Positions 1 through 50,959 of a stretch of DNA of 50,959 nucleotides are shown here, one piece after another. Position numbers and translations under genes: made by a program. The stretch's first letter is position 1. Every line of letters starts with the position of its first letter. Origin of the DNA: Syntrophomonadaceae bacterium (lineage in GTDB: Bacteria > Bacillota > Syntrophomonadia > Syntrophomonadales > Syntrophomonadaceae); NCBI GenBank assembly GCA_012520725.1, contig JAAYNQ010000027.1, positions 1 to 50,959 of the forward strand, in the 5' to 3' direction. The notes below the pieces were generated by a model. That model was given only the letters and a program-made list of their open reading frames with translations. It ran no database searches and had not been told where the DNA came from.

Positions 1-11
1 AGTTATATAGC

Positions 12-278
12 TCAAGTGCTGCGGTATTTCCATTCTTTCCTGGCTATAGGGACGATTTTAAGAATATGAATATTCTTTTCCGCAATGATTTGTTTAATCA
101 CCGGAAGATCATCTTCATCCACCATCAAGGAAATACCGCAGCTCTTACTGGCCTCTCGCGGGGTTGGAGAAATCCTGGCTTTGATGTGTCGTTCGTTAAG
201 CTCCTTCTTAAGGCGCAACCCCATTTCATGATTGGGGAATAGCACATACCAATCATAGCTATTACTATCCAGCTCCAA
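12..278 (-). CDS. DUF3343 family protein (putative Se/S carrier-like)
   Basis: 88-residue protein matching the DUF3343 pattern: an N-terminal WYVLFPNHEMGLRLKKEL stretch (residues 10-27), then a PTPRE motif and a conserved SCGISL segment holding the only cysteine. DUF3343 proteins are small and cytosolic, often described as putative Se/S carriers, with no proven function. The gene starts with TTG four bases after the stop of the upstream double-cubane reductase, so the two are cotranscribed and probably translationally coupled; a purine-rich GAGGAAG in the end of that gene can serve as ribosome binding site. In many Clostridia this pair is followed by an acyl-CoA dehydratase-type activase ATPase, which here would lie just beyond the left edge of the window (inference). 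Family assignment is good; function is unknown. Confidence 0.85.
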   Translation of the reverse strand: MELDSNSYDWYVLFPNHEMGLRLKKELNERHIKARISPTPREASKSCGISLMVDEDDLPVIKQIIAEKNIHILKIVPIARKEWKYRST

Positions 279-281
279 AAC

Positions 282-1556
282 CTACTTCCTCAGCATCTCC
301 AGAAAAGCTTCTATTCTGGTCCGCAGTTGTTCAAAATCCTGCTCGCTGTAATCCGTTTCAATATGCATTATGGGTATATTATGCTCAGTCATAAGCTGTT
401 TGACCAGGTAACTTTCAGTAGAATAAAGGTTGCAGAACTGCAGATTGGTATCAATAATTCCATCTACCTGGTATTCATCAGCCAGACGGACTATATCGTC
501 TATCCGGGCAGTATTCGGAGTGAAACACGCACAATTAGTCTTCATATACCTTTGGGCCAGGGCTCGAATCTGCTCATCCAAAGTACTTGCCGACTCATCC
601 ACCAGATTCTCGAAATAGCGGGTACCGGTACATGACTCTTCTGTCACCACTGCTGCACCAAGACTCTCTATAATATGATGCAGCTTCCAATTGGGTATAG
701 CCATTGGCGTGCCACTTATCATGATACGCAGGGCATTATCCGGAAAAACACCGATTCCTTTATCTATCCGTTCCTCCAGTTCGTCGGCCAGTTTGTTGGC
801 CATCTGGGCCGCCCGCCCCGGATCATCGTAAAAGTTGATCTGGGTAAGCAGGAGAGCGTCTTTGCCGCTGATGGGCACCGGTGAGGCTTTTCTTGCATTG
901 TAAACCCGCTGTATAGCCCGGCGCTTGTTGTTTATCAGTTTTATGGCCTCTCCCAGAGCCTCAGCAGTAATCTTATTGCCGGTAACTTCCTCCACAACTT
1001 TGATGAAATCCCTTATTTCCGCTTCAAAGGCCTCTATATCCCGTTCCCGTTTCATCTGTGGGATGTCGATAATATGGAAAGGTACTTCCCTGGCCAGTAT
1101 CTCCCAGGCTTTCTTCTTGCCATCACAGGTATTCTCACCCACGTACATGTCTGGAATCATAAAGAAGGGACAAGTTTTATCCAGTCTTGCACCTACAGAA
1201 GCTTTTATAAGCGGACAGGTATTGGCCGGCAGGACTTTTTCTCCGCCGGGTACCCAGAACTGCGATCCCCCGCAAAGCCCGGCTGCTATTGCACCGGCGG
1301 CAAAGACTACCTCATCCGGGACAAATACACAGAAGGTCCCGAATACCTTTCCGCCCTCTTTTTGGTGTTGAAGCATTTCGGCCGGTCTGACCCCATGTAT
1401 CTCGGATACCACAAAATCGTAAAAGTCCATGCCCTGGGGACGATCTTGCTGGCTAAGGTAAATTCCTCCAAAAGCCTCAGGCAAAACCTCACACAGAAGA
1501 TCATGTTTTTCCAGGTCCATACCCAGAGTAGACCACATTTCTCGATAATCAGCCAT
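282..1556 (-). CDS. double-cubane-cluster-containing anaerobic reductase (HgdB/2-hydroxyacyl-CoA dehydratase superfamily)
   Basis: 424 residues, the usual length of the single-subunit HgdB-like double-cubane cluster proteins. Ten cysteines lie at about residues 22, 76, 95, 114, 129, 144, 309, 342, 344 and 375; conserved contexts include NTCPLIK, KTCPFF, ENTCDGKKK, ESCTGTRYFE, NCACFTPN and LQFCNLY. Family members bind an [8Fe-9S] double cubane and, when charged by an ATP-dependent activase, reduce small molecules at low potential; the physiological substrate is not settled. It differs from true 2-hydroxyacyl-CoA dehydratases in being one polypeptide with no second subunit beside it. The ATG is preceded by GAGGAGG with good spacing. 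The DUF3343 gene follows three bases after the stop. A classical dehydratase subunit is the alternative, less likely because no partner subunit is present. Confidence 0.85.
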   Translation of the reverse strand: MADYREMWSTLGMDLEKHDLLCEVLPEAFGGIYLSQQDRPQGMDFYDFVVSEIHGVRPAEMLQHQKEGGKVFGTFCVFVPDEVVFAAGAIAAGLCGGSQFWVPGGEKVLPANTCPLIKASVGARLDKTCPFFMIPDMYVGENTCDGKKKAWEILAREVPFHIIDIPQMKRERDIEAFEAEIRDFIKVVEEVTGNKITAEALGEAIKLINNKRRAIQRVYNARKASPVPISGKDALLLTQINFYDDPGRAAQMANKLADELEERIDKGIGVFPDNALRIMISGTPMAIPNWKLHHIIESLGAAVVTEESCTGTRYFENLVDESASTLDEQIRALAQRYMKTNCACFTPNTARIDDIVRLADEYQVDGIIDTNLQFCNLYSTESYLVKQLMTEHNIPIMHIETDYSEQDFEQLRTRIEAFLEMLRK

Positions 1557-2056
1557 TTACAATTCCTCCTCTTCCATACTGAATATTGATTCACTAAAGC
1601 CACTTTCTGGGGTTATCTTATTTCCATCTCCGTCTAAGGGCTTTCCAAGGCTAATGAAGCTGCGCCAAGTGCAACCATGTACAATTGCTATCATTTATTT
1701 CAGCTATCCTTCTTCTTGCCAATTAAGATTCTTCAAGTCCTAATCACTCTCAACCCCAGGTAAAAAAAAAGCGATTCTGATTAAGGCTTTTCATACTTGC
1801 GGGATATTACTCAGCCTCTTATCATTACTTTTAGTTATGTAATATATGCATTATTGTGATGTTGTAATTGTAGATTAAAATGTATTCTTCGTCAATGCCC
1901 AGCACTTTTTACCTGCTTTGGGGTTGTTTGTTACACACTAGATTGGGGAAAGGGGATTAGCTTTGAGTAGATTTCTACTGATCTTTAGATTATGGAACGC
2001 TTTACAGACACTTCCATATTCACGTATACTGGCGACATAAAGCTTTTTCGACTCAA
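1557..2056. other. intergenic region between divergent genes
   Basis: About 500 bases between the divergently oriented reductase and LuxR-type genes. It is AT-rich and holds no convincing ORF. It must contain the promoter of the reductase operon (minus) and probably that of the regulator (plus), but I could not pick a convincing -35/-10 pair. It also marks the left border of the surface-protein island. Confidence 0.5.
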
Positions 2057-4591
2057 GTGTTTTCCCGTTATAGACGATGTATTTATATAAGCAATACTTC
2101 GGAAAGAAGGTGCATCGCTACGAAAAAGCCCAAAACCCTCAAGCGCGAGCGAGTCAACCGCGCTTTGGAGAGTATCTTTGATTATCCAATGACCATTGTG
2201 GAGGCTCCCATCGGTTACGGGAAAACCACGGCAGTACGTGAATTTCTTGCCTTAAAAGGCACTCCCGTCATATGGACTTCCTTTTTATCCGAAGATGACA
2301 CGGCGCCGTGGTTTTGGGAAAGGTTTGCGGCCGAAATCGGTAAATTTGACCAGGCGGCGGCGATCAGGTTCCAAAAGCTCGGTGTTCCTTCCGATACACC
2401 ACAGACCGCAGCGGCTATCTCCATCCTCAACGAGATGGATTATAAACCCAATACTGTTCTTGACATCGATGATTTCCACCTTGCCAGAAGCATGCGGGTA
2501 ACCGCGCTTTTCAGGCGCTTTGTAATGGAAATGCCGGACGATTTTCACATTGTCATCTTGACCCGCGATACGACAAATCTAGATATCACCGAACTTTTCG
2601 TAAAAGGGCTGTGCAATGTCGTGCCGCAAAATACCCTGCGCTTTACCGACAGTGAGATTCGGGACTATTGCGCCCTGATGGGCTTCACAGCCAGCGAGAG
2701 CGAGATAAGAAAAGTCACCGATTACACGGGCGGCTGGATTTCACTGGTTTATCTGATCATGCTCGGAATGAAACAGGGTATCCCCCTGGACCGAAATGTT
2801 GCTATCAACGAGTTGGTGGAAAAGGTGCTCTATAACGCATACGACGAGCACATCCAAGGGTTTTTACTGCGTCTCTCCGTGATGGACAGCTTCACGGTGG
2901 AACAGGCTGTGTTTGTAACCCAGGAAGAAGAATCAGAGGAGACCCTCAAAAAGTTACGTCGGGAAAACGCATTTGTTACCTTCGACGAGGCAGCAGGGGT
3001 CTATAAGATCCACGCCGTGCTGCTGGATTTCCTGCGGGGCAAACAGAAGGATGCCGAAAAATGTGCCATGCTCTACCGGCGGCTTGGTGAATGGCACCTG
3101 GCGCAAAGGGAATATAGAACCGCATACGGCTATCTCTGCCGCGCGGGTGAGACGGAGCGCGTCCTGGCGCTGCTGGACAAAGAGGATACCATCACCAGTG
3201 ATTCCGCCACTTTTGACGGCGTTTTAGACCTATTCGCCGCATTGCCCCGGGAGATGCTTTTTAAGTATCCTCTTGCATATTTGCAGTACATCGCCATCAC
3301 TTTGACCAACGGCGATCTCGACGCTTTTCAGGATGGCGTTAAGCGCTTAAATGAGCTGCAGGAAGCTTGCGAGCGGGCGGTAGAACCTGTCCCGCACGGC
3401 AGAGACCGCGTTCTCGCAGAACTTTATCTTACCCGTATTTTTGCCGTGTTCAATGACGCCAGGGAAATGGCCGCTTGCATAAAGGAAGCACAGCGCCTGC
3501 TTAACGGGGATATTTCCTACCTGCAAAAGCGGGAGGCTGAGTTCACTTTGGGCTCTCCCCATTTTCTCTATACCTGTTACAGGGAACCGGGCAGCCTCAA
3601 AGAGCTCACGGAGATCATGGCATCGGATTTTCCGATTTTTGCCAAACTGGCCGACGGTTGTGGCACTGGCTGCGACTATGTAGCTCGGGCCGAATACGCC
3701 CTGGAGACCGGCGACTGGCAGGCGGCGGAGCTCAATGCCTTCAAAGCCATTTACAAAGCCCAGACCAAGGAACAGGTCGGTCTTATCATCTGCGCTTATC
3801 ATGCTTTGATCAGGCTGTATCTCTATCAGGGGAAAGTCGATGAAGCATTGGAGTTTCTGCGGCAGCTCAGGCAGGAGGTGACGCGAGCCAACAACATCTA
3901 TTACAACACCGGGCTTGAGATCGTGGAAGGATACGTTTACGGCTGCCTAAACCGCCTCGACAGCATCCCCCTGTGGCTGCAAACCGGAGATATGTCCCCC
4001 GCGCACTTTTTTTACCAGGGCCTGGGCTTCAACAATATCGTCTACGGCAAGGCGCTTTTGCTCGCCAAGAATTACATCAAGCTTGAAATACTCACTGATG
4101 AATTTGCCTGCTATTTCTCCATCTTCCACAATCAGCTCGGTTTTCTGCACAATCAGATATTAAGGGCAGCGGCAAGATATTACCTTTACGGCATGGAGGC
4201 GGGGTGCACCGCTCTGCGGAAAGCCTTTGACATGGCGCGGGAAGATCACATCATCCTGCTCTTCGCCGAGTATGCGCCCGCCGTCATAGACATGGTCAGG
4301 CACCTTGCCCATACTGATTCCCGGGACACATACCTAAAGGAGGTGCTTTTCGCCTGCGGGCAGTATATGGAGAGCCTGAAACACTCCTCCCAGAGCACGG
4401 TTTCCCTGTCAGCCAGGGAGCTGGAAATTCTCATCCTGGCTGCGGAGGGCCTTAAAAGGGAGGAGATCGCCCAAAGGCTTTATGTTACCCCAGGTACCGT
4501 GCAGCCCCATCTGCATAATATCTACCGAAAACTGGAGGTCAGCGGCAGGACAGCAGCGGTGAAAAAGGCCCAAAAACTGAAAATTTTATAA
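2057..4591 (+). CDS. LuxR family transcriptional regulator, MalT-like (LAL/STAND ATPase)
   Basis: Large regulator with an N-terminal P-loop (APIGYGKTT, residues 51-58), a central helical-repeat region, and a C-terminal LuxR/GerE helix-turn-helix from about residue 783 (LSARELEIL, then EEIAQRLYVTPGTVQ and HNIYRKLEVSGRT). This is the MalT/LAL architecture: ATP and an inducer drive oligomerisation and promoter activation. The start is uncertain. The listed GTG has no ribosome binding site, whereas GAAAGAAGG at 2102-2110 sits nine bases before an in-frame ACG at 2120 that would give a typical N-terminus (KKPKTLKRERV). The gene heads a module with DUF2442 and an SLH surface protein, so control of the surface protein is a reasonable inference. 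Codons look richer in G and C at third positions than in flanking genes, by eye. A decayed copy of its last 170 codons lies at 8474-8982. Confidence 0.88.
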   Translation: MFSRYRRCIYISNTSERRCIATKKPKTLKRERVNRALESIFDYPMTIVEAPIGYGKTTAVREFLALKGTPVIWTSFLSEDDTAPWFWERFAAEIGKFDQAAAIRFQKLGVPSDTPQTAAAISILNEMDYKPNTVLDIDDFHLARSMRVTALFRRFVMEMPDDFHIVILTRDTTNLDITELFVKGLCNVVPQNTLRFTDSEIRDYCALMGFTASESEIRKVTDYTGGWISLVYLIMLGMKQGIPLDRNVAINELVEKVLYNAYDEHIQGFLLRLSVMDSFTVEQAVFVTQEEESEETLKKLRRENAFVTFDEAAGVYKIHAVLLDFLRGKQKDAEKCAMLYRRLGEWHLAQREYRTAYGYLCRAGETERVLALLDKEDTITSDSATFDGVLDLFAALPREMLFKYPLAYLQYIAITLTNGDLDAFQDGVKRLNELQEACERAVEPVPHGRDRVLAELYLTRIFAVFNDAREMAACIKEAQRLLNGDISYLQKREAEFTLGSPHFLYTCYREPGSLKELTEIMASDFPIFAKLADGCGTGCDYVARAEYALETGDWQAAELNAFKAIYKAQTKEQVGLIICAYHALIRLYLYQGKVDEALEFLRQLRQEVTRANNIYYNTGLEIVEGYVYGCLNRLDSIPLWLQTGDMSPAHFFYQGLGFNNIVYGKALLLAKNYIKLEILTDEFACYFSIFHNQLGFLHNQILRAAARYYLYGMEAGCTALRKAFDMAREDHIILLFAEYAPAVIDMVRHLAHTDSRDTYLKEVLFACGQYMESLKHSSQSTVSLSARELEILILAAEGLKREEIAQRLYVTPGTVQPHLHNIYRKLEVSGRTAAVKKAQKLKIL

Positions 4592-4611
4592 TCTTTGTCC
4601 AAAATATACCA

Positions 4612-4627
4612 TTCGGTAGATACCGAA
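4612..4627. promoter_or_regulatory. palindromic TACCG/CGGTA element downstream of the LuxR gene
   Basis: TTCGGTA-GA-TACCGAA is a perfect inverted repeat 20 bases after the regulator stop. The equivalent place after the decayed LuxR copy (about 9000-9019) keeps TACCG-TT-CGGTA-GA-TACCGG, three alternating half-sites. Conservation next to two surface-protein modules suggests an operator or an RNA hairpin; binding by the LuxR protein is only a guess. Confidence 0.4.
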
Positions 4628-4639
4628 AATAAAAATCAT

Positions 4640-4666
4640 CCTCCATAATTAATATGGGGGTTTTTT
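4640..4666 (+). terminator. intrinsic terminator after the LuxR gene
   Basis: CCTCCAT pairs with ATGGGGG (4654-4660, one T-G wobble) around a short AT loop, followed by six T. It separates the regulator from the DUF2442/surface-protein genes. A homologous hairpin is at 9032-9063. Confidence 0.7.
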
Positions 4667-4761
4667 ATTCCCGGGGATGGGAAGTATGCCGCGGTGCCAT
4701 GGATGGCAGAGAGCGGCGAATGCCCAAATGTACCCCCAATCGGAAGGGGGGGGTTAATTCG

Positions 4762-5019
4762 ATGAATAAAATACTCAAGGTCACGCCCAATGACGATTAT
4801 ACCCTGTTGGTGGAATTTGAGCACGGCAACCAGATCATCTTCAATATGCGCGAAATCATAAAAACCATGCCTTTCAGCAGTCTTAAGGATTTAAGCCGCT
4901 TCAAAGACATCAGGCTGGAGGAAAAGGCCATATGCTGGCCGGAGCCGGTCCCGGACAAAAAAAGCATCATGCCCCTGCGCCTGACGGTGGACAACATGCT
5001 GTTCACAATAAGGGGTTAA
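4762..5019 (+). CDS. DUF2442 domain-containing protein, copy 1
   Basis: 85 residues beginning MNKILKVTPNDDYTLLVEFE, the typical start of DUF2442: a short beta-rich domain in which a substrate-free 'position, F/N, hold, W-P' pattern recurs (here IIFNMREII and AICWPEP). No biochemical role is established; relatives often sit in toxin-antitoxin-like or unknown operons. The ATG is chosen because GGAAGGGGGGGG lies just upstream; the longer reading frame from 4654 runs through the terminator region and is rejected. It stands 78 bases before the first SLH protein. A near-identical intact copy is at 11332-11589 and a frameshifted one at 9159-9431, each tied to a surface-protein gene, so the gene travels with that module. 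Confidence 0.8.
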   Translation: MNKILKVTPNDDYTLLVEFEHGNQIIFNMREIIKTMPFSSLKDLSRFKDIRLEEKAICWPEPVPDKKSIMPLRLTVDNMLFTIRG

Positions 5020-5096
5020 GAAGGAGAAAAGGATAATGCTGTTCACCCTACACGAATAAATTGAAATACAGAAAAAACAAAGAAAGGTGAATACTT

Positions 5097-8000
5097 ATGA
5101 TGAGAAAAAATTTAGTCTCATTTTTGCTGGCTACGGCCCTGATTATGCAAATAATTGTGGTAATAATACCTGCGACCCCCGCCTATGCAGACGGCTGGGT
5201 CGTCACTACCCTTGGTTCGGGCTTCAATGGCCCTTGTGGTGTAGCGGTGGACAGCAGCGGGAATATTTACGTTGCAGACTCTAATAATTATGCCATTAAA
5301 AGAATGGACGCAAGCGGGAATAATATTACTACCCTTGGTTCGGGCTTCACTTATCCTCTTGGTATAACGGTGGACAGCAGCAGGAATATTTACGTCGGAG
5401 AACCTACCAAAGATGCCATTAAGAGAATGGACGCAAGCGGGAATAATATCACTACCCTTGGTTCGGGCTTCGATCACCCTGAAAGCATTGCGGTGGATAG
5501 CAGTGGGAATATTTACGTTGCAGACACTTATAACAATGTCATTAAGAGAATGGACGCAAACGGTAATAATATCACTGAACTTGGTTCAGGCTTTTGGATG
5601 CCTTTTGGCGTAACGGTGGACGACAGTGGTAATATTTACGTTGCAGACACTTATAACAATGTCATTAAAAGAATGGACGCAAGCGGTAATAACATCACTA
5701 CCCTTGGTTCGGGCATCGAGTATCCTTGGGGTGTAGCGGTGGATAGCAGCGGGAATATTTACGTTGCAGACCACGGCAACAATGCCATTAAGAGAATGGA
5801 TGCAAGCGGGAATAATATCACTACCCTTGCTTCGGGTTTCAATGGTCCTCGTGCTGTAGCGGTGGACAGCAGCGGGAATATTTACGTTGCAGACGAATGG
5901 AACCATGCCATTAAGAAAATTTCATGGGCAACCACAGTAAACGCACGGGCACTGGATTCACTGGTAACAGCTCCAGGAACGGGAGCAACGCCAAGCACAC
6001 CGGCAATAAACCAGGCTCAGTATACCGGAACGGTTGCATGGTATGAATCCGATGGAATAACGGCAGTAACAGGGAACTTTGCAGAATCAACAGTATATGC
6101 AGCTAAAGTAACCCTGTCGGCAAAGGCGGGCTATACATTTACTGGTGTAGCACCAAACAGCTTCACCTACATAGGTGCAACAAGCGTAACCAATGCAGCA
6201 GATTCGGGAACAGTAACCATCACCTTCCCGGCAACGGCGGATATTACCCCTCCCACCGTCACCGGTGTAACGCCTGATGGCGCAGGCGTTTCTATAAGCG
6301 GCAATATTGCGATTACGTTCAGCGAGGCCATGGATAACACAGCGGCTGGCGCAGTGTACCTTTCTGATGATGGTGGGACAACCTATGATCCGGCTCTGAC
6401 CGGAGGAAGCTGGTCTGCCGGTGATACCGTTTACACTATTCCATACTCAGGTCTTTCCTACAGTACGGCATATACCGTTAAAATCCAAGGTTTCGAGGAT
6501 GTAGCGGGCCATACGATGGCCACCGACAGCACCCACAGCTTTACGACTTGCGTCGAGCCGATTATCCCCTCTGTATTGCCTGGTACCCTGACTTTTGACA
6601 AAGGCAGCACAGCAAGCTTTACCATAGCTTTGGGACAGGGAGCCAGTATGGCCACCAGTGCCGACATTACAGTGGCTAACGGCGGCATAGCCTCCGTCAG
6701 CCAGACTCAGGTTACCACGCCGGATACGATCACCGTCACCGGACTCAGCGTTGGGACAACCGATATTACCGTGGTTTTTAACAATACGGCCGCCACGACC
6801 GCAACGGTTTCTGTCACCGTGCAGGCGGTCCCCCCCACTTGGCCTTCCGGAAGCAGCCTGACCGCTTCGGGCGTAAGTCGCACGAATGCCGCCCTGACCT
6901 GGACGGCGGCGCAGGATATAACGGCAGTCACCGGCTATAAGCTTTATCAGGATGGGGTGGAAATCGACATGGTCGCAGGGGATGTATCCAACCACACGGT
7001 CACCGGTCTTTCTTCTGCCACCAGCTATACGTTCCAGGTGCAAGCCGGTAATGCTGACGGCCAGTGGACCACGAACGGCCCCACTGTCACGGTACAGACG
7101 CAGTCATCTGGTGGCGGTTCCAGAAACACTCCCTCCAAGCCGACCTACACCGCGGACGTCAAAGTCGACGGAGCCGATAACACCCTGACGATTACTGTAA
7201 ATATGGATACAAGCAGCGCAGCCGTCAATGTGGACACTCAGCAGGGCAATACCATCTCCGGAGGAGGAAATGTGGCCATCACGATGCCTTCCATTCCAGG
7301 TGTCAGCAGCTATTCCCTTGGCATCCCCGGAGCCTGTCTAACGACACCCGGCGGCGGATCACTGACCTTTAAAACAGATACGGGCAGCATCACTATTCCG
7401 GCGGATATGCTGGCGGGTATTTCAGGAGCAGAAGGCAGAAATGCGGCAATAACCATCGGACAGGGCGACAAGTCCGGTCTGCCTGACAGTGTAAAAGCTG
7501 CCATAGGCGATAGGCCGTTGATTCAGCTTTCCTTGACTTTGGAAGGCAAGCAGACCGACTGGAATAACCCTGACTCACCTGTCACCATATCTATATCCTA
7601 TACGCCGACGGCAGCGGAACTTGCTAATCCCGAAAGCATCGTCATCTGGTACATCGACGGCAGCGGCAACCTGGTATGCATCCCGAACGGGCATTATGAC
7701 CCTGCTACTGGCACGGTGACTTTTTCCGCCACCCATTTCAGCTTCTATGCTGTGAGCTATAACCCGGTGAGCTTCAACGACGTGGGGTCAACTGACTGGT
7801 ATTACAAGGCAGTGAGCTTCATCGCGGCGAGAGGCATCACCACGGGGACGGGAAGTGGTACGTTCAGTCCTGACCTCGTCCTCACGCGGGCCGACTTCCT
7901 GGTGATGCTGATGAAAGCGTATGGGATCGCGCCTGACACTAACCCGGCCGACAACTTCTCCGACGCGGGCAGCACCTACTATACGGGTTATCTGGCGGCG

Positions 8001-8312
8001 GCAAAGCGGCTCGGAATTTCAGCAGGTGTAGGTAACAATCTGTATGCGCCAGGCAAGGAAATTACCCGTCAGGAAATGTTCACGTTACTGTACAACGCAC
8101 TCAAGGCGCTGAACAAACTCCCCGCCGCCGATAGCGGCAAGACCTTGGAGAACTTCATTGACCAGGGCGATGTGGCAATCTGGGCTACCGAAGCCATGAC
8201 GCTCCTGGTAAAGTCCGGCATGGTTTCCGGCAGTGATAGTAAGCTTGACCCCACAGGCGGTTCCACCCGCGCTCAAATGGCGCAGGTGCTGTACAATCTG
8301 CTGGGAAGGTAA
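5097..8312 (+). CDS. secreted SLH-domain protein with NHL-repeat propeller and Ig/FN3-like domains
   Basis: 1071 residues. A signal peptide occupies residues 1-31 (ends ATPAYA). Residues about 36-280 are six near-identical 41-residue NHL-type repeats (core GVAVDSSGNIYVAD, then AIKRMDASGNNI), expected to form a six-bladed beta-propeller. Next come a bacterial repeat domain (about 285-380), an SbsA-type Ig domain (about 382-485), a further Ig-like region, a fibronectin type III domain (about 580-675), a glycine-rich linker with a beta-rich domain, and three SLH domains from about 892 to the end (FNDVGSTDWYYKA, NFSDAGSTYYTGY, ENFIDQGDVAIWA). SLH domains anchor proteins to pyruvylated wall polymers, so the protein is displayed at the surface; the propeller probably binds a ligand or partner. 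AAAGG lies nine bases before the first of two ATGs. It follows LuxR and DUF2442 genes. Confidence 0.9.
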   Translation: MMRKNLVSFLLATALIMQIIVVIIPATPAYADGWVVTTLGSGFNGPCGVAVDSSGNIYVADSNNYAIKRMDASGNNITTLGSGFTYPLGITVDSSRNIYVGEPTKDAIKRMDASGNNITTLGSGFDHPESIAVDSSGNIYVADTYNNVIKRMDANGNNITELGSGFWMPFGVTVDDSGNIYVADTYNNVIKRMDASGNNITTLGSGIEYPWGVAVDSSGNIYVADHGNNAIKRMDASGNNITTLASGFNGPRAVAVDSSGNIYVADEWNHAIKKISWATTVNARALDSLVTAPGTGATPSTPAINQAQYTGTVAWYESDGITAVTGNFAESTVYAAKVTLSAKAGYTFTGVAPNSFTYIGATSVTNAADSGTVTITFPATADITPPTVTGVTPDGAGVSISGNIAITFSEAMDNTAAGAVYLSDDGGTTYDPALTGGSWSAGDTVYTIPYSGLSYSTAYTVKIQGFEDVAGHTMATDSTHSFTTCVEPIIPSVLPGTLTFDKGSTASFTIALGQGASMATSADITVANGGIASVSQTQVTTPDTITVTGLSVGTTDITVVFNNTAATTATVSVTVQAVPPTWPSGSSLTASGVSRTNAALTWTAAQDITAVTGYKLYQDGVEIDMVAGDVSNHTVTGLSSATSYTFQVQAGNADGQWTTNGPTVTVQTQSSGGGSRNTPSKPTYTADVKVDGADNTLTITVNMDTSSAAVNVDTQQGNTISGGGNVAITMPSIPGVSSYSLGIPGACLTTPGGGSLTFKTDTGSITIPADMLAGISGAEGRNAAITIGQGDKSGLPDSVKAAIGDRPLIQLSLTLEGKQTDWNNPDSPVTISISYTPTAAELANPESIVIWYIDGSGNLVCIPNGHYDPATGTVTFSATHFSFYAVSYNPVSFNDVGSTDWYYKAVSFIAARGITTGTGSGTFSPDLVLTRADFLVMLMKAYGIAPDTNPADNFSDAGSTYYTGYLAAAKRLGISAGVGNNLYAPGKEITRQEMFTLLYNALKALNKLPAADSGKTLENFIDQGDVAIWATEAMTLLVKSGMVSGSDSKLDPTGGSTRAQMAQVLYNLLGR
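5205..5930 (+). repeat. six tandem 123-bp repeats encoding NHL blades
   Basis: Units start at about 5205, 5328, 5451, 5574, 5697 and 5820, each 123 bases (41 codons) and beginning ACTACCCTTGGTTCGGGC. The units are nearly identical at DNA level, including synonymous sites; the changes fall mostly in the short segment between the glycine pair and VAVDSSGN and in the segment after VAD. This points to recent expansion or homogenisation. Confidence 0.9.
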
Positions 8313-8336
8313 AACGTGAATAAGACTCTGAATAGC

Positions 8337-8377
8337 AGCAAGCCCACAGGCATTTTCAGCTTGTGGGCTTGCTTTTT
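8337..8377 (+). terminator. intrinsic terminator of the first SLH gene
   Basis: AGCAAGCCCACA (8337-8348) pairs perfectly with TGTGGGCTTGCT (8362-8373), followed by a run of T. It lies 25 bases after the stop codon. Confidence 0.9.
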
Positions 8378-8473
8378 CAACCCAAGGGGACGGCAGACTG
8401 TGTGAAAAATCGAGTCATTCTTAACATTAAAATGGTATACAATGGTAAACCGTAAAGGACAGTTTATCCTGAG

Positions 8474-8982
8474 ATATTGACTTGGTACACTGATTTTGCC
8501 CGCTATTTCGTCATCTTCCACAACCAGTTGGGTTTTCTGCACAATCAGATTTTCAGGGCGGCGGCGGCATATCAGCTTAATGGCATGGAGCAAGGCTGCA
8601 CCGCTCTTCGCAAAGCCTTCGACATGGCGCGGGAGGATCACATAATCCTGCTCTTCGCCGAGTATGCGCCTGCCATTATAGACAGGTCAGGCACCTGGCT
8701 CGTGCTGATTCACGGAACGCATACCTAAAGGAGGTGCTTTCTGCCTGAGGGCAGTATATGGAGAGCCTGAAACACTCCGCCCGGAGCACGGCTTCCCTGT
8801 CGGCGAGGGAGATGGAAATCCTTACCATGGGCGCGGAAGGCTTCAAGAGGGATGAGATTGCCGAAAAACTTTTTGTTGCCGACGGCACCGTGCAGACCCA
8901 TCTGCATAATATCTACCGAAAACTGGAGGTCAGCGGCAGGACGGCGGTGGTAAAAAAGGCGCAAAACCTAAAGCTTATATAA
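8474..8982 (+). pseudogene. 3' remnant of a second MalT-like LuxR regulator
   Basis: Matches the last 170 or so codons of the regulator at 2057-4591. The first part (to 8728) keeps FHNQLGFLHNQIFRAAA and FDMAREDHIILLFAEYAPA, then a one-base deletion (GACATGG to GACAGG) breaks the frame. The second part, readable from 8758 to 8982, keeps the whole helix-turn-helix (LSAREMEIL, GTVQTHLHNIYRKLEV). The 5' three quarters of the gene is missing. A free 74-residue helix-turn-helix protein could in theory start at ATG 8758, but the nearest AAAGGAGG is 23 bases away, so expression is doubtful. The homology runs on into the downstream palindrome, terminator and DUF2442 copy, showing that a whole module was duplicated and then decayed. 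Confidence 0.88.
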
Positions 8983-9031
8983 TTTTCCGTGCAAAATATA
9001 CCGTTCGGTAGATACCGGAATCAAAAATCAT

Positions 9032-9063
9032 CCTCCATACTTATTAGTATGGGGGATTTTTTA
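9032..9063 (+). terminator. intrinsic terminator, second module
   Basis: CCTCCATAC (9032-9040) pairs with GTATGGGGG (9047-9055), followed by ATTTTTTA. It is the homologue of the terminator at 4640-4666, with one more base pair. Confidence 0.7.
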
Positions 9064-9158
9064 TTCCCAGGGATAGGAAGTATGCCGCGGTGCCATGTAC
9101 GGCAAGGAGCGGCGAATGCCCGAAATATCATACAAATCCGAAAGGAGGGTTTCATTCC

Positions 9159-9431
9159 ATGAGTAAAATACTCAAGGTCACACCACTGACGATTATACCC
9201 TGCTGGTGGAATTCGAGCACGCAATAAGATCCCTTCAATATGCGCGATATTATAAAAACCATGCCTTTCAGCAGCCTAGCGAATCTGAGGCGCTTCAAGG
9301 ACATCACGGTGGAGGAAGAGGCCATATGCTGGCCTGAGTCGGTCCCGGACGAAAAAAGCATCGTCCCTCTGCGCCTGATGGTAGACACTGTGCTGTTCAC
9401 CATACGGGAATATTACAATAAATTAAAGTGA
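9159..9431 (+). pseudogene. DUF2442 copy 2, frameshifted
   Basis: Starts ATGAGTAAAATACTCAAGG behind AAAGGAGGG, like the intact copies. It has lost single bases near 9185 (ACACCCAATG has become ACACCACTG) and around 9227-9236 (GAGCACGGCAACAAG has become GAGCACGCAATAAG and the following bases are altered). The second half reads again in frame from 9240 (MRDIIKTMPFSSL) to the stop at 9429 and gains a few extra C-terminal codons (EYYNKLK). No full-length product can be made. It sits nine bases before the second surface-protein gene, as in the other modules. Confidence 0.85.
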
Positions 9432-9440
9432 GGTGGGATT

Positions 9441-11303
9441 ATGAAAAATAAGAAATTGTTAATTAGAATTATGGCTATTTTTCTGGCTCTTTGCTTCTTT
9501 CCAAATATGGCCACACGAGCAGCGGACTATAATCTGTTAGTGCCGGCCGGAGCTTTGACTGCGCTGAATAACGGAGATCTTATCTATGAAGGGGATACAA
9601 TATCTGATATAGACGCCACAGGATTGATTGTTGGCTATTTTGATTATGATTACTCATTTTTGGACAGTTATTCCGTTTCACCTGCTTCACATACTGTATT
9701 AGGAGCCGCGGATGTCGGGGCAGCAGATCCGGGCGGGGATCAAAAATTTGTTGGCTGGCTGGTATCAAGCATTGATATCAGTGGACCCTCTTCCCTTAAT
9801 CTGACCGCATACTGGGAGAAAGCCTATAATGTAACCTATAACCTGAACGGCGGCAGCGGAACCATACCAGTTGACAGCAATCTCTATTTACCGGGGGAAG
9901 CGGTAGCGTTAAATGACGGCAGCGGCCTGAGCTGGCCAGGCCACACTTTTTTAGGATGGGCAACGGACCCTGTTGCAACGGATCCTTTACCTTCCTACAT
10001 TATGGATCCTGATAGCAATGTCCTGTACGCGGTCTGGGCAAGCACCTATACTGTAACCTATGACGGCAACGGTAACGATGGGGGCAGTGTTCCGGTTGAC
10101 GGCAAAAACTATCTGCCCGGTAATGAAGTTACCGTACTTGATCCCGGCACCCTTACCAAAAGCGGCTATGCCTTCTCCAGCTGGAGCGATGGGACGGTTA
10201 CATATACCGCTGGAGATAAATTTGCCATGAGTTCAGCTGATGTAACGCTGTACGCGGTCTGGAAGAAGAAATCAAGCGGCGGCGGAAGTACAACAATAGC
10301 GTCATATACTCTGAGCTATGACAGTAACGGCGCGGTCTCTGGAACGGTACCGGCCTCAAAAAGCTATACTAAGGGAAGTACGGTAACCGTCAGCGGCAAC
10401 ATAGGCTCACTTGCAAAAAGCTGCTGCAAGTTCTCCGGCTGGAACTGCGAACCCAACGGGAGCGGAACCGCTTACGCCGAGGGCGACACGTTTACCATGG
10501 GGAGTAGTAATGTCGTCCTTTATGCCCAGTGGGAAAAAATAAAAATTGTTTATGACAAGGACAAATGGGGACGTTACAACTACTATAATGTCGCTTATTC
10601 AACTTCCGACGGAAAAAACACTATCGTGCCCACAAGCTATTATTACGAACCCACCAATTCGGTGTTGTATAAGACTCCGCAAGCCGGTACATATGATGCC
10701 ATGTATAGTTTTGTCGGTTTTGACGATATAACCGACAGTCATTGGGCAAGCGGATTTATCTGGTTCCTCTCGGCCAGGATTATAGTCAACGGGATAGGCA
10801 ATGATCTGTACGATCCTGAAGGTAGCATTACAAGAGCTCAGTTTATCAAAATACTGACGTGCATGACTCCCGGCATCGATTTGTCATCCGTTCCTTCGAC
10901 GGGTTTCCTTGACGTTTCTCCCGACGACTGGTACGCGAAGTATATCGACTGGGGCTATGAAAACAACATTGTATTTGGTTACAGCAACGGCTGTTTCGGG
11001 CCAAATGATCCGATTACTCGCGAGCAAATGTGCTGTATGATCGCAAGGTACTGTAATTATCTCGGCTATGAGTTGGGAGAAATCAACGACTCAAAGACCT
11101 TTCTGGATCAGGGCAGCATAAGCTCATGGGCTGTGGGCGATGTGGACGCCCTTCAAAAATCGGGGCTTATCGAGGGCGACGACAATAATATGTTCAAACC
11201 CCGGTCCTTATCCACAAGAGCCCAGGCAGCGTCAATCGCATGCAGGCTGCTGATGGGGATCCTGGACGCCATGGTTGAACCTGAAAGCATCCCCTGCAAC
11301 TGA
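9441..11303 (+). CDS. secreted SLH-domain protein with InlB/Listeria-Bacteroides-type repeats
   Basis: 620 residues. The signal peptide is residues 1-28 or so (ends ATRAAD). Three repeats of the InlB B-repeat (Flg_new) type follow, at about 130-200, 201-276 and 285-368, each running from V/L-T/S-Y-x-x-N-G through a GYxFxxW-like core to LYAxW. A tyrosine-rich segment links to three SLH domains (about 425-610; DVSPDDWYAKYIDW, KTFLDQGSISSWAV). SLH domains bind secondary wall polymers; the InlB-type repeats are short beta-grasp-like modules common in surface and adhesion proteins, so a surface binding role is inferred. The ATG has GTGAGGTGGG just upstream. It shares its position in the module, but not its ectodomain, with the NHL-type protein at 5097-8312. 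Confidence 0.88.
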   Translation: MKNKKLLIRIMAIFLALCFFPNMATRAADYNLLVPAGALTALNNGDLIYEGDTISDIDATGLIVGYFDYDYSFLDSYSVSPASHTVLGAADVGAADPGGDQKFVGWLVSSIDISGPSSLNLTAYWEKAYNVTYNLNGGSGTIPVDSNLYLPGEAVALNDGSGLSWPGHTFLGWATDPVATDPLPSYIMDPDSNVLYAVWASTYTVTYDGNGNDGGSVPVDGKNYLPGNEVTVLDPGTLTKSGYAFSSWSDGTVTYTAGDKFAMSSADVTLYAVWKKKSSGGGSTTIASYTLSYDSNGAVSGTVPASKSYTKGSTVTVSGNIGSLAKSCCKFSGWNCEPNGSGTAYAEGDTFTMGSSNVVLYAQWEKIKIVYDKDKWGRYNYYNVAYSTSDGKNTIVPTSYYYEPTNSVLYKTPQAGTYDAMYSFVGFDDITDSHWASGFIWFLSARIIVNGIGNDLYDPEGSITRAQFIKILTCMTPGIDLSSVPSTGFLDVSPDDWYAKYIDWGYENNIVFGYSNGCFGPNDPITREQMCCMIARYCNYLGYELGEINDSKTFLDQGSISSWAVGDVDALQKSGLIEGDDNNMFKPRSLSTRAQAASIACRLLMGILDAMVEPESIPCN

Positions 11304-11331
11304 TGATAACAGGAAAGGAGGGTTTTACTAG

Positions 11332-11589
11332 ATGAGTAAAATACTCAAGGTCACACCCAATGACGATTATACTCTTTTAGTCGAATTCGAGCACGGCAAC
11401 AAGATCATCTTCAACATGTGCGAAATCATAAAAACCATGCCTTTCAGCAGTCTGGAGGATTTAAGCCGCTTCAAAGACATCACGCTGGAGGAAAAGGCCA
11501 TATGCTGGCCTGAGCCGGCCCCGGACGAAAAAAGCATCATGCCCTTGCGCCTGACGGTGGACAACATGCTGTTCACCATACGCGGATAA
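11332..11589 (+). CDS. DUF2442 domain-containing protein, copy 3
   Basis: 85 residues, differing from the copy at 4762 by only a handful of substitutions (N-terminus MSKILKVTP, then IIFNMCEII, AICWPEPAPDEKS). Strong AAAGGAGGG precedes the ATG. It follows the second surface gene by 28 bases and is in turn followed by the broken beginning of another surface gene, so this module lost its large partner. Intactness despite loss of the partner suggests either very recent loss or a role of its own. Confidence 0.8.
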   Translation: MSKILKVTPNDDYTLLVEFEHGNKIIFNMCEIIKTMPFSSLEDLSRFKDITLEEKAICWPEPAPDEKSIMPLRLTVDNMLFTIRG

Positions 11590-11692
11590 ATTAGGAAAAA
11601 CAAAGAGAGGTGAATACTTATTAATGAAAAAAATTAGTCTCATTTTTGTGGGCAGCGTTCCTGATTATGCAAATAATTGTGGTACAGCGTGA
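11590..11692 (+). pseudogene. 5' remnant of an NHL/SLH surface-protein gene
   Basis: The first hundred or so bases after the DUF2442 stop match 5060-5163, that is the ribosome binding site (GAGAGGTGAATACTTA) and the signal-peptide coding start of the first SLH gene, ending at AATAATTGTGGTA. Small indels change the frame, so only a 22-codon ORF starting at 11624 remains. The match stops abruptly and joins a different duplicated sequence (see next entry). Confidence 0.8.
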
Positions 11693-11957
11693 AGCTCTGC
11701 CATCCTTGCAGGATCCCCAGCTTATTAAAGATATACTGTGGTCCACATAAAACTTGCAGTTGACTTATATCCTTCAATTATAGGAAGGACCCTGTGGTAG
11801 ATACAGACACTATATTTAACACTTCCTATTTATTAACATAAACATCAGAAGGCACCCTGAAATCTCCGGGTGCCTTTAAAATTTCCCGGATCTGGCCCAA
11901 ATTATTTGCCAGATAATGAAAGTTATCATGATAAGACCACGTACGTAGAATTGCCCA
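11686..11957 (+). pseudogene. internally deleted copy of the 3' end of the YcdB/SLH gene plus its downstream region
   Basis: Bases 11690-11772 match 13754-13835 inside the intact YcdB-like gene; about 680 bases are then missing; 11773-11957 match 14515-14699, covering the last codons, the stop, the terminator (AAGGCACCC/GGGTGCCTT at 11849-11876) and the 75 bases after it. The match ends at TAGAATTG. So an ancestral tandem pair of YcdB/SLH genes existed and the first member has been replaced by the surface-protein island. Confidence 0.88.
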
Positions 11958-11971
11958 TAAGTTATCCGGTC

Positions 11972-12294
11972 TTATAGAGTCCACCGTTTTTCCCTATGCT
12001 CTATCTTTTTCGCTACCAGCAATACCGAAAAAGTCATAACAAAATAGAATAAGGCCAGGGTTATATATACTTCAAAAGGTTTAGCGGTTCGTGAATAAAT
12101 CAGGTTCCCGGTTCGGGTGAGTTCAGTAATAGATATTACTGATACCAGGGATGTTTCCTTAAGCATGGAAGAAAAACCGTTCATCAAAGGGGGGAGTGCC
12201 ACCCGGAAAGCTTGAGGCAATATGATATACCATATCGCCTCAAGCCTGCTAAAGCCCAGAGAAAAGGCGGCTCCTTCCTGCCATAATGTGGTAT
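11972..12294 (-). pseudogene. C-terminal fragment of a polar amino-acid ABC transporter permease (GlnP/HisM-type)
   Basis: About 107 codons on the minus strand reading WQEGAAFSLGFSRLEAIWY, then LPQAFRVALPPL and SVISITELTRTGNLI. This is the cytoplasmic EAA loop and last membrane segments of HisM/GlnP-type permeases, which normally have about 215-230 residues. The first half is missing and no ATP-binding or substrate-binding gene is nearby. The break falls just upstream of the promoter of the YcdB-like gene on the opposite strand. A short protein from the internal ATG at 12218-12220 is conceivable but would lack most of the transporter. Confidence 0.85.
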
Positions 12295-12297
12295 AAT
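12289..12297 (+). promoter_or_regulatory. extended -10 promoter candidate for the YcdB/SLH gene
   Basis: TGGTATAAT is a perfect extended -10 element about 40 bases before the start codon. No good -35 is visible 17 bases upstream, which extended -10 promoters tolerate. Confidence 0.45.
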
Positions 12298-12337
12298 TGG
12301 CTGTGAAAGATAGGTTTGGGAAATGAAAGGAGCGAGG

Positions 12338-14545
12338 ATGATGATGAAGAAGGTATTTGCAGTACTACTGGCCTTTGCCGTGCAATTCACTATCTGGCCG
12401 GCTTTGTCTACAGCCAGCGGGGAAGAGCTCAAGATAGTACCAGAGCCCGTCTCGGCAATTACTGTGAACAGTAAGACAATAAGCTCACAACAGGCCATGG
12501 AGATATTTTGTTCCACTTTTCCGGAAATTACTGCGAATCGAAACCTGGTGGCAGAATTGGATGAATACGCAGGAAATTCACTTTGGCGCATCTATGAAGC
12601 AGATCCCATCGGCCTACACTCCTACCGGGGGCAGCAGGTTGGGGGGCAAATCGATGCAGCAACTGGTGAAATCCAGAGCTTTAATTATAATCCAGGTCCA
12701 GATTATTACCAGTGTCAAAGGGTGACTCTTACCCGGGAGCAGGCCAAAGCACTAGCCCTTAAATTCCTGCAGGAAAAACAACCCGTAAAATATGAGCAGC
12801 TTCTGCTTCGGGATGATCTGCCTGCATCTATCCCCAGTCGCTATCTGAATCTGAGCTATACTTTCAACTGGCAGCGCCAGGTTAATGGAACAGCTATTGA
12901 CTACGACAGTATTAGCGTAGGGGTGAACGCTTACACCGGTCAGATTACCCAGTATCATTGCAATTGGCATGAACTTGAACTTCCGGTGGAGAAGAACTTG
13001 ATTTCGCCCCAGCTTATGGCCCAACAGCTACAAGAACAGATCGATCTGCTGCCCTGTTATACCGAAGAACTGGATTCCATGGGACAAAGAACTGGAAGGA
13101 TGGTTCCAAGCTATCGCCTGAATATTAGTGCCCAGCTAGTTGATGCTCGTACCGGCCAATTTCTGGATTATCTGGGCCGGCAGCTGGGCGATACCGTTCC
13201 CAGGCTATATGAACAGGATTTTGTACCCCTGCTCAATGCCCCGGCCATTAACCAAACCCCTCAGCCCCAGAACTATGTCGATCCGGAGGCAGCTTTGCAA
13301 GCTGCCCGGAACTTCTTTAGCCAAATGGGTTATAACGGACCCATCCGTAAGAGTGGGAGCGGAGGCTCCAGCGGAGGTGGAATAAAGGAGGAACACTGGT
13401 CCTATAGCCTGCAGAACCCAAATGAGGGCCGTTTGAGGGTAGAGGTTAATGCCTATACCGGCGAGGTAATCGGTTTTAATGATGAGGATTATAGTAACAC
13501 ATTGATTGAGCCGGTAATGAGCTATGCCCAGGGCCGAGATTTAGCCCTGGCGGCTATTGAGAAGTATGATCCCGACAAGGTTGAACAGGTGGCATTTTGC
13601 CAAAGCAATTGGGAAGACGACCGGGGCTATTACCATTACCAATTTGTACGCCTGGTTAATGGAATCCCCTATAACCGGGATAGTATCAACATAACCCTGG
13701 ATGGAAGCACGGGCAAGGTAGCAAGCTATTTGAAGCAATGGCGTCCGGTCCAGTGTGAAGCTCTACCACCCTTGCAGGATCCCCAGCTTATAAAAAATAA
13801 ACTGTGGTCCACCCAAAACTTGCAATTAAGTTACATTCTGGCCCGAGATGATCAGTATGTCCCTTTGGGAGAGAGTATCCCAGTCTACATAATTCCCTAT
13901 ACGGAATTTAATGCGGTAAGCGGCGAAGCCCTAATAAGCTCCCAAGCACCCCAACCCGGCCAGGATGAAGCTGAACCGTGGAAGGACCACTGGGCCGCCC
14001 CTTCATTGTCATTATTAAAAAGCAATGGCTTGACTCCTGAAAGCACAGCACCGGATGAGGCCATGACCAGACGTGAGATTCTGAAGATTTTGGTTCTGGC
14101 CACCAATCCACGGGACTATTATGGAGATGAACAGAAGATAGAGCTGGCTCTGGCCGATATCGCCCCGGATGATCCCGATTTAAGTATTTTCAAACTGGCC
14201 ATCCAACGGAATATCATTGCCAATACGGGGGAATTCAGACCTGATGAAGCCCTTAGCCGGGAAGAGCTGGCCATCTGGTTGGTCAACAGTCTGGGCCTAC
14301 AGGAAATAGCCCGGATTCCCAACCGCATCGACACCCCCTTTCGAGATGCCGGGCAAATAGCGGCCCATAAATCTAATTACCTGGGCCTGGTATTTGGATT
14401 AGGTTTGCTAACCCCTGATTCCAAAGGAAACATCAGACCTCAAGAAAAGGTAAGCTGGGCCCAAATGGCATCGGTAGCAGGCCGTTTGGCTCCCCGGGCA
14501 TTGGCGTATCCCGGCCCTTCAATTATAGGAAGGACCCTGTGGTAG
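12338..14545 (+). CDS. YcdB/YcdC-like secreted protein with C-terminal SLH domains
   Basis: About 735 residues. Signal peptide (KKVFAVLLAFAVQFTIWP, ending near STASG), then repeated PepSY/YcdB-like units recognisable by NAYTGQITQY, DARTGQFLDY, NAYTGEVIGF and DGSTGKVASY, then three SLH-like domains from about residue 545 (WKDHWAAPSLSLL, DIAPDDPDLSIFKLA, FRDAGQIAAHKSNYL). The PepSY/YcdB fold is linked to inhibition of peptidases or to wall functions, but its role is not established; SLH domains place the protein on the cell wall. Three consecutive ATGs (12338, 12341, 12344) follow AAAGGAG, so the ATG at 12323, which precedes that site, is not used. A deleted copy of its 3' end lies 2 kb upstream. 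Confidence 0.85.
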   Translation: MMMKKVFAVLLAFAVQFTIWPALSTASGEELKIVPEPVSAITVNSKTISSQQAMEIFCSTFPEITANRNLVAELDEYAGNSLWRIYEADPIGLHSYRGQQVGGQIDAATGEIQSFNYNPGPDYYQCQRVTLTREQAKALALKFLQEKQPVKYEQLLLRDDLPASIPSRYLNLSYTFNWQRQVNGTAIDYDSISVGVNAYTGQITQYHCNWHELELPVEKNLISPQLMAQQLQEQIDLLPCYTEELDSMGQRTGRMVPSYRLNISAQLVDARTGQFLDYLGRQLGDTVPRLYEQDFVPLLNAPAINQTPQPQNYVDPEAALQAARNFFSQMGYNGPIRKSGSGGSSGGGIKEEHWSYSLQNPNEGRLRVEVNAYTGEVIGFNDEDYSNTLIEPVMSYAQGRDLALAAIEKYDPDKVEQVAFCQSNWEDDRGYYHYQFVRLVNGIPYNRDSINITLDGSTGKVASYLKQWRPVQCEALPPLQDPQLIKNKLWSTQNLQLSYILARDDQYVPLGESIPVYIIPYTEFNAVSGEALISSQAPQPGQDEAEPWKDHWAAPSLSLLKSNGLTPESTAPDEAMTRREILKILVLATNPRDYYGDEQKIELALADIAPDDPDLSIFKLAIQRNIIANTGEFRPDEALSREELAIWLVNSLGLQEIARIPNRIDTPFRDAGQIAAHKSNYLGLVFGLGLLTPDSKGNIRPQEKVSWAQMASVAGRLAPRALAYPGPSIIGRTLW

Positions 14546-14594
14546 CTACAAATGCTATATTTTTCGCTTCCTATTTATTACCATAAACATCAGA

Positions 14595-14626
14595 AGGCAC
14601 CCTGGAATCTCCGGGTGCCTTTAAAA
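14595..14626 (+). terminator. intrinsic terminator of the YcdB/SLH gene
   Basis: AAGGCACCC (14595-14603) pairs with GGGTGCCTT (14613-14621), followed by TTAAAATTT. The same hairpin is present in the duplicate at 11849-11876. Confidence 0.85.
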
Positions 14627-14712
14627 TTTCCCGGATCTGGCCCAAATTATTTGCCAGATAATGAAAGTTATCATGATAAGACCACGTACGTAGAATTGAA
14701 GGGGGATTACGA

Positions 14713-15240
14713 ATGAAAAGAGTTATATTGATTTTATTTCTGAGCAGTCTGGTTTTTGGCTATGGTTGCAGTGCAGAGAATACACCCCATAGCAACAATC
14801 CGGTCCAGGAGCCTGGTCCAGCATTTAGCAGTGAAGAAAAGCAAAGAATGGCTTTATATATCGCGGTAATGAAAGCAGCCTTTCAAGAGGAGAATGGTGG
14901 TAATGAATTTGTGGCCGTAGATGTTGATACCCTAGAAGGATTAAGCGATCCCGCCAGGCAAGCAGTACTCTCTGCCCTTACTGACTTATCCCCTAATGTT
15001 TACAGCTTGGCCGAAGTAAAAAATGACCCCACCAAATTCCAACTTGATGAGCAGGGCAGACTAGTAAGATCAATTGATGGAACATTGTTGTCCGTAAACA
15101 TCGAAGAATATGCTGAAGATAAAGCCATAATTACCGGAGTTTCCTGGTTTGGGAATTTAGGTGCTGTTTTTCCCGAATATGAAACGGTGTTTAAAGATGG
15201 TGAATGGCACTTAAAACTGATCAAGATGGCCATATCTTAG
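14713..15240 (+). CDS. putative lipoprotein of unknown function
   Basis: 175 residues. The N-terminus (MKRVILILFLSSLVFGYGC) is a lipoprotein-like signal with Cys19; the lipobox GYGC is unusual in having Tyr at -2, so lipidation is likely but not certain. The rest is soluble and acidic, with no domain I recognise. Start supported by GAAGGGGG ten or so bases upstream. It lies behind the terminator of the YcdB/SLH gene, so it has its own promoter. The 75 bases before it are the ones duplicated at 11880-11957. Confidence 0.75.
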   Translation: MKRVILILFLSSLVFGYGCSAENTPHSNNPVQEPGPAFSSEEKQRMALYIAVMKAAFQEENGGNEFVAVDVDTLEGLSDPARQAVLSALTDLSPNVYSLAEVKNDPTKFQLDEQGRLVRSIDGTLLSVNIEEYAEDKAIITGVSWFGNLGAVFPEYETVFKDGEWHLKLIKMAIS

Positions 15241-15249
15241 ATAATTATA

Positions 15250-15284
15250 ATGGGTGAAAAGGCTATATCATCACCCATTTTTAT
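15250..15284 (+). terminator. intrinsic terminator of the putative lipoprotein gene
   Basis: ATGGGTGA (15250-15257) pairs with TCACCCAT (15271-15278) and is followed by TTTTTATGCTTTT, ten bases after the stop codon. Confidence 0.8.
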
Positions 15285-15451
15285 GCTTTTTAATAATTCG
15301 ATCTCGACTGAACAGGCAAAGGCTTTCTACTTTAAGCCATTAGCCCTCCGGGGGGCAAAAAAACAAACCGGGGAGGTCCCCGGTAGATCTGAAACAGTTT
15401 TTATGTATGAACGACTATCCAGATGCGTGATAAGCACAAATAAACTCTGCT

Positions 15452-15643
15452 CTAATTTTTAATCGGTTTAACCTGGACAAGACACTCAACGTGAAAGTAC
15501 CTCTCCTCAAATACAACATATTTTCTGTCTCCTATTGCCTCCTGGCAGAATCTGCACCGGGTGCGGGCTAACTTCTGTCTTTTTTCCTGCATAACCTGTT
15601 GCTCATAGCTGGACATCTTGTTCATAGTAATGGTAGTGGTCAT
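15452..15643 (-). CDS. small Cys-rich (zinc-finger-like) protein
   Basis: 63 residues from ATG 15643, placed eight bases after AAGGGGG. It has CRFC (CxxC) followed 19 residues later by HVEC (HxxC), resembling half a LIM-type zinc finger; the N-terminal half is charged and helical. A single zinc site is likely; nucleic-acid or protein binding is only a guess. No family name recognised. It is transcribed alone on the minus strand. Confidence 0.6.
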   Translation of the reverse strand: MTTTITMNKMSSYEQQVMQEKRQKLARTRCRFCQEAIGDRKYVVFEERYFHVECLVQVKPIKN

Positions 15644-15934
15644 ACTTGGCACCCCCTTATTCTATAAAAGTACGACTTAAGCTTGGTGTTACTTTGAATC
15701 AAATGACCTTGCCAGTTCACGCTTATCACGCCCTGGATACGGTTTTCCCTTCGCCTTGTTTTCCTTAGTCAATGAGCAGCAGCTGCTCTTGTATACATTA
15801 TACAATATAATGGATAGGATTAGTCTATAGAATTGTGAAATTTAATACAAAATAGTGGGGCCAAATCCCGGATTTTTTTCTTTTGAAAGGAAGTGGAGGG
15901 CAGATATGGATAATGCCTCAAAAGACAGAAAATA

Positions 15935-15968
15935 ATATATCGCCAGGGCTCTTACCCTGGCGATATAT
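15935..15968 (-). terminator. perfect 14-bp hairpin, probable minus-strand terminator
   Basis: ATATATCGCCAGGG (15935-15948), six-base loop, then the exact complement to 15968. On the minus strand it is followed by TATTTTCTGTCTTTT, a weak U-tract, and it comes seven bases after the stop of the interrupted frame at 15975, so it probably ends that transcript. Confidence 0.6.
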
Positions 15969-15974
15969 GAATAT

Positions 15975-16283
15975 TTAAAGCTCCAACGAACCTTTATCAA
16001 CTTCCGGCTCTTCGTCCCCTTCCGCTTCTGTTTCCCACTTCCAACTTCCCACTGTGCCTTCATCTAACAGGTTTTCCAGATACTCATCGTCCACAACAGC
16101 TGTACTTCACTTCCATTCTTCCTCACTTAAGCTTTTCAGACTTCGCGATTCAAACTTCCATGTCGCCAGACCCATCATAAACTCTTTTCCCTGAGTCCTC
16201 TTGGATATAGTGAACTTCGTCACCCGGTACTTAGATCCGTTGGTCATGTTCCGTTTCGGCTTCCGGCTCTGAAGGCCTTCCAT
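15975..16283 (-). pseudogene. small gene interrupted by one in-frame TGA (unknown function)
   Basis: ATG 16283 preceded by AAGGA gives 58 codons (MEGLQSRKPKR... EEEWK) to a TGA at 16107-16109. The same frame continues for 43 more codons (STAVVDDEYLENLL, GSWKWETEAEGDEE) to a TAA followed at once by a strong hairpin. The basic first half and acidic second half read like one about 100-residue protein. Either a 58-residue product is made or the gene is broken by the TGA. No family recognised. Confidence 0.4.
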
Positions 16284-16571
16284 CTTAGGAATTCCTTGGA
16301 GCTTATTCTTATAGTACTAGAGATATTTTCTTTTATCAAACCCCATATATGGTCAAATCAACAGCCATTCAGCCATTTTGGCTCTGATAATCCATTTCTC
16401 TCCTTCTTGCTTCTTCTTTGATTATATTTTAGCTACAGCTAATCTAATTATATTGTCGCCGGTGCCTGAATCCTTGGACCCCAATGACTCTAGTGGTATA
16501 CTAGAATCAAAGCCCGTTCCTGTTGGTTTATAAAGCATGTATTATCGAATAGCTCCAGAGGTGAAGTTCAT

Positions 16572-17498
16572 TTGCTGTTTATTACTGTTTCCAGACAAAC
16601 CGGAAGCCTGGGTAAAGAAATCACTGAACTGCTGGCCCAAAAACTGGATCTGCCCATAATCAACCGGGACCTGGTTATGAGTCAGTGGTTCCCGGAAATA
16701 GCTAATAAACATGAGCTGCATATGCTGTCCGAAAGCCCGGGCTTTTTCTTAACCATCAGCCAGCAAAACATCAGTTTCGCCGAATACCTGGAAAATAGGC
16801 TTAGGAGTTTTATTGCCACCCAACCCGCTATAATCTTTGGTTTGGGAGCGCAAATAATATTTGCTGATCATCCGGCTGCTCTGCATCTAAAAATCATTGC
16901 CTCCAGAGAGGTTCGTACTCAACGTATTATACAAACTCATTTCCTGGAGAAGAAGGATGCCGAGAGATTTTTGGATCTTACTGATCGCAAACACAAACGC
17001 TATATTCACACCATTTATGGTAAGGACTGGTCAGATCCCACCCTCTATCACCTGATCCTTAACACTGATTCAATAGGCCTGGAAGAAGCCGCCGACCTGC
17101 TCTATCATGTAGCCAGGAACAAGCAAACATCAGCTAAACTTGAAAAACCCGCTTCAGTGGACAGGAACAAGACTATTGTTTTCAAACACCCCTCGGAAGA
17201 AGAATTCGCCAAAATTTTGGATATGCATAGTATCGAATGGGAATACGAACCCCGGACTTTTCCCACCAAATGGGATAGCGAAGGAAATGTTACTCAAGCC
17301 TTTTCTCCGGATTTTTATCTGCCCCGTTTTGATACCTACATAGAGTTGACTACCATGAACCAAAAATATGTTTCGGAAAAGAAAAAAAAGGTATCATTGT
17401 TGAGAAAACTCTATCCCGGCATCAATATAAACATAGTATTCAAGGATGATTTTAATAGCTTGATGAAAAGATTTAAGTTAAGGAACGATGCTGAATGA
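16572..17498 (+). CDS. cytidylate kinase-like protein fused to a PD-(D/E)XK nuclease-like domain
   Basis: 308 residues. Residues 1-185 resemble the Cytidylate_kin2 family: ITVSRQTGSLGKEITELLA at the P-loop and LPIINRDLV after it, as in the common ISRQ-GSGG-RE pattern. After a linker, residues 205-295 have the spacing of a PD-(D/E)XK nuclease: EYEP at 224-227, SPDFYLP with D247, then YIELT with E258 and Thr260 where Lys is usual, and a lysine-rich helix. I infer a kinase fused to a nuclease-like or nucleic-acid-binding domain; activity of either half is unproven. TTG start with AGAGGTGAAG upstream; the stop overlaps the start of the HPRT-like gene by four bases (ATGA), so the two are translationally coupled and probably share a nucleotide-related job. 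Confidence 0.75.
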   Translation: MLFITVSRQTGSLGKEITELLAQKLDLPIINRDLVMSQWFPEIANKHELHMLSESPGFFLTISQQNISFAEYLENRLRSFIATQPAIIFGLGAQIIFADHPAALHLKIIASREVRTQRIIQTHFLEKKDAERFLDLTDRKHKRYIHTIYGKDWSDPTLYHLILNTDSIGLEEAADLLYHVARNKQTSAKLEKPASVDRNKTIVFKHPSEEEFAKILDMHSIEWEYEPRTFPTKWDSEGNVTQAFSPDFYLPRFDTYIELTTMNQKYVSEKKKKVSLLRKLYPGININIVFKDDFNSLMKRFKLRNDAE

Positions 17499-18025
17499 AA
17501 AAAAGCGGTTTAGGAAAGATCATCTATACCCAGGAACAGATCCAGCAGCGCATAGCTGAAGTGGCACAAGAAATAACCCGGGACTATCAGGGTAAGGATC
17601 TAATAGTGATAAGTGTTCTGAAAGGGTCTTTATATTTTGTAGCCGATTTGACCAGGCAGCTAAATATCCCTGTAAAGATTGATTTTCTTTCCATTGGGGT
17701 TTCTCCAGAAGCCAGCAGCAAACCAGGAGCGGTACGCTTTACCAAGGATCTGGACATCAGCTTGACTGGACGCCATGTACTGCTGGTAGAAGATGTGATC
17801 GGCACCGGACTGACCCTGGGCTATATTTGTCAGCATTTAGAATCTTCCCGGCCAGCTTCATTAAAAATCTGTACTCTGCTGGATAACCCGGCTGAGCGAT
17901 TAATCACCATTAATATACACTATCGTTGCTTTGTAATGCCCGATGTCTTTTTGGTGGGTTATGGTCTGGATTATAAAGAAGAATACCGCAATCTTCCTTA
18001 TATAGCAGAGTTCCGGCCGGGGTAA
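17495..18025 (+). CDS. divergent hypoxanthine phosphoribosyltransferase-like protein
   Basis: 176 residues, normal bacterial HPRT length. LKGSLYF (residues 42-48), the PRPP loop VLLVEDVIGTGLTL (95-108) and FLVGYGLDYKEEYRNLPYI are clear type I phosphoribosyltransferase/HPRT signatures. However, the catalytic Asp expected in ED-I-I-D-TG is Gly103 (codon GGC), the flexible loop lacks the usual Ser-Tyr pair (FLSIGVSPEASSK), and the purine-contacting Lys before the DY-V-GF element seems replaced. An enzyme with altered specificity, or a non-catalytic nucleotide sensor, is therefore possible. It is coupled to the kinase/nuclease fusion upstream. A canonical hpt is probably elsewhere in the genome. 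Confidence 0.82.
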   Translation: MKKSGLGKIIYTQEQIQQRIAEVAQEITRDYQGKDLIVISVLKGSLYFVADLTRQLNIPVKIDFLSIGVSPEASSKPGAVRFTKDLDISLTGRHVLLVEDVIGTGLTLGYICQHLESSRPASLKICTLLDNPAERLITINIHYRCFVMPDVFLVGYGLDYKEEYRNLPYIAEFRPG

Positions 18026-18160
18026 GATCTTTTTGACCATACGGAATCACCCACCTTTATTGTTTGCTTATCGCCTGCCACAAATAAAACATCCCTCTTA
18101 TATCTTAAACAATATGCTCTAGCACTACCCGGAATTTGTAAAAGGAAAGCTTTCCAAATT

Positions 18161-18187
18161 GTAGGGGTTGTCTTCGACGGCCACCCC
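18161..18187. repeat. degenerate copy of a GTAGGGG...TCTTCGAC palindrome
   Basis: GTAGGGGTTGTCTTCGACGG followed by CCACCCC. It is a mutated version of the perfect palindrome at 20133-20153 and lies in a 320-base gap that otherwise shows no gene. Confidence 0.55.
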
Positions 18188-18345
18188 TTGCAAGGGTTGG
18201 GTAATTTACAACACTGGGTTAATTGAGATAATCCTTTTCCTGTGACCTACTATATTTATGAATGCTTTTCTGGTATTAAACTCACTTCCCTTGCACATCA
18301 TAAACTTGTGAACAAAGTACAAATAAACGAAGGTGGTGTAACTTA

Positions 18346-18552
18346 ATGGCGGAAAGCAGAGTTCAAATCCTGAGCAAAGGACCAGTCATTGTGGCTGGAC
18401 ATGTAGACGTAGTTGATGACAATGGTAAAAGTATACGGCGGCAGGAACCGATGGCCATATGTCGTTGCGGTCAATCACAGAATATGCCATTCTGTGACGG
18501 GATCAGCGAAGGCCATATGAAGGTATGCAGCCGGGCGGAAGGCATCTTATAA
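18346..18552 (+). CDS. CDGSH-type iron-sulfur protein (atypical spacing)
   Basis: 68 residues. The core CRCGQSQNMPFCDG matches the CDGSH consensus C-x-C-x2-S-x3-P-x-C-D-G, which binds a [2Fe-2S] cluster with three Cys and one His. The His normally comes two residues after the Gly; here the sequence is CDGISEGH, so the nearest His is displaced by three. It may still be the ligand through a longer loop. These small proteins act in redox or iron-sulfur handling. ATG preceded by GAAGGTGGT. Monocistronic, between palindromic-repeat DNA and the DUF3189 cluster. Confidence 0.78.
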   Translation: MAESRVQILSKGPVIVAGHVDVVDDNGKSIRRQEPMAICRCGQSQNMPFCDGISEGHMKVCSRAEGIL

Positions 18553-18676
18553 GATATTAAGATCTGGGCCAGATGGCGCTGCAATGCTGATTAAGCATGA
18601 AGGCTAATCTCGCTATTTACTATTTATCAAACATTAATCCAGATGAACGGGGAATACATTAAGGAGCGTAATAGCA

Positions 18677-18871
18677 TTGGATGAGAGAGATGTGATTAAA
18701 TCTGCCATTTATCATATTAACGAAGCAAAAAAAGGTATTGAAAACACCTTCGGCAATGTCTCCAGTCCTGACTCCCAGGCAGAATTGGAACGGGCTTACC
18801 AGACATTAGAAGACAGTCTCCGACATTGCCGGGGTGTTTTCGGCACCTCGTCTAGCAGACAAATGCAATAA
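18677..18871 (+). CDS. small helical protein, paralogue of the gene at 19931
   Basis: 64 residues, all predicted helix by composition (VIKSAIYHINEAKKGIENTF, ERAYQTLEDSLRHC). TTG start ten bases after AAGGAG, the same layout as its paralogue. Aligned with the 58-residue protein at 19931-20107 it shares MD-x-R, S-x-I-x-HIN-x-AK-x-x-IEN, a central EL-x-x-A-x-x-x-L-x-x-S, and HC near the end. Function unknown. The two paralogues bracket a pair of DUF3189 genes, all on the plus strand, so a four-gene unit is likely. Confidence 0.65.
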   Translation: MDERDVIKSAIYHINEAKKGIENTFGNVSSPDSQAELERAYQTLEDSLRHCRGVFGTSSSRQMQ

Positions 18872-18966
18872 TAGGCGAGGCCCGTTTCCTGTAGAGGAAA
18901 TAAGGCAGATGCCAATTGCCTTTATTCAGGTTCTTGGACCAACACTATGAAGCGAGGGGATAGCTT

Positions 18967-19422
18967 ATACAACGGATAATATATTTTGATTACGGTGGCA
19001 GTCATTCATCGGTTATTGCCGCCTGTCTCCATGCTGGAAGACTCAGTCCCAATGAATTGCCGGACCGGAATACTCTGATGGCTATGCCTTATTTTGATAA
19101 AACTAGCGCAGAAGACTTTGGCAAGTTGAAATTAGTGGGTACTGATGATTATGGCAATGAAATCTATAGCCTAGGGACCCAGGATAATAATTTGGGTAAT
19201 TTATTGGAAGATTTGGCTAGCATACAAGGCTTATCTGATCAGTATGTATTTATAAGCACCTCTCCTTATATCAACATGATCTTACGAATAGGGGGATGGT
19301 TGTCTCGTTCGGCTTCACTTCCATTTCTCGGACGTCCCCTGGTAATCAAAGGCTTAAGACAGTCCTTTCCTCAACTCTGCTCACTGCTTGGTTCCCCCAT
19401 GGCAGGAGGCACAGTATCATGA
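18967..19422 (+). CDS. DUF3189 family protein, first copy (apparent ATA start)
   Basis: About 151 residues if read from the ATA at 18967. DUF3189 begins with a IIYFDYGG-SHSS motif and a later PYFDKT; both are here, the first of them at 18976-19008, upstream of every ATG, GTG or TTG in the frame. AGGGGA at 18955-18960 lies six bases before the ATA, exactly where a start codon is expected; the downstream TTG at 19057 would delete the most conserved part of the family. So translation from ATA, or an ATG-to-ATA change, is inferred. The function of DUF3189 is unknown. The stop overlaps the next gene by ATGA. Confidence 0.75.
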   Translation: MQRIIYFDYGGSHSSVIAACLHAGRLSPNELPDRNTLMAMPYFDKTSAEDFGKLKLVGTDDYGNEIYSLGTQDNNLGNLLEDLASIQGLSDQYVFISTSPYINMILRIGGWLSRSASLPFLGRPLVIKGLRQSFPQLCSLLGSPMAGGTVS

Positions 19423-19898
19423 AAATACTAATGGTGGGCAAAACCGGAGTATTCGATACCTTGGCCGTGGCCCTAGGGTATTTGAACCAAACGGATATTG
19501 CCTGTTACTCATATTTTGGAGATCTTGCTACCGAGAAGGCCAGGAGAATACTGGAGGTAGGAGAAGAGCAAGGACATAAAGTTTTTATAGTCAACCATAA
19601 AAATCCCAGGATAATAATGGAAATCAATCATGAGTTGGCTACCCTTTCCGGTCTGGGTGAACAGGAAAGCCTGCAAGTCATTCCCCTTTCAATAGCTGGA
19701 GAAAACCTGTCCTGGCTTTTGATAAAACTGGCTAGCCTCCCCCTGCTTGGGAAGTTGTTTTTAAACTGGGCGAAAAGGAGAACTCAAAACCGCCTGCCTT
19801 TTCTACTAAAGCTTGGCCAGGATTTATACAGAAATTATGCTGTAAACTCCCGGGAGAGAAAAGAAATGATAGCCGCTGCGAAACCAATTCACAAATAA
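19419..19898 (+). CDS. DUF3189-like protein, second copy
   Basis: 159 residues starting MKILMVGKTGVFDTLAVALG, then IACYSYFGDLATEKARRIL and VFIVNHK. The layout resembles the DUF3189 protein just upstream (short Rossmann-like N-terminus, a YFGD segment in place of PYFDKT, a hydrophobic C-terminal third including SWLLIKLASLPLLGKLF), so I take it as a divergent paralogue. The ATG overlaps the upstream stop (ATGA), and GGCAGGAGGC supplies a ribosome binding site. Role unknown. Confidence 0.65.
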   Translation: MKILMVGKTGVFDTLAVALGYLNQTDIACYSYFGDLATEKARRILEVGEEQGHKVFIVNHKNPRIIMEINHELATLSGLGEQESLQVIPLSIAGENLSWLLIKLASLPLLGKLFLNWAKRRTQNRLPFLLKLGQDLYRNYAVNSRERKEMIAAAKPIHK

Positions 19899-19930
19899 AA
19901 GACCAAGTATTATAAGGAGATGACAGCATT

Positions 19931-20107
19931 ATGGATCAAAGATCAACGGTACAATCGGTTATATCGCATATAAATATGGCTAAAAGAGAAATCGAAAACT
20001 TCCCCAGAAGCGGTTTAAGTAAAAAATCTATCACTGAACTGGACCAGGCTCACAAATCTCTTAATGAGTCTATAAATCACTGTACTATTGCTATGCAGAA
20101 TTTGTAA
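19931..20107 (+). CDS. small helical protein, paralogue of the gene at 18677
   Basis: 58 residues: ATG 19931, TAA 20105-20107. It starts MDQRSTVQSVISHINMAKRE and ends near SINHCTIAMQNL. It has the same AAGGAG-to-start layout (11 bases) and the same HIN-x-AK, IEN and HC positions as the protein at 18677-18871. Two short helices are expected. Too short for most gene finders, but homology to a neighbour supports it. Function unknown. Confidence 0.65.
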   Translation: MDQRSTVQSVISHINMAKREIENFPRSGLSKKSITELDQAHKSLNESINHCTIAMQNL

Positions 20108-20130
20108 GTATGGAGACTGCTGTTCAGGTT

Positions 20131-20340
20131 GGTAGGGGCGGTCTTCGACCGCCAGCACGGGCCTCTTATGACATTTTGTCGTACTGGCAGGCCGCATCGA
20201 TGTTATGTGATTTGACACGGGCGGTTTGACACGGGCGGTATTTCATTGAAGCGACGGGCGGGCGAGCGCAGCTCGCCCCTACGCTTTGCAACGTTATTTT
20301 AAGGCTTGAGCTAAGGCGGGGCTGTCTTTGACTGCCCCTA
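20131..20340. repeat. cluster of short GC-rich palindromes (REP-like)
   Basis: GGCGGTC-TTC-GACCGCC (20137-20153, preceded by GTAGG), GGGCGAGC-GCA-GCTCGCCC (20260-20278, followed by CTAC), and GGGGC-TGTCTTTGACT-GCCCC (20318-20338, followed by TAG). ACACGGGCGG occurs twice between them (20216-20240). GTAGGGG on one side or CCCCTA(C) on the other is shared. They resemble the dispersed GTAGGGGCG palindromes seen in many Clostridia. They fill the gap between convergent genes and may also act as a transcription barrier. Confidence 0.7.
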
Positions 20341-20344
20341 GATT

Positions 20345-23011
20345 TTATTGAATGGCGCTTCCCACTGCAGGCATAAACGCCGGTTTGTCTTGTAATATAC
20401 TTATGGGCTGCACAACATCCATATACTTTTGCACTAATTGAAAAGCAGGAGCAAATTTTTCATAAAACATTATGATCAGGTCTCCTGATCGGGCGTTATC
20501 CATTGCATTTTGCAGTGCTTCCAACTCATCGTTAATAATCACCACTTCTTTTTCCTCAGCTCCTCCGCTGATCGCTCCATGATACAAAATACCTGCCACA
20601 TGACCTGGAGCCCTGCCTCTCAGGTCTCTATCTTCCTTAATATATATTCGATCGAAAAACTGTCCCGATATTTTTCCCACATTAAATATGGCTTGCTCGC
20701 TACGATCCCCTGGCATGCCAATAACCCCAACCAGTCTCCTGGCAGACAAGGTGCTGGCAAATTGAGTGATTGATTGATAGGCCTTTTCATTATGACCGTA
20801 ATCCAATAGAACTTGAAAATCCCCCAGGTCAAAAAGGTTAAACCTGCCTTGGTTGCTTAAAGGATCAGATTTAAAGGAGCTTAAACCCAACCTTATTATT
20901 GAGTTTGGTACATCCAAGGCCCATAGGCCGGCGCTAGCAGCCAGACAATTTTCTATATTGGCAAGGGCTCTCCCCTGGAAAGTGATGGGTATTTCATGAA
21001 TCCCCATCAATGGCATTCTATTTATTCCGTTATATAGGTAAATGATAGCGTTTTCAAGCAGTACCGCCCGACCGCCTTCTTTGATATGGTGCTCAATCAA
21101 AGGATTATTATTAACTTGGGAAAATAAAAGCAGCTTGGATTTTACCCGTGGTAATATGCTTTCGCACATACTGTCATCGGCATTTAAAACCGCATAGCCG
21201 TCAGCTTTAACCGCTTCAACCACCAGGGATTTAACAAAAGCCAGATCTTCCAGGCTTTTTACTCCATCCAGTCCTAAATGGTCATCACTTATGTTTACAA
21301 TTATGCCTACGTCAGCCAAATCATAAGCTAAACCCTGGCGTATAATACCTCCTCTGGCCGTCTCCAAAACCGCTGCTTCCACCTCTCGGTTATAGAGTAT
21401 GGAGCGGGCACTTATAGGGCCAGTATTATCCCCTTCGGAAATGCACTCATCACCGATATAGGTTCCGCTGGAGCATGTCATACCTACCTTTTTGCCGGTC
21501 AGGGACATGACATGGCTGATTAACCTGGTTACCGTTGTTTTACCATTGGTACCGGTAATAGAAATGATAGGGATAGAGGAGGGGGTTCCTGCTGGGTACA
21601 TATTATCCAAAATATTGGCCGCTACATTTCTGCCTTCACCTTCCAGAGGTTGAAGATGCATTCTAAGACCAGGTGCAGCATTGACTTCAATAATTGCCCC
21701 ATAGCCTGGGCTTATACTTCTGGAAATATCATCCGCTACCATATCTATCCCTGCTACTTCCAGCCCAATTATCCGGGCTGCCTTTATTGCGATAGCTTTG
21801 TTGTCCGGATGTATTTCCCGGGTACAGTCTCTTGCTGTGCCGCCGGTACTGAGATTTCCATTAGCCCTTAATAGTACCACCTGCCCCAAAGGAGGAACGT
21901 AATCACTGCTCAGTCCAACTTTATCAAGATATTCTCTGGAAACAGAATCAATTTGGATTTCGGTCATGGCCTTTTCATGCCCTTTGCCCCGGAACGGCTT
22001 TGAATTCTCCAATTCTACCAACTCCGCCAGGGAATGAATTCCGTCACCGGTTACTGAAGGAGGTCGGCGTTCCGCCACCCCCACTACCTGGTCACCAACT
22101 ACTAGAACCCGATAGTCTTTTCCCCAAATATGTTTCTCCACTATGACCCTTTTCCGGTATAGGCTGGCAGCACGGTAAGCCTTGCGTACCCCTGTTTCGT
22201 TTTCAATGTTGACCGTAACTCCCTTGCCCTGATTACCATCCCAGGGCTTTATAGTAACCGGATAAGCTATTTGTTCCGCCAAAACTACTGCTGCTTCCTC
22301 TGAATCGGCAATACCACCCTCAGGAACCGGAATATTGTTTTCCTGCAAGAGGCATTTTACCAGGTGTTTATTTTTGGCCAAATCAACTGCTATGCTGCTG
22401 GTGCTATCCGGCAGTGAAGCTTCAATAAAACGCATATACTTGCCATAACCCAGCTGTAACAGACTGTCCTCCCCCAAACGTCGCACCGGAATTTGACGCC
22501 GTCTGGCCTCATTCCATATAGCTCTGGTGCTGGGACCTAAATCGCTGTCCAGGGAACGTCGCTGCAGTTGTCTCAATATTGCTTCTATACTATCGCTTTC
22601 CCCACTAACCAAGGCCAAGACGATTTTGGCCGCAGCATAGCCAAAATTCATGGCACAGGCCTGGTTAATGTACTCATAGATAATATGGTATAAATCCGGC
22701 TCCTGAAAAACCCTAGTTTTGCCAAAATAAACATCATAACCCATCAGGCACTGCAATTCTATAGCCAGGTGTTCGGTAACGTGGGACACCAGGGTTCCTT
22801 CCTGCAAGCGCTCTACAAAACCTCCTGGGTAACCCGGTGAACAATAATGCTTATTTAATCCGGGAAAGAATTCCAGGAGTTTTTCATTGAAACCCGGCAA
22901 TTCTTTGGTAAATCTATTGCTCAAATAACCTAAATCAACTGTCATCCTAATTACTGGTTTGTGACTATAAATGTTCCGTCCTTGATAGTCTCGCATACTG
23001 ACTATTTCCAT
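20345..23011 (-). CDS. cphA: cyanophycin synthetase
   Basis: 888 residues, the family length. N-terminal domain (1-210) with the CphA-specific LGYLSNRFTKELPGF and VSHVTEHLAIELQ; an ATP-grasp domain (about 215-475) with PVTIKPWDGNQGKGVTVNI and IIEVNAAPGLRMH; a Mur-ligase-like domain from about 480 with P-loop GTNGKTT at 487-493, LETARGGIIRQGL and LLDYGHN. CphA polymerises aspartate and arginine with ATP into multi-L-arginyl-poly-L-aspartate granules in the cytoplasm: the ATP-grasp part adds Asp, the Mur-like part adds Arg. GAAAGGA lies ten bases before the ATG. It follows cyanophycinase on the same strand with a 26-base gap, so synthesis and breakdown genes are cotranscribed. Confidence 0.96.
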   Translation of the reverse strand: MEIVSMRDYQGRNIYSHKPVIRMTVDLGYLSNRFTKELPGFNEKLLEFFPGLNKHYCSPGYPGGFVERLQEGTLVSHVTEHLAIELQCLMGYDVYFGKTRVFQEPDLYHIIYEYINQACAMNFGYAAAKIVLALVSGESDSIEAILRQLQRRSLDSDLGPSTRAIWNEARRRQIPVRRLGEDSLLQLGYGKYMRFIEASLPDSTSSIAVDLAKNKHLVKCLLQENNIPVPEGGIADSEEAAVVLAEQIAYPVTIKPWDGNQGKGVTVNIENETGVRKAYRAASLYRKRVIVEKHIWGKDYRVLVVGDQVVGVAERRPPSVTGDGIHSLAELVELENSKPFRGKGHEKAMTEIQIDSVSREYLDKVGLSSDYVPPLGQVVLLRANGNLSTGGTARDCTREIHPDNKAIAIKAARIIGLEVAGIDMVADDISRSISPGYGAIIEVNAAPGLRMHLQPLEGEGRNVAANILDNMYPAGTPSSIPIISITGTNGKTTVTRLISHVMSLTGKKVGMTCSSGTYIGDECISEGDNTGPISARSILYNREVEAAVLETARGGIIRQGLAYDLADVGIIVNISDDHLGLDGVKSLEDLAFVKSLVVEAVKADGYAVLNADDSMCESILPRVKSKLLLFSQVNNNPLIEHHIKEGGRAVLLENAIIYLYNGINRMPLMGIHEIPITFQGRALANIENCLAASAGLWALDVPNSIIRLGLSSFKSDPLSNQGRFNLFDLGDFQVLLDYGHNEKAYQSITQFASTLSARRLVGVIGMPGDRSEQAIFNVGKISGQFFDRIYIKEDRDLRGRAPGHVAGILYHGAISGGAEEKEVVIINDELEALQNAMDNARSGDLIIMFYEKFAPAFQLVQKYMDVVQPISILQDKPAFMPAVGSAIQ

Positions 23012-23037
23012 ACTAGTTATGTCCTTTCACAAGCATA

Positions 23038-23844
23038 TTAGTGTAATCTCAGCACTTCACGCCGCTTAAGATCGAAGCCATATCCCTTGGATAAGACATG
23101 GATTTCGGCACTGCTTATCGCCAAAATTTCATTGGGATTGGTTTCCGAAACATTGCTGCTCTTAATATTACTGCCGTCTATAAGGGTAACTGCATTGCTA
23201 CCCAAGACTTCAAAATACTCCTCCGGAAAAACCCGTATGGCTGTGTCTTCATCGATACCAATTCCCAAAATACCTGGGTTCTCAGCCACTCCGCAAAGCA
23301 GTCGGCCCAATCTCCCTCTTTGGTCAAAATGCTGGTCAATTATTACCCCTTCCAGGAAGTTCAGGCCTGGGGCCATCTTCAAGGTGCATTTCCTGGCCGC
23401 ATCATTGCTATTTCCTTCAACAATCATGGTACCGCTCATAGCGGAAGCACCTGCACTGGTACCGGCTACTGCTGTTCCCTGCCGGTAAGAATAGTACAAT
23501 TCCCGGTATGCCCTGGAACCTCCTAGAATACTGGTTATCCTCAGTTGGTCTCCCCCGGTAAAAAAGAATCCGGTGCTATCCCTGATTCTATCTGCATATT
23601 CCTGGGAATTAGCATCATCCCGGGTTTTTAAATCCAGGATATCCACATTGCGAGCTCCTAGCCGGGAAAAGACCTCCCGGTACTCTTCCCCTACCTCTGC
23701 ACTTCTTTCGCTGGCAGTGGTAATAATACCTATACGGGCATCTTGGCCCCCCATGGCCTCCAGCACTTCTTCCAGAATACGTTTCTCCCCGTATTTATCT
23801 TCCGCCCCGCCTATAATTATCAAATCACCTTTTCGCTTACCCAT
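23038..23844 (-). CDS. cphB: cyanophycinase
   Basis: 268 residues, a peptidase S51-family exopeptidase that degrades cyanophycin to beta-Asp-Arg dipeptides. The nucleophile elbow GTSAGASAM (Ser130), the preceding FFFTGGDQLRI loop, IIDQHFDQRGR and GIGIDEDTAI are all present as in characterised CphB. Start ATG has AGGGGGA upstream. Position between the dipeptidase and synthetase genes confirms the assignment against other S51 peptidases. Confidence 0.95.
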   Translation of the reverse strand: MGKRKGDLIIIGGAEDKYGEKRILEEVLEAMGGQDARIGIITTASERSAEVGEEYREVFSRLGARNVDILDLKTRDDANSQEYADRIRDSTGFFFTGGDQLRITSILGGSRAYRELYYSYRQGTAVAGTSAGASAMSGTMIVEGNSNDAARKCTLKMAPGLNFLEGVIIDQHFDQRGRLGRLLCGVAENPGILGIGIDEDTAIRVFPEEYFEVLGSNAVTLIDGSNIKSSNVSETNPNEILAISSAEIHVLSKGYGFDLKRREVLRLH

Positions 23845-23877
23845 ATTTTTCCCCCTGACTGTTTGATGAATTTGCTG

Positions 23878-25008
23878 CTATTTTTCATATCGCCCTTTTT
23901 TAATCGCCTTTCCCTCTTCCATCACCACCTCCCCCTTGGCCAGTAAACGGTATATACTCAGGTCTTGCTTCTTTAGGACCAGGATATCCGCATCACTGCC
24001 TGGAAGGAGACAGCCTTTACGTGGATAGATTTTTAAAACCCGGGCCGGATTAATAGTTACAGTTCTAATTAGATCAGCCAAATCCCATTGCTTTTCCCAA
24101 AAAGATTGGCGTATATCCTGCAGAACTTGACTTATATCATTGATTCCCCCATCCGGTGAACTTCCATTCCCATCCGAGGAAATAGTTACCCTGTCCAGGC
24201 CTATACCATTTTCTTTCAAAAGGCTCAGTGATTTGGCTATGCTGTAACCTGCTCTTTCACCTGCAGTCAGATCAACATTTCCTCCCTTTTGCAAAAGCTC
24301 CATTCCCTGACTGAAAAGCTCGGGCTTACGATTGATATGGGTAGGAACAAACATGGAAATAGGAAAATCAGATTCATCAATCAGGCGGAAAAGTGAACTC
24401 AGTCCTTCCTGACCATCGCCTACATGCAAATGCAATATACCAGCCTTGGCTCCCAGCATGCCACCGGCAATGGTTTCCACCGCCAGTGTGCGCAGGTCCT
24501 GCAGGGAAGGATGGTTGGAACGATAATCAGAGATGGCCACTTCTCCCACCCCTATCACCTTGTCCAGCATCACCAGGTCTGAGACCACCCGCCCGGTCAA
24601 AGTCTCAGTAGGACTGCTGTAACTGCCGGTATATATAAATGTAGTAAGTCCCTCGGCTTCCAAGCCCCTGGCTTTGGCCAGCAACCCGGCAATATTACGG
24701 GTTATGTTGTCAAAGCCCAAAACCCCTACCAGGGTAGTTACTCCCGCCTCAAAAATCTCACTGAGCATTAGCTCCGGAATACGGCTCTCCGGTCCCCCTT
24801 CTCCCCCTCCTCCAGTAATGTGCACATGCCCATCAATAATACCAGGACAAATGAAGCAGCCCTGGCAGTCTATTAGCTCGGTATCCCATGGGTTTAGCGG
24901 TGAAATATTAGGTTTGATGCCGCAAATTTTATCCCAAGCTATTAGGATATCGTTTATACCAATATCTTCAGGCACCAAGCAATGACCATTTTTTAATAAT
25001 TTAAACAT
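23878..25008 (-). CDS. iadA: beta-aspartyl dipeptidase (isoaspartyl dipeptidase)
   Basis: 376 residues, an amidohydrolase with GIIDGHVHITGGGGEGGP (metal His61 and His63), HLHVGD (His193/195), PTHINR (His224) and SSDGNGSSPDGG (catalytic Asp). It splits beta-aspartyl dipeptides, including the beta-Asp-Arg released by cyanophycinase, giving free Asp and Arg. At the position of the carboxylated Lys of the E. coli enzyme it has Glu156 (GVGEVAISDYRS), which can bridge the two metals without carboxylation. First gene of a probable iadA-cphB-cphA operon with short gaps. Confidence 0.94.
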   Translation of the reverse strand: MFKLLKNGHCLVPEDIGINDILIAWDKICGIKPNISPLNPWDTELIDCQGCFICPGIIDGHVHITGGGGEGGPESRIPELMLSEIFEAGVTTLVGVLGFDNITRNIAGLLAKARGLEAEGLTTFIYTGSYSSPTETLTGRVVSDLVMLDKVIGVGEVAISDYRSNHPSLQDLRTLAVETIAGGMLGAKAGILHLHVGDGQEGLSSLFRLIDESDFPISMFVPTHINRKPELFSQGMELLQKGGNVDLTAGERAGYSIAKSLSLLKENGIGLDRVTISSDGNGSSPDGGINDISQVLQDIRQSFWEKQWDLADLIRTVTINPARVLKIYPRKGCLLPGSDADILVLKKQDLSIYRLLAKGEVVMEEGKAIKKGRYEK

Positions 25009-25340
25009 GGTTTCTCCATCTCACTTGCTATTTCATAAGATAAATGACTGCCCTTAATCTATCTTTTTCTACTTCTCCATAGATTAAGTTCATGGTTTCG
25101 GCTATGTTTTATCTAATACTTTCATCCGCGGCGGATGCAGCTGGATAATTGAGTTGATTGGTCTCATAATATAAATCTTGCCCGCTTGTTGCCATATGAT
25201 GCATAACCTTTACTGGCACCTTTAACATGCAATCCCATTAATTGGGAAATAAAGAAGGGCATCGAAGCAGCCCGCCGAGCTTGAACTGGCAAGTCCGAGG
25301 GTTAATTTCGATATGCAGCACAGGATCTTAAGAATTGGTA
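25009..25340. other. intergenic region
   Basis: 332 bases between two minus-strand genes. No ORF or strong hairpin recognised. It should contain the promoter of the iadA-cphB-cphA operon. Confidence 0.5.
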
Positions 25341-25979
25341 CTATAGCCAGAATTTGCGGAAAGAGCGAAAGAGGAGGAGAGCTTTATAACCGCTAAACAC
25401 CAGGCCTGTATCCTGAATGGTGTAAACCCCCCGCTCATACCGGATGATAGTCATGGATCCAGGATCAATAGCTGTTTTCCATATATCCAGGGAAGGGTCT
25501 ATTTTACCCAGCAATGCTTTAACCACCCCTCCATGGGTAACCACCAGGACGCTACCATAGTCTTGTCGGGTTATATCCTGGATTGCCAGGGATACCCTTT
25601 CCCACACCTCGGTAAAGTTCTCTCCACCGGGCATCTTGTATTTCCATATATCCTGGTACCAGCAATTGAACTGCTGTAAATGATGCCTATACACATCACT
25701 AAAGCTCATTCCCTCCCAGATGCCAAATGAAGCTTCCCGTAAACGGGCATCAATTTGCACCGGCAATTTAACCTTACCGGCTACTATTTGGGCGGTTTCA
25801 CGGGTCCGGGACAGGTCACTGCAGTAGATGGCATCAAGTTCTTCATGCCGGGCCAGGTATTGCGCTGCTTTTTGCGCCTGCTCCCGGCCTTTATCGTTGA
25901 GAGGGATATCAGTGTGTCCCTGATATCTCTTCAGGGAATTCCATTCAGTTTCTCCATGCCTTAAGAATATCAGTTTCAT
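25341..25979 (-). CDS. histidine phosphatase family protein (phosphoglycerate mutase-like/CobC-like)
   Basis: 212 residues starting MKLIFLRHGETEWN: the RHG motif with the phosphorylated His8, Arg-rich SDLSRTRETA, acid ASFGIWEGM and second catalytic His in VLVVTHGGVVKALLG. Such proteins remove phosphate from small molecules. CobC-type alpha-ribazole phosphatases share this size and the FGxWEG sequence, but no cobalamin gene is near, so the substrate is open. The C-terminal RSFRKFWL tail is basic and hydrophobic. Transcribed alone or ahead of the cyanophycin genes with a 330-base gap. Confidence 0.88.
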   Translation of the reverse strand: MKLIFLRHGETEWNSLKRYQGHTDIPLNDKGREQAQKAAQYLARHEELDAIYCSDLSRTRETAQIVAGKVKLPVQIDARLREASFGIWEGMSFSDVYRHHLQQFNCWYQDIWKYKMPGGENFTEVWERVSLAIQDITRQDYGSVLVVTHGGVVKALLGKIDPSLDIWKTAIDPGSMTIIRYERGVYTIQDTGLVFSGYKALLLFRSFRKFWL

Positions 25980-26356
25980 TTTTCAAACCCATTTCTAATC
26001 TATTTCCCTCTATTTTAACCTATCTTTTATAGCATGGCGCACAATTATAAGCTTATGACTGCCAGGATGCCAGCATACCGCATCAAATGTTTCCTAGATA
26101 TTTATCCTTTTTTTCCTCTCTAGTTTTCGCAGGAGGATATTAAACAGTAAAATAAGAATCACCCTTATGTGAAAGTTTTCTGGAGCTGACCATGATCTAT
26201 CAAGATATAGTCTATGGAGCATGATATACCTGGCCTACCTTTTATCTTTACTTTTTTACCCTAAAATGTTTATAGTGATAATTGAGAACGAGTCAGGTCT
26301 GACTCGCTAATAATTGAGTCAGAAAACTCTTTCTGATTTATATGGGAGTTGAAATT
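25980..26356. other. intergenic region between divergent genes
   Basis: 377 AT-rich bases separating the phosphatase (minus) and NRDE protein (plus). GTCAGGTCTGACTC near 26293-26306 contains the short palindrome AGTCAGGTCTGACT, a possible operator. No gene seen. Confidence 0.45.
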
Positions 26357-27133
26357 ATGTGTATGGTTTTATGGGCAAGTGATTGTCATGATAAATACAA
26401 GCTGGTAGTGGCAGCCAACCGGGATGAATTCTATCAGCGTCCTACCCTGCCGGCAGACTTTTGGCCGGAGAATCCTGCCATTTTGGCGGGTAAAGATATG
26501 AAACACGGTGGTACCTGGATGGGCATCACCATAAACGGGCGTTTTGCCACCTTAACCAATTTCCGGGATCCTGCCAACCATAAGCCAAAGGCTCCTTCCC
26601 GGGGACAGCTGGTGCAGGAATACCTGGAAAGCGCTAGCGATGCCCCAAGCTATATGCAGAATATATTAGTGGCAGGGCTGGATTTTAATGGTTTTAATCT
26701 CCTGGCCGGTACCGTGGATGAAATCTATTACCTTTCCAATCAGGAAAAGATAGTACGTAAGGTGGAAAAAGGTTATCATGGCTTAAGCAACAGTCTGCTG
26801 GACGTACCCTGGCCCAAGGTTTCCCGGGGCCTTAAGGATCTTGCTGCCTGTATAGATACCCCCAGTATTGAGGTGGAAGATTTGTTTCAAATAATGGCTG
26901 ACCGGCATCAACCGCCTGACCATCAACTACCCCAAACTGGAGTCAGTCTTGAAATGGAAAGGCTGCTGGCTCCAGCCTTTGTGGAAATGCCGGATTACGG
27001 CACCCGCACTACCACCATTATATTAGTAGATCGGAATAATGTAGTTCAGTTCCGGGAACGCAGTTTCATTCCCCACCGCCCGGGCAGCTGGACCGAGGTA
27101 CAGTACCAATTCCAGCTGGAAGCTGGTATATAA
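26357..27133 (+). CDS. NRDE (TANGO2-like) family protein
   Basis: 258 residues starting MCMVLWA, with VAANRDEFYQRP (the NRDE motif), GGTWMGI, FATLTNFRDP and near the end GTRTTTIILVD. NRDE/TANGO2 proteins resemble Ntn-hydrolases, with Cys2 as possible nucleophile after Met removal; bacterial function is unclear and haem or lipid handling has been proposed. I take ATG 26357 rather than 26342 because family members begin MC and GGGAG lies nine bases before it. It is followed by a secreted hydrolase 27 bases downstream, probably cotranscribed. Confidence 0.88.
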   Translation: MCMVLWASDCHDKYKLVVAANRDEFYQRPTLPADFWPENPAILAGKDMKHGGTWMGITINGRFATLTNFRDPANHKPKAPSRGQLVQEYLESASDAPSYMQNILVAGLDFNGFNLLAGTVDEIYYLSNQEKIVRKVEKGYHGLSNSLLDVPWPKVSRGLKDLAACIDTPSIEVEDLFQIMADRHQPPDHQLPQTGVSLEMERLLAPAFVEMPDYGTRTTTIILVDRNNVVQFRERSFIPHRPGSWTEVQYQFQLEAGI

Positions 27134-27160
27134 TCATACTAAGTTTTGGGAGGATTTAAA

Positions 27161-28432
27161 ATGAAGAATCTACCAAAGGTGAAGCCTGGAACTCTATTGT
27201 TCGGACTGCTATCCTTGCTGTTGCTACTGACTCTGCCTATCTCAGCTGTCAGTGCTGCCCAAGATATTAGGGTTAATATTGATGGATTAGAGCTGAAAAC
27301 AGATGTAGCTCCGCTTATTCTGAATAGTCGCACCATGCTGCCTTTTCGGGCTATAGCTGAAGCATTAAATCTCGAAGTCGACTGGGAGGCTGAACAACAA
27401 ATTGTATGTGTTAAAGGAGATAATCTGCTGATAGAAATGCAGGTAGGAAACCGCCAGGCCCAGGTAAATGCCCAACCTAAAAACCTGGACTCACCCCCGG
27501 TCATCATTTCAGGAAGAACTATGGCACCTGTGCGCTTTGTGAGTGAGACTTTTGGCTGTACCGTGCAATGGGATCCAATTAGCAGAGAGGTAAGTATTAA
27601 GACTCCTCCTGCGAAAATGGAAATTACGGCCTTCTATGCCCTAGGTGACCAGAAAACCAGCAGTTGGACCAACCTTTTCGGCCGCCCTTATCCGGAGCGG
27701 GCAACTGGAAATACGGGCTTGGTTGACACCCTGGCTTTAGGTTGGTATACCCTGGATGAGGAGGGTAACCTTTTGAGTAACAGTTCCAGTGCCTGGCAAC
27801 GCCCGCCGGGCTGGGAAAAGGTACTGGAAGCAGCCGATGAATACGGGCTGCAAACCGAAATGATTATACATATGACCGACAGCAATGCCCGTATCCGAAA
27901 CCTGATTAGAAGTGATCAGGCCAGGCAGAAAGCAATCGCTCAAATAGCCACTGAAGCAGTGCAATATAATGGGGTCAATCTCGACCTGGAAGGATTGGGC
28001 TGGAACGACAGCCCTGAGCAGTTATTACAAGTTCGACGGGATTTCACTGACTTCGTAAAAGCCCTGGCTGATGAATTAAAGAAATCCGGCTTAGCTTTGA
28101 CCCTCTGCCTGCATCCCAGTAATAGCGCTTACCCGGGATATGATTACCAGGCCCTGGGAAAGATAGCGGATCGGATTATTATTATGGCTTATGATTATGG
28201 GAGTAGCCCAGAACCTGTACCAATGGTTTATGAGGCGGTTGAGTCGGCGGCGGCGCAGGTGGCACCGGAAAAATTACTCTTGGGTATATCAGTACCTAAT
28301 GAGAACCCGGAGAGCATAAGGAGTAAAATCGGCATTGCCAAGCGCTTTGCTCTCAAGGGTATCGCTCTATGGAGACTGGGATTGATATCGGAAGAGATGT
28401 GGCAGGAAGTGGGAAACTGCATAGCTCACTAA
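27161..28432 (+). CDS. secreted copper-amine-oxidase-N-like and glycoside hydrolase family 18 protein
   Basis: 423 residues. Signal peptide to about residue 33 (ending AVSAAQ). Residues 36-148 are a stalk domain of the copper amine oxidase N-terminal type (NSRTMLPFRAIAEAL; GRTMAPVRFVSETFG). Residues 152-420 form a GH18-like barrel: LALGWYTLDEEGNL, then YNGVNLDLEGLG with Glu277 at the acid position of the usual DxxDxDxE, and DRIIIMAYDYG. This resembles YdhD/YaaH-type spore-cortex or wall hydrolases, so a peptidoglycan-directed role is likely, perhaps in spores given the adjacent germinant receptor genes. GGGAGG lies seven bases before the ATG. Confidence 0.85.
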   Translation: MKNLPKVKPGTLLFGLLSLLLLLTLPISAVSAAQDIRVNIDGLELKTDVAPLILNSRTMLPFRAIAEALNLEVDWEAEQQIVCVKGDNLLIEMQVGNRQAQVNAQPKNLDSPPVIISGRTMAPVRFVSETFGCTVQWDPISREVSIKTPPAKMEITAFYALGDQKTSSWTNLFGRPYPERATGNTGLVDTLALGWYTLDEEGNLLSNSSSAWQRPPGWEKVLEAADEYGLQTEMIIHMTDSNARIRNLIRSDQARQKAIAQIATEAVQYNGVNLDLEGLGWNDSPEQLLQVRRDFTDFVKALADELKKSGLALTLCLHPSNSAYPGYDYQALGKIADRIIIMAYDYGSSPEPVPMVYEAVESAAAQVAPEKLLLGISVPNENPESIRSKIGIAKRFALKGIALWRLGLISEEMWQEVGNCIAH

Positions 28433-28496
28433 GCCCCGGGCAATTCACCTTGACTTCCCCCTAAAAGCAGGCCAATTGCATTTAGAAAGGTAAAAA

Positions 28497-28537
28497 AAAA
28501 GCTGGAAGAGTCATCCAATCTTCCAGCTTTTATGCTT
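28497..28537 (+). terminator. intrinsic terminator after the GH18-like gene
   Basis: AAAAGCTGGAAGA (28497-28509) pairs exactly with TCTTCCAGCTTTT (28519-28531), with flanking A and T runs that make it usable in both directions. It separates the hydrolase from the germination operon. Confidence 0.88.
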
Positions 28538-28683
28538 TTAAGCAACCCTATATAGAAGCGGACTTGCAACCTGGCCCACCCGGGATTTTATGCTTTCTCC
28601 GGTAAGGAATGCATAAAGAGTATGATGATTGGCAAACTAATCTTAATGTACCAGTTTAGCAATTATCAGCTTCAGGGGGCTTC

Positions 28684-30243
28684 ATGCGCTACATAAGTAA
28701 AAAAGGAACTACCAAAACTCGGATACCAGCAGAGGAATTAATTACCCAAGGGATATCTGCTGATCTTCAGGTAAATATTGATAATCTAAAAGTATTGCTT
28801 AACCGTTGTTCTGAAGCAGTGATAAGGGAATTCACCTTGGGTCGGGAAAGCAGTACCCGCTGCGTATTGCTATATTTTGATGGCATATCAGACAAGGCAG
28901 AGATAGAAGAACACCTGATTAAACCACTTTTGCAGGAGTCAGCTAACATTGATCAGCTGTCTCTGGAAGGTATAAAGTGCTTACAATCTATTAAAGATAA
29001 GGTATTATCCCTATCCCAGTTGAGCTATATTAACACCCTGGAGGAAATCTGCCATCATATTAATTCGGGGGATGCAGTACTATTAGTGGATGGCAGCAAT
29101 CAAGGCCTGTCTGCCGGCACCCGCTACTGGGAAAGCCGTAGTATTCAGACTCCAGAAAATGAACTTACTATTCAAGGGCCCAAAGACGGCTTTAACGAAA
29201 CCTTGCGTTACAATACTGCTCTAATCAGGCGCCGTTTAAAAACAACGCAACTCAAAACTGAAATTTTGGTTATAGGACGATTAAGTAAAACTGATGTTTT
29301 ACTTAGTTATATAGAAGATATTGCTCCCCCCAGTATGGTTGCAGTGGTCAGGGATCGTCTTCTAAAAATCAACCTGGACGGCATCTTGGATAGCGGTTAC
29401 CTGGAAACTTACATATCTGACTGCAAATGGACTATGTTTTCCCAGGTGGAATATACTGAACGACCGGATCGGACCTGTGCCCACCTCCTGGAGGGCGGAG
29501 TAGCTATAATGGTGGATGGATCTCCTATGGCTTTATTGGCCCCCATCACCTTTCCCCAATTCCTGATATCGGCTGAAGATTATTATCAAAATTTTGTAGC
29601 TGGTTCTATATATCGCATTCTGCGTTTTCTGGCCTTTTTTGCAGCCCTGACCCTGCCTTCTTTCTATGTAGCCATAACTTCTTTTCATCACGAGATGATA
29701 CCTACTGATCTATACCTGGCTATCGCCTCCACCCGGGAAGGTATCCCCTTTCCGGCAGTGGTTGAAGCTTTTTTGCTGGAACTGACTTTCGAATTGTTAC
29801 GGGAAGCGGGATTAAGACTTCCCCGGGCTATCGGCCCCGCAGTAAGTATAGTCGGGGCCTTAATCATAGGAGAAGCAGCGGTTAGAGCCGGCCTGGTATC
29901 AGGTTTAATGGTGGTAGTAGTAGCTTTTACCGGAATTGCATCATTTGCCATTCCTTTTTACAACGCCAGTGTAATTATCCGGGTAGCCCGCTTCGGAATA
30001 TTGCTGGCTGCCGGATTTTTGGGCTTGCCGGGAATTATTATGGCCCTTTTACTTATGTTGATCAGGATGGAAAATATTCAGTCCCTGGGTAAACCCTATT
30101 TATCACCCCTTTCTCCCCTTGAACCGGCGCAGATTTCCGATATCCTTGTTCGTCGCCCCTGGCCTATGAACATCCGTCGTCCTTATCTACCCGGAATGCT
30201 CAATAGAAACCGGCAAAGCGCAGTACCGAAAAAGGGAGGCTAA
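28684..30243 (+). CDS. spore germination protein, GerA family A subunit
   Basis: 519 residues, normal for GerAA/GerKA. The soluble N-terminal half (about 1-290) contains GDAVLLVDG, GPKDGFNETLRYNTALIRRRLK and VEYTERPDRTCAHLLEGGVAIMVDGSP, all hallmarks. About five membrane segments follow (RILRFLAFFAALTLPSFYVA onward), with IGPAVSIVGALIIGEAAVRAG. In the inner membrane of the spore it forms, with B and C subunits, a nutrient-gated ion channel that starts germination. First gene of a four-gene operon; GGGGG precedes the ATG. The germinant cannot be read from the sequence. Confidence 0.95.
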   Translation: MRYISKKGTTKTRIPAEELITQGISADLQVNIDNLKVLLNRCSEAVIREFTLGRESSTRCVLLYFDGISDKAEIEEHLIKPLLQESANIDQLSLEGIKCLQSIKDKVLSLSQLSYINTLEEICHHINSGDAVLLVDGSNQGLSAGTRYWESRSIQTPENELTIQGPKDGFNETLRYNTALIRRRLKTTQLKTEILVIGRLSKTDVLLSYIEDIAPPSMVAVVRDRLLKINLDGILDSGYLETYISDCKWTMFSQVEYTERPDRTCAHLLEGGVAIMVDGSPMALLAPITFPQFLISAEDYYQNFVAGSIYRILRFLAFFAALTLPSFYVAITSFHHEMIPTDLYLAIASTREGIPFPAVVEAFLLELTFELLREAGLRLPRAIGPAVSIVGALIIGEAAVRAGLVSGLMVVVVAFTGIASFAIPFYNASVIIRVARFGILLAAGFLGLPGIIMALLLMLIRMENIQSLGKPYLSPLSPLEPAQISDILVRRPWPMNIRRPYLPGMLNRNRQSAVPKKGG

Positions 30244-30245
30244 TT

Positions 30246-31409
30246 ATGGCTAAGAAATTCTTAATTACCTTGCTCCTTATCAGCTTTTTATTACTGGGCG
30301 GCTGCTTGGACAGCACTCAAGTCGGTGACACTATTGTGGTACTGGCTCATGGTTGGGATACCGACGGCAAAACTAAACTGTTCTCAGCTCAGATGGCATT
30401 GACCCCACCCCGGGAAGGAGAGATGGAAACCGGGCCCAAGTTCATGGTGGTTTCTGAACGTGCCCCCTCCTTCGCTGAGGCGGCTAGAAACTTATCCCTG
30501 TCCTTGCCTCGTCTTCCCCTGTGGTCTATGGCTGACACTATTGTAATAGGGGAAGAACTAGCCCGTTTGAACACTAACCTTTTTACCGATATTGCCACCC
30601 GCAATCCCCGTATCCGGTATAATGTGCTGCTCTTTGTAGCCAAGGGAACCACTCCTTCCGAAATATTCCAGGTAGAAGTACCTCCTGAGGACTATTCGGG
30701 TACCGCACTGGAAAGAATCATAGAGAATCAGACCGGACAAGCCGGTATCTATTTCCCTATGAATATGAAAGATTTTCTATTTGAAACCTCCACCTCCGGA
30801 GTTGAGCCGTCACTTCCCCAGATTATTCTGGAGGGCAGGGGGGATCAAACCAAGCTCAAGATACAAGGTATGGCGGTTTTTAAAGGCTGCCAAATGGTAG
30901 GATCCCTGAATGAGCAACAGAGCCGGGGACTAGCTCTATTAAAACCTGGAGCGATAAAAAGGACCATTTTCAATATAAAGCAGCCTGGTACCGATGGGCC
31001 AGGAATACTCTCAGACAATATAGCAATTGAATTAACCTCTTATCAGGTTAAGGCTAAACCTTCAATAAAAGGCAAAGATATAGTCATGAACATCAGCATT
31101 AAAGCTAAAGGAAACATAATAGAAGATAATAGCAACCACAATACAGACGAACCGCAAATCGCTAAGGCCATAGAACAAGCAGCAGCCCAGGCGTTAAGGC
31201 GAGATATCGAAAGCTGCATTAATCAAGCCCAGGCCCTTAATAGCGATATAATGGGATGGGGCTTATCCATTAGCCGTAGTCACCCTGAACTCTGGCAGGA
31301 AATCGAAGGGGATTGGCCGGAGATCTTTGCCGGAATACCCAGCAATATAAAGGTAGAATTCAAATTGATTCAGACTTACCTGCAAAAGGATGTTTTCCCC
31401 TTAAGATAG
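30246..31409 (+). CDS. Ger(x)C family spore germination lipoprotein (C subunit)
   Basis: 387 residues with a clear lipobox LLLGGC at Cys20 and the typical GDTIVVLAHGWD, FAEAARNLSLSLPRLPLWSMADTIVIGEELAR region near the N-terminus and a long beta-rich C-terminal domain. The start lies two bases after the stop of the A subunit, with GGGAGG overlapping that stop. It is lipid-anchored on the outer face of the spore inner membrane and completes the germinant receptor. Confidence 0.94.
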   Translation: MAKKFLITLLLISFLLLGGCLDSTQVGDTIVVLAHGWDTDGKTKLFSAQMALTPPREGEMETGPKFMVVSERAPSFAEAARNLSLSLPRLPLWSMADTIVIGEELARLNTNLFTDIATRNPRIRYNVLLFVAKGTTPSEIFQVEVPPEDYSGTALERIIENQTGQAGIYFPMNMKDFLFETSTSGVEPSLPQIILEGRGDQTKLKIQGMAVFKGCQMVGSLNEQQSRGLALLKPGAIKRTIFNIKQPGTDGPGILSDNIAIELTSYQVKAKPSIKGKDIVMNISIKAKGNIIEDNSNHNTDEPQIAKAIEQAAAQALRRDIESCINQAQALNSDIMGWGLSISRSHPELWQEIEGDWPEIFAGIPSNIKVEFKLIQTYLQKDVFPLR

Positions 31410-31439
31410 AAAAACAGCATATCTGAGGAGGATATAAAA

Positions 31440-31643
31440 ATGATCTGGCTTTTTGTACTTTTAATCATAGTAATAATACTGGTGGAAACTCCTGAGCTGA
31501 TAAAAGAAAAATCATATAATGAACTGATTGTTTTCAGCGTTTTTTTGCTGACCGGAATAGCTCTGGGAATTATATATTTATATGATCTGCCTTATTTCAG
31601 TGTTCTGATGGAACTTGCTTTAATGCTGGAATACCAGTTTTAA
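31440..31643 (+). CDS. small two-helix membrane protein in the germination operon (D-type subunit candidate)
   Basis: 67 residues with two hydrophobic stretches (WLFVLLIIVIILV and LIVFSVFLLTGIALGIIYLY) joined by a short charged loop (IKEKSYNE). Some gerA-type operons encode a small two-segment D subunit that tunes receptor response; size and place between C and B genes fit this. GAGGAGG stands just upstream of the ATG. Sequence alone gives no function. Confidence 0.7.
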   Translation: MIWLFVLLIIVIILVETPELIKEKSYNELIVFSVFLLTGIALGIIYLYDLPYFSVLMELALMLEYQF

Positions 31644-31688
31644 TTTAATAGCCTTTTCATTATATTCCACAGTTCGGGAGGTTTGACT

Positions 31689-32801
31689 TTGCAGATAAAC
31701 AACCGGCAGATATTCAGTATACTTTTTTTAACTATAGCTCCATGTTTTGGGATATTCTGACCAAATGTGCTGGCAGAAGTTTCTGGCCATAACTCCTGGT
31801 TAACAGTCCTAGCCACCATTATTCCTGGCTTATTGCTTATATATGTATACTGCGGTCTACTGAAAAAGAGTTCCCAGCCTTTTCCCCAAATGCTGGAGGA
31901 ACACCTGGGTATTGCCGGTAGGATTATTGCCCTGTTTTACGTGTTGGTTTTTCTGCTCTTAGCTTCTTTATACCTGCGCTTTTTCGTAGAGTTCCTGTCT
32001 ATAACGGTATTACACAATACCCCCACCGGTTTGATTATTATGGCTTTGCTTATACCGGGCGTCTATACAATCCGCAGCAGCCTTGAAGTCTTCGCCCGGG
32101 TCAGCGAGGTAATACTATGGGTTTTTCTACCTCTGGCTATGTTGATGCTTCAGGTCTCCAGCACGGAGCATCCGGATATCGGTAATTTGATGCCCCTGGC
32201 TTTTATGGGTATCAAGGATTTTATATACTCAGTCTACTTAAACCTCTGGCATTTTGCCAATATCATAATAATTCTTACCCTGGCTTATTTCTCCCTGCAA
32301 CGGGAACAAATTCCCCGCTTATTACTGACTTCTTTAGTATCATTAGCACTATTCCTGGCTTTATCCATCATGGTAGTCATTATAACCCTGGGTGCAGCCC
32401 TTGCTTCCAGCTCTACCTTTCCCCTGTTTGAAATTGCCCGTTCCGCCTCCTACGCAGGGTTTATCAGGAACACCGAACCAATATTTGTGTCTATTTTTAT
32501 GCTGGGTCTATATGTGTCAGTGGTATCTTTTTTGTTTATAGCCTGTTACAGCACCCAGCAGGTTTTTCGTCTAAAAGATTATCGTTTTCTGGCTATTCCA
32601 TCAACCCTGCTGGTAGCTTTCCACTCTCTACTAATTGGTCCTAGTACCGCTACGATGTTTAAAATTTTGCATTTTAGCGCCCCTTTAATCTTTGGCTTTT
32701 TTTTCGTGCTGATCCCCATCTTATTATATATACTGCTGCTCTTCCGCCCCCATAAGGTGAATCTGCAGTCCGGCAGCGGCTTACAGAGCCCTGAAACCTA
32801 G
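31689..32801 (+). pseudogene. spore germination protein, GerB family permease, with in-frame TGA at codon 24
   Basis: Read from the TTG at 31689 (seven bases after GGGAGG) the frame begins with the family N-terminus INNRQIFSILFLTIAP and runs 370 codons, the usual GerB length, but has TGA at 31758-31760 in the first membrane helix. From GTG 31767 it is open to the end: APC-like membrane protein with about ten helices (IRSSLEVFARVSEVILW, PLFEIARSASY, EPIFVSIFMLGLY). GerB is the likely ligand-binding permease of the receptor. Restart at 31767 would drop most of helix 1. So the receptor is probably defective unless the TGA is a sequencing error. Confidence 0.85.
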
Positions 32802-32917
32802 ATAGGCACTTGAGGTCAGGATCATTTTTTCTCCCCTGGGAATCAAGATAGGGAATTAGGTCCAAAATAAAAATAGGATCAGTAATAACCTTTATGGGAA
32901 TTCACCGGGGGAGCAAA

Positions 32918-33730
32918 ATGGATTATTGCCAAGAAAAACCCATAAGCGCCAATACTCTCTTTCATTTCACCGACAGCTTTGATAATTTGGCCGGTATCTT
33001 CAGCCACTGTTTTTATCCCCGCTATTGTTTGGAAGACCAGAGCTATCTGGTAGCAGAACACCTGCCTCAATACGTGGCTATCCCCATGGTCTGTTTTTGC
33101 GATGTGCCTCTCTCCCAGGTTAATTACCATACTGAAACCTATGGCTATTACTGTATCGGATTATCCAAGGAATGGGGACAGGAAAAGGGAATCAATCCCA
33201 TCATGTATGCCCTGCCCAAGTCTTATTCCACCCGCTTGCTTAAAGAATGTTTCGGCTCATTATACCCCCTAAACCCTGATTTGCTGCACTATAAGGGAGA
33301 GCAGGGGGACCTGGCGGCTCAAAACGTGGCCACTATGCTCTACTCCTTTTTTACTTTCCTGAAGCCTTATGAGGGAGAGGTATGGAAAAATGACCAGGAG
33401 ATAAAAAGCAGGGTTAAATTTTATGATGAGAGGGAGTGGCGCTATGTACCGGCTCTGGATAGGCTTAATCAACTAGGTTTGATTCCGGTTATGAGCCACG
33501 AACAGTATAAGGATGAGAAGATACGGAATCACGGCAATAGAGTACTGGAACAGTCCTTTCGACTAGATTTCTCAGCCCGTGATGTCAAGTATATTATTGT
33601 AAGGGAAGAGAAGGAAGTCTTAAAAATAGCCGGTAAGATAAAAGCCTTGGGTTCCAGGTACAGCCAGGAAGATATCGAGCTGCTTACCACCCGGATTATT
33701 TCCATGCAGCGAATCCTGGAGGACTTTTAG
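32918..33730 (+). CDS. AbiGi-like abortive-infection antitoxin protein, solitary
   Basis: 270 residues. TLFHFTDSFDNLAGIFSHCFYPRYCLED followed by AIPMVCFCDVPLSQVNYHTETYGYYCIGLSKEWG, and FYDEREWRYVP further on, match the AbiGi family (putative antitoxin of the lactococcal AbiG phage-abortion system, PF10899). The family partner AbiGii, a nucleotidyltransferase-like toxin, is not present on either side, so this is an orphan. The ATG at 32918 has GGGGGAG four bases upstream; ATG 32894 is possible but lacks a site. It lies convergent to nuoN. Confidence 0.75.
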   Translation: MDYCQEKPISANTLFHFTDSFDNLAGIFSHCFYPRYCLEDQSYLVAEHLPQYVAIPMVCFCDVPLSQVNYHTETYGYYCIGLSKEWGQEKGINPIMYALPKSYSTRLLKECFGSLYPLNPDLLHYKGEQGDLAAQNVATMLYSFFTFLKPYEGEVWKNDQEIKSRVKFYDEREWRYVPALDRLNQLGLIPVMSHEQYKDEKIRNHGNRVLEQSFRLDFSARDVKYIIVREEKEVLKIAGKIKALGSRYSQEDIELLTTRIISMQRILEDF

Positions 33731-33770
33731 GCAAAATGAAAAGGTGACAAGGAACTGTCTCCCTGTCACC
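33730..33770 (-). terminator. probable terminator of the nuo operon
   Basis: Stem GGTGACAAGG (33743-33752) with CCCTGTCACC (33761-33770), one mismatch, eight-base loop. On the minus strand the hairpin is followed by TTTTCATTTTG, a usable U-tract. It begins eight bases after the nuoN stop. Confidence 0.6.
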
Positions 33771-33778
33771 CCATCTTG

Positions 33779-35194
33779 CTACATGAATATCTGAATAGCA
33801 TAACCAGCCAACTCTGATAAAGGTCCGGGATATACCCCCAGGATAAGGGTGGCCAGCACACAGACCCACAGGGCGGCGGTACTGCCCCACCCTGGAGTGA
33901 GCGGTGCTTCATCCATGTTCTCCCCAATATACATGGCCTTGGAAACTCCCAGATAGTAGTAAACCGATACCATGCTCATCACTAGGCCCAGTAGAGCCAG
34001 CCACAGGTAACCGGCCTGTATGGCTCCGGCGAACAAGTAGAACTTGCCAGCAAAACCAGCCATGGGAGGAATACCGGCCAAGGACAGCATACAAATAGTC
34101 ATTATGGCTGCCATCAGGGGCGATCGTTTGCTCAAACCGGCAAAAGCTTCAATATCGGTTCGCCCGCTATCGACTTCCACCGCAGTGGCTACCGCAAATG
34201 CTCCCACATTGGCAAAAACATATATCATGGCATAGAATAATACCCCTTTTAGCCCATAGCTATTGGCAGCGGTAGCTCCTACCAGTATATATCCGGCCTG
34301 GGCAATACTGGAGTAAGCCAGGAGCCTTTTAACATCCCGCTGGGCTAGAGCAATCAGATTGCCCACCACTATCGTTATAGCAGCCAGAACAGCCAAGAGC
34401 AAGCCCCAGTTAAACACGGCATTGGGATCCACGGCTAACATGAACACCCGCAAGAGGGCAGCAAAGCCAGCTGCTTTGGAGGCCACGGAGAGATAAGTGG
34501 TAATGGGTATAGGTGCTCCCTGGTATATGTCCGGGGTCCACATGTGAAAGGGAACCACGGATATTTTAAAAGCAAATCCAGCTATTACCATTAGCACCCC
34601 GGCTATCACCGCTGCCGAAGAGCCAAAAGAAGCGCCGATTTCGATAAAATTAGTACTTCCCATGCTGGCATATAGTAAACTGATACCGAAGAGCAGGATA
34701 GCTGATGAGGTAGCCCCTAAAATCAGATATTTCAATCCTGCTTCACCCGATAGCTTATCACTCTTTAAATAAGCGGTCAGAATATAGAAGCTGATGGTCA
34801 TCAGTTCCAGTCCTACATAAAGGGTGATGAATTCCCCCGCCGCTACCATCAGCATCATGCCCAGGGTAGCAAAAATCATCAAGCCATAAAACTCGTTGCT
34901 CTTTTCTTTAAAACCATCGATATACCGAGCCCCCATCAAGATAACCAAAAGGCCGGCCATCAGGAATAAGAGCTTAAAATAGTTTCCATATGCATCAACC
35001 TGGTAGACCCCGTTAAACAAGCCGGCTTCCCGGGAAAAGTTCAGGATCAAATACAGTAGAACCAGGGCCATACCCCCCAGGGCCAGAGCATTCACAAACT
35101 TCCTACCCTTTCCCGGCAGAACCAGACCCAAAATCAGTACCGCCAATCCCAGCAAGGCCAGCAGAATCTCAGTTGTTAATATTGAAAAATCCAT
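33779..35194 (-). CDS. nuoN: NADH-quinone oxidoreductase subunit N
   Basis: 471 residues, antiporter-like membrane subunit of complex I with about 14 helices. Signatures: LMTISFYILTAYLK (conserved E/D and K region), MWTPDIYQGAPIPITTYLSVASKAAGFA, LAYSSIAQAGYILVG. It is one of three ion-translocating subunits. The ATG overlaps the nuoM stop (TAATG) and is served by AGGAGG inside the end of nuoM; the GTG two codons earlier is too close to that site. Last gene of the operon. Confidence 0.95.
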   Translation of the reverse strand: MDFSILTTEILLALLGLAVLILGLVLPGKGRKFVNALALGGMALVLLYLILNFSREAGLFNGVYQVDAYGNYFKLLFLMAGLLVILMGARYIDGFKEKSNEFYGLMIFATLGMMLMVAAGEFITLYVGLELMTISFYILTAYLKSDKLSGEAGLKYLILGATSSAILLFGISLLYASMGSTNFIEIGASFGSSAAVIAGVLMVIAGFAFKISVVPFHMWTPDIYQGAPIPITTYLSVASKAAGFAALLRVFMLAVDPNAVFNWGLLLAVLAAITIVVGNLIALAQRDVKRLLAYSSIAQAGYILVGATAANSYGLKGVLFYAMIYVFANVGAFAVATAVEVDSGRTDIEAFAGLSKRSPLMAAIMTICMLSLAGIPPMAGFAGKFYLFAGAIQAGYLWLALLGLVMSMVSVYYYLGVSKAMYIGENMDEAPLTPGWGSTAALWVCVLATLILGVYPGPLSELAGYAIQIFM

Positions 35195-36702
35195 TACCAC
35201 AAACCTCCTATCTGCAGCGGTCCTATCTGGGCCAGCAGTTCTCCTACCCCGTTATTGATCAAATCCATCAGGGTAAAGGGCAGAAAACCGCCTATGAATA
35301 TGGCCAAGCCCAACACCAGCAGAGGCACCAGCTCTACTCCTTTTAAATCCTGGAGATGGTCCCATTTCTCATTGCGGGCACCGAACAACATGCGACCTAA
35401 AGCCCGCAATACATAAAGGGCGGTAAAAACGATTCCGGAAATGGCAATTATGCTTATTACCCGGTAGACCCCAAAAGCCCCTACAAATATGGTGAATTCG
35501 CCGATAAAATTAACCATACCCGGCAAGCCTAAAGAGGCCAATCCGGCTATCATAAAACCGGCTGTCAGTTTGGGCATCTGATGGGCCAGTCCGCCGAAAT
35601 CCTCGATGTTACGAGTATGACTTTTCTCATAAAGATTGCCGATCATGGCAAAGAATAAGGCTGCCATCACTCCATGGGCAAACATCATTATTACTGCCCC
35701 ATTGATGCTGATAAGATTCAAGGCTGCTATGCCCACCAGCACATAGCCCATATGGCTGACACTGGAATACCCCACTATATATTTTAAGTCCTTCTGGCTT
35801 ATACATATATAAGCGGCATATACTATATTGCCCAGGGCCAAAACCGCAATAATTGGAGCTACCACCGCTGCTCCTGCCGGCAGGATAGTCAAGGCAATAC
35901 GGATTAAACCATATCCCCCTATTTTCTTCAAAACCCCGGCATGAATCATACTTACCGCAGTTGGGGCTCCGGCATAACCATCCGGAGACCAGGCGTGGAA
36001 AGGAAACATGGATAACAAAGTTCCAAAGCCAAAAGCCATAAAGGCAAAGACCAGGATCTGAAATTCCACCCCATAATTCAGGCTAGCCAGGAAAGCCATA
36101 TCCATGCTGGGCACGCCGCTGATGGCCCGGGCCTGGACAAAGAGAGCGATCAAAGCCGTTAAGAGAAAGGCGCTTCCTATCAAAAGATAAATAGTAAGCT
36201 TCATACCGGCGTATTCCTTGCTGACCCGTTTGGTACTGCCAAACATTATAACCATCAGATATATGGGGATTACCACCACTTCATAGAAAAGGAAGAAAAT
36301 AAATAGATCTGTGGTGATAAAGGTTCCCATTACCCCGGCAATCAGTATCAAAAGCAGAGCAAAGAATTCCCTTACCCGTTCAGCCAGATTCCAGGAAGCA
36401 TATACAGAACTGAAACCGATCAGGGTGGTCAAAAGCAGCATGGGAATACTGATTCCGTCTACCCCCAGGGCATAATTAACCCCCAGGTCCTTGATCCAGG
36501 GTATGGTCTCCACAAACTGTATGCCACCCAGGCTCCGGTCATAGCCAATAAATATGGCTATAGATAGCAAGAGGCTGATTAAGGTTGCCAGAGCAGCCGT
36601 CCACTTGATCCCTTTATGCTGACCAGCAGGTAGGCACATGATAATCATTGCTCCCAGCAAAGGCACTACCAGGGTTAAAGTTAATACTGGTATTTCAAAC
36701 AT
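35194..36702 (-). CDS. nuoM: NADH-quinone oxidoreductase subunit M
   Basis: 502 residues. FFLFYEVVVIPIYLMV (essential Glu), FPFHAWSPDGYAGAPTAVSMIHAGVLKK in its usual place, and VGYSSVSHMGYVLVG identify the NuoM antiporter-like subunit, about 14 helices. GAGGAGG stands before the ATG. Its stop overlaps nuoN by one base. Confidence 0.96.
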   Translation of the reverse strand: MFEIPVLTLTLVVPLLGAMIIMCLPAGQHKGIKWTAALATLISLLLSIAIFIGYDRSLGGIQFVETIPWIKDLGVNYALGVDGISIPMLLLTTLIGFSSVYASWNLAERVREFFALLLILIAGVMGTFITTDLFIFFLFYEVVVIPIYLMVIMFGSTKRVSKEYAGMKLTIYLLIGSAFLLTALIALFVQARAISGVPSMDMAFLASLNYGVEFQILVFAFMAFGFGTLLSMFPFHAWSPDGYAGAPTAVSMIHAGVLKKIGGYGLIRIALTILPAGAAVVAPIIAVLALGNIVYAAYICISQKDLKYIVGYSSVSHMGYVLVGIAALNLISINGAVIMMFAHGVMAALFFAMIGNLYEKSHTRNIEDFGGLAHQMPKLTAGFMIAGLASLGLPGMVNFIGEFTIFVGAFGVYRVISIIAISGIVFTALYVLRALGRMLFGARNEKWDHLQDLKGVELVPLLVLGLAIFIGGFLPFTLMDLINNGVGELLAQIGPLQIGGLW

Positions 36703-36718
36703 TATTACCTACCTCCTC

Positions 36719-38599
36719 TCATAATAAGGCTGATTCGACGGCTATCAGGGCCAATACCACCATAATTAAAACCCCGGCCATCATATAGCTGGCATAGCTT
36801 TGAACCTGTCCATCTTCAGTGTATCTCAAAGTCTCTCCGCTTTTACCGGTTAGAAAAGCGATTCCATTGACCAGCCCATTCACCACCTGTATATCAAACC
36901 AGAACATGGCCCGGGCTGCTCCGTAAACCAAGACCTCTCCGAAGCGGGCATAGATTTCATCAATATAGTATTTGTTTTTCAAAAGCTGGTAAATCCCGCT
37001 GAATTTCTCCCTTAATGCTTCATGGCTGAGCAGCTTTTTCTGGTAAATTAGCCAGGCCAGGCCAATACCGGCCAGGGCTATCAAAGTTGAGGAGATCATT
37101 ATAGCCGTGCTGGGCTCCGGTTGTATTCCGGCCGGGTGCTTTATAAAATGCCCGAAAGCATGATGCATCAGGGGCGAGTTTACAAATCCTACCAGGACAG
37201 CAGCCACGGCCAGGATAATCAAGGGTACCGTCATCACGGGCGAGTTTTCATGAGCTTTCTCCTCCCCGTAGCTGTTGCTGCCAAAGAAGGCCACGAAAAT
37301 CAGACGGAACATATAAAAGGCAGTAAGGAAAGCTACCAGAGACCCTAGAATATATAAACCTAGATTGCCACTGGCATAAGCGGCTAGGAGTATCTCATCC
37401 TTGCTCCAAAATCCGGATAGGGGGGGTATTCCGCACAAAGCCAGGGCTCCTATGATAAAAGTCCAGGTGGTTACGGGCATCTTTTTATACAGATTTCCCA
37501 TTTTCCAAATATCCTGTTCCTCATGCATGGCTACGATTACACTGCCCGCACCCAGGAATAAAAGGCTCTTGAAAAAGGCATGGGTCATTAAATGGAACAT
37601 ACCTGCCGTCATTGCCCCCACTCCCATAGCCATCATCATGTACCCCAGCTGACTCAAGGTGGAATAGGCCAGAATTCTTTTTATGTCATTCTGAGCCATG
37701 GCAATGCTGGCAGCAAATATGGCAGTGATAGCTCCAATAATCGCTATAAAGGTCATGGCCTGAGGTACAGCGCTGAATATAAAGAAGGCCCGGGCTACCA
37801 GGTATACTCCAGCTGCAACCATGGTGGCAGCATGGATTAAGGCACTGACCGGGGTAGGACCTTCCATGGCGTCTGGCAACCATACATGCAGGGGAAACTG
37901 GGCTGATTTGCCCATAGGGCCGAAAAACAACAATATACTAAGGGGAATCAGAACCGCCATATTGGTGTAAGTAGCTATTTCCTGTGACAGTCCGGTAAAA
38001 TTCAAGGTACCAAAAACTATCTGCAGGAACAGTATCCCCAGTAAAAATCCGAAATCTCCTACCCGGTTGGTTACAAAGGCTTTAATGGCAGCATTTTTGG
38101 CTGAATCCCGGCCAAACCAGAAGCCGATCAGGAAATAGGAACAGATACCTACCAGTTCCCAAAAAACGAACATTTGTCCGAAGTTATTGGCTACCACCAG
38201 TCCCAGCATGGAAGCGGCGAAAAGGCTCTGATAGGCAAAGTAGCTGCTAAAACCAGGGTCGCCTTTCATATAGCCCAGAGAATATATCTGTACCAGAGAA
38301 GCGATGGAGGTTACCACAATCAGCATTACCGCCGTCAATGGGTCCAATAAAAGACCCATGTCCACGTTTAAACCTGGCATACTGAGCCAGCGGGTGGAGA
38401 ATTCAAATACTGTTCCCCCTTCCTGGGCAAAAACAGCCAGGGCCACCGGTATAGATAAGACAAATGATGTCATTATGGCAAAAATCGATAAACCTGCTGA
38501 TATACCGGGCCAGCGATGCACAAATATAAAGATCAATGCAGCTGCTAAGAAAGGTAATAAGGCTATCAGCCAGGCATTTGGTAAAATAAATTCATACAT
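36719..38599 (-). CDS. nuoL: NADH-quinone oxidoreductase subunit L
   Basis: About 626 residues, largest membrane subunit. FVFWELVGICSYFLIGFW (essential Glu), FPLHVWLPDAMEGPTPVSALIHAATMV, LAYSTLSQLGYMMMA, FRLIFVAFFG, and a C-terminal amphipathic helix/anchor region (LKNKYYIDEIYARFG) that braces the pump arm. Two upstream in-frame starts exist; ATG 38599 has the best spacing (six bases) to AGGTG. The reading begins in the end of nuoK's neighbourhood with a gap of ten bases. Confidence 0.95.
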   Translation of the reverse strand: MYEFILPNAWLIALLPFLAAALIFIFVHRWPGISAGLSIFAIMTSFVLSIPVALAVFAQEGGTVFEFSTRWLSMPGLNVDMGLLLDPLTAVMLIVVTSIASLVQIYSLGYMKGDPGFSSYFAYQSLFAASMLGLVVANNFGQMFVFWELVGICSYFLIGFWFGRDSAKNAAIKAFVTNRVGDFGFLLGILFLQIVFGTLNFTGLSQEIATYTNMAVLIPLSILLFFGPMGKSAQFPLHVWLPDAMEGPTPVSALIHAATMVAAGVYLVARAFFIFSAVPQAMTFIAIIGAITAIFAASIAMAQNDIKRILAYSTLSQLGYMMMAMGVGAMTAGMFHLMTHAFFKSLLFLGAGSVIVAMHEEQDIWKMGNLYKKMPVTTWTFIIGALALCGIPPLSGFWSKDEILLAAYASGNLGLYILGSLVAFLTAFYMFRLIFVAFFGSNSYGEEKAHENSPVMTVPLIILAVAAVLVGFVNSPLMHHAFGHFIKHPAGIQPEPSTAIMISSTLIALAGIGLAWLIYQKKLLSHEALREKFSGIYQLLKNKYYIDEIYARFGEVLVYGAARAMFWFDIQVVNGLVNGIAFLTGKSGETLRYTEDGQVQSYASYMMAGVLIMVVLALIAVESALL

Positions 38600-38609
38600 A
38601 TGCATCACC

Positions 38610-38918
38610 TCACCATTTCAACAGATTAAAGTCGTGCAGGTCCACTGTTCTGCGCTGCCGGTATACGGATATGACCAGGGCTAAACCAACAGCTATTTCA
38701 GCGGCTGCCACCACGATTACGAAAACGGAGAACAATTGACCCACAGCTGTATCAGGTGCTATATACTTGTTAGCGGCTATAAAATTGATGTTTACCGCAT
38801 TAAGCATCAGTTCCACCGACATTAAAACCGCTACTGCATTGCGCCGGGTCAGAACTCCAAAAACACCTATACAAAAAACTATACTGCCCAGTAATAAATA
38901 ATGGGGTAATCCGATCAT
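38610..38918 (-). CDS. nuoK: NADH-quinone oxidoreductase subunit K
   Basis: 102 residues, three helices, with [27 protein letters not shown] carrying the conserved Glu pair region and [17 protein letters not shown]. Part of the proton channel chain between NuoH/J and the antiporters. The ATG overlaps the nuoJ stop (ATGA). Confidence 0.95.
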
Positions 38919-39445
38919 TTGTTTTCGCCCCCCTTTGCCAGTATAATAGCTCCCACCACTGCCACCAATAGCAATATAGCGGCTGCTTCAAAGGCTATCA
39001 CGTAGTCCCCCAGCAATAAGTCAGCTAACAATCCCAGTGAATTGTCAGGCCCGGGCTTGGCTCCTATAGGCCACTGGGTAAAGCCAATAACTGCTATCAA
39101 AGCGGTAAAGAGCATGGCGGTTATAGTGGCTCCAGTAAAAACCTCTCGGGTACGGGGACTGCTAAGATTGCTCTCCCCGGCTGGCCGGTTCATCACCAGC
39201 ATGATAGCAAATATGATTAAGACCGATATGGCTCCGGCATAAACCAATATCTGTATTACTCCCAAAAAGCTAGAATTTAATTGGAAATATATTGCCGCTG
39301 CTCCCAGAAAGGCTAAGATAAGGCTCAAGGCACTGTATATAATATTCTTGAACAGGACTACTCCCAGAGCGGCGGTGACTGTTATTCCGGCTATTATAAT
39401 AAAAGCCAGATCATAAAGGGAGAAAGCAGCCAGATTAAACATCAT
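38915..39445 (-). CDS. nuoJ: NADH-quinone oxidoreductase subunit J
   Basis: 176 residues, five helices, with [32 protein letters not shown] and [17 protein letters not shown], the family core. Carries the pi-bulge helix that gates ion transfer in known structures. Its start lies eleven bases inside the end of nuoI, with AAAGGAGG in the nuoI tail as ribosome binding site. Confidence 0.95.
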
Positions 39446-40136
39446 TATCTCCTCCTTTCCCGCCGTCCATCTCCTGCTGGGCCCGGTTTTTCTTTTCTTT
39501 ATTAATAAAACCCCTGGCCACCTTAAGAGCCTTTTCCTTGTCTTTAATCATCAATTCAGCTATCTTTCCGGCAGTTTTCTGGTCGGACTGTATTAACTCA
39601 GACAGAATATTTATATCTTCTTCCCCTTCCAAGAGTCTTGACAAAACTTTCTGGGGGTTCTTCTGCAGGGCTTTTAACATGGCCTCAATCTGCTTTTGCT
39701 CTTTGTCCTCCTGCTCTTCCGGCTCAGCCTGGCTGTCTTCTGCTTCATCCAAGCCTTCCGGACGCAGGTAGATCATTTTGATATCTTCCCGCTCAAATGA
39801 GGACAGCTCGAAATCATGATCAAAATACAAGCAATTGGTTGGACATCCTTCAACACAAAGGTTGCAGAACATACAGTATTGAAAATCTATGCTGTAACTT
39901 AAGAGCTTCTTTTTCTTGCTTTTATCACTTTTTTCGGTTTCGAAAGACAAAACATCATTCGGGCAATTATTGACGCAGATGCCGCAGGCTATGCATTTTT
40001 CAAATTGAAAACGCAGGCAGCCCCGGAAGCGCGGAGCCAGCTCAGGCATTACATCCGGATACTGCTCGGTTATCTCTTTTTGAAAAAAATGCTTTAAGGT
40101 AATGCCCAGTCCTTTAATTAATCCCTGTCCCTTCAT
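39435..40136 (-). CDS. nuoI: NADH-quinone oxidoreductase subunit I with long charged C-terminal extension
   Basis: 233 residues; most NuoI proteins have 130-180. Two [4Fe-4S] motifs: Cys48, 51, 54 with 58, and Cys88, 91, 94 with 98 (CIACGICVNNCP and CMFCNLCVEGCP), carrying electrons toward the N2 cluster. From about residue 130 an acidic then helical, strongly charged tail (EPEEQEDKEQKQIE..., then IAELMIKDKEKALKVA) adds 100 residues. Since no NuoEFG is encoded here, the tail may dock the electron donor (inference). The start is three bases after the nuoH stop. Confidence 0.93.
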   Translation of the reverse strand: MKGQGLIKGLGITLKHFFQKEITEQYPDVMPELAPRFRGCLRFQFEKCIACGICVNNCPNDVLSFETEKSDKSKKKKLLSYSIDFQYCMFCNLCVEGCPTNCLYFDHDFELSSFEREDIKMIYLRPEGLDEAEDSQAEPEEQEDKEQKQIEAMLKALQKNPQKVLSRLLEGEEDINILSELIQSDQKTAGKIAELMIKDKEKALKVARGFINKEKKNRAQQEMDGGKGGDNDV

Positions 40137-40139
40137 AAT

Positions 40140-41180
40140 TTAACACCACCCCATCCAACGGCAGAAATAGATCCCGGCCCCGGTCAGCAATATATTGCCC
40201 AGGCTAACGGGAACCAGCACCTTCCAGCTAAAGGACATCAAGTGATCCATACGGATACGGGGAAATGTCCATTTAACCCAGAAGAACACCAGTATAACTG
40301 CATAGGTTTTGATAATGATCCACAACCAGGACGGCAGCCAGGGTCCCTGCCAGCCTCCCAGAAAAACGGTGGCCATCAAGGCTGACACCGCAACCAGGTT
40401 GGTATATTCAGCCAGGAAAAACAAGGCCCAGCGCATTCCGGTGTATTCAGTATAGGCCCCTCCAGTCAGCTCTTGCTCGGCTTCCGGCATATCAAAGGGT
40501 CCCCGGTTCAATTCAGCGGTAGCAGCGATGAAATAGGTTATAAAGGCAATGGGCTGAAGGACTATAAACCACCATTTATCCTGAGCTGCTACTATATCCT
40601 GCAGGTTTAATGACCCGGTAATCATAACCACCCCCAAAAGGGAAAAAGCCAGGGGAATCTCATAGCTGACCATCTGGGCTACCGAGCGCACCGCACCCAT
40701 TAAGGACCACTTGTTATTGGATCCCCAGCCCGCCATCAGCAGGGCAATGGTACTGAGGGATCCCACCGAGATAAAAAAGAGCAGGCCTATATTAAGGTTG
40801 ATAACTTCCATATCTTTACCCATAGGTATTACCGTATAGAGCATCACCGCTACCACTATGAAAAACATAGGGGCGGTTTTAAAAATGAGCTTATCCGCTG
40901 CTGATGGAACAATATCCTCCTTGGTTAAGAGCTTAATGGCATCAGCAACAGTCTGGAAGATCCCAAAAGGCCCCAGCCGATTGGGTCCTAAGCGTTCCTG
41001 GAAAAAGGCGCTGATCTTTCTTTCCAGCCAGATCAGAATGATAATATTCACTGTGATTATAGTGATCACTATTATCCATTTTACCAATAGTAATATGCTT
41101 TCAGCCCAGGCTGGATTCAAGCCCAGTCTTATCATCCATCCGGTAAAAGCCTCCGCCAGATTGATAAACAAAGCTTCCAT
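40140..41180 (-). CDS. nuoH: NADH-quinone oxidoreductase subunit H
   Basis: 346 residues, about eight helices, with [38 protein letters not shown] split over residues 49-87, [26 protein letters not shown] and [17 protein letters not shown]. It forms the quinone chamber with NuoB and NuoD and links it to the membrane arm. GGAGGAG lies ten bases before the ATG. A 49-base gap to nuoD is the largest inside the operon. Confidence 0.96.
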
Positions 41181-41229
41181 ATATAATTCTCTCCTCCTGA
41201 GTTCTTATTGCTTAATCCATCTTGGATAT

Positions 41230-42330
41230 CTATCTATCCGATTCCCCCAGTATAGGATCCAATGTAGCAATATTCGTAATGATGTCCTGGAAAACCCCAC
41301 CGCGACAAATCACGGGCAATACCATAAGATTGATAAAAGACGGCGCTCTTACATGCAGTCGATAAGGTTTACTACTCCCGTCGCTGACTATATAGTAGCC
41401 CAGCTCCCCTTTGGCTGATTCAATGCGGTGATAGACTTCCTTACCGGCAGCAGGCTTTAAGACTTTGGGAACCTTGGCCTTAATTTCCCCTTCCGGCATG
41501 GCCTTCAGGGCCTGCTCAATGATCCGGCCGCTCTGGCCAATCTCATCAATTCTTACCTGCCAGCGGTCCAGGGAATCTCCCCGCTTGCCCAGGGGCAGGT
41601 CAAAATCAAATCGATCATATATACCATAAGGCTCAGCTTTTCTTAGGTCGTAGGCTATGCCGGACGCACGCAGATTAGGGCCGGTCACCCCATATTGAAT
41701 GGCTGTTTCAGGAGCCAGTATTCCTACTCCCTCCATGCGGGCTGCCCATATCTCATTGCCGGTCATCAGACCGTTGTATTCCTCCATCATCCGAGGAATA
41801 TCCTGGACCAGGCTCTTGACTGCAGGGATGAATTCATCAGGAATATCTGCTGCCACTCCCCCGATCCTGATATAGGAGGATAAGAGACGCTGGCCTCCGG
41901 TCATTTCAAAAATATTCATTATCCTTTCCCGGTCTCGCATGCCATACATCAAACCGGTGGTAGCCCCCAAATCGATTCCAGTAGCGGAAATGGCTATCTG
42001 GTGGGAAGCTATACGGGACAACTCCGCCATGATAACCCGAATATATTCCGCTCTTTCTGGTACTTCAATCCCTAGCAGCTTTTCTACCGCCTGGCAATAC
42101 CCCAAAACCGGAAGATTGGTAGCCAGATAATCCAAGCGGGCGGTGTAGGGCACAAACTGTTGATAGGTTTTGCCTTCGGCAATTTTTTCCACACTTCGGT
42201 GTACATAACCCAAATGGACCACCACATCCTGGATAATCTCCCCATCCATTATTGCTTCAACATGCAAGCCGCCATGGGTACTGGGATGGATAGGGCCTAC
42301 ATTGACTGTATAGATATCGGTTTCCAGCAA
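41230..42330 (-). CDS. nuoD: NADH-quinone oxidoreductase subunit D
   Basis: 366 residues, peripheral arm subunit related to the [NiFe]-hydrogenase large subunit but without its nickel cysteines. GPIHPSTHGGLHVEAIMDGE carries the quinone-site His; DYLATNLPVLGYCQAVEKLL, GYYIVSDGSSKPYRLHVRAPSF and the end ATLDPILGESDR are family marks. TTG start immediately after the nuoC stop, with GGGAGGGCG upstream. Confidence 0.96.
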   Translation of the reverse strand: MLETDIYTVNVGPIHPSTHGGLHVEAIMDGEIIQDVVVHLGYVHRSVEKIAEGKTYQQFVPYTARLDYLATNLPVLGYCQAVEKLLGIEVPERAEYIRVIMAELSRIASHQIAISATGIDLGATTGLMYGMRDRERIMNIFEMTGGQRLLSSYIRIGGVAADIPDEFIPAVKSLVQDIPRMMEEYNGLMTGNEIWAARMEGVGILAPETAIQYGVTGPNLRASGIAYDLRKAEPYGIYDRFDFDLPLGKRGDSLDRWQVRIDEIGQSGRIIEQALKAMPEGEIKAKVPKVLKPAAGKEVYHRIESAKGELGYYIVSDGSSKPYRLHVRAPSFINLMVLPVICRGGVFQDIITNIATLDPILGESDR

Positions 42331-42783
42331 TTATTTTCGCCCTCCCATCAGATAATCTTTGCGCAGAGGATGACCCTCGAAATCTTCCGGCAATAAAACC
42401 CGGACTAGATTTGGATGTCCTTTGAATTTTATACCCATCAAGTCATATACCTCTCTTTCCTGCCAATCGGCGGTGGGCCAAAGGCTGATCAGTGAATCAA
42501 GCTCGGCCAAGGTACGGGGAACCCGGGTTTTGACCAAGACCTTATTGTTGTCTGGAATAGAATAAAGATGGTATACCATTTCAAACTCCTCACCGTAATC
42601 AACGGAAGTGAGGTTGGCTAGATGGTTAAAACCATATTCATCCCTTAGTTTGCCCATCAAGATGGTCAAGGCAGCCGGGTCTATATATAAGACCGTAAAG
42701 AACTGATCACTGCCGGTTCTCACTTTATCTCCCAACAGACCTTCCAGTTCCTGGATCATTCGTTCTAAGCTAAATTCCTGCAC
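42331..42783 (-). CDS. nuoC: NADH-quinone oxidoreductase subunit C
   Basis: 150 residues with the 30-kDa subunit signature: LWPTADWQEREVYDLMGIKF and HPNLVRVLLPEDFEGHPLRKDY near the C-terminus. Encoded separately from nuoD, as in ferredoxin-type complex I. GTG start six bases after the nuoB stop region. Confidence 0.95.
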   Translation of the reverse strand: MQEFSLERMIQELEGLLGDKVRTGSDQFFTVLYIDPAALTILMGKLRDEYGFNHLANLTSVDYGEEFEMVYHLYSIPDNNKVLVKTRVPRTLAELDSLISLWPTADWQEREVYDLMGIKFKGHPNLVRVLLPEDFEGHPLRKDYLMGGRK

Positions 42784-42789
42784 CGCTTA

Positions 42790-43302
42790 TCAACTCCTCC
42801 GGTAGTCTCCCTGCTGGACTTTCTTCTTCAATTCCAGCATCCCGTGGAATAAGGCTTCCGGTCTTACCGGGCATCCCGGGATATATACGTCTACCGGTAT
42901 AATGGAATCCACTCCCGGCAGCACGCTATAGCCATCCTTAAAAGGGCCGCCGCTGATGGCGCAATTGCCCATAGCGATTACCCATTTGGGCTCGGGCATT
43001 TGTGCCCACACCCTCAATACCGCCGGCTTCATCTTCAGGGTGATAGGCCCGGCTACAGTAAGCAAATCCGCCTGCCGGGGTACCGCTCTTACTACCTCAT
43101 ATCCGAAGCGAGCCTGGTCAAATCTGCCAGCACCAGCAGCCATAACTTCGATGGGGCAGCAATTACAACCATAGTTTAAAGGCCAGAAAGACCAGGAGCG
43201 GCCCCAGTTCCACAGCTTCTCAAAAGTAGTAACCAGTATATTGTTCCGGGCCAATTCGTCTACATCCTGCAGCTTATTGCCGTTCTTTGCATCTAATACC
43301 AT
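42790..43302 (-). CDS. nuoB: NADH-quinone oxidoreductase subunit B
   Basis: 170 residues from ATG 43302, preceded by AAGGGG at seven bases and overlapping the nuoA end by ten bases. Ligands of cluster N2 are present: tandem Cys48-Cys49 ([12 protein letters not shown]), Cys114 ([10 protein letters not shown]) and Cys144 ([11 protein letters not shown]). This cluster passes electrons to quinone. A longer frame from 43332 would start inside nuoA without a site. Confidence 0.96.
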
Positions 43303-43658
43303 TCCAATGCCCCTTCCTTCCAGGCATACCATAAGCCAATCAAGAGTATGGTGATAAAAATTATCATCTCAATAAAGGCGAAAGCTCCTAAAACCTGAAA
43401 TTTTACCGCCCAGGGATAGAGAAACAATACTTCCACATCAAAGGCCAAAAATACCAGAGCATAGAGAAAATAATTCACCTTAAACCTGATCCAGGTCTTA
43501 CCACGGGTATCTACCCCACACTCATAGGTAAGAAATTTTTCATCCTCCGGAACTGCTTTCGGCTTGGGCCTAAAAAGCCAGGCCAGGGCCATAGCCGCTA
43601 CCGGGAATGCTATGGTTAATAAGAAAAATATTCCCAGGGCCGGGTAATCTGCTAACAA
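43293..43658 (-). CDS. nuoA: NADH-quinone oxidoreductase subunit A
   Basis: 121 residues, three helices, with [39 protein letters not shown] split over residues 45-84, the ND3 family core including the loop Cys. TTG start behind AGGAGGGG. First gene of nuoABCDHIJKLMN; the promoter must lie in the long gap upstream. Confidence 0.95.
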
Positions 43659-44397
43659 GCCCTTCCCCTCCTTTTTTGATCATTTTGAATCATTGGATGA
43701 AACAATTACCTCCTCTCCAATTTTCTGCAATGCCCAGATTTATATACATAAAGCAAATCATCCATCTACTGGAGGATTTTATAACTTTGCTAAGAACCCT
43801 TTCCTGGGAGCAGTTCTAAATCCTTAATAACATAAGGGTAGTATTTGCTACAAAGAAAGAAACGCTCTCAATGCATTAGGTCTTGTTATGCTTTGTATAA
43901 TTTTGTATCATTATAGTCTATCTTGCTGGGAAATCCTATAGTTCAAATACAAATCTGGAACAAGTGACCTAAGATCGCTAATTCATGGCTATAGGTTAAA
44001 CTGGATATTTTTACAACTATACTACACAATTAGAATTGATACAGCATAAAAATCAACTATTTTGCGTATATTTTGTGTTTGTGATTTTTATGTCTAACTT
44101 TGTCTTATTATAATATATGTTGCTTATATTGCCCATAGTAAAAAAACTTACAGATGGCTGCAATACCTGCCAGGACTGTCACAAGATTCAAACCGGTCTA
44201 AGTCGGATTCCTGTATACCCAGATAAGCCATTTTCAAATTTGAGCGGAGGGAGGATGAGATTTTTCCCGTCTTTTTGAAAGATACAGCAGAATACTGCTT
44301 TATAGATTAATCTTTTGGGACTATTAAGCAGCATCCTGGCATATATAATATCAGGTCGAAAAAATACTTATTGAAATTTGAAGGCAGATCTGGCATA
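43659..44397. other. long AT-rich intergenic region between nuo operon and TRAP leader
   Basis: About 740 bases with no ORF that I believe. It separates divergent operons and must carry the nuo promoter (minus) and the TRAP promoter (plus). Strongly AT-rich parts at 43840-44130 would suit regulator binding; TTATTATAATATATG (44104-44118) contains a consensus -10-like TATAAT. Confidence 0.5.
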
Positions 44398-44566
44398 CTA
44401 CAGGTGTAGTGATAAAACCAGCTTATGGTTTTATTGGTAGATAGACATGATCACAAGGTAGGAAGGTAAGTACGGTAGGTAAAAGAATGAAGGGTTATTT
44501 CCTTAAGCTCATATGATTTGTGGCTGGGGAATAGCTTGATTCTTCGACTCCTGCGGGAGTTTTTTT
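44398..44566 (+). ncRNA. leader RNA unit A with intrinsic terminator, upstream of TRAP operon
   Basis: Begins with hairpins CTACA-GG-TGTAG (44398-44409) and ATAAAACCA-GCTTA-TGGTTTTAT (44412-44434), then the conserved purine-rich block AAGGTAGGAAGGTAAG...GGTAGGTAAAAGA (44455-44486), a variable stretch with TAAGCT/AGCTT arms, and terminator ACTCC-TGCG-GGAGT plus T7 (44547-44566). A ribosome binding site (AAAAAAAGGAGG) follows at about 44584 but has no gene behind it. The block and the terminator recur in unit B. It does not match any riboswitch class I know. Confidence 0.55.
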
Positions 44567-44675
44567 ATTTACTGTTCAATAAGAAAAAAAGGAGGCGAAG
44601 AAAGAGCAGCTTTATTTTAGTTGTGATCAGGTCGACCAAGTTTGTTAAGGCATACCAGATGCTTTTAAAACAAAA

Positions 44676-44791
44676 AAGGTAGGAAGGTAAGATGGTAGGT
44701 AAAAGAGCGGTGTTATACCGGTAGTTTCTGGCCGGGCCTGTTTCGACAGGTTTTCTGCACCATTCTTGTAACTCCCAGGGGAGTTTTTTTT
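44676..44791 (+). ncRNA. leader RNA unit B with intrinsic terminator, directly before dctP
   Basis: Repeats the block of unit A, AAGGTAGGAAGGTAAG then ATGGTAGGTAAAAGA (44676-44705). The middle differs and forms CGGT-GTTAT-ACCG (44708-44720) and CCTGT-TTCG-ACAGG with a UUCG loop. It ends in ACTCCC-AG-GGGAGT and T8 (44771-44791), 20 bases before the dctP ribosome binding site. This is the layout of a transcription-attenuation leader; the ligand or factor is unknown. Confidence 0.55.
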
Positions 44792-44821
44792 CTTGCCTAA
44801 AACCAGACAAGGAGGAGAATA

Positions 44822-45913
44822 ATGCGTTTTTTCTTAGGTAAAAACAGAAAGCAAAAGATTGGGGAGTGGAGCAAAAAACTCTGGTCCCTCTTGCTTATCT
44901 TGATACTGGGTATGGCCATGGGATGTTCCAATACCAGCGAAGACTCTGGTGAAAAACAGGTAATTGAATTAAGACTGGCCCATTTCTTCCCCAGTACCCA
45001 CCCAGCTGAAACTGATCTAATACAACCCTGGATCGCGGCCATAGAAGAGGCTACGGCCGGACAGGTGAAAATCGTGAGTTACCCCAATCAGACCCTATTA
45101 AATGCAGATTCTATATATGCTGGGGTAGTAGATGGCAGTACCGACCTGGGTCTTTCCTGTTTTTCTTACACCCGGGGCCGTTTTCCAGTTTTGGAGGTAT
45201 TTGAATTGCCGGGTATTAGCTATATGAACTCAAAAGTGGCCAGCCAAGTAGCCTGGGAAGGAATAAAAGAACTAAATCCCCACGAAATTCAGGATACCAA
45301 ATTGTTGATGGTCTTTACTACCGGCCCGGGTGATCTATACACCAGGACAGCGGTTCGTAAGCTCGAAGATTTAAAGGGTATGGAAATAAGGGCTACCGGC
45401 CTTAGCGCCACTACCCTGCAGGCTTTGGGAGCTGTACCGGCAGCCATGCCCCAATCTGATGCCTATGAAGCTTTGACCAAGGGGGTAGTAAAAGGAAATC
45501 TGGGACCGGTGGAAGTTTTGAAAGGATGGAAACAAGCCGAGGTAACCGATTATATAACCCAAACCCCCTTCCTTTACAATACCCTGTTTTTCATAACTAT
45601 GAACCTGGATAAGTGGAACTCATTGGATCCTTCCCTCCAGCAGGCTATTGAGAAAGTAAATGAAGAGTACTTCGAAAAGGTGGCTAGATCCTTATGGGAT
45701 AAGCAAAATGAAGATGCTCTTCAATATGCGGTAGATGAACAAGGGATGGAAGTCATCACCTTGGCTCCGGAGGAAAGCCAGCGGTGGATAAATCTGGTCC
45801 AGCCTATTCAAGATGATTTTGTGTCCCGTATGAACACCCAGGGATACCAGGGACAGGAAATACTGGAGACCGTCAAAAGGCTGGCTGAGCAATATAATCA
45901 GGAATACCAATAG
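44822..45913 (+). CDS. dctP: TRAP transporter solute-binding lipoprotein (DctP family)
   Basis: 363 residues. Lipobox region LILGMAMGC (Cys35), then a DctP fold: LRLAHFFPSTHPAETDLIQPW, YAGVVDGSTDLGLSCFSYTRGRFP, DLKGMEIRATG (the Arg that clamps the substrate carboxylate), ALTKGVVKGNLGPVEVL. It binds an organic acid outside the membrane and hands it to the DctQM permease. AAGGAGGAG lies before the ATG. Expression is probably controlled by the attenuator-like leader upstream. The substrate cannot be told from the sequence. Confidence 0.93.
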   Translation: MRFFLGKNRKQKIGEWSKKLWSLLLILILGMAMGCSNTSEDSGEKQVIELRLAHFFPSTHPAETDLIQPWIAAIEEATAGQVKIVSYPNQTLLNADSIYAGVVDGSTDLGLSCFSYTRGRFPVLEVFELPGISYMNSKVASQVAWEGIKELNPHEIQDTKLLMVFTTGPGDLYTRTAVRKLEDLKGMEIRATGLSATTLQALGAVPAAMPQSDAYEALTKGVVKGNLGPVEVLKGWKQAEVTDYITQTPFLYNTLFFITMNLDKWNSLDPSLQQAIEKVNEEYFEKVARSLWDKQNEDALQYAVDEQGMEVITLAPEESQRWINLVQPIQDDFVSRMNTQGYQGQEILETVKRLAEQYNQEYQ

Positions 45914-45932
45914 TATAGGAGGTGTAGTTAAT

Positions 45933-46415
45933 ATGAATAAAAGCACTCACTGGATTAGAGCGATAAGCGAGTTCATGAATAATCTGGCCGGTGTCTGCAT
46001 TGTAGCAGTGATGCTCCTAGTAGTAAGCAATATCTTGTTGAGAGTTTTCTTACATCATCCCCTCATAGGAACCTATGAATATGTCAATATGATCACTGCA
46101 GTAGCAATAGGACTGTCCCTGGCTCATTGCGCTTATCAAAATGGGCATATTGCGGTGGATTTTATCCTCCAGCGTTGCTCACGTAAGATACAGACCGCAG
46201 CGGATATACTTAATCATATTATCGCCATCTCCTTCTGGAGCGTATCGGCCTGGTATGTAGCCAAGTATGCCCGGACTATGCTGGATAGCAATACCGTTTC
46301 ACCAACTACCCAGCTTCCATTATCACCGGTAGTTTACCTGATTGCTTTGGGCCTTTTGGCTTTAAGCCTGGTCCTATCTCTCAGGTTGTCTCAATCATTA
46401 AAGAGGGCTTTATGA
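45933..46415 (+). CDS. dctQ: TRAP transporter small permease subunit (DctQ)
   Basis: 160 residues with four helices and the family features VVSNILLRVFLHHPLIGTYE and HCAYQNGHIAVDFIL near residues 25-80. It pairs with DctM to form the membrane part. TAGGAGG precedes the ATG, 19 bases after dctP; its end overlaps dctM by four bases (ATGA). Confidence 0.93.
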   Translation: MNKSTHWIRAISEFMNNLAGVCIVAVMLLVVSNILLRVFLHHPLIGTYEYVNMITAVAIGLSLAHCAYQNGHIAVDFILQRCSRKIQTAADILNHIIAISFWSVSAWYVAKYARTMLDSNTVSPTTQLPLSPVVYLIALGLLALSLVLSLRLSQSLKRAL

Positions 46416-47722
46416 TGAATTCTCTGATTATAGGAATTTTAGGCTTGGCTGCTTTTATGCTCTTGTTGGTACTGAGAATGCCCATCGCCTATGCCATGGC
46501 CCTGGTAGGATTTGCTGGTTTTAGCCTGCTCACCTCCGTCTCATCCGGATTCAGCATGGTGGCTAAAGAGATATACCATACTTTTTCTTCCTATTCTTTG
46601 GGGGTAATAGTCATGTTTATCTGGATGGGTTTTTTAGCTTACTATTCAGGGGTCGGAAGCAGGTTATATGTATTTGCCTACCAGCTGATAGGTCATTGGC
46701 CGGGAGGTCTAGCCATTGCCACCCAGGTAGCCTGTGGGATCTTTGGAGCCATTTGTGGATCCAATACAGCTACTTCAGCTACCATGGGGGCCATTGCCCT
46801 GCCGGAGATGAAAAAGTACCGATATGATATGTCACTGGCTACCGCCAGCATTGCTGCCGGCGGAGTTCTGGGGGTATTGATACCTCCCAGTGTAATTTTT
46901 ATTGTTTATGGCATGGCCTCCGAACAATCTATAGGCAGATTGTTCATGGCCGGCATTATCCCGGGCATACTCCTCATGCTCCTATACATTGCGGTTATTG
47001 CGCTTTTAACCTGGCGCCAACCTCTTTTGGCTCCTCCGGGGCCCAAGAGCAATTGGAAGGAACGCCTGGACAGCCTGCGGGGCAGCCTGGCGGAAGTCTT
47101 ATTTGTTTTTGCCCTCTCCATGGGCGGGCTTTTTGCGGGATGGTTCACCCCTACTGAAGCGGGAGCAGTAGGTGCGGCAGGAGTATTGTTGGCCACCTTA
47201 ACTGGAAAACACCTGGATATGGAGGGTTTTAGGAAATCCCTCTTTGATACTACCCGAACTACAGCCATGATTATGCTGATGATTGCCGGGGCCATGATCT
47301 TTGGCCGCTTCATGGCTATCAGCCGGGTGCCTTTTGAGCTGGCGGCCTGGACTGGTTCTTTGCCTCTTCCCCCGGTAGCTGTGCTGGCCCTGATTTTGCT
47401 CATATACCTGATACTGGGCTGCTTCATTGATGCTCTGGCCTTGATCCTACTGACTATTCCAATTTTCTTCCCAGTGGTGGTAGGCACCCTGGGCTACGAT
47501 CCTATCTGGTTTGGAGTCATTATGGTCTTGGTAGTAGCAATGGGGGTAATCACCCCCCCGGTGGGAATGAATGTATTTGTCATCAAGGGAGTGGCACCCG
47601 ATATCCCCATAGAATTAATATTTAAAGGTGTGTGGCCGTTTCTCCTGGCAGTAATAATATGCTTGGGCATATTGATTGCCTTTCCTTCCCTGGCCACCTT
47701 ATTGCCCTCCCTTATCAAATAA
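46412..47722 (+). CDS. dctM: TRAP transporter large permease subunit (DctM)
   Basis: 436 residues, about 12 helices, the sodium-coupled translocating subunit. LRMPIAYAMALVGFAG, GAICGSNTATSATMGAIALPEM, AAGGVLGVLIPPSVIFIVYG, GWFTPTEAGAVGAAG and GVITPPVGMNVFVIKG are family signatures. Overlaps dctQ and ends just before a strong hairpin. Confidence 0.95.
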   Translation: MMNSLIIGILGLAAFMLLLVLRMPIAYAMALVGFAGFSLLTSVSSGFSMVAKEIYHTFSSYSLGVIVMFIWMGFLAYYSGVGSRLYVFAYQLIGHWPGGLAIATQVACGIFGAICGSNTATSATMGAIALPEMKKYRYDMSLATASIAAGGVLGVLIPPSVIFIVYGMASEQSIGRLFMAGIIPGILLMLLYIAVIALLTWRQPLLAPPGPKSNWKERLDSLRGSLAEVLFVFALSMGGLFAGWFTPTEAGAVGAAGVLLATLTGKHLDMEGFRKSLFDTTRTTAMIMLMIAGAMIFGRFMAISRVPFELAAWTGSLPLPPVAVLALILLIYLILGCFIDALALILLTIPIFFPVVVGTLGYDPIWFGVIMVLVVAMGVITPPVGMNVFVIKGVAPDIPIELIFKGVWPFLLAVIICLGILIAFPSLATLLPSLIK

Positions 47723-47724
47723 GA

Positions 47725-47750
47725 GACAGTGGGGAATAATCCCCACTGTC
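47725..47750. terminator. hairpin between convergent dctM and tatA
   Basis: Perfect 11-bp stem GACAGTGGGGA / TCCCCACTGTC with loop ATAA, three bases after the dctM stop. The following ATTCATTCTATTT is only moderately T-rich. It probably ends the TRAP transcript. Confidence 0.75.
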
Positions 47751-47817
47751 ATTCATTCTATTTACCGGCAGTTCCGGCTGTATCCGGTTTTCTGACAATG
47801 TGATTTCTAAACCCTTT

Positions 47818-48003
47818 TTATTTTTTATCAGCCAGTTCCTCCAGGTAGTCGTCATCTTTTTCCTGGGCCTGGCGGAAATTCCTAAGGGCTTTTCCCACCG
47901 ATTCACCTACTTTGGGCAATTTCCCCGGTCCCACTATAATCAATATTATAGCCAGTATAAACACCATTTCCCAGGGACCAAAGTTACCGATTAATCCAAA
48001 CAT
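47818..48003 (-). CDS. tatA: Sec-independent protein translocase component TatA
   Basis: 61 residues from ATG 48003 (six bases after AGGAGG; the ATG at 48009 abuts that site). One N-terminal helix (PWEMVFILAIILIIV), the hinge GPGKLPKVGESVGKALRNF and a charged amphipathic/acidic tail are the TatA pattern. It forms the pore through which folded proteins, often with redox cofactors, cross the membrane. No TatC is encoded in the window. Confidence 0.92.
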   Translation of the reverse strand: MFGLIGNFGPWEMVFILAIILIIVGPGKLPKVGESVGKALRNFRQAQEKDDDYLEELADKK

Positions 48004-48258
48004 ATTCATCCTCCTCTTTCTAAGCTCAGCCTAAAATTAACCTTCAAAAGTCCTCTACTAGTATGTCCCTATTCCCGGCTATGAAATATCAGGGCTACTA
48101 TAATATGGCAATTGCCAAGATGTCCTTGGCTGCTGCTTAATACCCTCAACCCAAGAGCCATAAGCTACTTAGAACTATCGTTTTTATATCTTATCCTTCT
48201 CCTTTGAGTGGCATTTCTCCTGCCATATCGACTCCTCCACCATAATTTGACTTGTGCT

Positions 48259-49044
48259 TTAACCATAACTGTGCAAGCCGGACAAGAGGTAGTTAACTCC
48301 GAAGAAGGTAAAGAGCACCAGGACGAAACCGGCTAAAACCATCAGGTTGGCGTTATGGCCTCTCCATCCCTTGCTTCTATAAACATGCAAATATATAGCA
48401 TATATGATCCAGGTTATCAAAGCCCAGGTTTCTTTGGGGTCCCAACTCCAGTAGGTACCCCAGGCCTGTTCTGCCCATACTCCTCCTAAAACAATGGATA
48501 TGGATAACATGACAAAGCCACCGCCCACTGCCCTATAAACATTGATATCCTCAACGCTGTCCTTCCTAATCAGCTGTATGCTAGCCAGAGCAGCTCCCAG
48601 GGCAAAAGCACCGTAGGCCAATACTGCACTCAATACATGGCTGGTCAACCATGGGCTTTTCAGAGCCGGCATTAAAGGAGTATACCTGCCATGATGCTCA
48701 GGCATAAGAATAAATATGGAACTCAGCAAGAAGGCAGCAATAAACATTAATACTGCTCCGCCCTGTTTATTCTTACTCAGTTTCTCATAGAGCAGATACA
48801 ACAATACAGTCACCCAGGTAAATAAAAGTAAAAACTCATAACCATCGGTTAACGGCAGGCGGCCGGTCATCATGGTCCGTAGGACCAGTGCGGTCAGATT
48901 AGCAAGAGCACCTCCCAGGGCTGCTACTTTTGCAGCCAGGAACAGTGTTTGCACTTCTTTTTTACCTCCCAGTACATACAAGGTTCCGCTAATAAAATAA
49001 AGGATCAGGGCAAGGACCAAGCTGCTCTTAATAATTACTCCCAT
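48259..49044 (-). CDS. ccsB: cytochrome c biogenesis protein CcsB/ResC
   Basis: 261 residues, about eight helices, with the haem-handling WWD motif WGTYWSWDPKETWALITW near residue 205 and conserved His residues in helices on both sides (SPWLTSHVLSAVLAYGAFALG). With ResB it exports haem and attaches it to apocytochrome c outside the membrane (system II). The ATG follows the resB stop directly (TAAATG). Confidence 0.94.
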   Translation of the reverse strand: MGVIIKSSLVLALILYFISGTLYVLGGKKEVQTLFLAAKVAALGGALANLTALVLRTMMTGRLPLTDGYEFLLLFTWVTVLLYLLYEKLSKNKQGGAVLMFIAAFLLSSIFILMPEHHGRYTPLMPALKSPWLTSHVLSAVLAYGAFALGAALASIQLIRKDSVEDINVYRAVGGGFVMLSISIVLGGVWAEQAWGTYWSWDPKETWALITWIIYAIYLHVYRSKGWRGHNANLMVLAGFVLVLFTFFGVNYLLSGLHSYG

Positions 49045-50052
49045 TTATTCCACCACCGCTTTCCTGTTACCATTTCCCTGCCCGGGTTTGCTGAAAATCT
49101 TCAGTTCGGCCAAGACTACCCCCAGCATGAATAAGATTCCTCCGGCTCCTGCATAGGGTAAACCCGGGTCTTCTTTGACTTTCAAAACCGTATAGGGCTT
49201 AATTCCTTTGAATTCAACATAATAACCGGACGCAATTTCGATTTTCTCCCCCAAGGGGGCGGCCCCAATTCCTGCCATCACCTTATCCTGGTATAGGGAG
49301 TAGATTACCCTGGGATTATTGGGCTGCAGGGATTTGCTTTCCATACCATAGGCCAGATCAAAATCAGGCACATACTTGAATACTTTTACTTGCCACTTGC
49401 TGTCTGCTATTTCCAGAATCTGCCCTTCTAAAACAGTGCTACTATCGACCTGCCCCTGTCCTTCGGTCTCCACTTCGACCAAATTACCGTAACTCTGCTG
49501 GTAAATCTTGATTCCTTCATATCGCAGAGGATGGTTAACGCTGATGGTACTCTGCTGTTCCAGCTTGCTGTTTTTATATAGGCTTACATGGGATAAATAC
49601 TGGGAAGGCATGCTGTTTTCATACAGTTCAATTTCAAAACCCTCCAGTTGGATATTAACCCCCACTCCGCTTTTATCCTGAGCAATGAGGGCCTGTTCCC
49701 CCTCAGCCAGTCTTAGCGTAGCGCTTTCTCCAAACCAGTTATTGATCATCCCCCCAATGAGGATCAAAATCACTCCGATATGCAGAATTATCAAGCTCCA
49801 CTGTCGCAATCCCCCTATAATGCCGGTGCCCGCACCCCATAGTCTCTTGATTCGCCGGCATCTATTAAAGGTGCATATGCTTAGGTTGAAAAACAGGATA
49901 ATGATAAGGATATTAAATAAAATCAGGTGGTTAAAGCTATCAGGCAGCAGGGTACTTCCCAGGGCTGAGAATAGCGCCAACAAGGCTAATAACAGCACTC
50001 CCGCTTTCATAGATGAAAAAGCTTTTAAAACTTTATGAAATAATTCCGGCAT
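49045..50052 (-). CDS. resB: cytochrome c biogenesis protein ResB
   Basis: About 335 residues: three N-terminal helices (SMKAGVLLLALLALFSALGSTLLP; LILFNILIIILFFNLSICTFNRCRR; WSLIILHIGVILILIGGMINNWFG), a large extracytoplasmic domain with VNHPLRYEGIKIYQQSYG, and a C-terminal helix. Partner of CcsB/ResC in system II. ATG 50052 has GGGGGA seven bases upstream; ATG 50058 is too near that site. First gene of the resB-ccsB pair. Confidence 0.92.
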   Translation of the reverse strand: MPELFHKVLKAFSSMKAGVLLLALLALFSALGSTLLPDSFNHLILFNILIIILFFNLSICTFNRCRRIKRLWGAGTGIIGGLRQWSLIILHIGVILILIGGMINNWFGESATLRLAEGEQALIAQDKSGVGVNIQLEGFEIELYENSMPSQYLSHVSLYKNSKLEQQSTISVNHPLRYEGIKIYQQSYGNLVEVETEGQGQVDSSTVLEGQILEIADSKWQVKVFKYVPDFDLAYGMESKSLQPNNPRVIYSLYQDKVMAGIGAAPLGEKIEIASGYYVEFKGIKPYTVLKVKEDPGLPYAGAGGILFMLGVVLAELKIFSKPGQGNGNRKAVVE

Positions 50053-50453
50053 GTTCATTCCCCCGACTCGCTAAACGAGAAGACAGACTCCTGTTGCGCT
50101 TGAACCATCTTAACCCCTGAAGTCCTTTACTTCTCTTGCCCTGGCCATTGCCTACATTGTACCTTTTTTTCTGACTCTTGCCTTTATATAAATCAACAAT
50201 TTCCCCCTTTTTTATTTGGTCAGGTATCCAAACCAACTGCTTGATAAGCTTTGTGAAAAGCCGTAGTAAGGAATACTTTAAGATAAATGTCCATAATAAA
50301 GAAAATACTTGCCTCTCCTGTATATACTACCCATTAGCTGCTTTAAAGTGGCCAACTCCACCCCCATCATAACAGCTATTCCAGAAGCAGCAAGTATTAG
50401 TTTATTACTAAAAATAGTATTTGATACCAACTCAAGCTATATTGTCTGCTTAG
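50053..50453. other. intergenic region upstream of resB with a possible micro-gene
   Basis: 400 bases that should hold the resB promoter. A minus-strand frame at 50278-50430 is listed separately as a weak gene candidate. The frame 50033-50236 (minus) overlaps the start of resB and shows no family features. Confidence 0.4.
50278..50430 (-). CDS. possible 50-residue membrane peptide
   Basis: TTG 50430 to TAA 50278. One hydrophobic segment (NKLILAASGIAVMMGVELA) followed by a basic end with KQLMGSIYRRGKYF. No strong ribosome binding site; shorter starts at the internal double ATG are also possible. Composition resembles a real small membrane protein, but there is no homology I recognise. Confidence 0.3.
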   Translation of the reverse strand: MVSNTIFSNKLILAASGIAVMMGVELATLKQLMGSIYRRGKYFLYYGHLS

Positions 50454-50657
50454 CTAATTTCCTGCCAGCTCAGCATTTTTCTTCTTACCGGCTGAAGCCC
50501 GGCATTCATAACAGGCCAGAATTAGTAAGTCCAGTTCCTGACTGGTTTTGATTATTTCGGTATGGCTTAGGACTCCCCCCTGTTCCCTGATCAGTTTATT
50601 TAAACTCTGGCGTTTTTCGTTAATCTGTACCATTATCCGGCATTCCTGACAATTCAC
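50454..50657 (-). CDS. Spo0E-like aspartyl-phosphate phosphatase family protein
   Basis: 67 residues. IMVQINEKRQSLNKLIREQG, then IIKTSQELDLLILACYE: the SQELD motif and helix-hairpin of the Spo0E family, which dephosphorylates Spo0A-type response regulators and so delays sporulation. It also has CQEC at the N-terminus and a CYEC near residue 50, a possible metal site. GTG start six bases after AAGGAGG. Confidence 0.85.
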   Translation of the reverse strand: MNCQECRIMVQINEKRQSLNKLIREQGGVLSHTEIIKTSQELDLLILACYECRASAGKKKNAELAGN

Positions 50658-50898
50658 ATCCAGCCTCCTTTACCACATGACGTCCCCGGGTATATAATGA
50701 TTAAGTAAAGGTTGGTAAAACCTGATATCACACCACTTCTTGGATTCGACTTCCATTATAATCCAAGGCTTTATGAAAATCTTTTAGAGCCTGCCCCAGT
50801 TTTTTCACTTAAATTTAGTATCAGCCCCCAATCGCATATAAAAATACCCCATGATACCATAAAAATATACCAACACCTTCTTGTTTTAGCTTGTTGTC

Positions 50899-50913
50899 AT
50901 AGGAAATTCCTAT
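50899..50913. promoter_or_regulatory. ATAGGAA-A-TTCCTAT palindrome
   Basis: Perfect 7+1+7 inverted repeat ending 17 bases before the start codon at 50931 and next to its ribosome binding site, well placed for an operator or a leader hairpin. Confidence 0.35.
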
Positions 50914-50930
50914 AAGAGAGGAGAATGACT

Positions 50931-50959
50931 ATGAGTTTAGAAGAAAACGTCAAAAAAGG
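50931..50959 (+). CDS. start of a gene cut by the window edge
   Basis: ATG 50931 preceded by AGAGAGGAGAATGACT; reads MSLEENVKK before the sequence ends. Too short to identify. Confidence 0.55.

Follow-up and report, generated by a model that had tools for sequence, protein, structure and literature searches.

Tandem genes for a LuxR-type regulator, a DUF2442 protein and a secreted surface protein raise the question of whether this combination is an accident of one locus or a functional unit and, in the latter case, which part each gene would play. The array lies in the window (the whole stretch of DNA analysed here, 50,959 nt), which corresponds to contig C128 in the draft assembly (2.64 Mb) of a relative of Syntrophomonas. 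A search of the open-licence literature found no paper on the LuxR–DUF2442–surface combination, its promoter rule, or a role of DUF2442 outside toxin-antitoxin pairs, in line with the preliminary description of the locus, which knew of no system of this make-up. The parts are of known kinds; their combination, the promoter rule and a role of DUF2442 other than in toxin-antitoxin pairs are apparently undescribed.

Three partial module copies in the window

The window contains three tandem, partial copies of a module of MalT-type LuxR, DUF2442 and secreted SLH protein, all on the forward strand, and only copy 1 is complete. Copy 1 comprises a gene for a MalT-type (STAND) LuxR activator (2057..4591), a DUF2442 gene encoding 85 aa (4762..5019) and a gene for a secreted surface protein with an NHL propeller, Ig-like (Big, fn3) domains and a C-terminal SLH region (5097..8312), followed by a strong terminator-like hairpin read directly from the sequence (8338..8377). 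The NHL part contains six tandem 123-bp (41-aa) repeats at 5203-5940, the central units of which are about 79-84% alike and form a predicted propeller. In copy 2, luxR is reduced to a pseudogene of its final 168 codons (8471..8982, residues 677-844) with one 1-nt deletion and an in-frame TGA, and the DUF2442 pseudogene (9159..9413) carries three 1-nt deletions and a TAA, but the reading frame of the gene for a secreted InlB-repeat/SLH surface protein of 620 aa (9441..11303) is still open. Copy 3 consists of an intact DUF2442 gene (11332..11589), which begins 29 nt past the SLH stop codon, and about 60 nt of the 5′ end of an NHL-type surface gene (11624..11684). This stub is joined, with a 4-bp overlap (GGTA), to a truncated copy of the neighbouring downstream YcdB-SLH gene. 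The truncated second YcdB/PepSY-SLH copy occupies 11681-11953 and 13747-14698, its pieces being 85% and 95% identical and separated by an internal deletion. All gene calls of the preliminary description, as well as the damage that it reported in copies 2 and 3, were reproduced; two details of its account were corrected, as the NHL-type stub ends at 11684 and the canonical start codon of the copy-1 luxR is ACG, which makes its translation start doubtful.

Copies 1 and 2 are 84.7% identical from the 3′ end of luxR through DUF2442, and their surface proteins share just 29% identity, confined to a 212-residue SLH part, which bears out the earlier observation that the surface proteins differ. Overall, the three copies are 84-92% alike, and alleles from other Syntrophomonas species are just as close to them; the array is therefore not a fresh expansion, and the earlier term 'expanding' does not apply at this locus. 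Judging from these identity levels, which rule out a recent in-situ duplication as the origin of the array, the copies are old alleles, of which copies 2 and 3 are decaying. The nearest LuxR to that of the window was found in Syntrophomonas sp. DTU019 (88%), and searches of phage (DNA) and plasmid (protein) collections returned no match.

The copy-1 LuxR contains a C-terminal GerE helix-turn-helix (HTH) domain (PF00196, 53.2 bits) and a MalT-like N-terminal NTPase and TPR region (PDB 8bob residues 26-407, 1.5e-17), as expected for a MalT-type (LAL/STAND) LuxR, with a TPR_MalT match of 29 bits, under that family's cut-off of 45. With 176.4 bits against a cut-off of 537 bits, it is outside the NCBIfam MalT equivalog. 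It shares with E. coli MalT the NTPase-TPR-LuxR HTH architecture and the 8bob and NCBIfam matches in the N-terminal half; unlike MalT, it has a predicted dyad operator at about -43 and the adjacent surface operon as its predicted target. The gene has a dN/dS of 0.22 versus the DTU019 locus, L027. At its homologous start near 2120 (2110-2130) it has ACG, as opposed to ATG in the close relatives L027, L028 and L031. ATG is also absent from the same codon in S. palmitatica and L029, and the sole in-frame start codon upstream of the ACG is GTG at 2057. The window's one full-length regulator may be weakly translated, or the ACG may be an assembly error in the draft genome.

Distribution of the module and its exchangeable surface proteins

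A search of genome contigs with the DUF2442 protein identified 13 loci, mostly with the order LuxR–DUF2442–secreted protein, in Syntrophomonas, Pelotomaculum, Thermincola, Peptococcaceae, Clostridium carboxidivorans and others; S. palmitatica JCM 14374 and C. carboxidivorans P7 are among the strains with the module. Furthermore, a profile built from LuxR-linked DUF2442s was run against 398 Bacillota genomes, a sample in which the window's own family is over-represented, and yielded a clear upper group (≥69 bits) with 27 matches outside the window's own genome. A MalT-type LuxR gene adjoins 25 of these 27 LuxR-type DUF2442 genes, the two exceptions being L062, which lies at a contig edge, and the gene in the second cassette of the G037 array, whose luxR is found further upstream by one cassette. 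In 26/27, the next gene encodes a secreted protein. Together with the lower-scoring L158, the 27 loci represent 13 families. Among 30 canonical DUF2442 loci used as a control, none has a LuxR neighbour and 23 have DUF4160 beside them (Fisher's exact test for LuxR adjacency, LuxR-type versus canonical, 3.5e-14). Judged by this comparison, the LuxR–DUF2442–surface gene order is a conserved, widespread module rather than a local accident. The preliminary description had taken the array for a family of cassettes that vary the surface protein under a MalT-type regulator, a view that the survey supports, and had named a chance-level association as evidence against it; in related genomes, DUF2442 lies beside surface genes clearly more often than chance. 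The tandem arrangement also has an independent counterpart at L139 in G037, which reads luxR, DUF2442, a 1467 aa surface protein, operator, DUF2442 and surface protein, and another DUF2442 match was found there at C1:1222234.

The smallest surface protein of the module has 257 aa and the largest about 2350 aa. Their domains are of the NHL, InlB/Flg_new, Big, fn3, beta-helix, GLUG, legume-lectin, pectate-lyase-like or PKD type, in many cases together with SLH. Both surface proteins of the window match the SLH domain (PF00395) and have hydrophobic N-termini, read from the translations, that indicate signal peptides. The constant parts and the surface proteins can differ sharply in conservation: in the pairs L029/L031 and window/L032, the LuxR proteins are 79-83% and the DUF2442 proteins 79-86% identical, and the surface proteins have no detectable similarity. 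In addition, the NHL-SLH gene is a mosaic relative to its DTU019 counterpart (L027), with third-position identity of mostly 80-97% up to a breakpoint near aa 720 and about 40-55% thereafter; the same ectodomain is therefore attached to a different anchor allele. These comparisons support domain exchange among surface proteins, and rapid switching of surface proteins is unsupported. SLH-domain surface proteins of Bacillota in general share with those of the module a signal peptide, Ig-like, InlB, NHL, lectin or beta-helix ectodomains and an SLH anchor; what sets the module's proteins apart is their link to a dedicated regulator-DUF2442 unit that has a predicted operator of its own.

Predicted operators and promoter geometry

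The intergenic palindrome and terminator that the preliminary description had reported as conserved between copies 1 and 2 are real (operator, 0 chance matches in 100 shuffles), and in each cassette they resemble an operator and promoter. In copy 1, the putative operator P1 (ATACCATTCGGTAGATACCGA, 4606..4626, dyad centre 4612/4613) precedes the luxR terminator hairpin with T-tract (4636..4667), which holds a putative -10 box of the DUF2442 operon (CATAAT, 4644-4649). Likewise, in copy 2 the putative operator P2 (ATACCGTTCGGTAGATACCGG, 8998..9018) is followed by a hairpin with T-tract (9030..9062) that holds a putative -10 box (CATACT, 9036-9041). All group-A modules contain TACCGTTCGGTAGATACCGG or a variant in the luxR–DUF2442 gap and then a hairpin with T-tract, and the dyad centre lies 31 nt (12/13) or 30 nt (1/13) from the -10-like hexamer in the hairpin.

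Other LuxR branches have different dyads, namely ATCGTCC..GGACGAT, ACTACCC..GGGTAGT, TATC..GATA, ATCCCCCATATGGGGGAT, GTACATCGTAC and GTGAC..GTCAC. With the -10 hexamers chosen by eye inside the hairpins before the spacing statistic was calculated, the best dyad lies 30.5-31.5 nt upstream of the -10 box in seven of eight unrelated operator families, compared to at most 4/8 in 1000 shuffles. The exception is operator family G2 (AAAAATGGTAYTTTT; L153, L162), whose dyad, in both members, is some 37 nt away from the -10 box; in L162, luxR sits downstream of the surface gene. No clear dyad was found at L064. At two loci where luxR is divergent (L150, L151), dyad and spacing are retained and a hairpin is absent, so the hairpin is most simply a luxR terminator and the dyad and -10 box the promoter of the DUF2442 operon. 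The putative -10 box would usually be embedded in the luxR terminator hairpin. The spacing from the -10 box places the dyad centre at about -43, over the -35 region and close to the -42 typical of class II activation. A centre near -43 is the usual location for a LuxR-type class II activator.

Within group A, a TACC half-site is associated with the LuxR recognition helix GTVQ.HLHNIY and a GCC-like half-site with (G/A)T(V/I)K.HL(E/Q/A)N(I/V)Y. This pairing holds in 17/17 modules (Fisher 8e-5, kinship ignored); on the tree, the Q/K co-variation may go back to no more than one or two evolutionary changes. We strongly infer that LuxR binds the dyad. A search of the window's own genome identified exactly two operator sites, both within the array, with none in the reversed control and no further site that would indicate a regulon outside it. 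In S. palmitatica, too, there are two sites: the first accompanies a luxR module, the other a DUF2442 cassette that lacks luxR. Likewise, the G037 array carries a separate operator at its second cassette, where luxR is missing. At three mismatches, operator matches were obtained in G014 and G030. One regulator appears to serve several cassettes in trans, with window copies 1 and 2 sharing one LuxR, which would explain how copy 2 could lose luxR yet keep operator P2 and its surface gene.

Proposed mechanism, rival explanations and DUF2442

The comparison shows gene order and promoter geometry, as predicted from sequence, to be conserved, and the locus is probably a self-contained surface-display module in which LuxR is the dedicated local activator of DUF2442–surface operons. 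The MalT-type (STAND) LuxR would sense some signal and oligomerise, bind the dyad about 43 bp upstream of the operon start and activate the operon, while the luxR terminator hairpin, usually holding the -10 box, would block read-through from luxR into the operon. DUF2442, as the first product, would be a small adaptor, most likely providing feedback on expression, for instance through binding to the activator, in the way MalY acts on MalT, or alternatively monitoring the surface protein; the second product would be a large, exchangeable, secreted protein, often SLH-anchored. In the window, a single LuxR would control two operator-bearing cassettes, the second of which has a decayed luxR and DUF2442 and retains its operator and surface gene. 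Operon activation, transcription of its two genes as one unit and the part played by DUF2442 are inferred steps. If so, a private regulator, operator and promoter could be predicted for many giant 'hypothetical' SLH and adhesin-like genes of Clostridia, and the operator rule, by which the dyad sits 31 nt ahead of the -10 box and varies together with the recognition helix, would allow regulons to be predicted from sequence. It would also explain the exchange of surface functions along with their control in anaerobes, syntrophs included.

The hairpin and dyad could instead form a transcribed leader in which DUF2442 or LuxR controls read-through from luxR to the surface gene by antitermination. 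Such RNA attenuation would account for the retention of a hairpin with T-tract in nearly all modules and is consistent with the 174-nt intergenic RNA, which folds slightly better than its shuffles (z -2.0), but it is improbable given the hairpin-free divergent loci, the co-variation of the LuxR HTH with the dyad, and a dyad to -10 distance that stays constant while the hairpin loop varies; moreover, no Rfam family reached its gathering score. The array could also be a phase- or antigenic-variation locus, its surface proteins switched by within-strain recombination, as the partial copies with differing ectodomains and common 5′ ends and the mosaic surface gene might suggest. We consider this very improbable, since no recombinase was noticed next to the array, the copies are as old as species-level alleles, the copy-3 stub is just 60 nt long and a second intact regulator is lacking.

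The remaining alternatives to the activator-controlled module, or to parts of it, concern DUF2442. DhiT/DhiA (DUF4160/DUF2442) is a type II toxin-antitoxin system, in which the antitoxin DhiA lowers its own promoter by about 50% (PMC8198452). The window DUF2442s narrowly pass the PF10387 gathering score of 23.9 bits (28.6 for copy 1, and 24.6 bits), and LuxR-linked DUF2442s align, weakly, with the first 57 of 160 DhiA model positions alone, scoring 20.9 bits against an equivalog threshold of 200 bits. This shared Pfam family and DhiA match would suit a stray antitoxin, a DhiT/DhiA remnant hitch-hiking beside a surface gene. With a single DUF4160 seed, however, no DUF4160 toxin was matched at the LuxR-type loci, which accordingly do not classify as DhiTA; the partner of the module's DUF2442 is an activator or a two-component system in place of DUF4160. 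The position of DUF2442 is conserved across 13 families and its copies are under purifying selection (dN/dS 0.08-0.16; 0.08-0.13 for copy 3), and we give the remnant explanation very little credence. The family would gain a testable role beyond toxin-antitoxin pairs.

In MalT, inhibitory partner proteins such as MalY are known, and MalY holds MalT inactive (PMC10427625). By this analogy, our leading guess, a tentative one, is that DUF2442 is a feedback inhibitor of the LuxR protein. Its main rival, with the rest of the module as proposed above, is that DUF2442 serves the surface protein and not the regulator, either as its partner in the cytoplasm before export or as a translational coupler. 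At L163, L164, L166 and L167, a histidine kinase/response regulator pair accompanies DUF2442 and a giant surface gene, so that the DUF2442-surface pair persists with LuxR replaced, and 4-nt gene overlaps occur in L163, L168 and L169. Nevertheless, the surface proteins lack a shared domain for one DUF2442 to recognise, and at L155-L157 DUF2442 is fused to a receiver domain beside chemoreceptor-type genes, in chemotaxis-like clusters without a surface gene, which makes a surface-protein partner rather unlikely. Given its other contexts, next to two-component systems or in fusion with receiver domains, DUF2442 need not act on LuxR; it is a conserved partner, as the preliminary description had it, albeit one not tied to LuxR alone. 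An AlphaFold model of DUF2442, from just 14 close sequences, reached a pLDDT of 42, and a DUF2442 profile matched nothing convincing among PDB sequences.

The related contexts point to a signalling adaptor, with the two-component, double-domain and receiver-fused assignments of several relatives resting on N-terminal sequence and context. DUF2442 could well prove to be of a newer kind. Possibly, and we advance this with reserve, a DUF2442 branch that split from toxin-antitoxin proteins is a general signalling adaptor in Bacillota, linking as obligate co-regulator a sensor (MalT-type LuxR, two-component system or chemotaxis-like receiver) to an exchangeable giant surface protein; through horizontal spread, the three-gene module would then let anaerobes swap surface functions under a private regulator-operator pair. 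The four two-component loci look like the same module with another regulator type. Furthermore, L160, L161 and L168 encode two DUF2442 domains in a single protein, and the receiver-DUF2442 fusions at L155, L156 and L157 may represent a new output domain of chemosensory systems.
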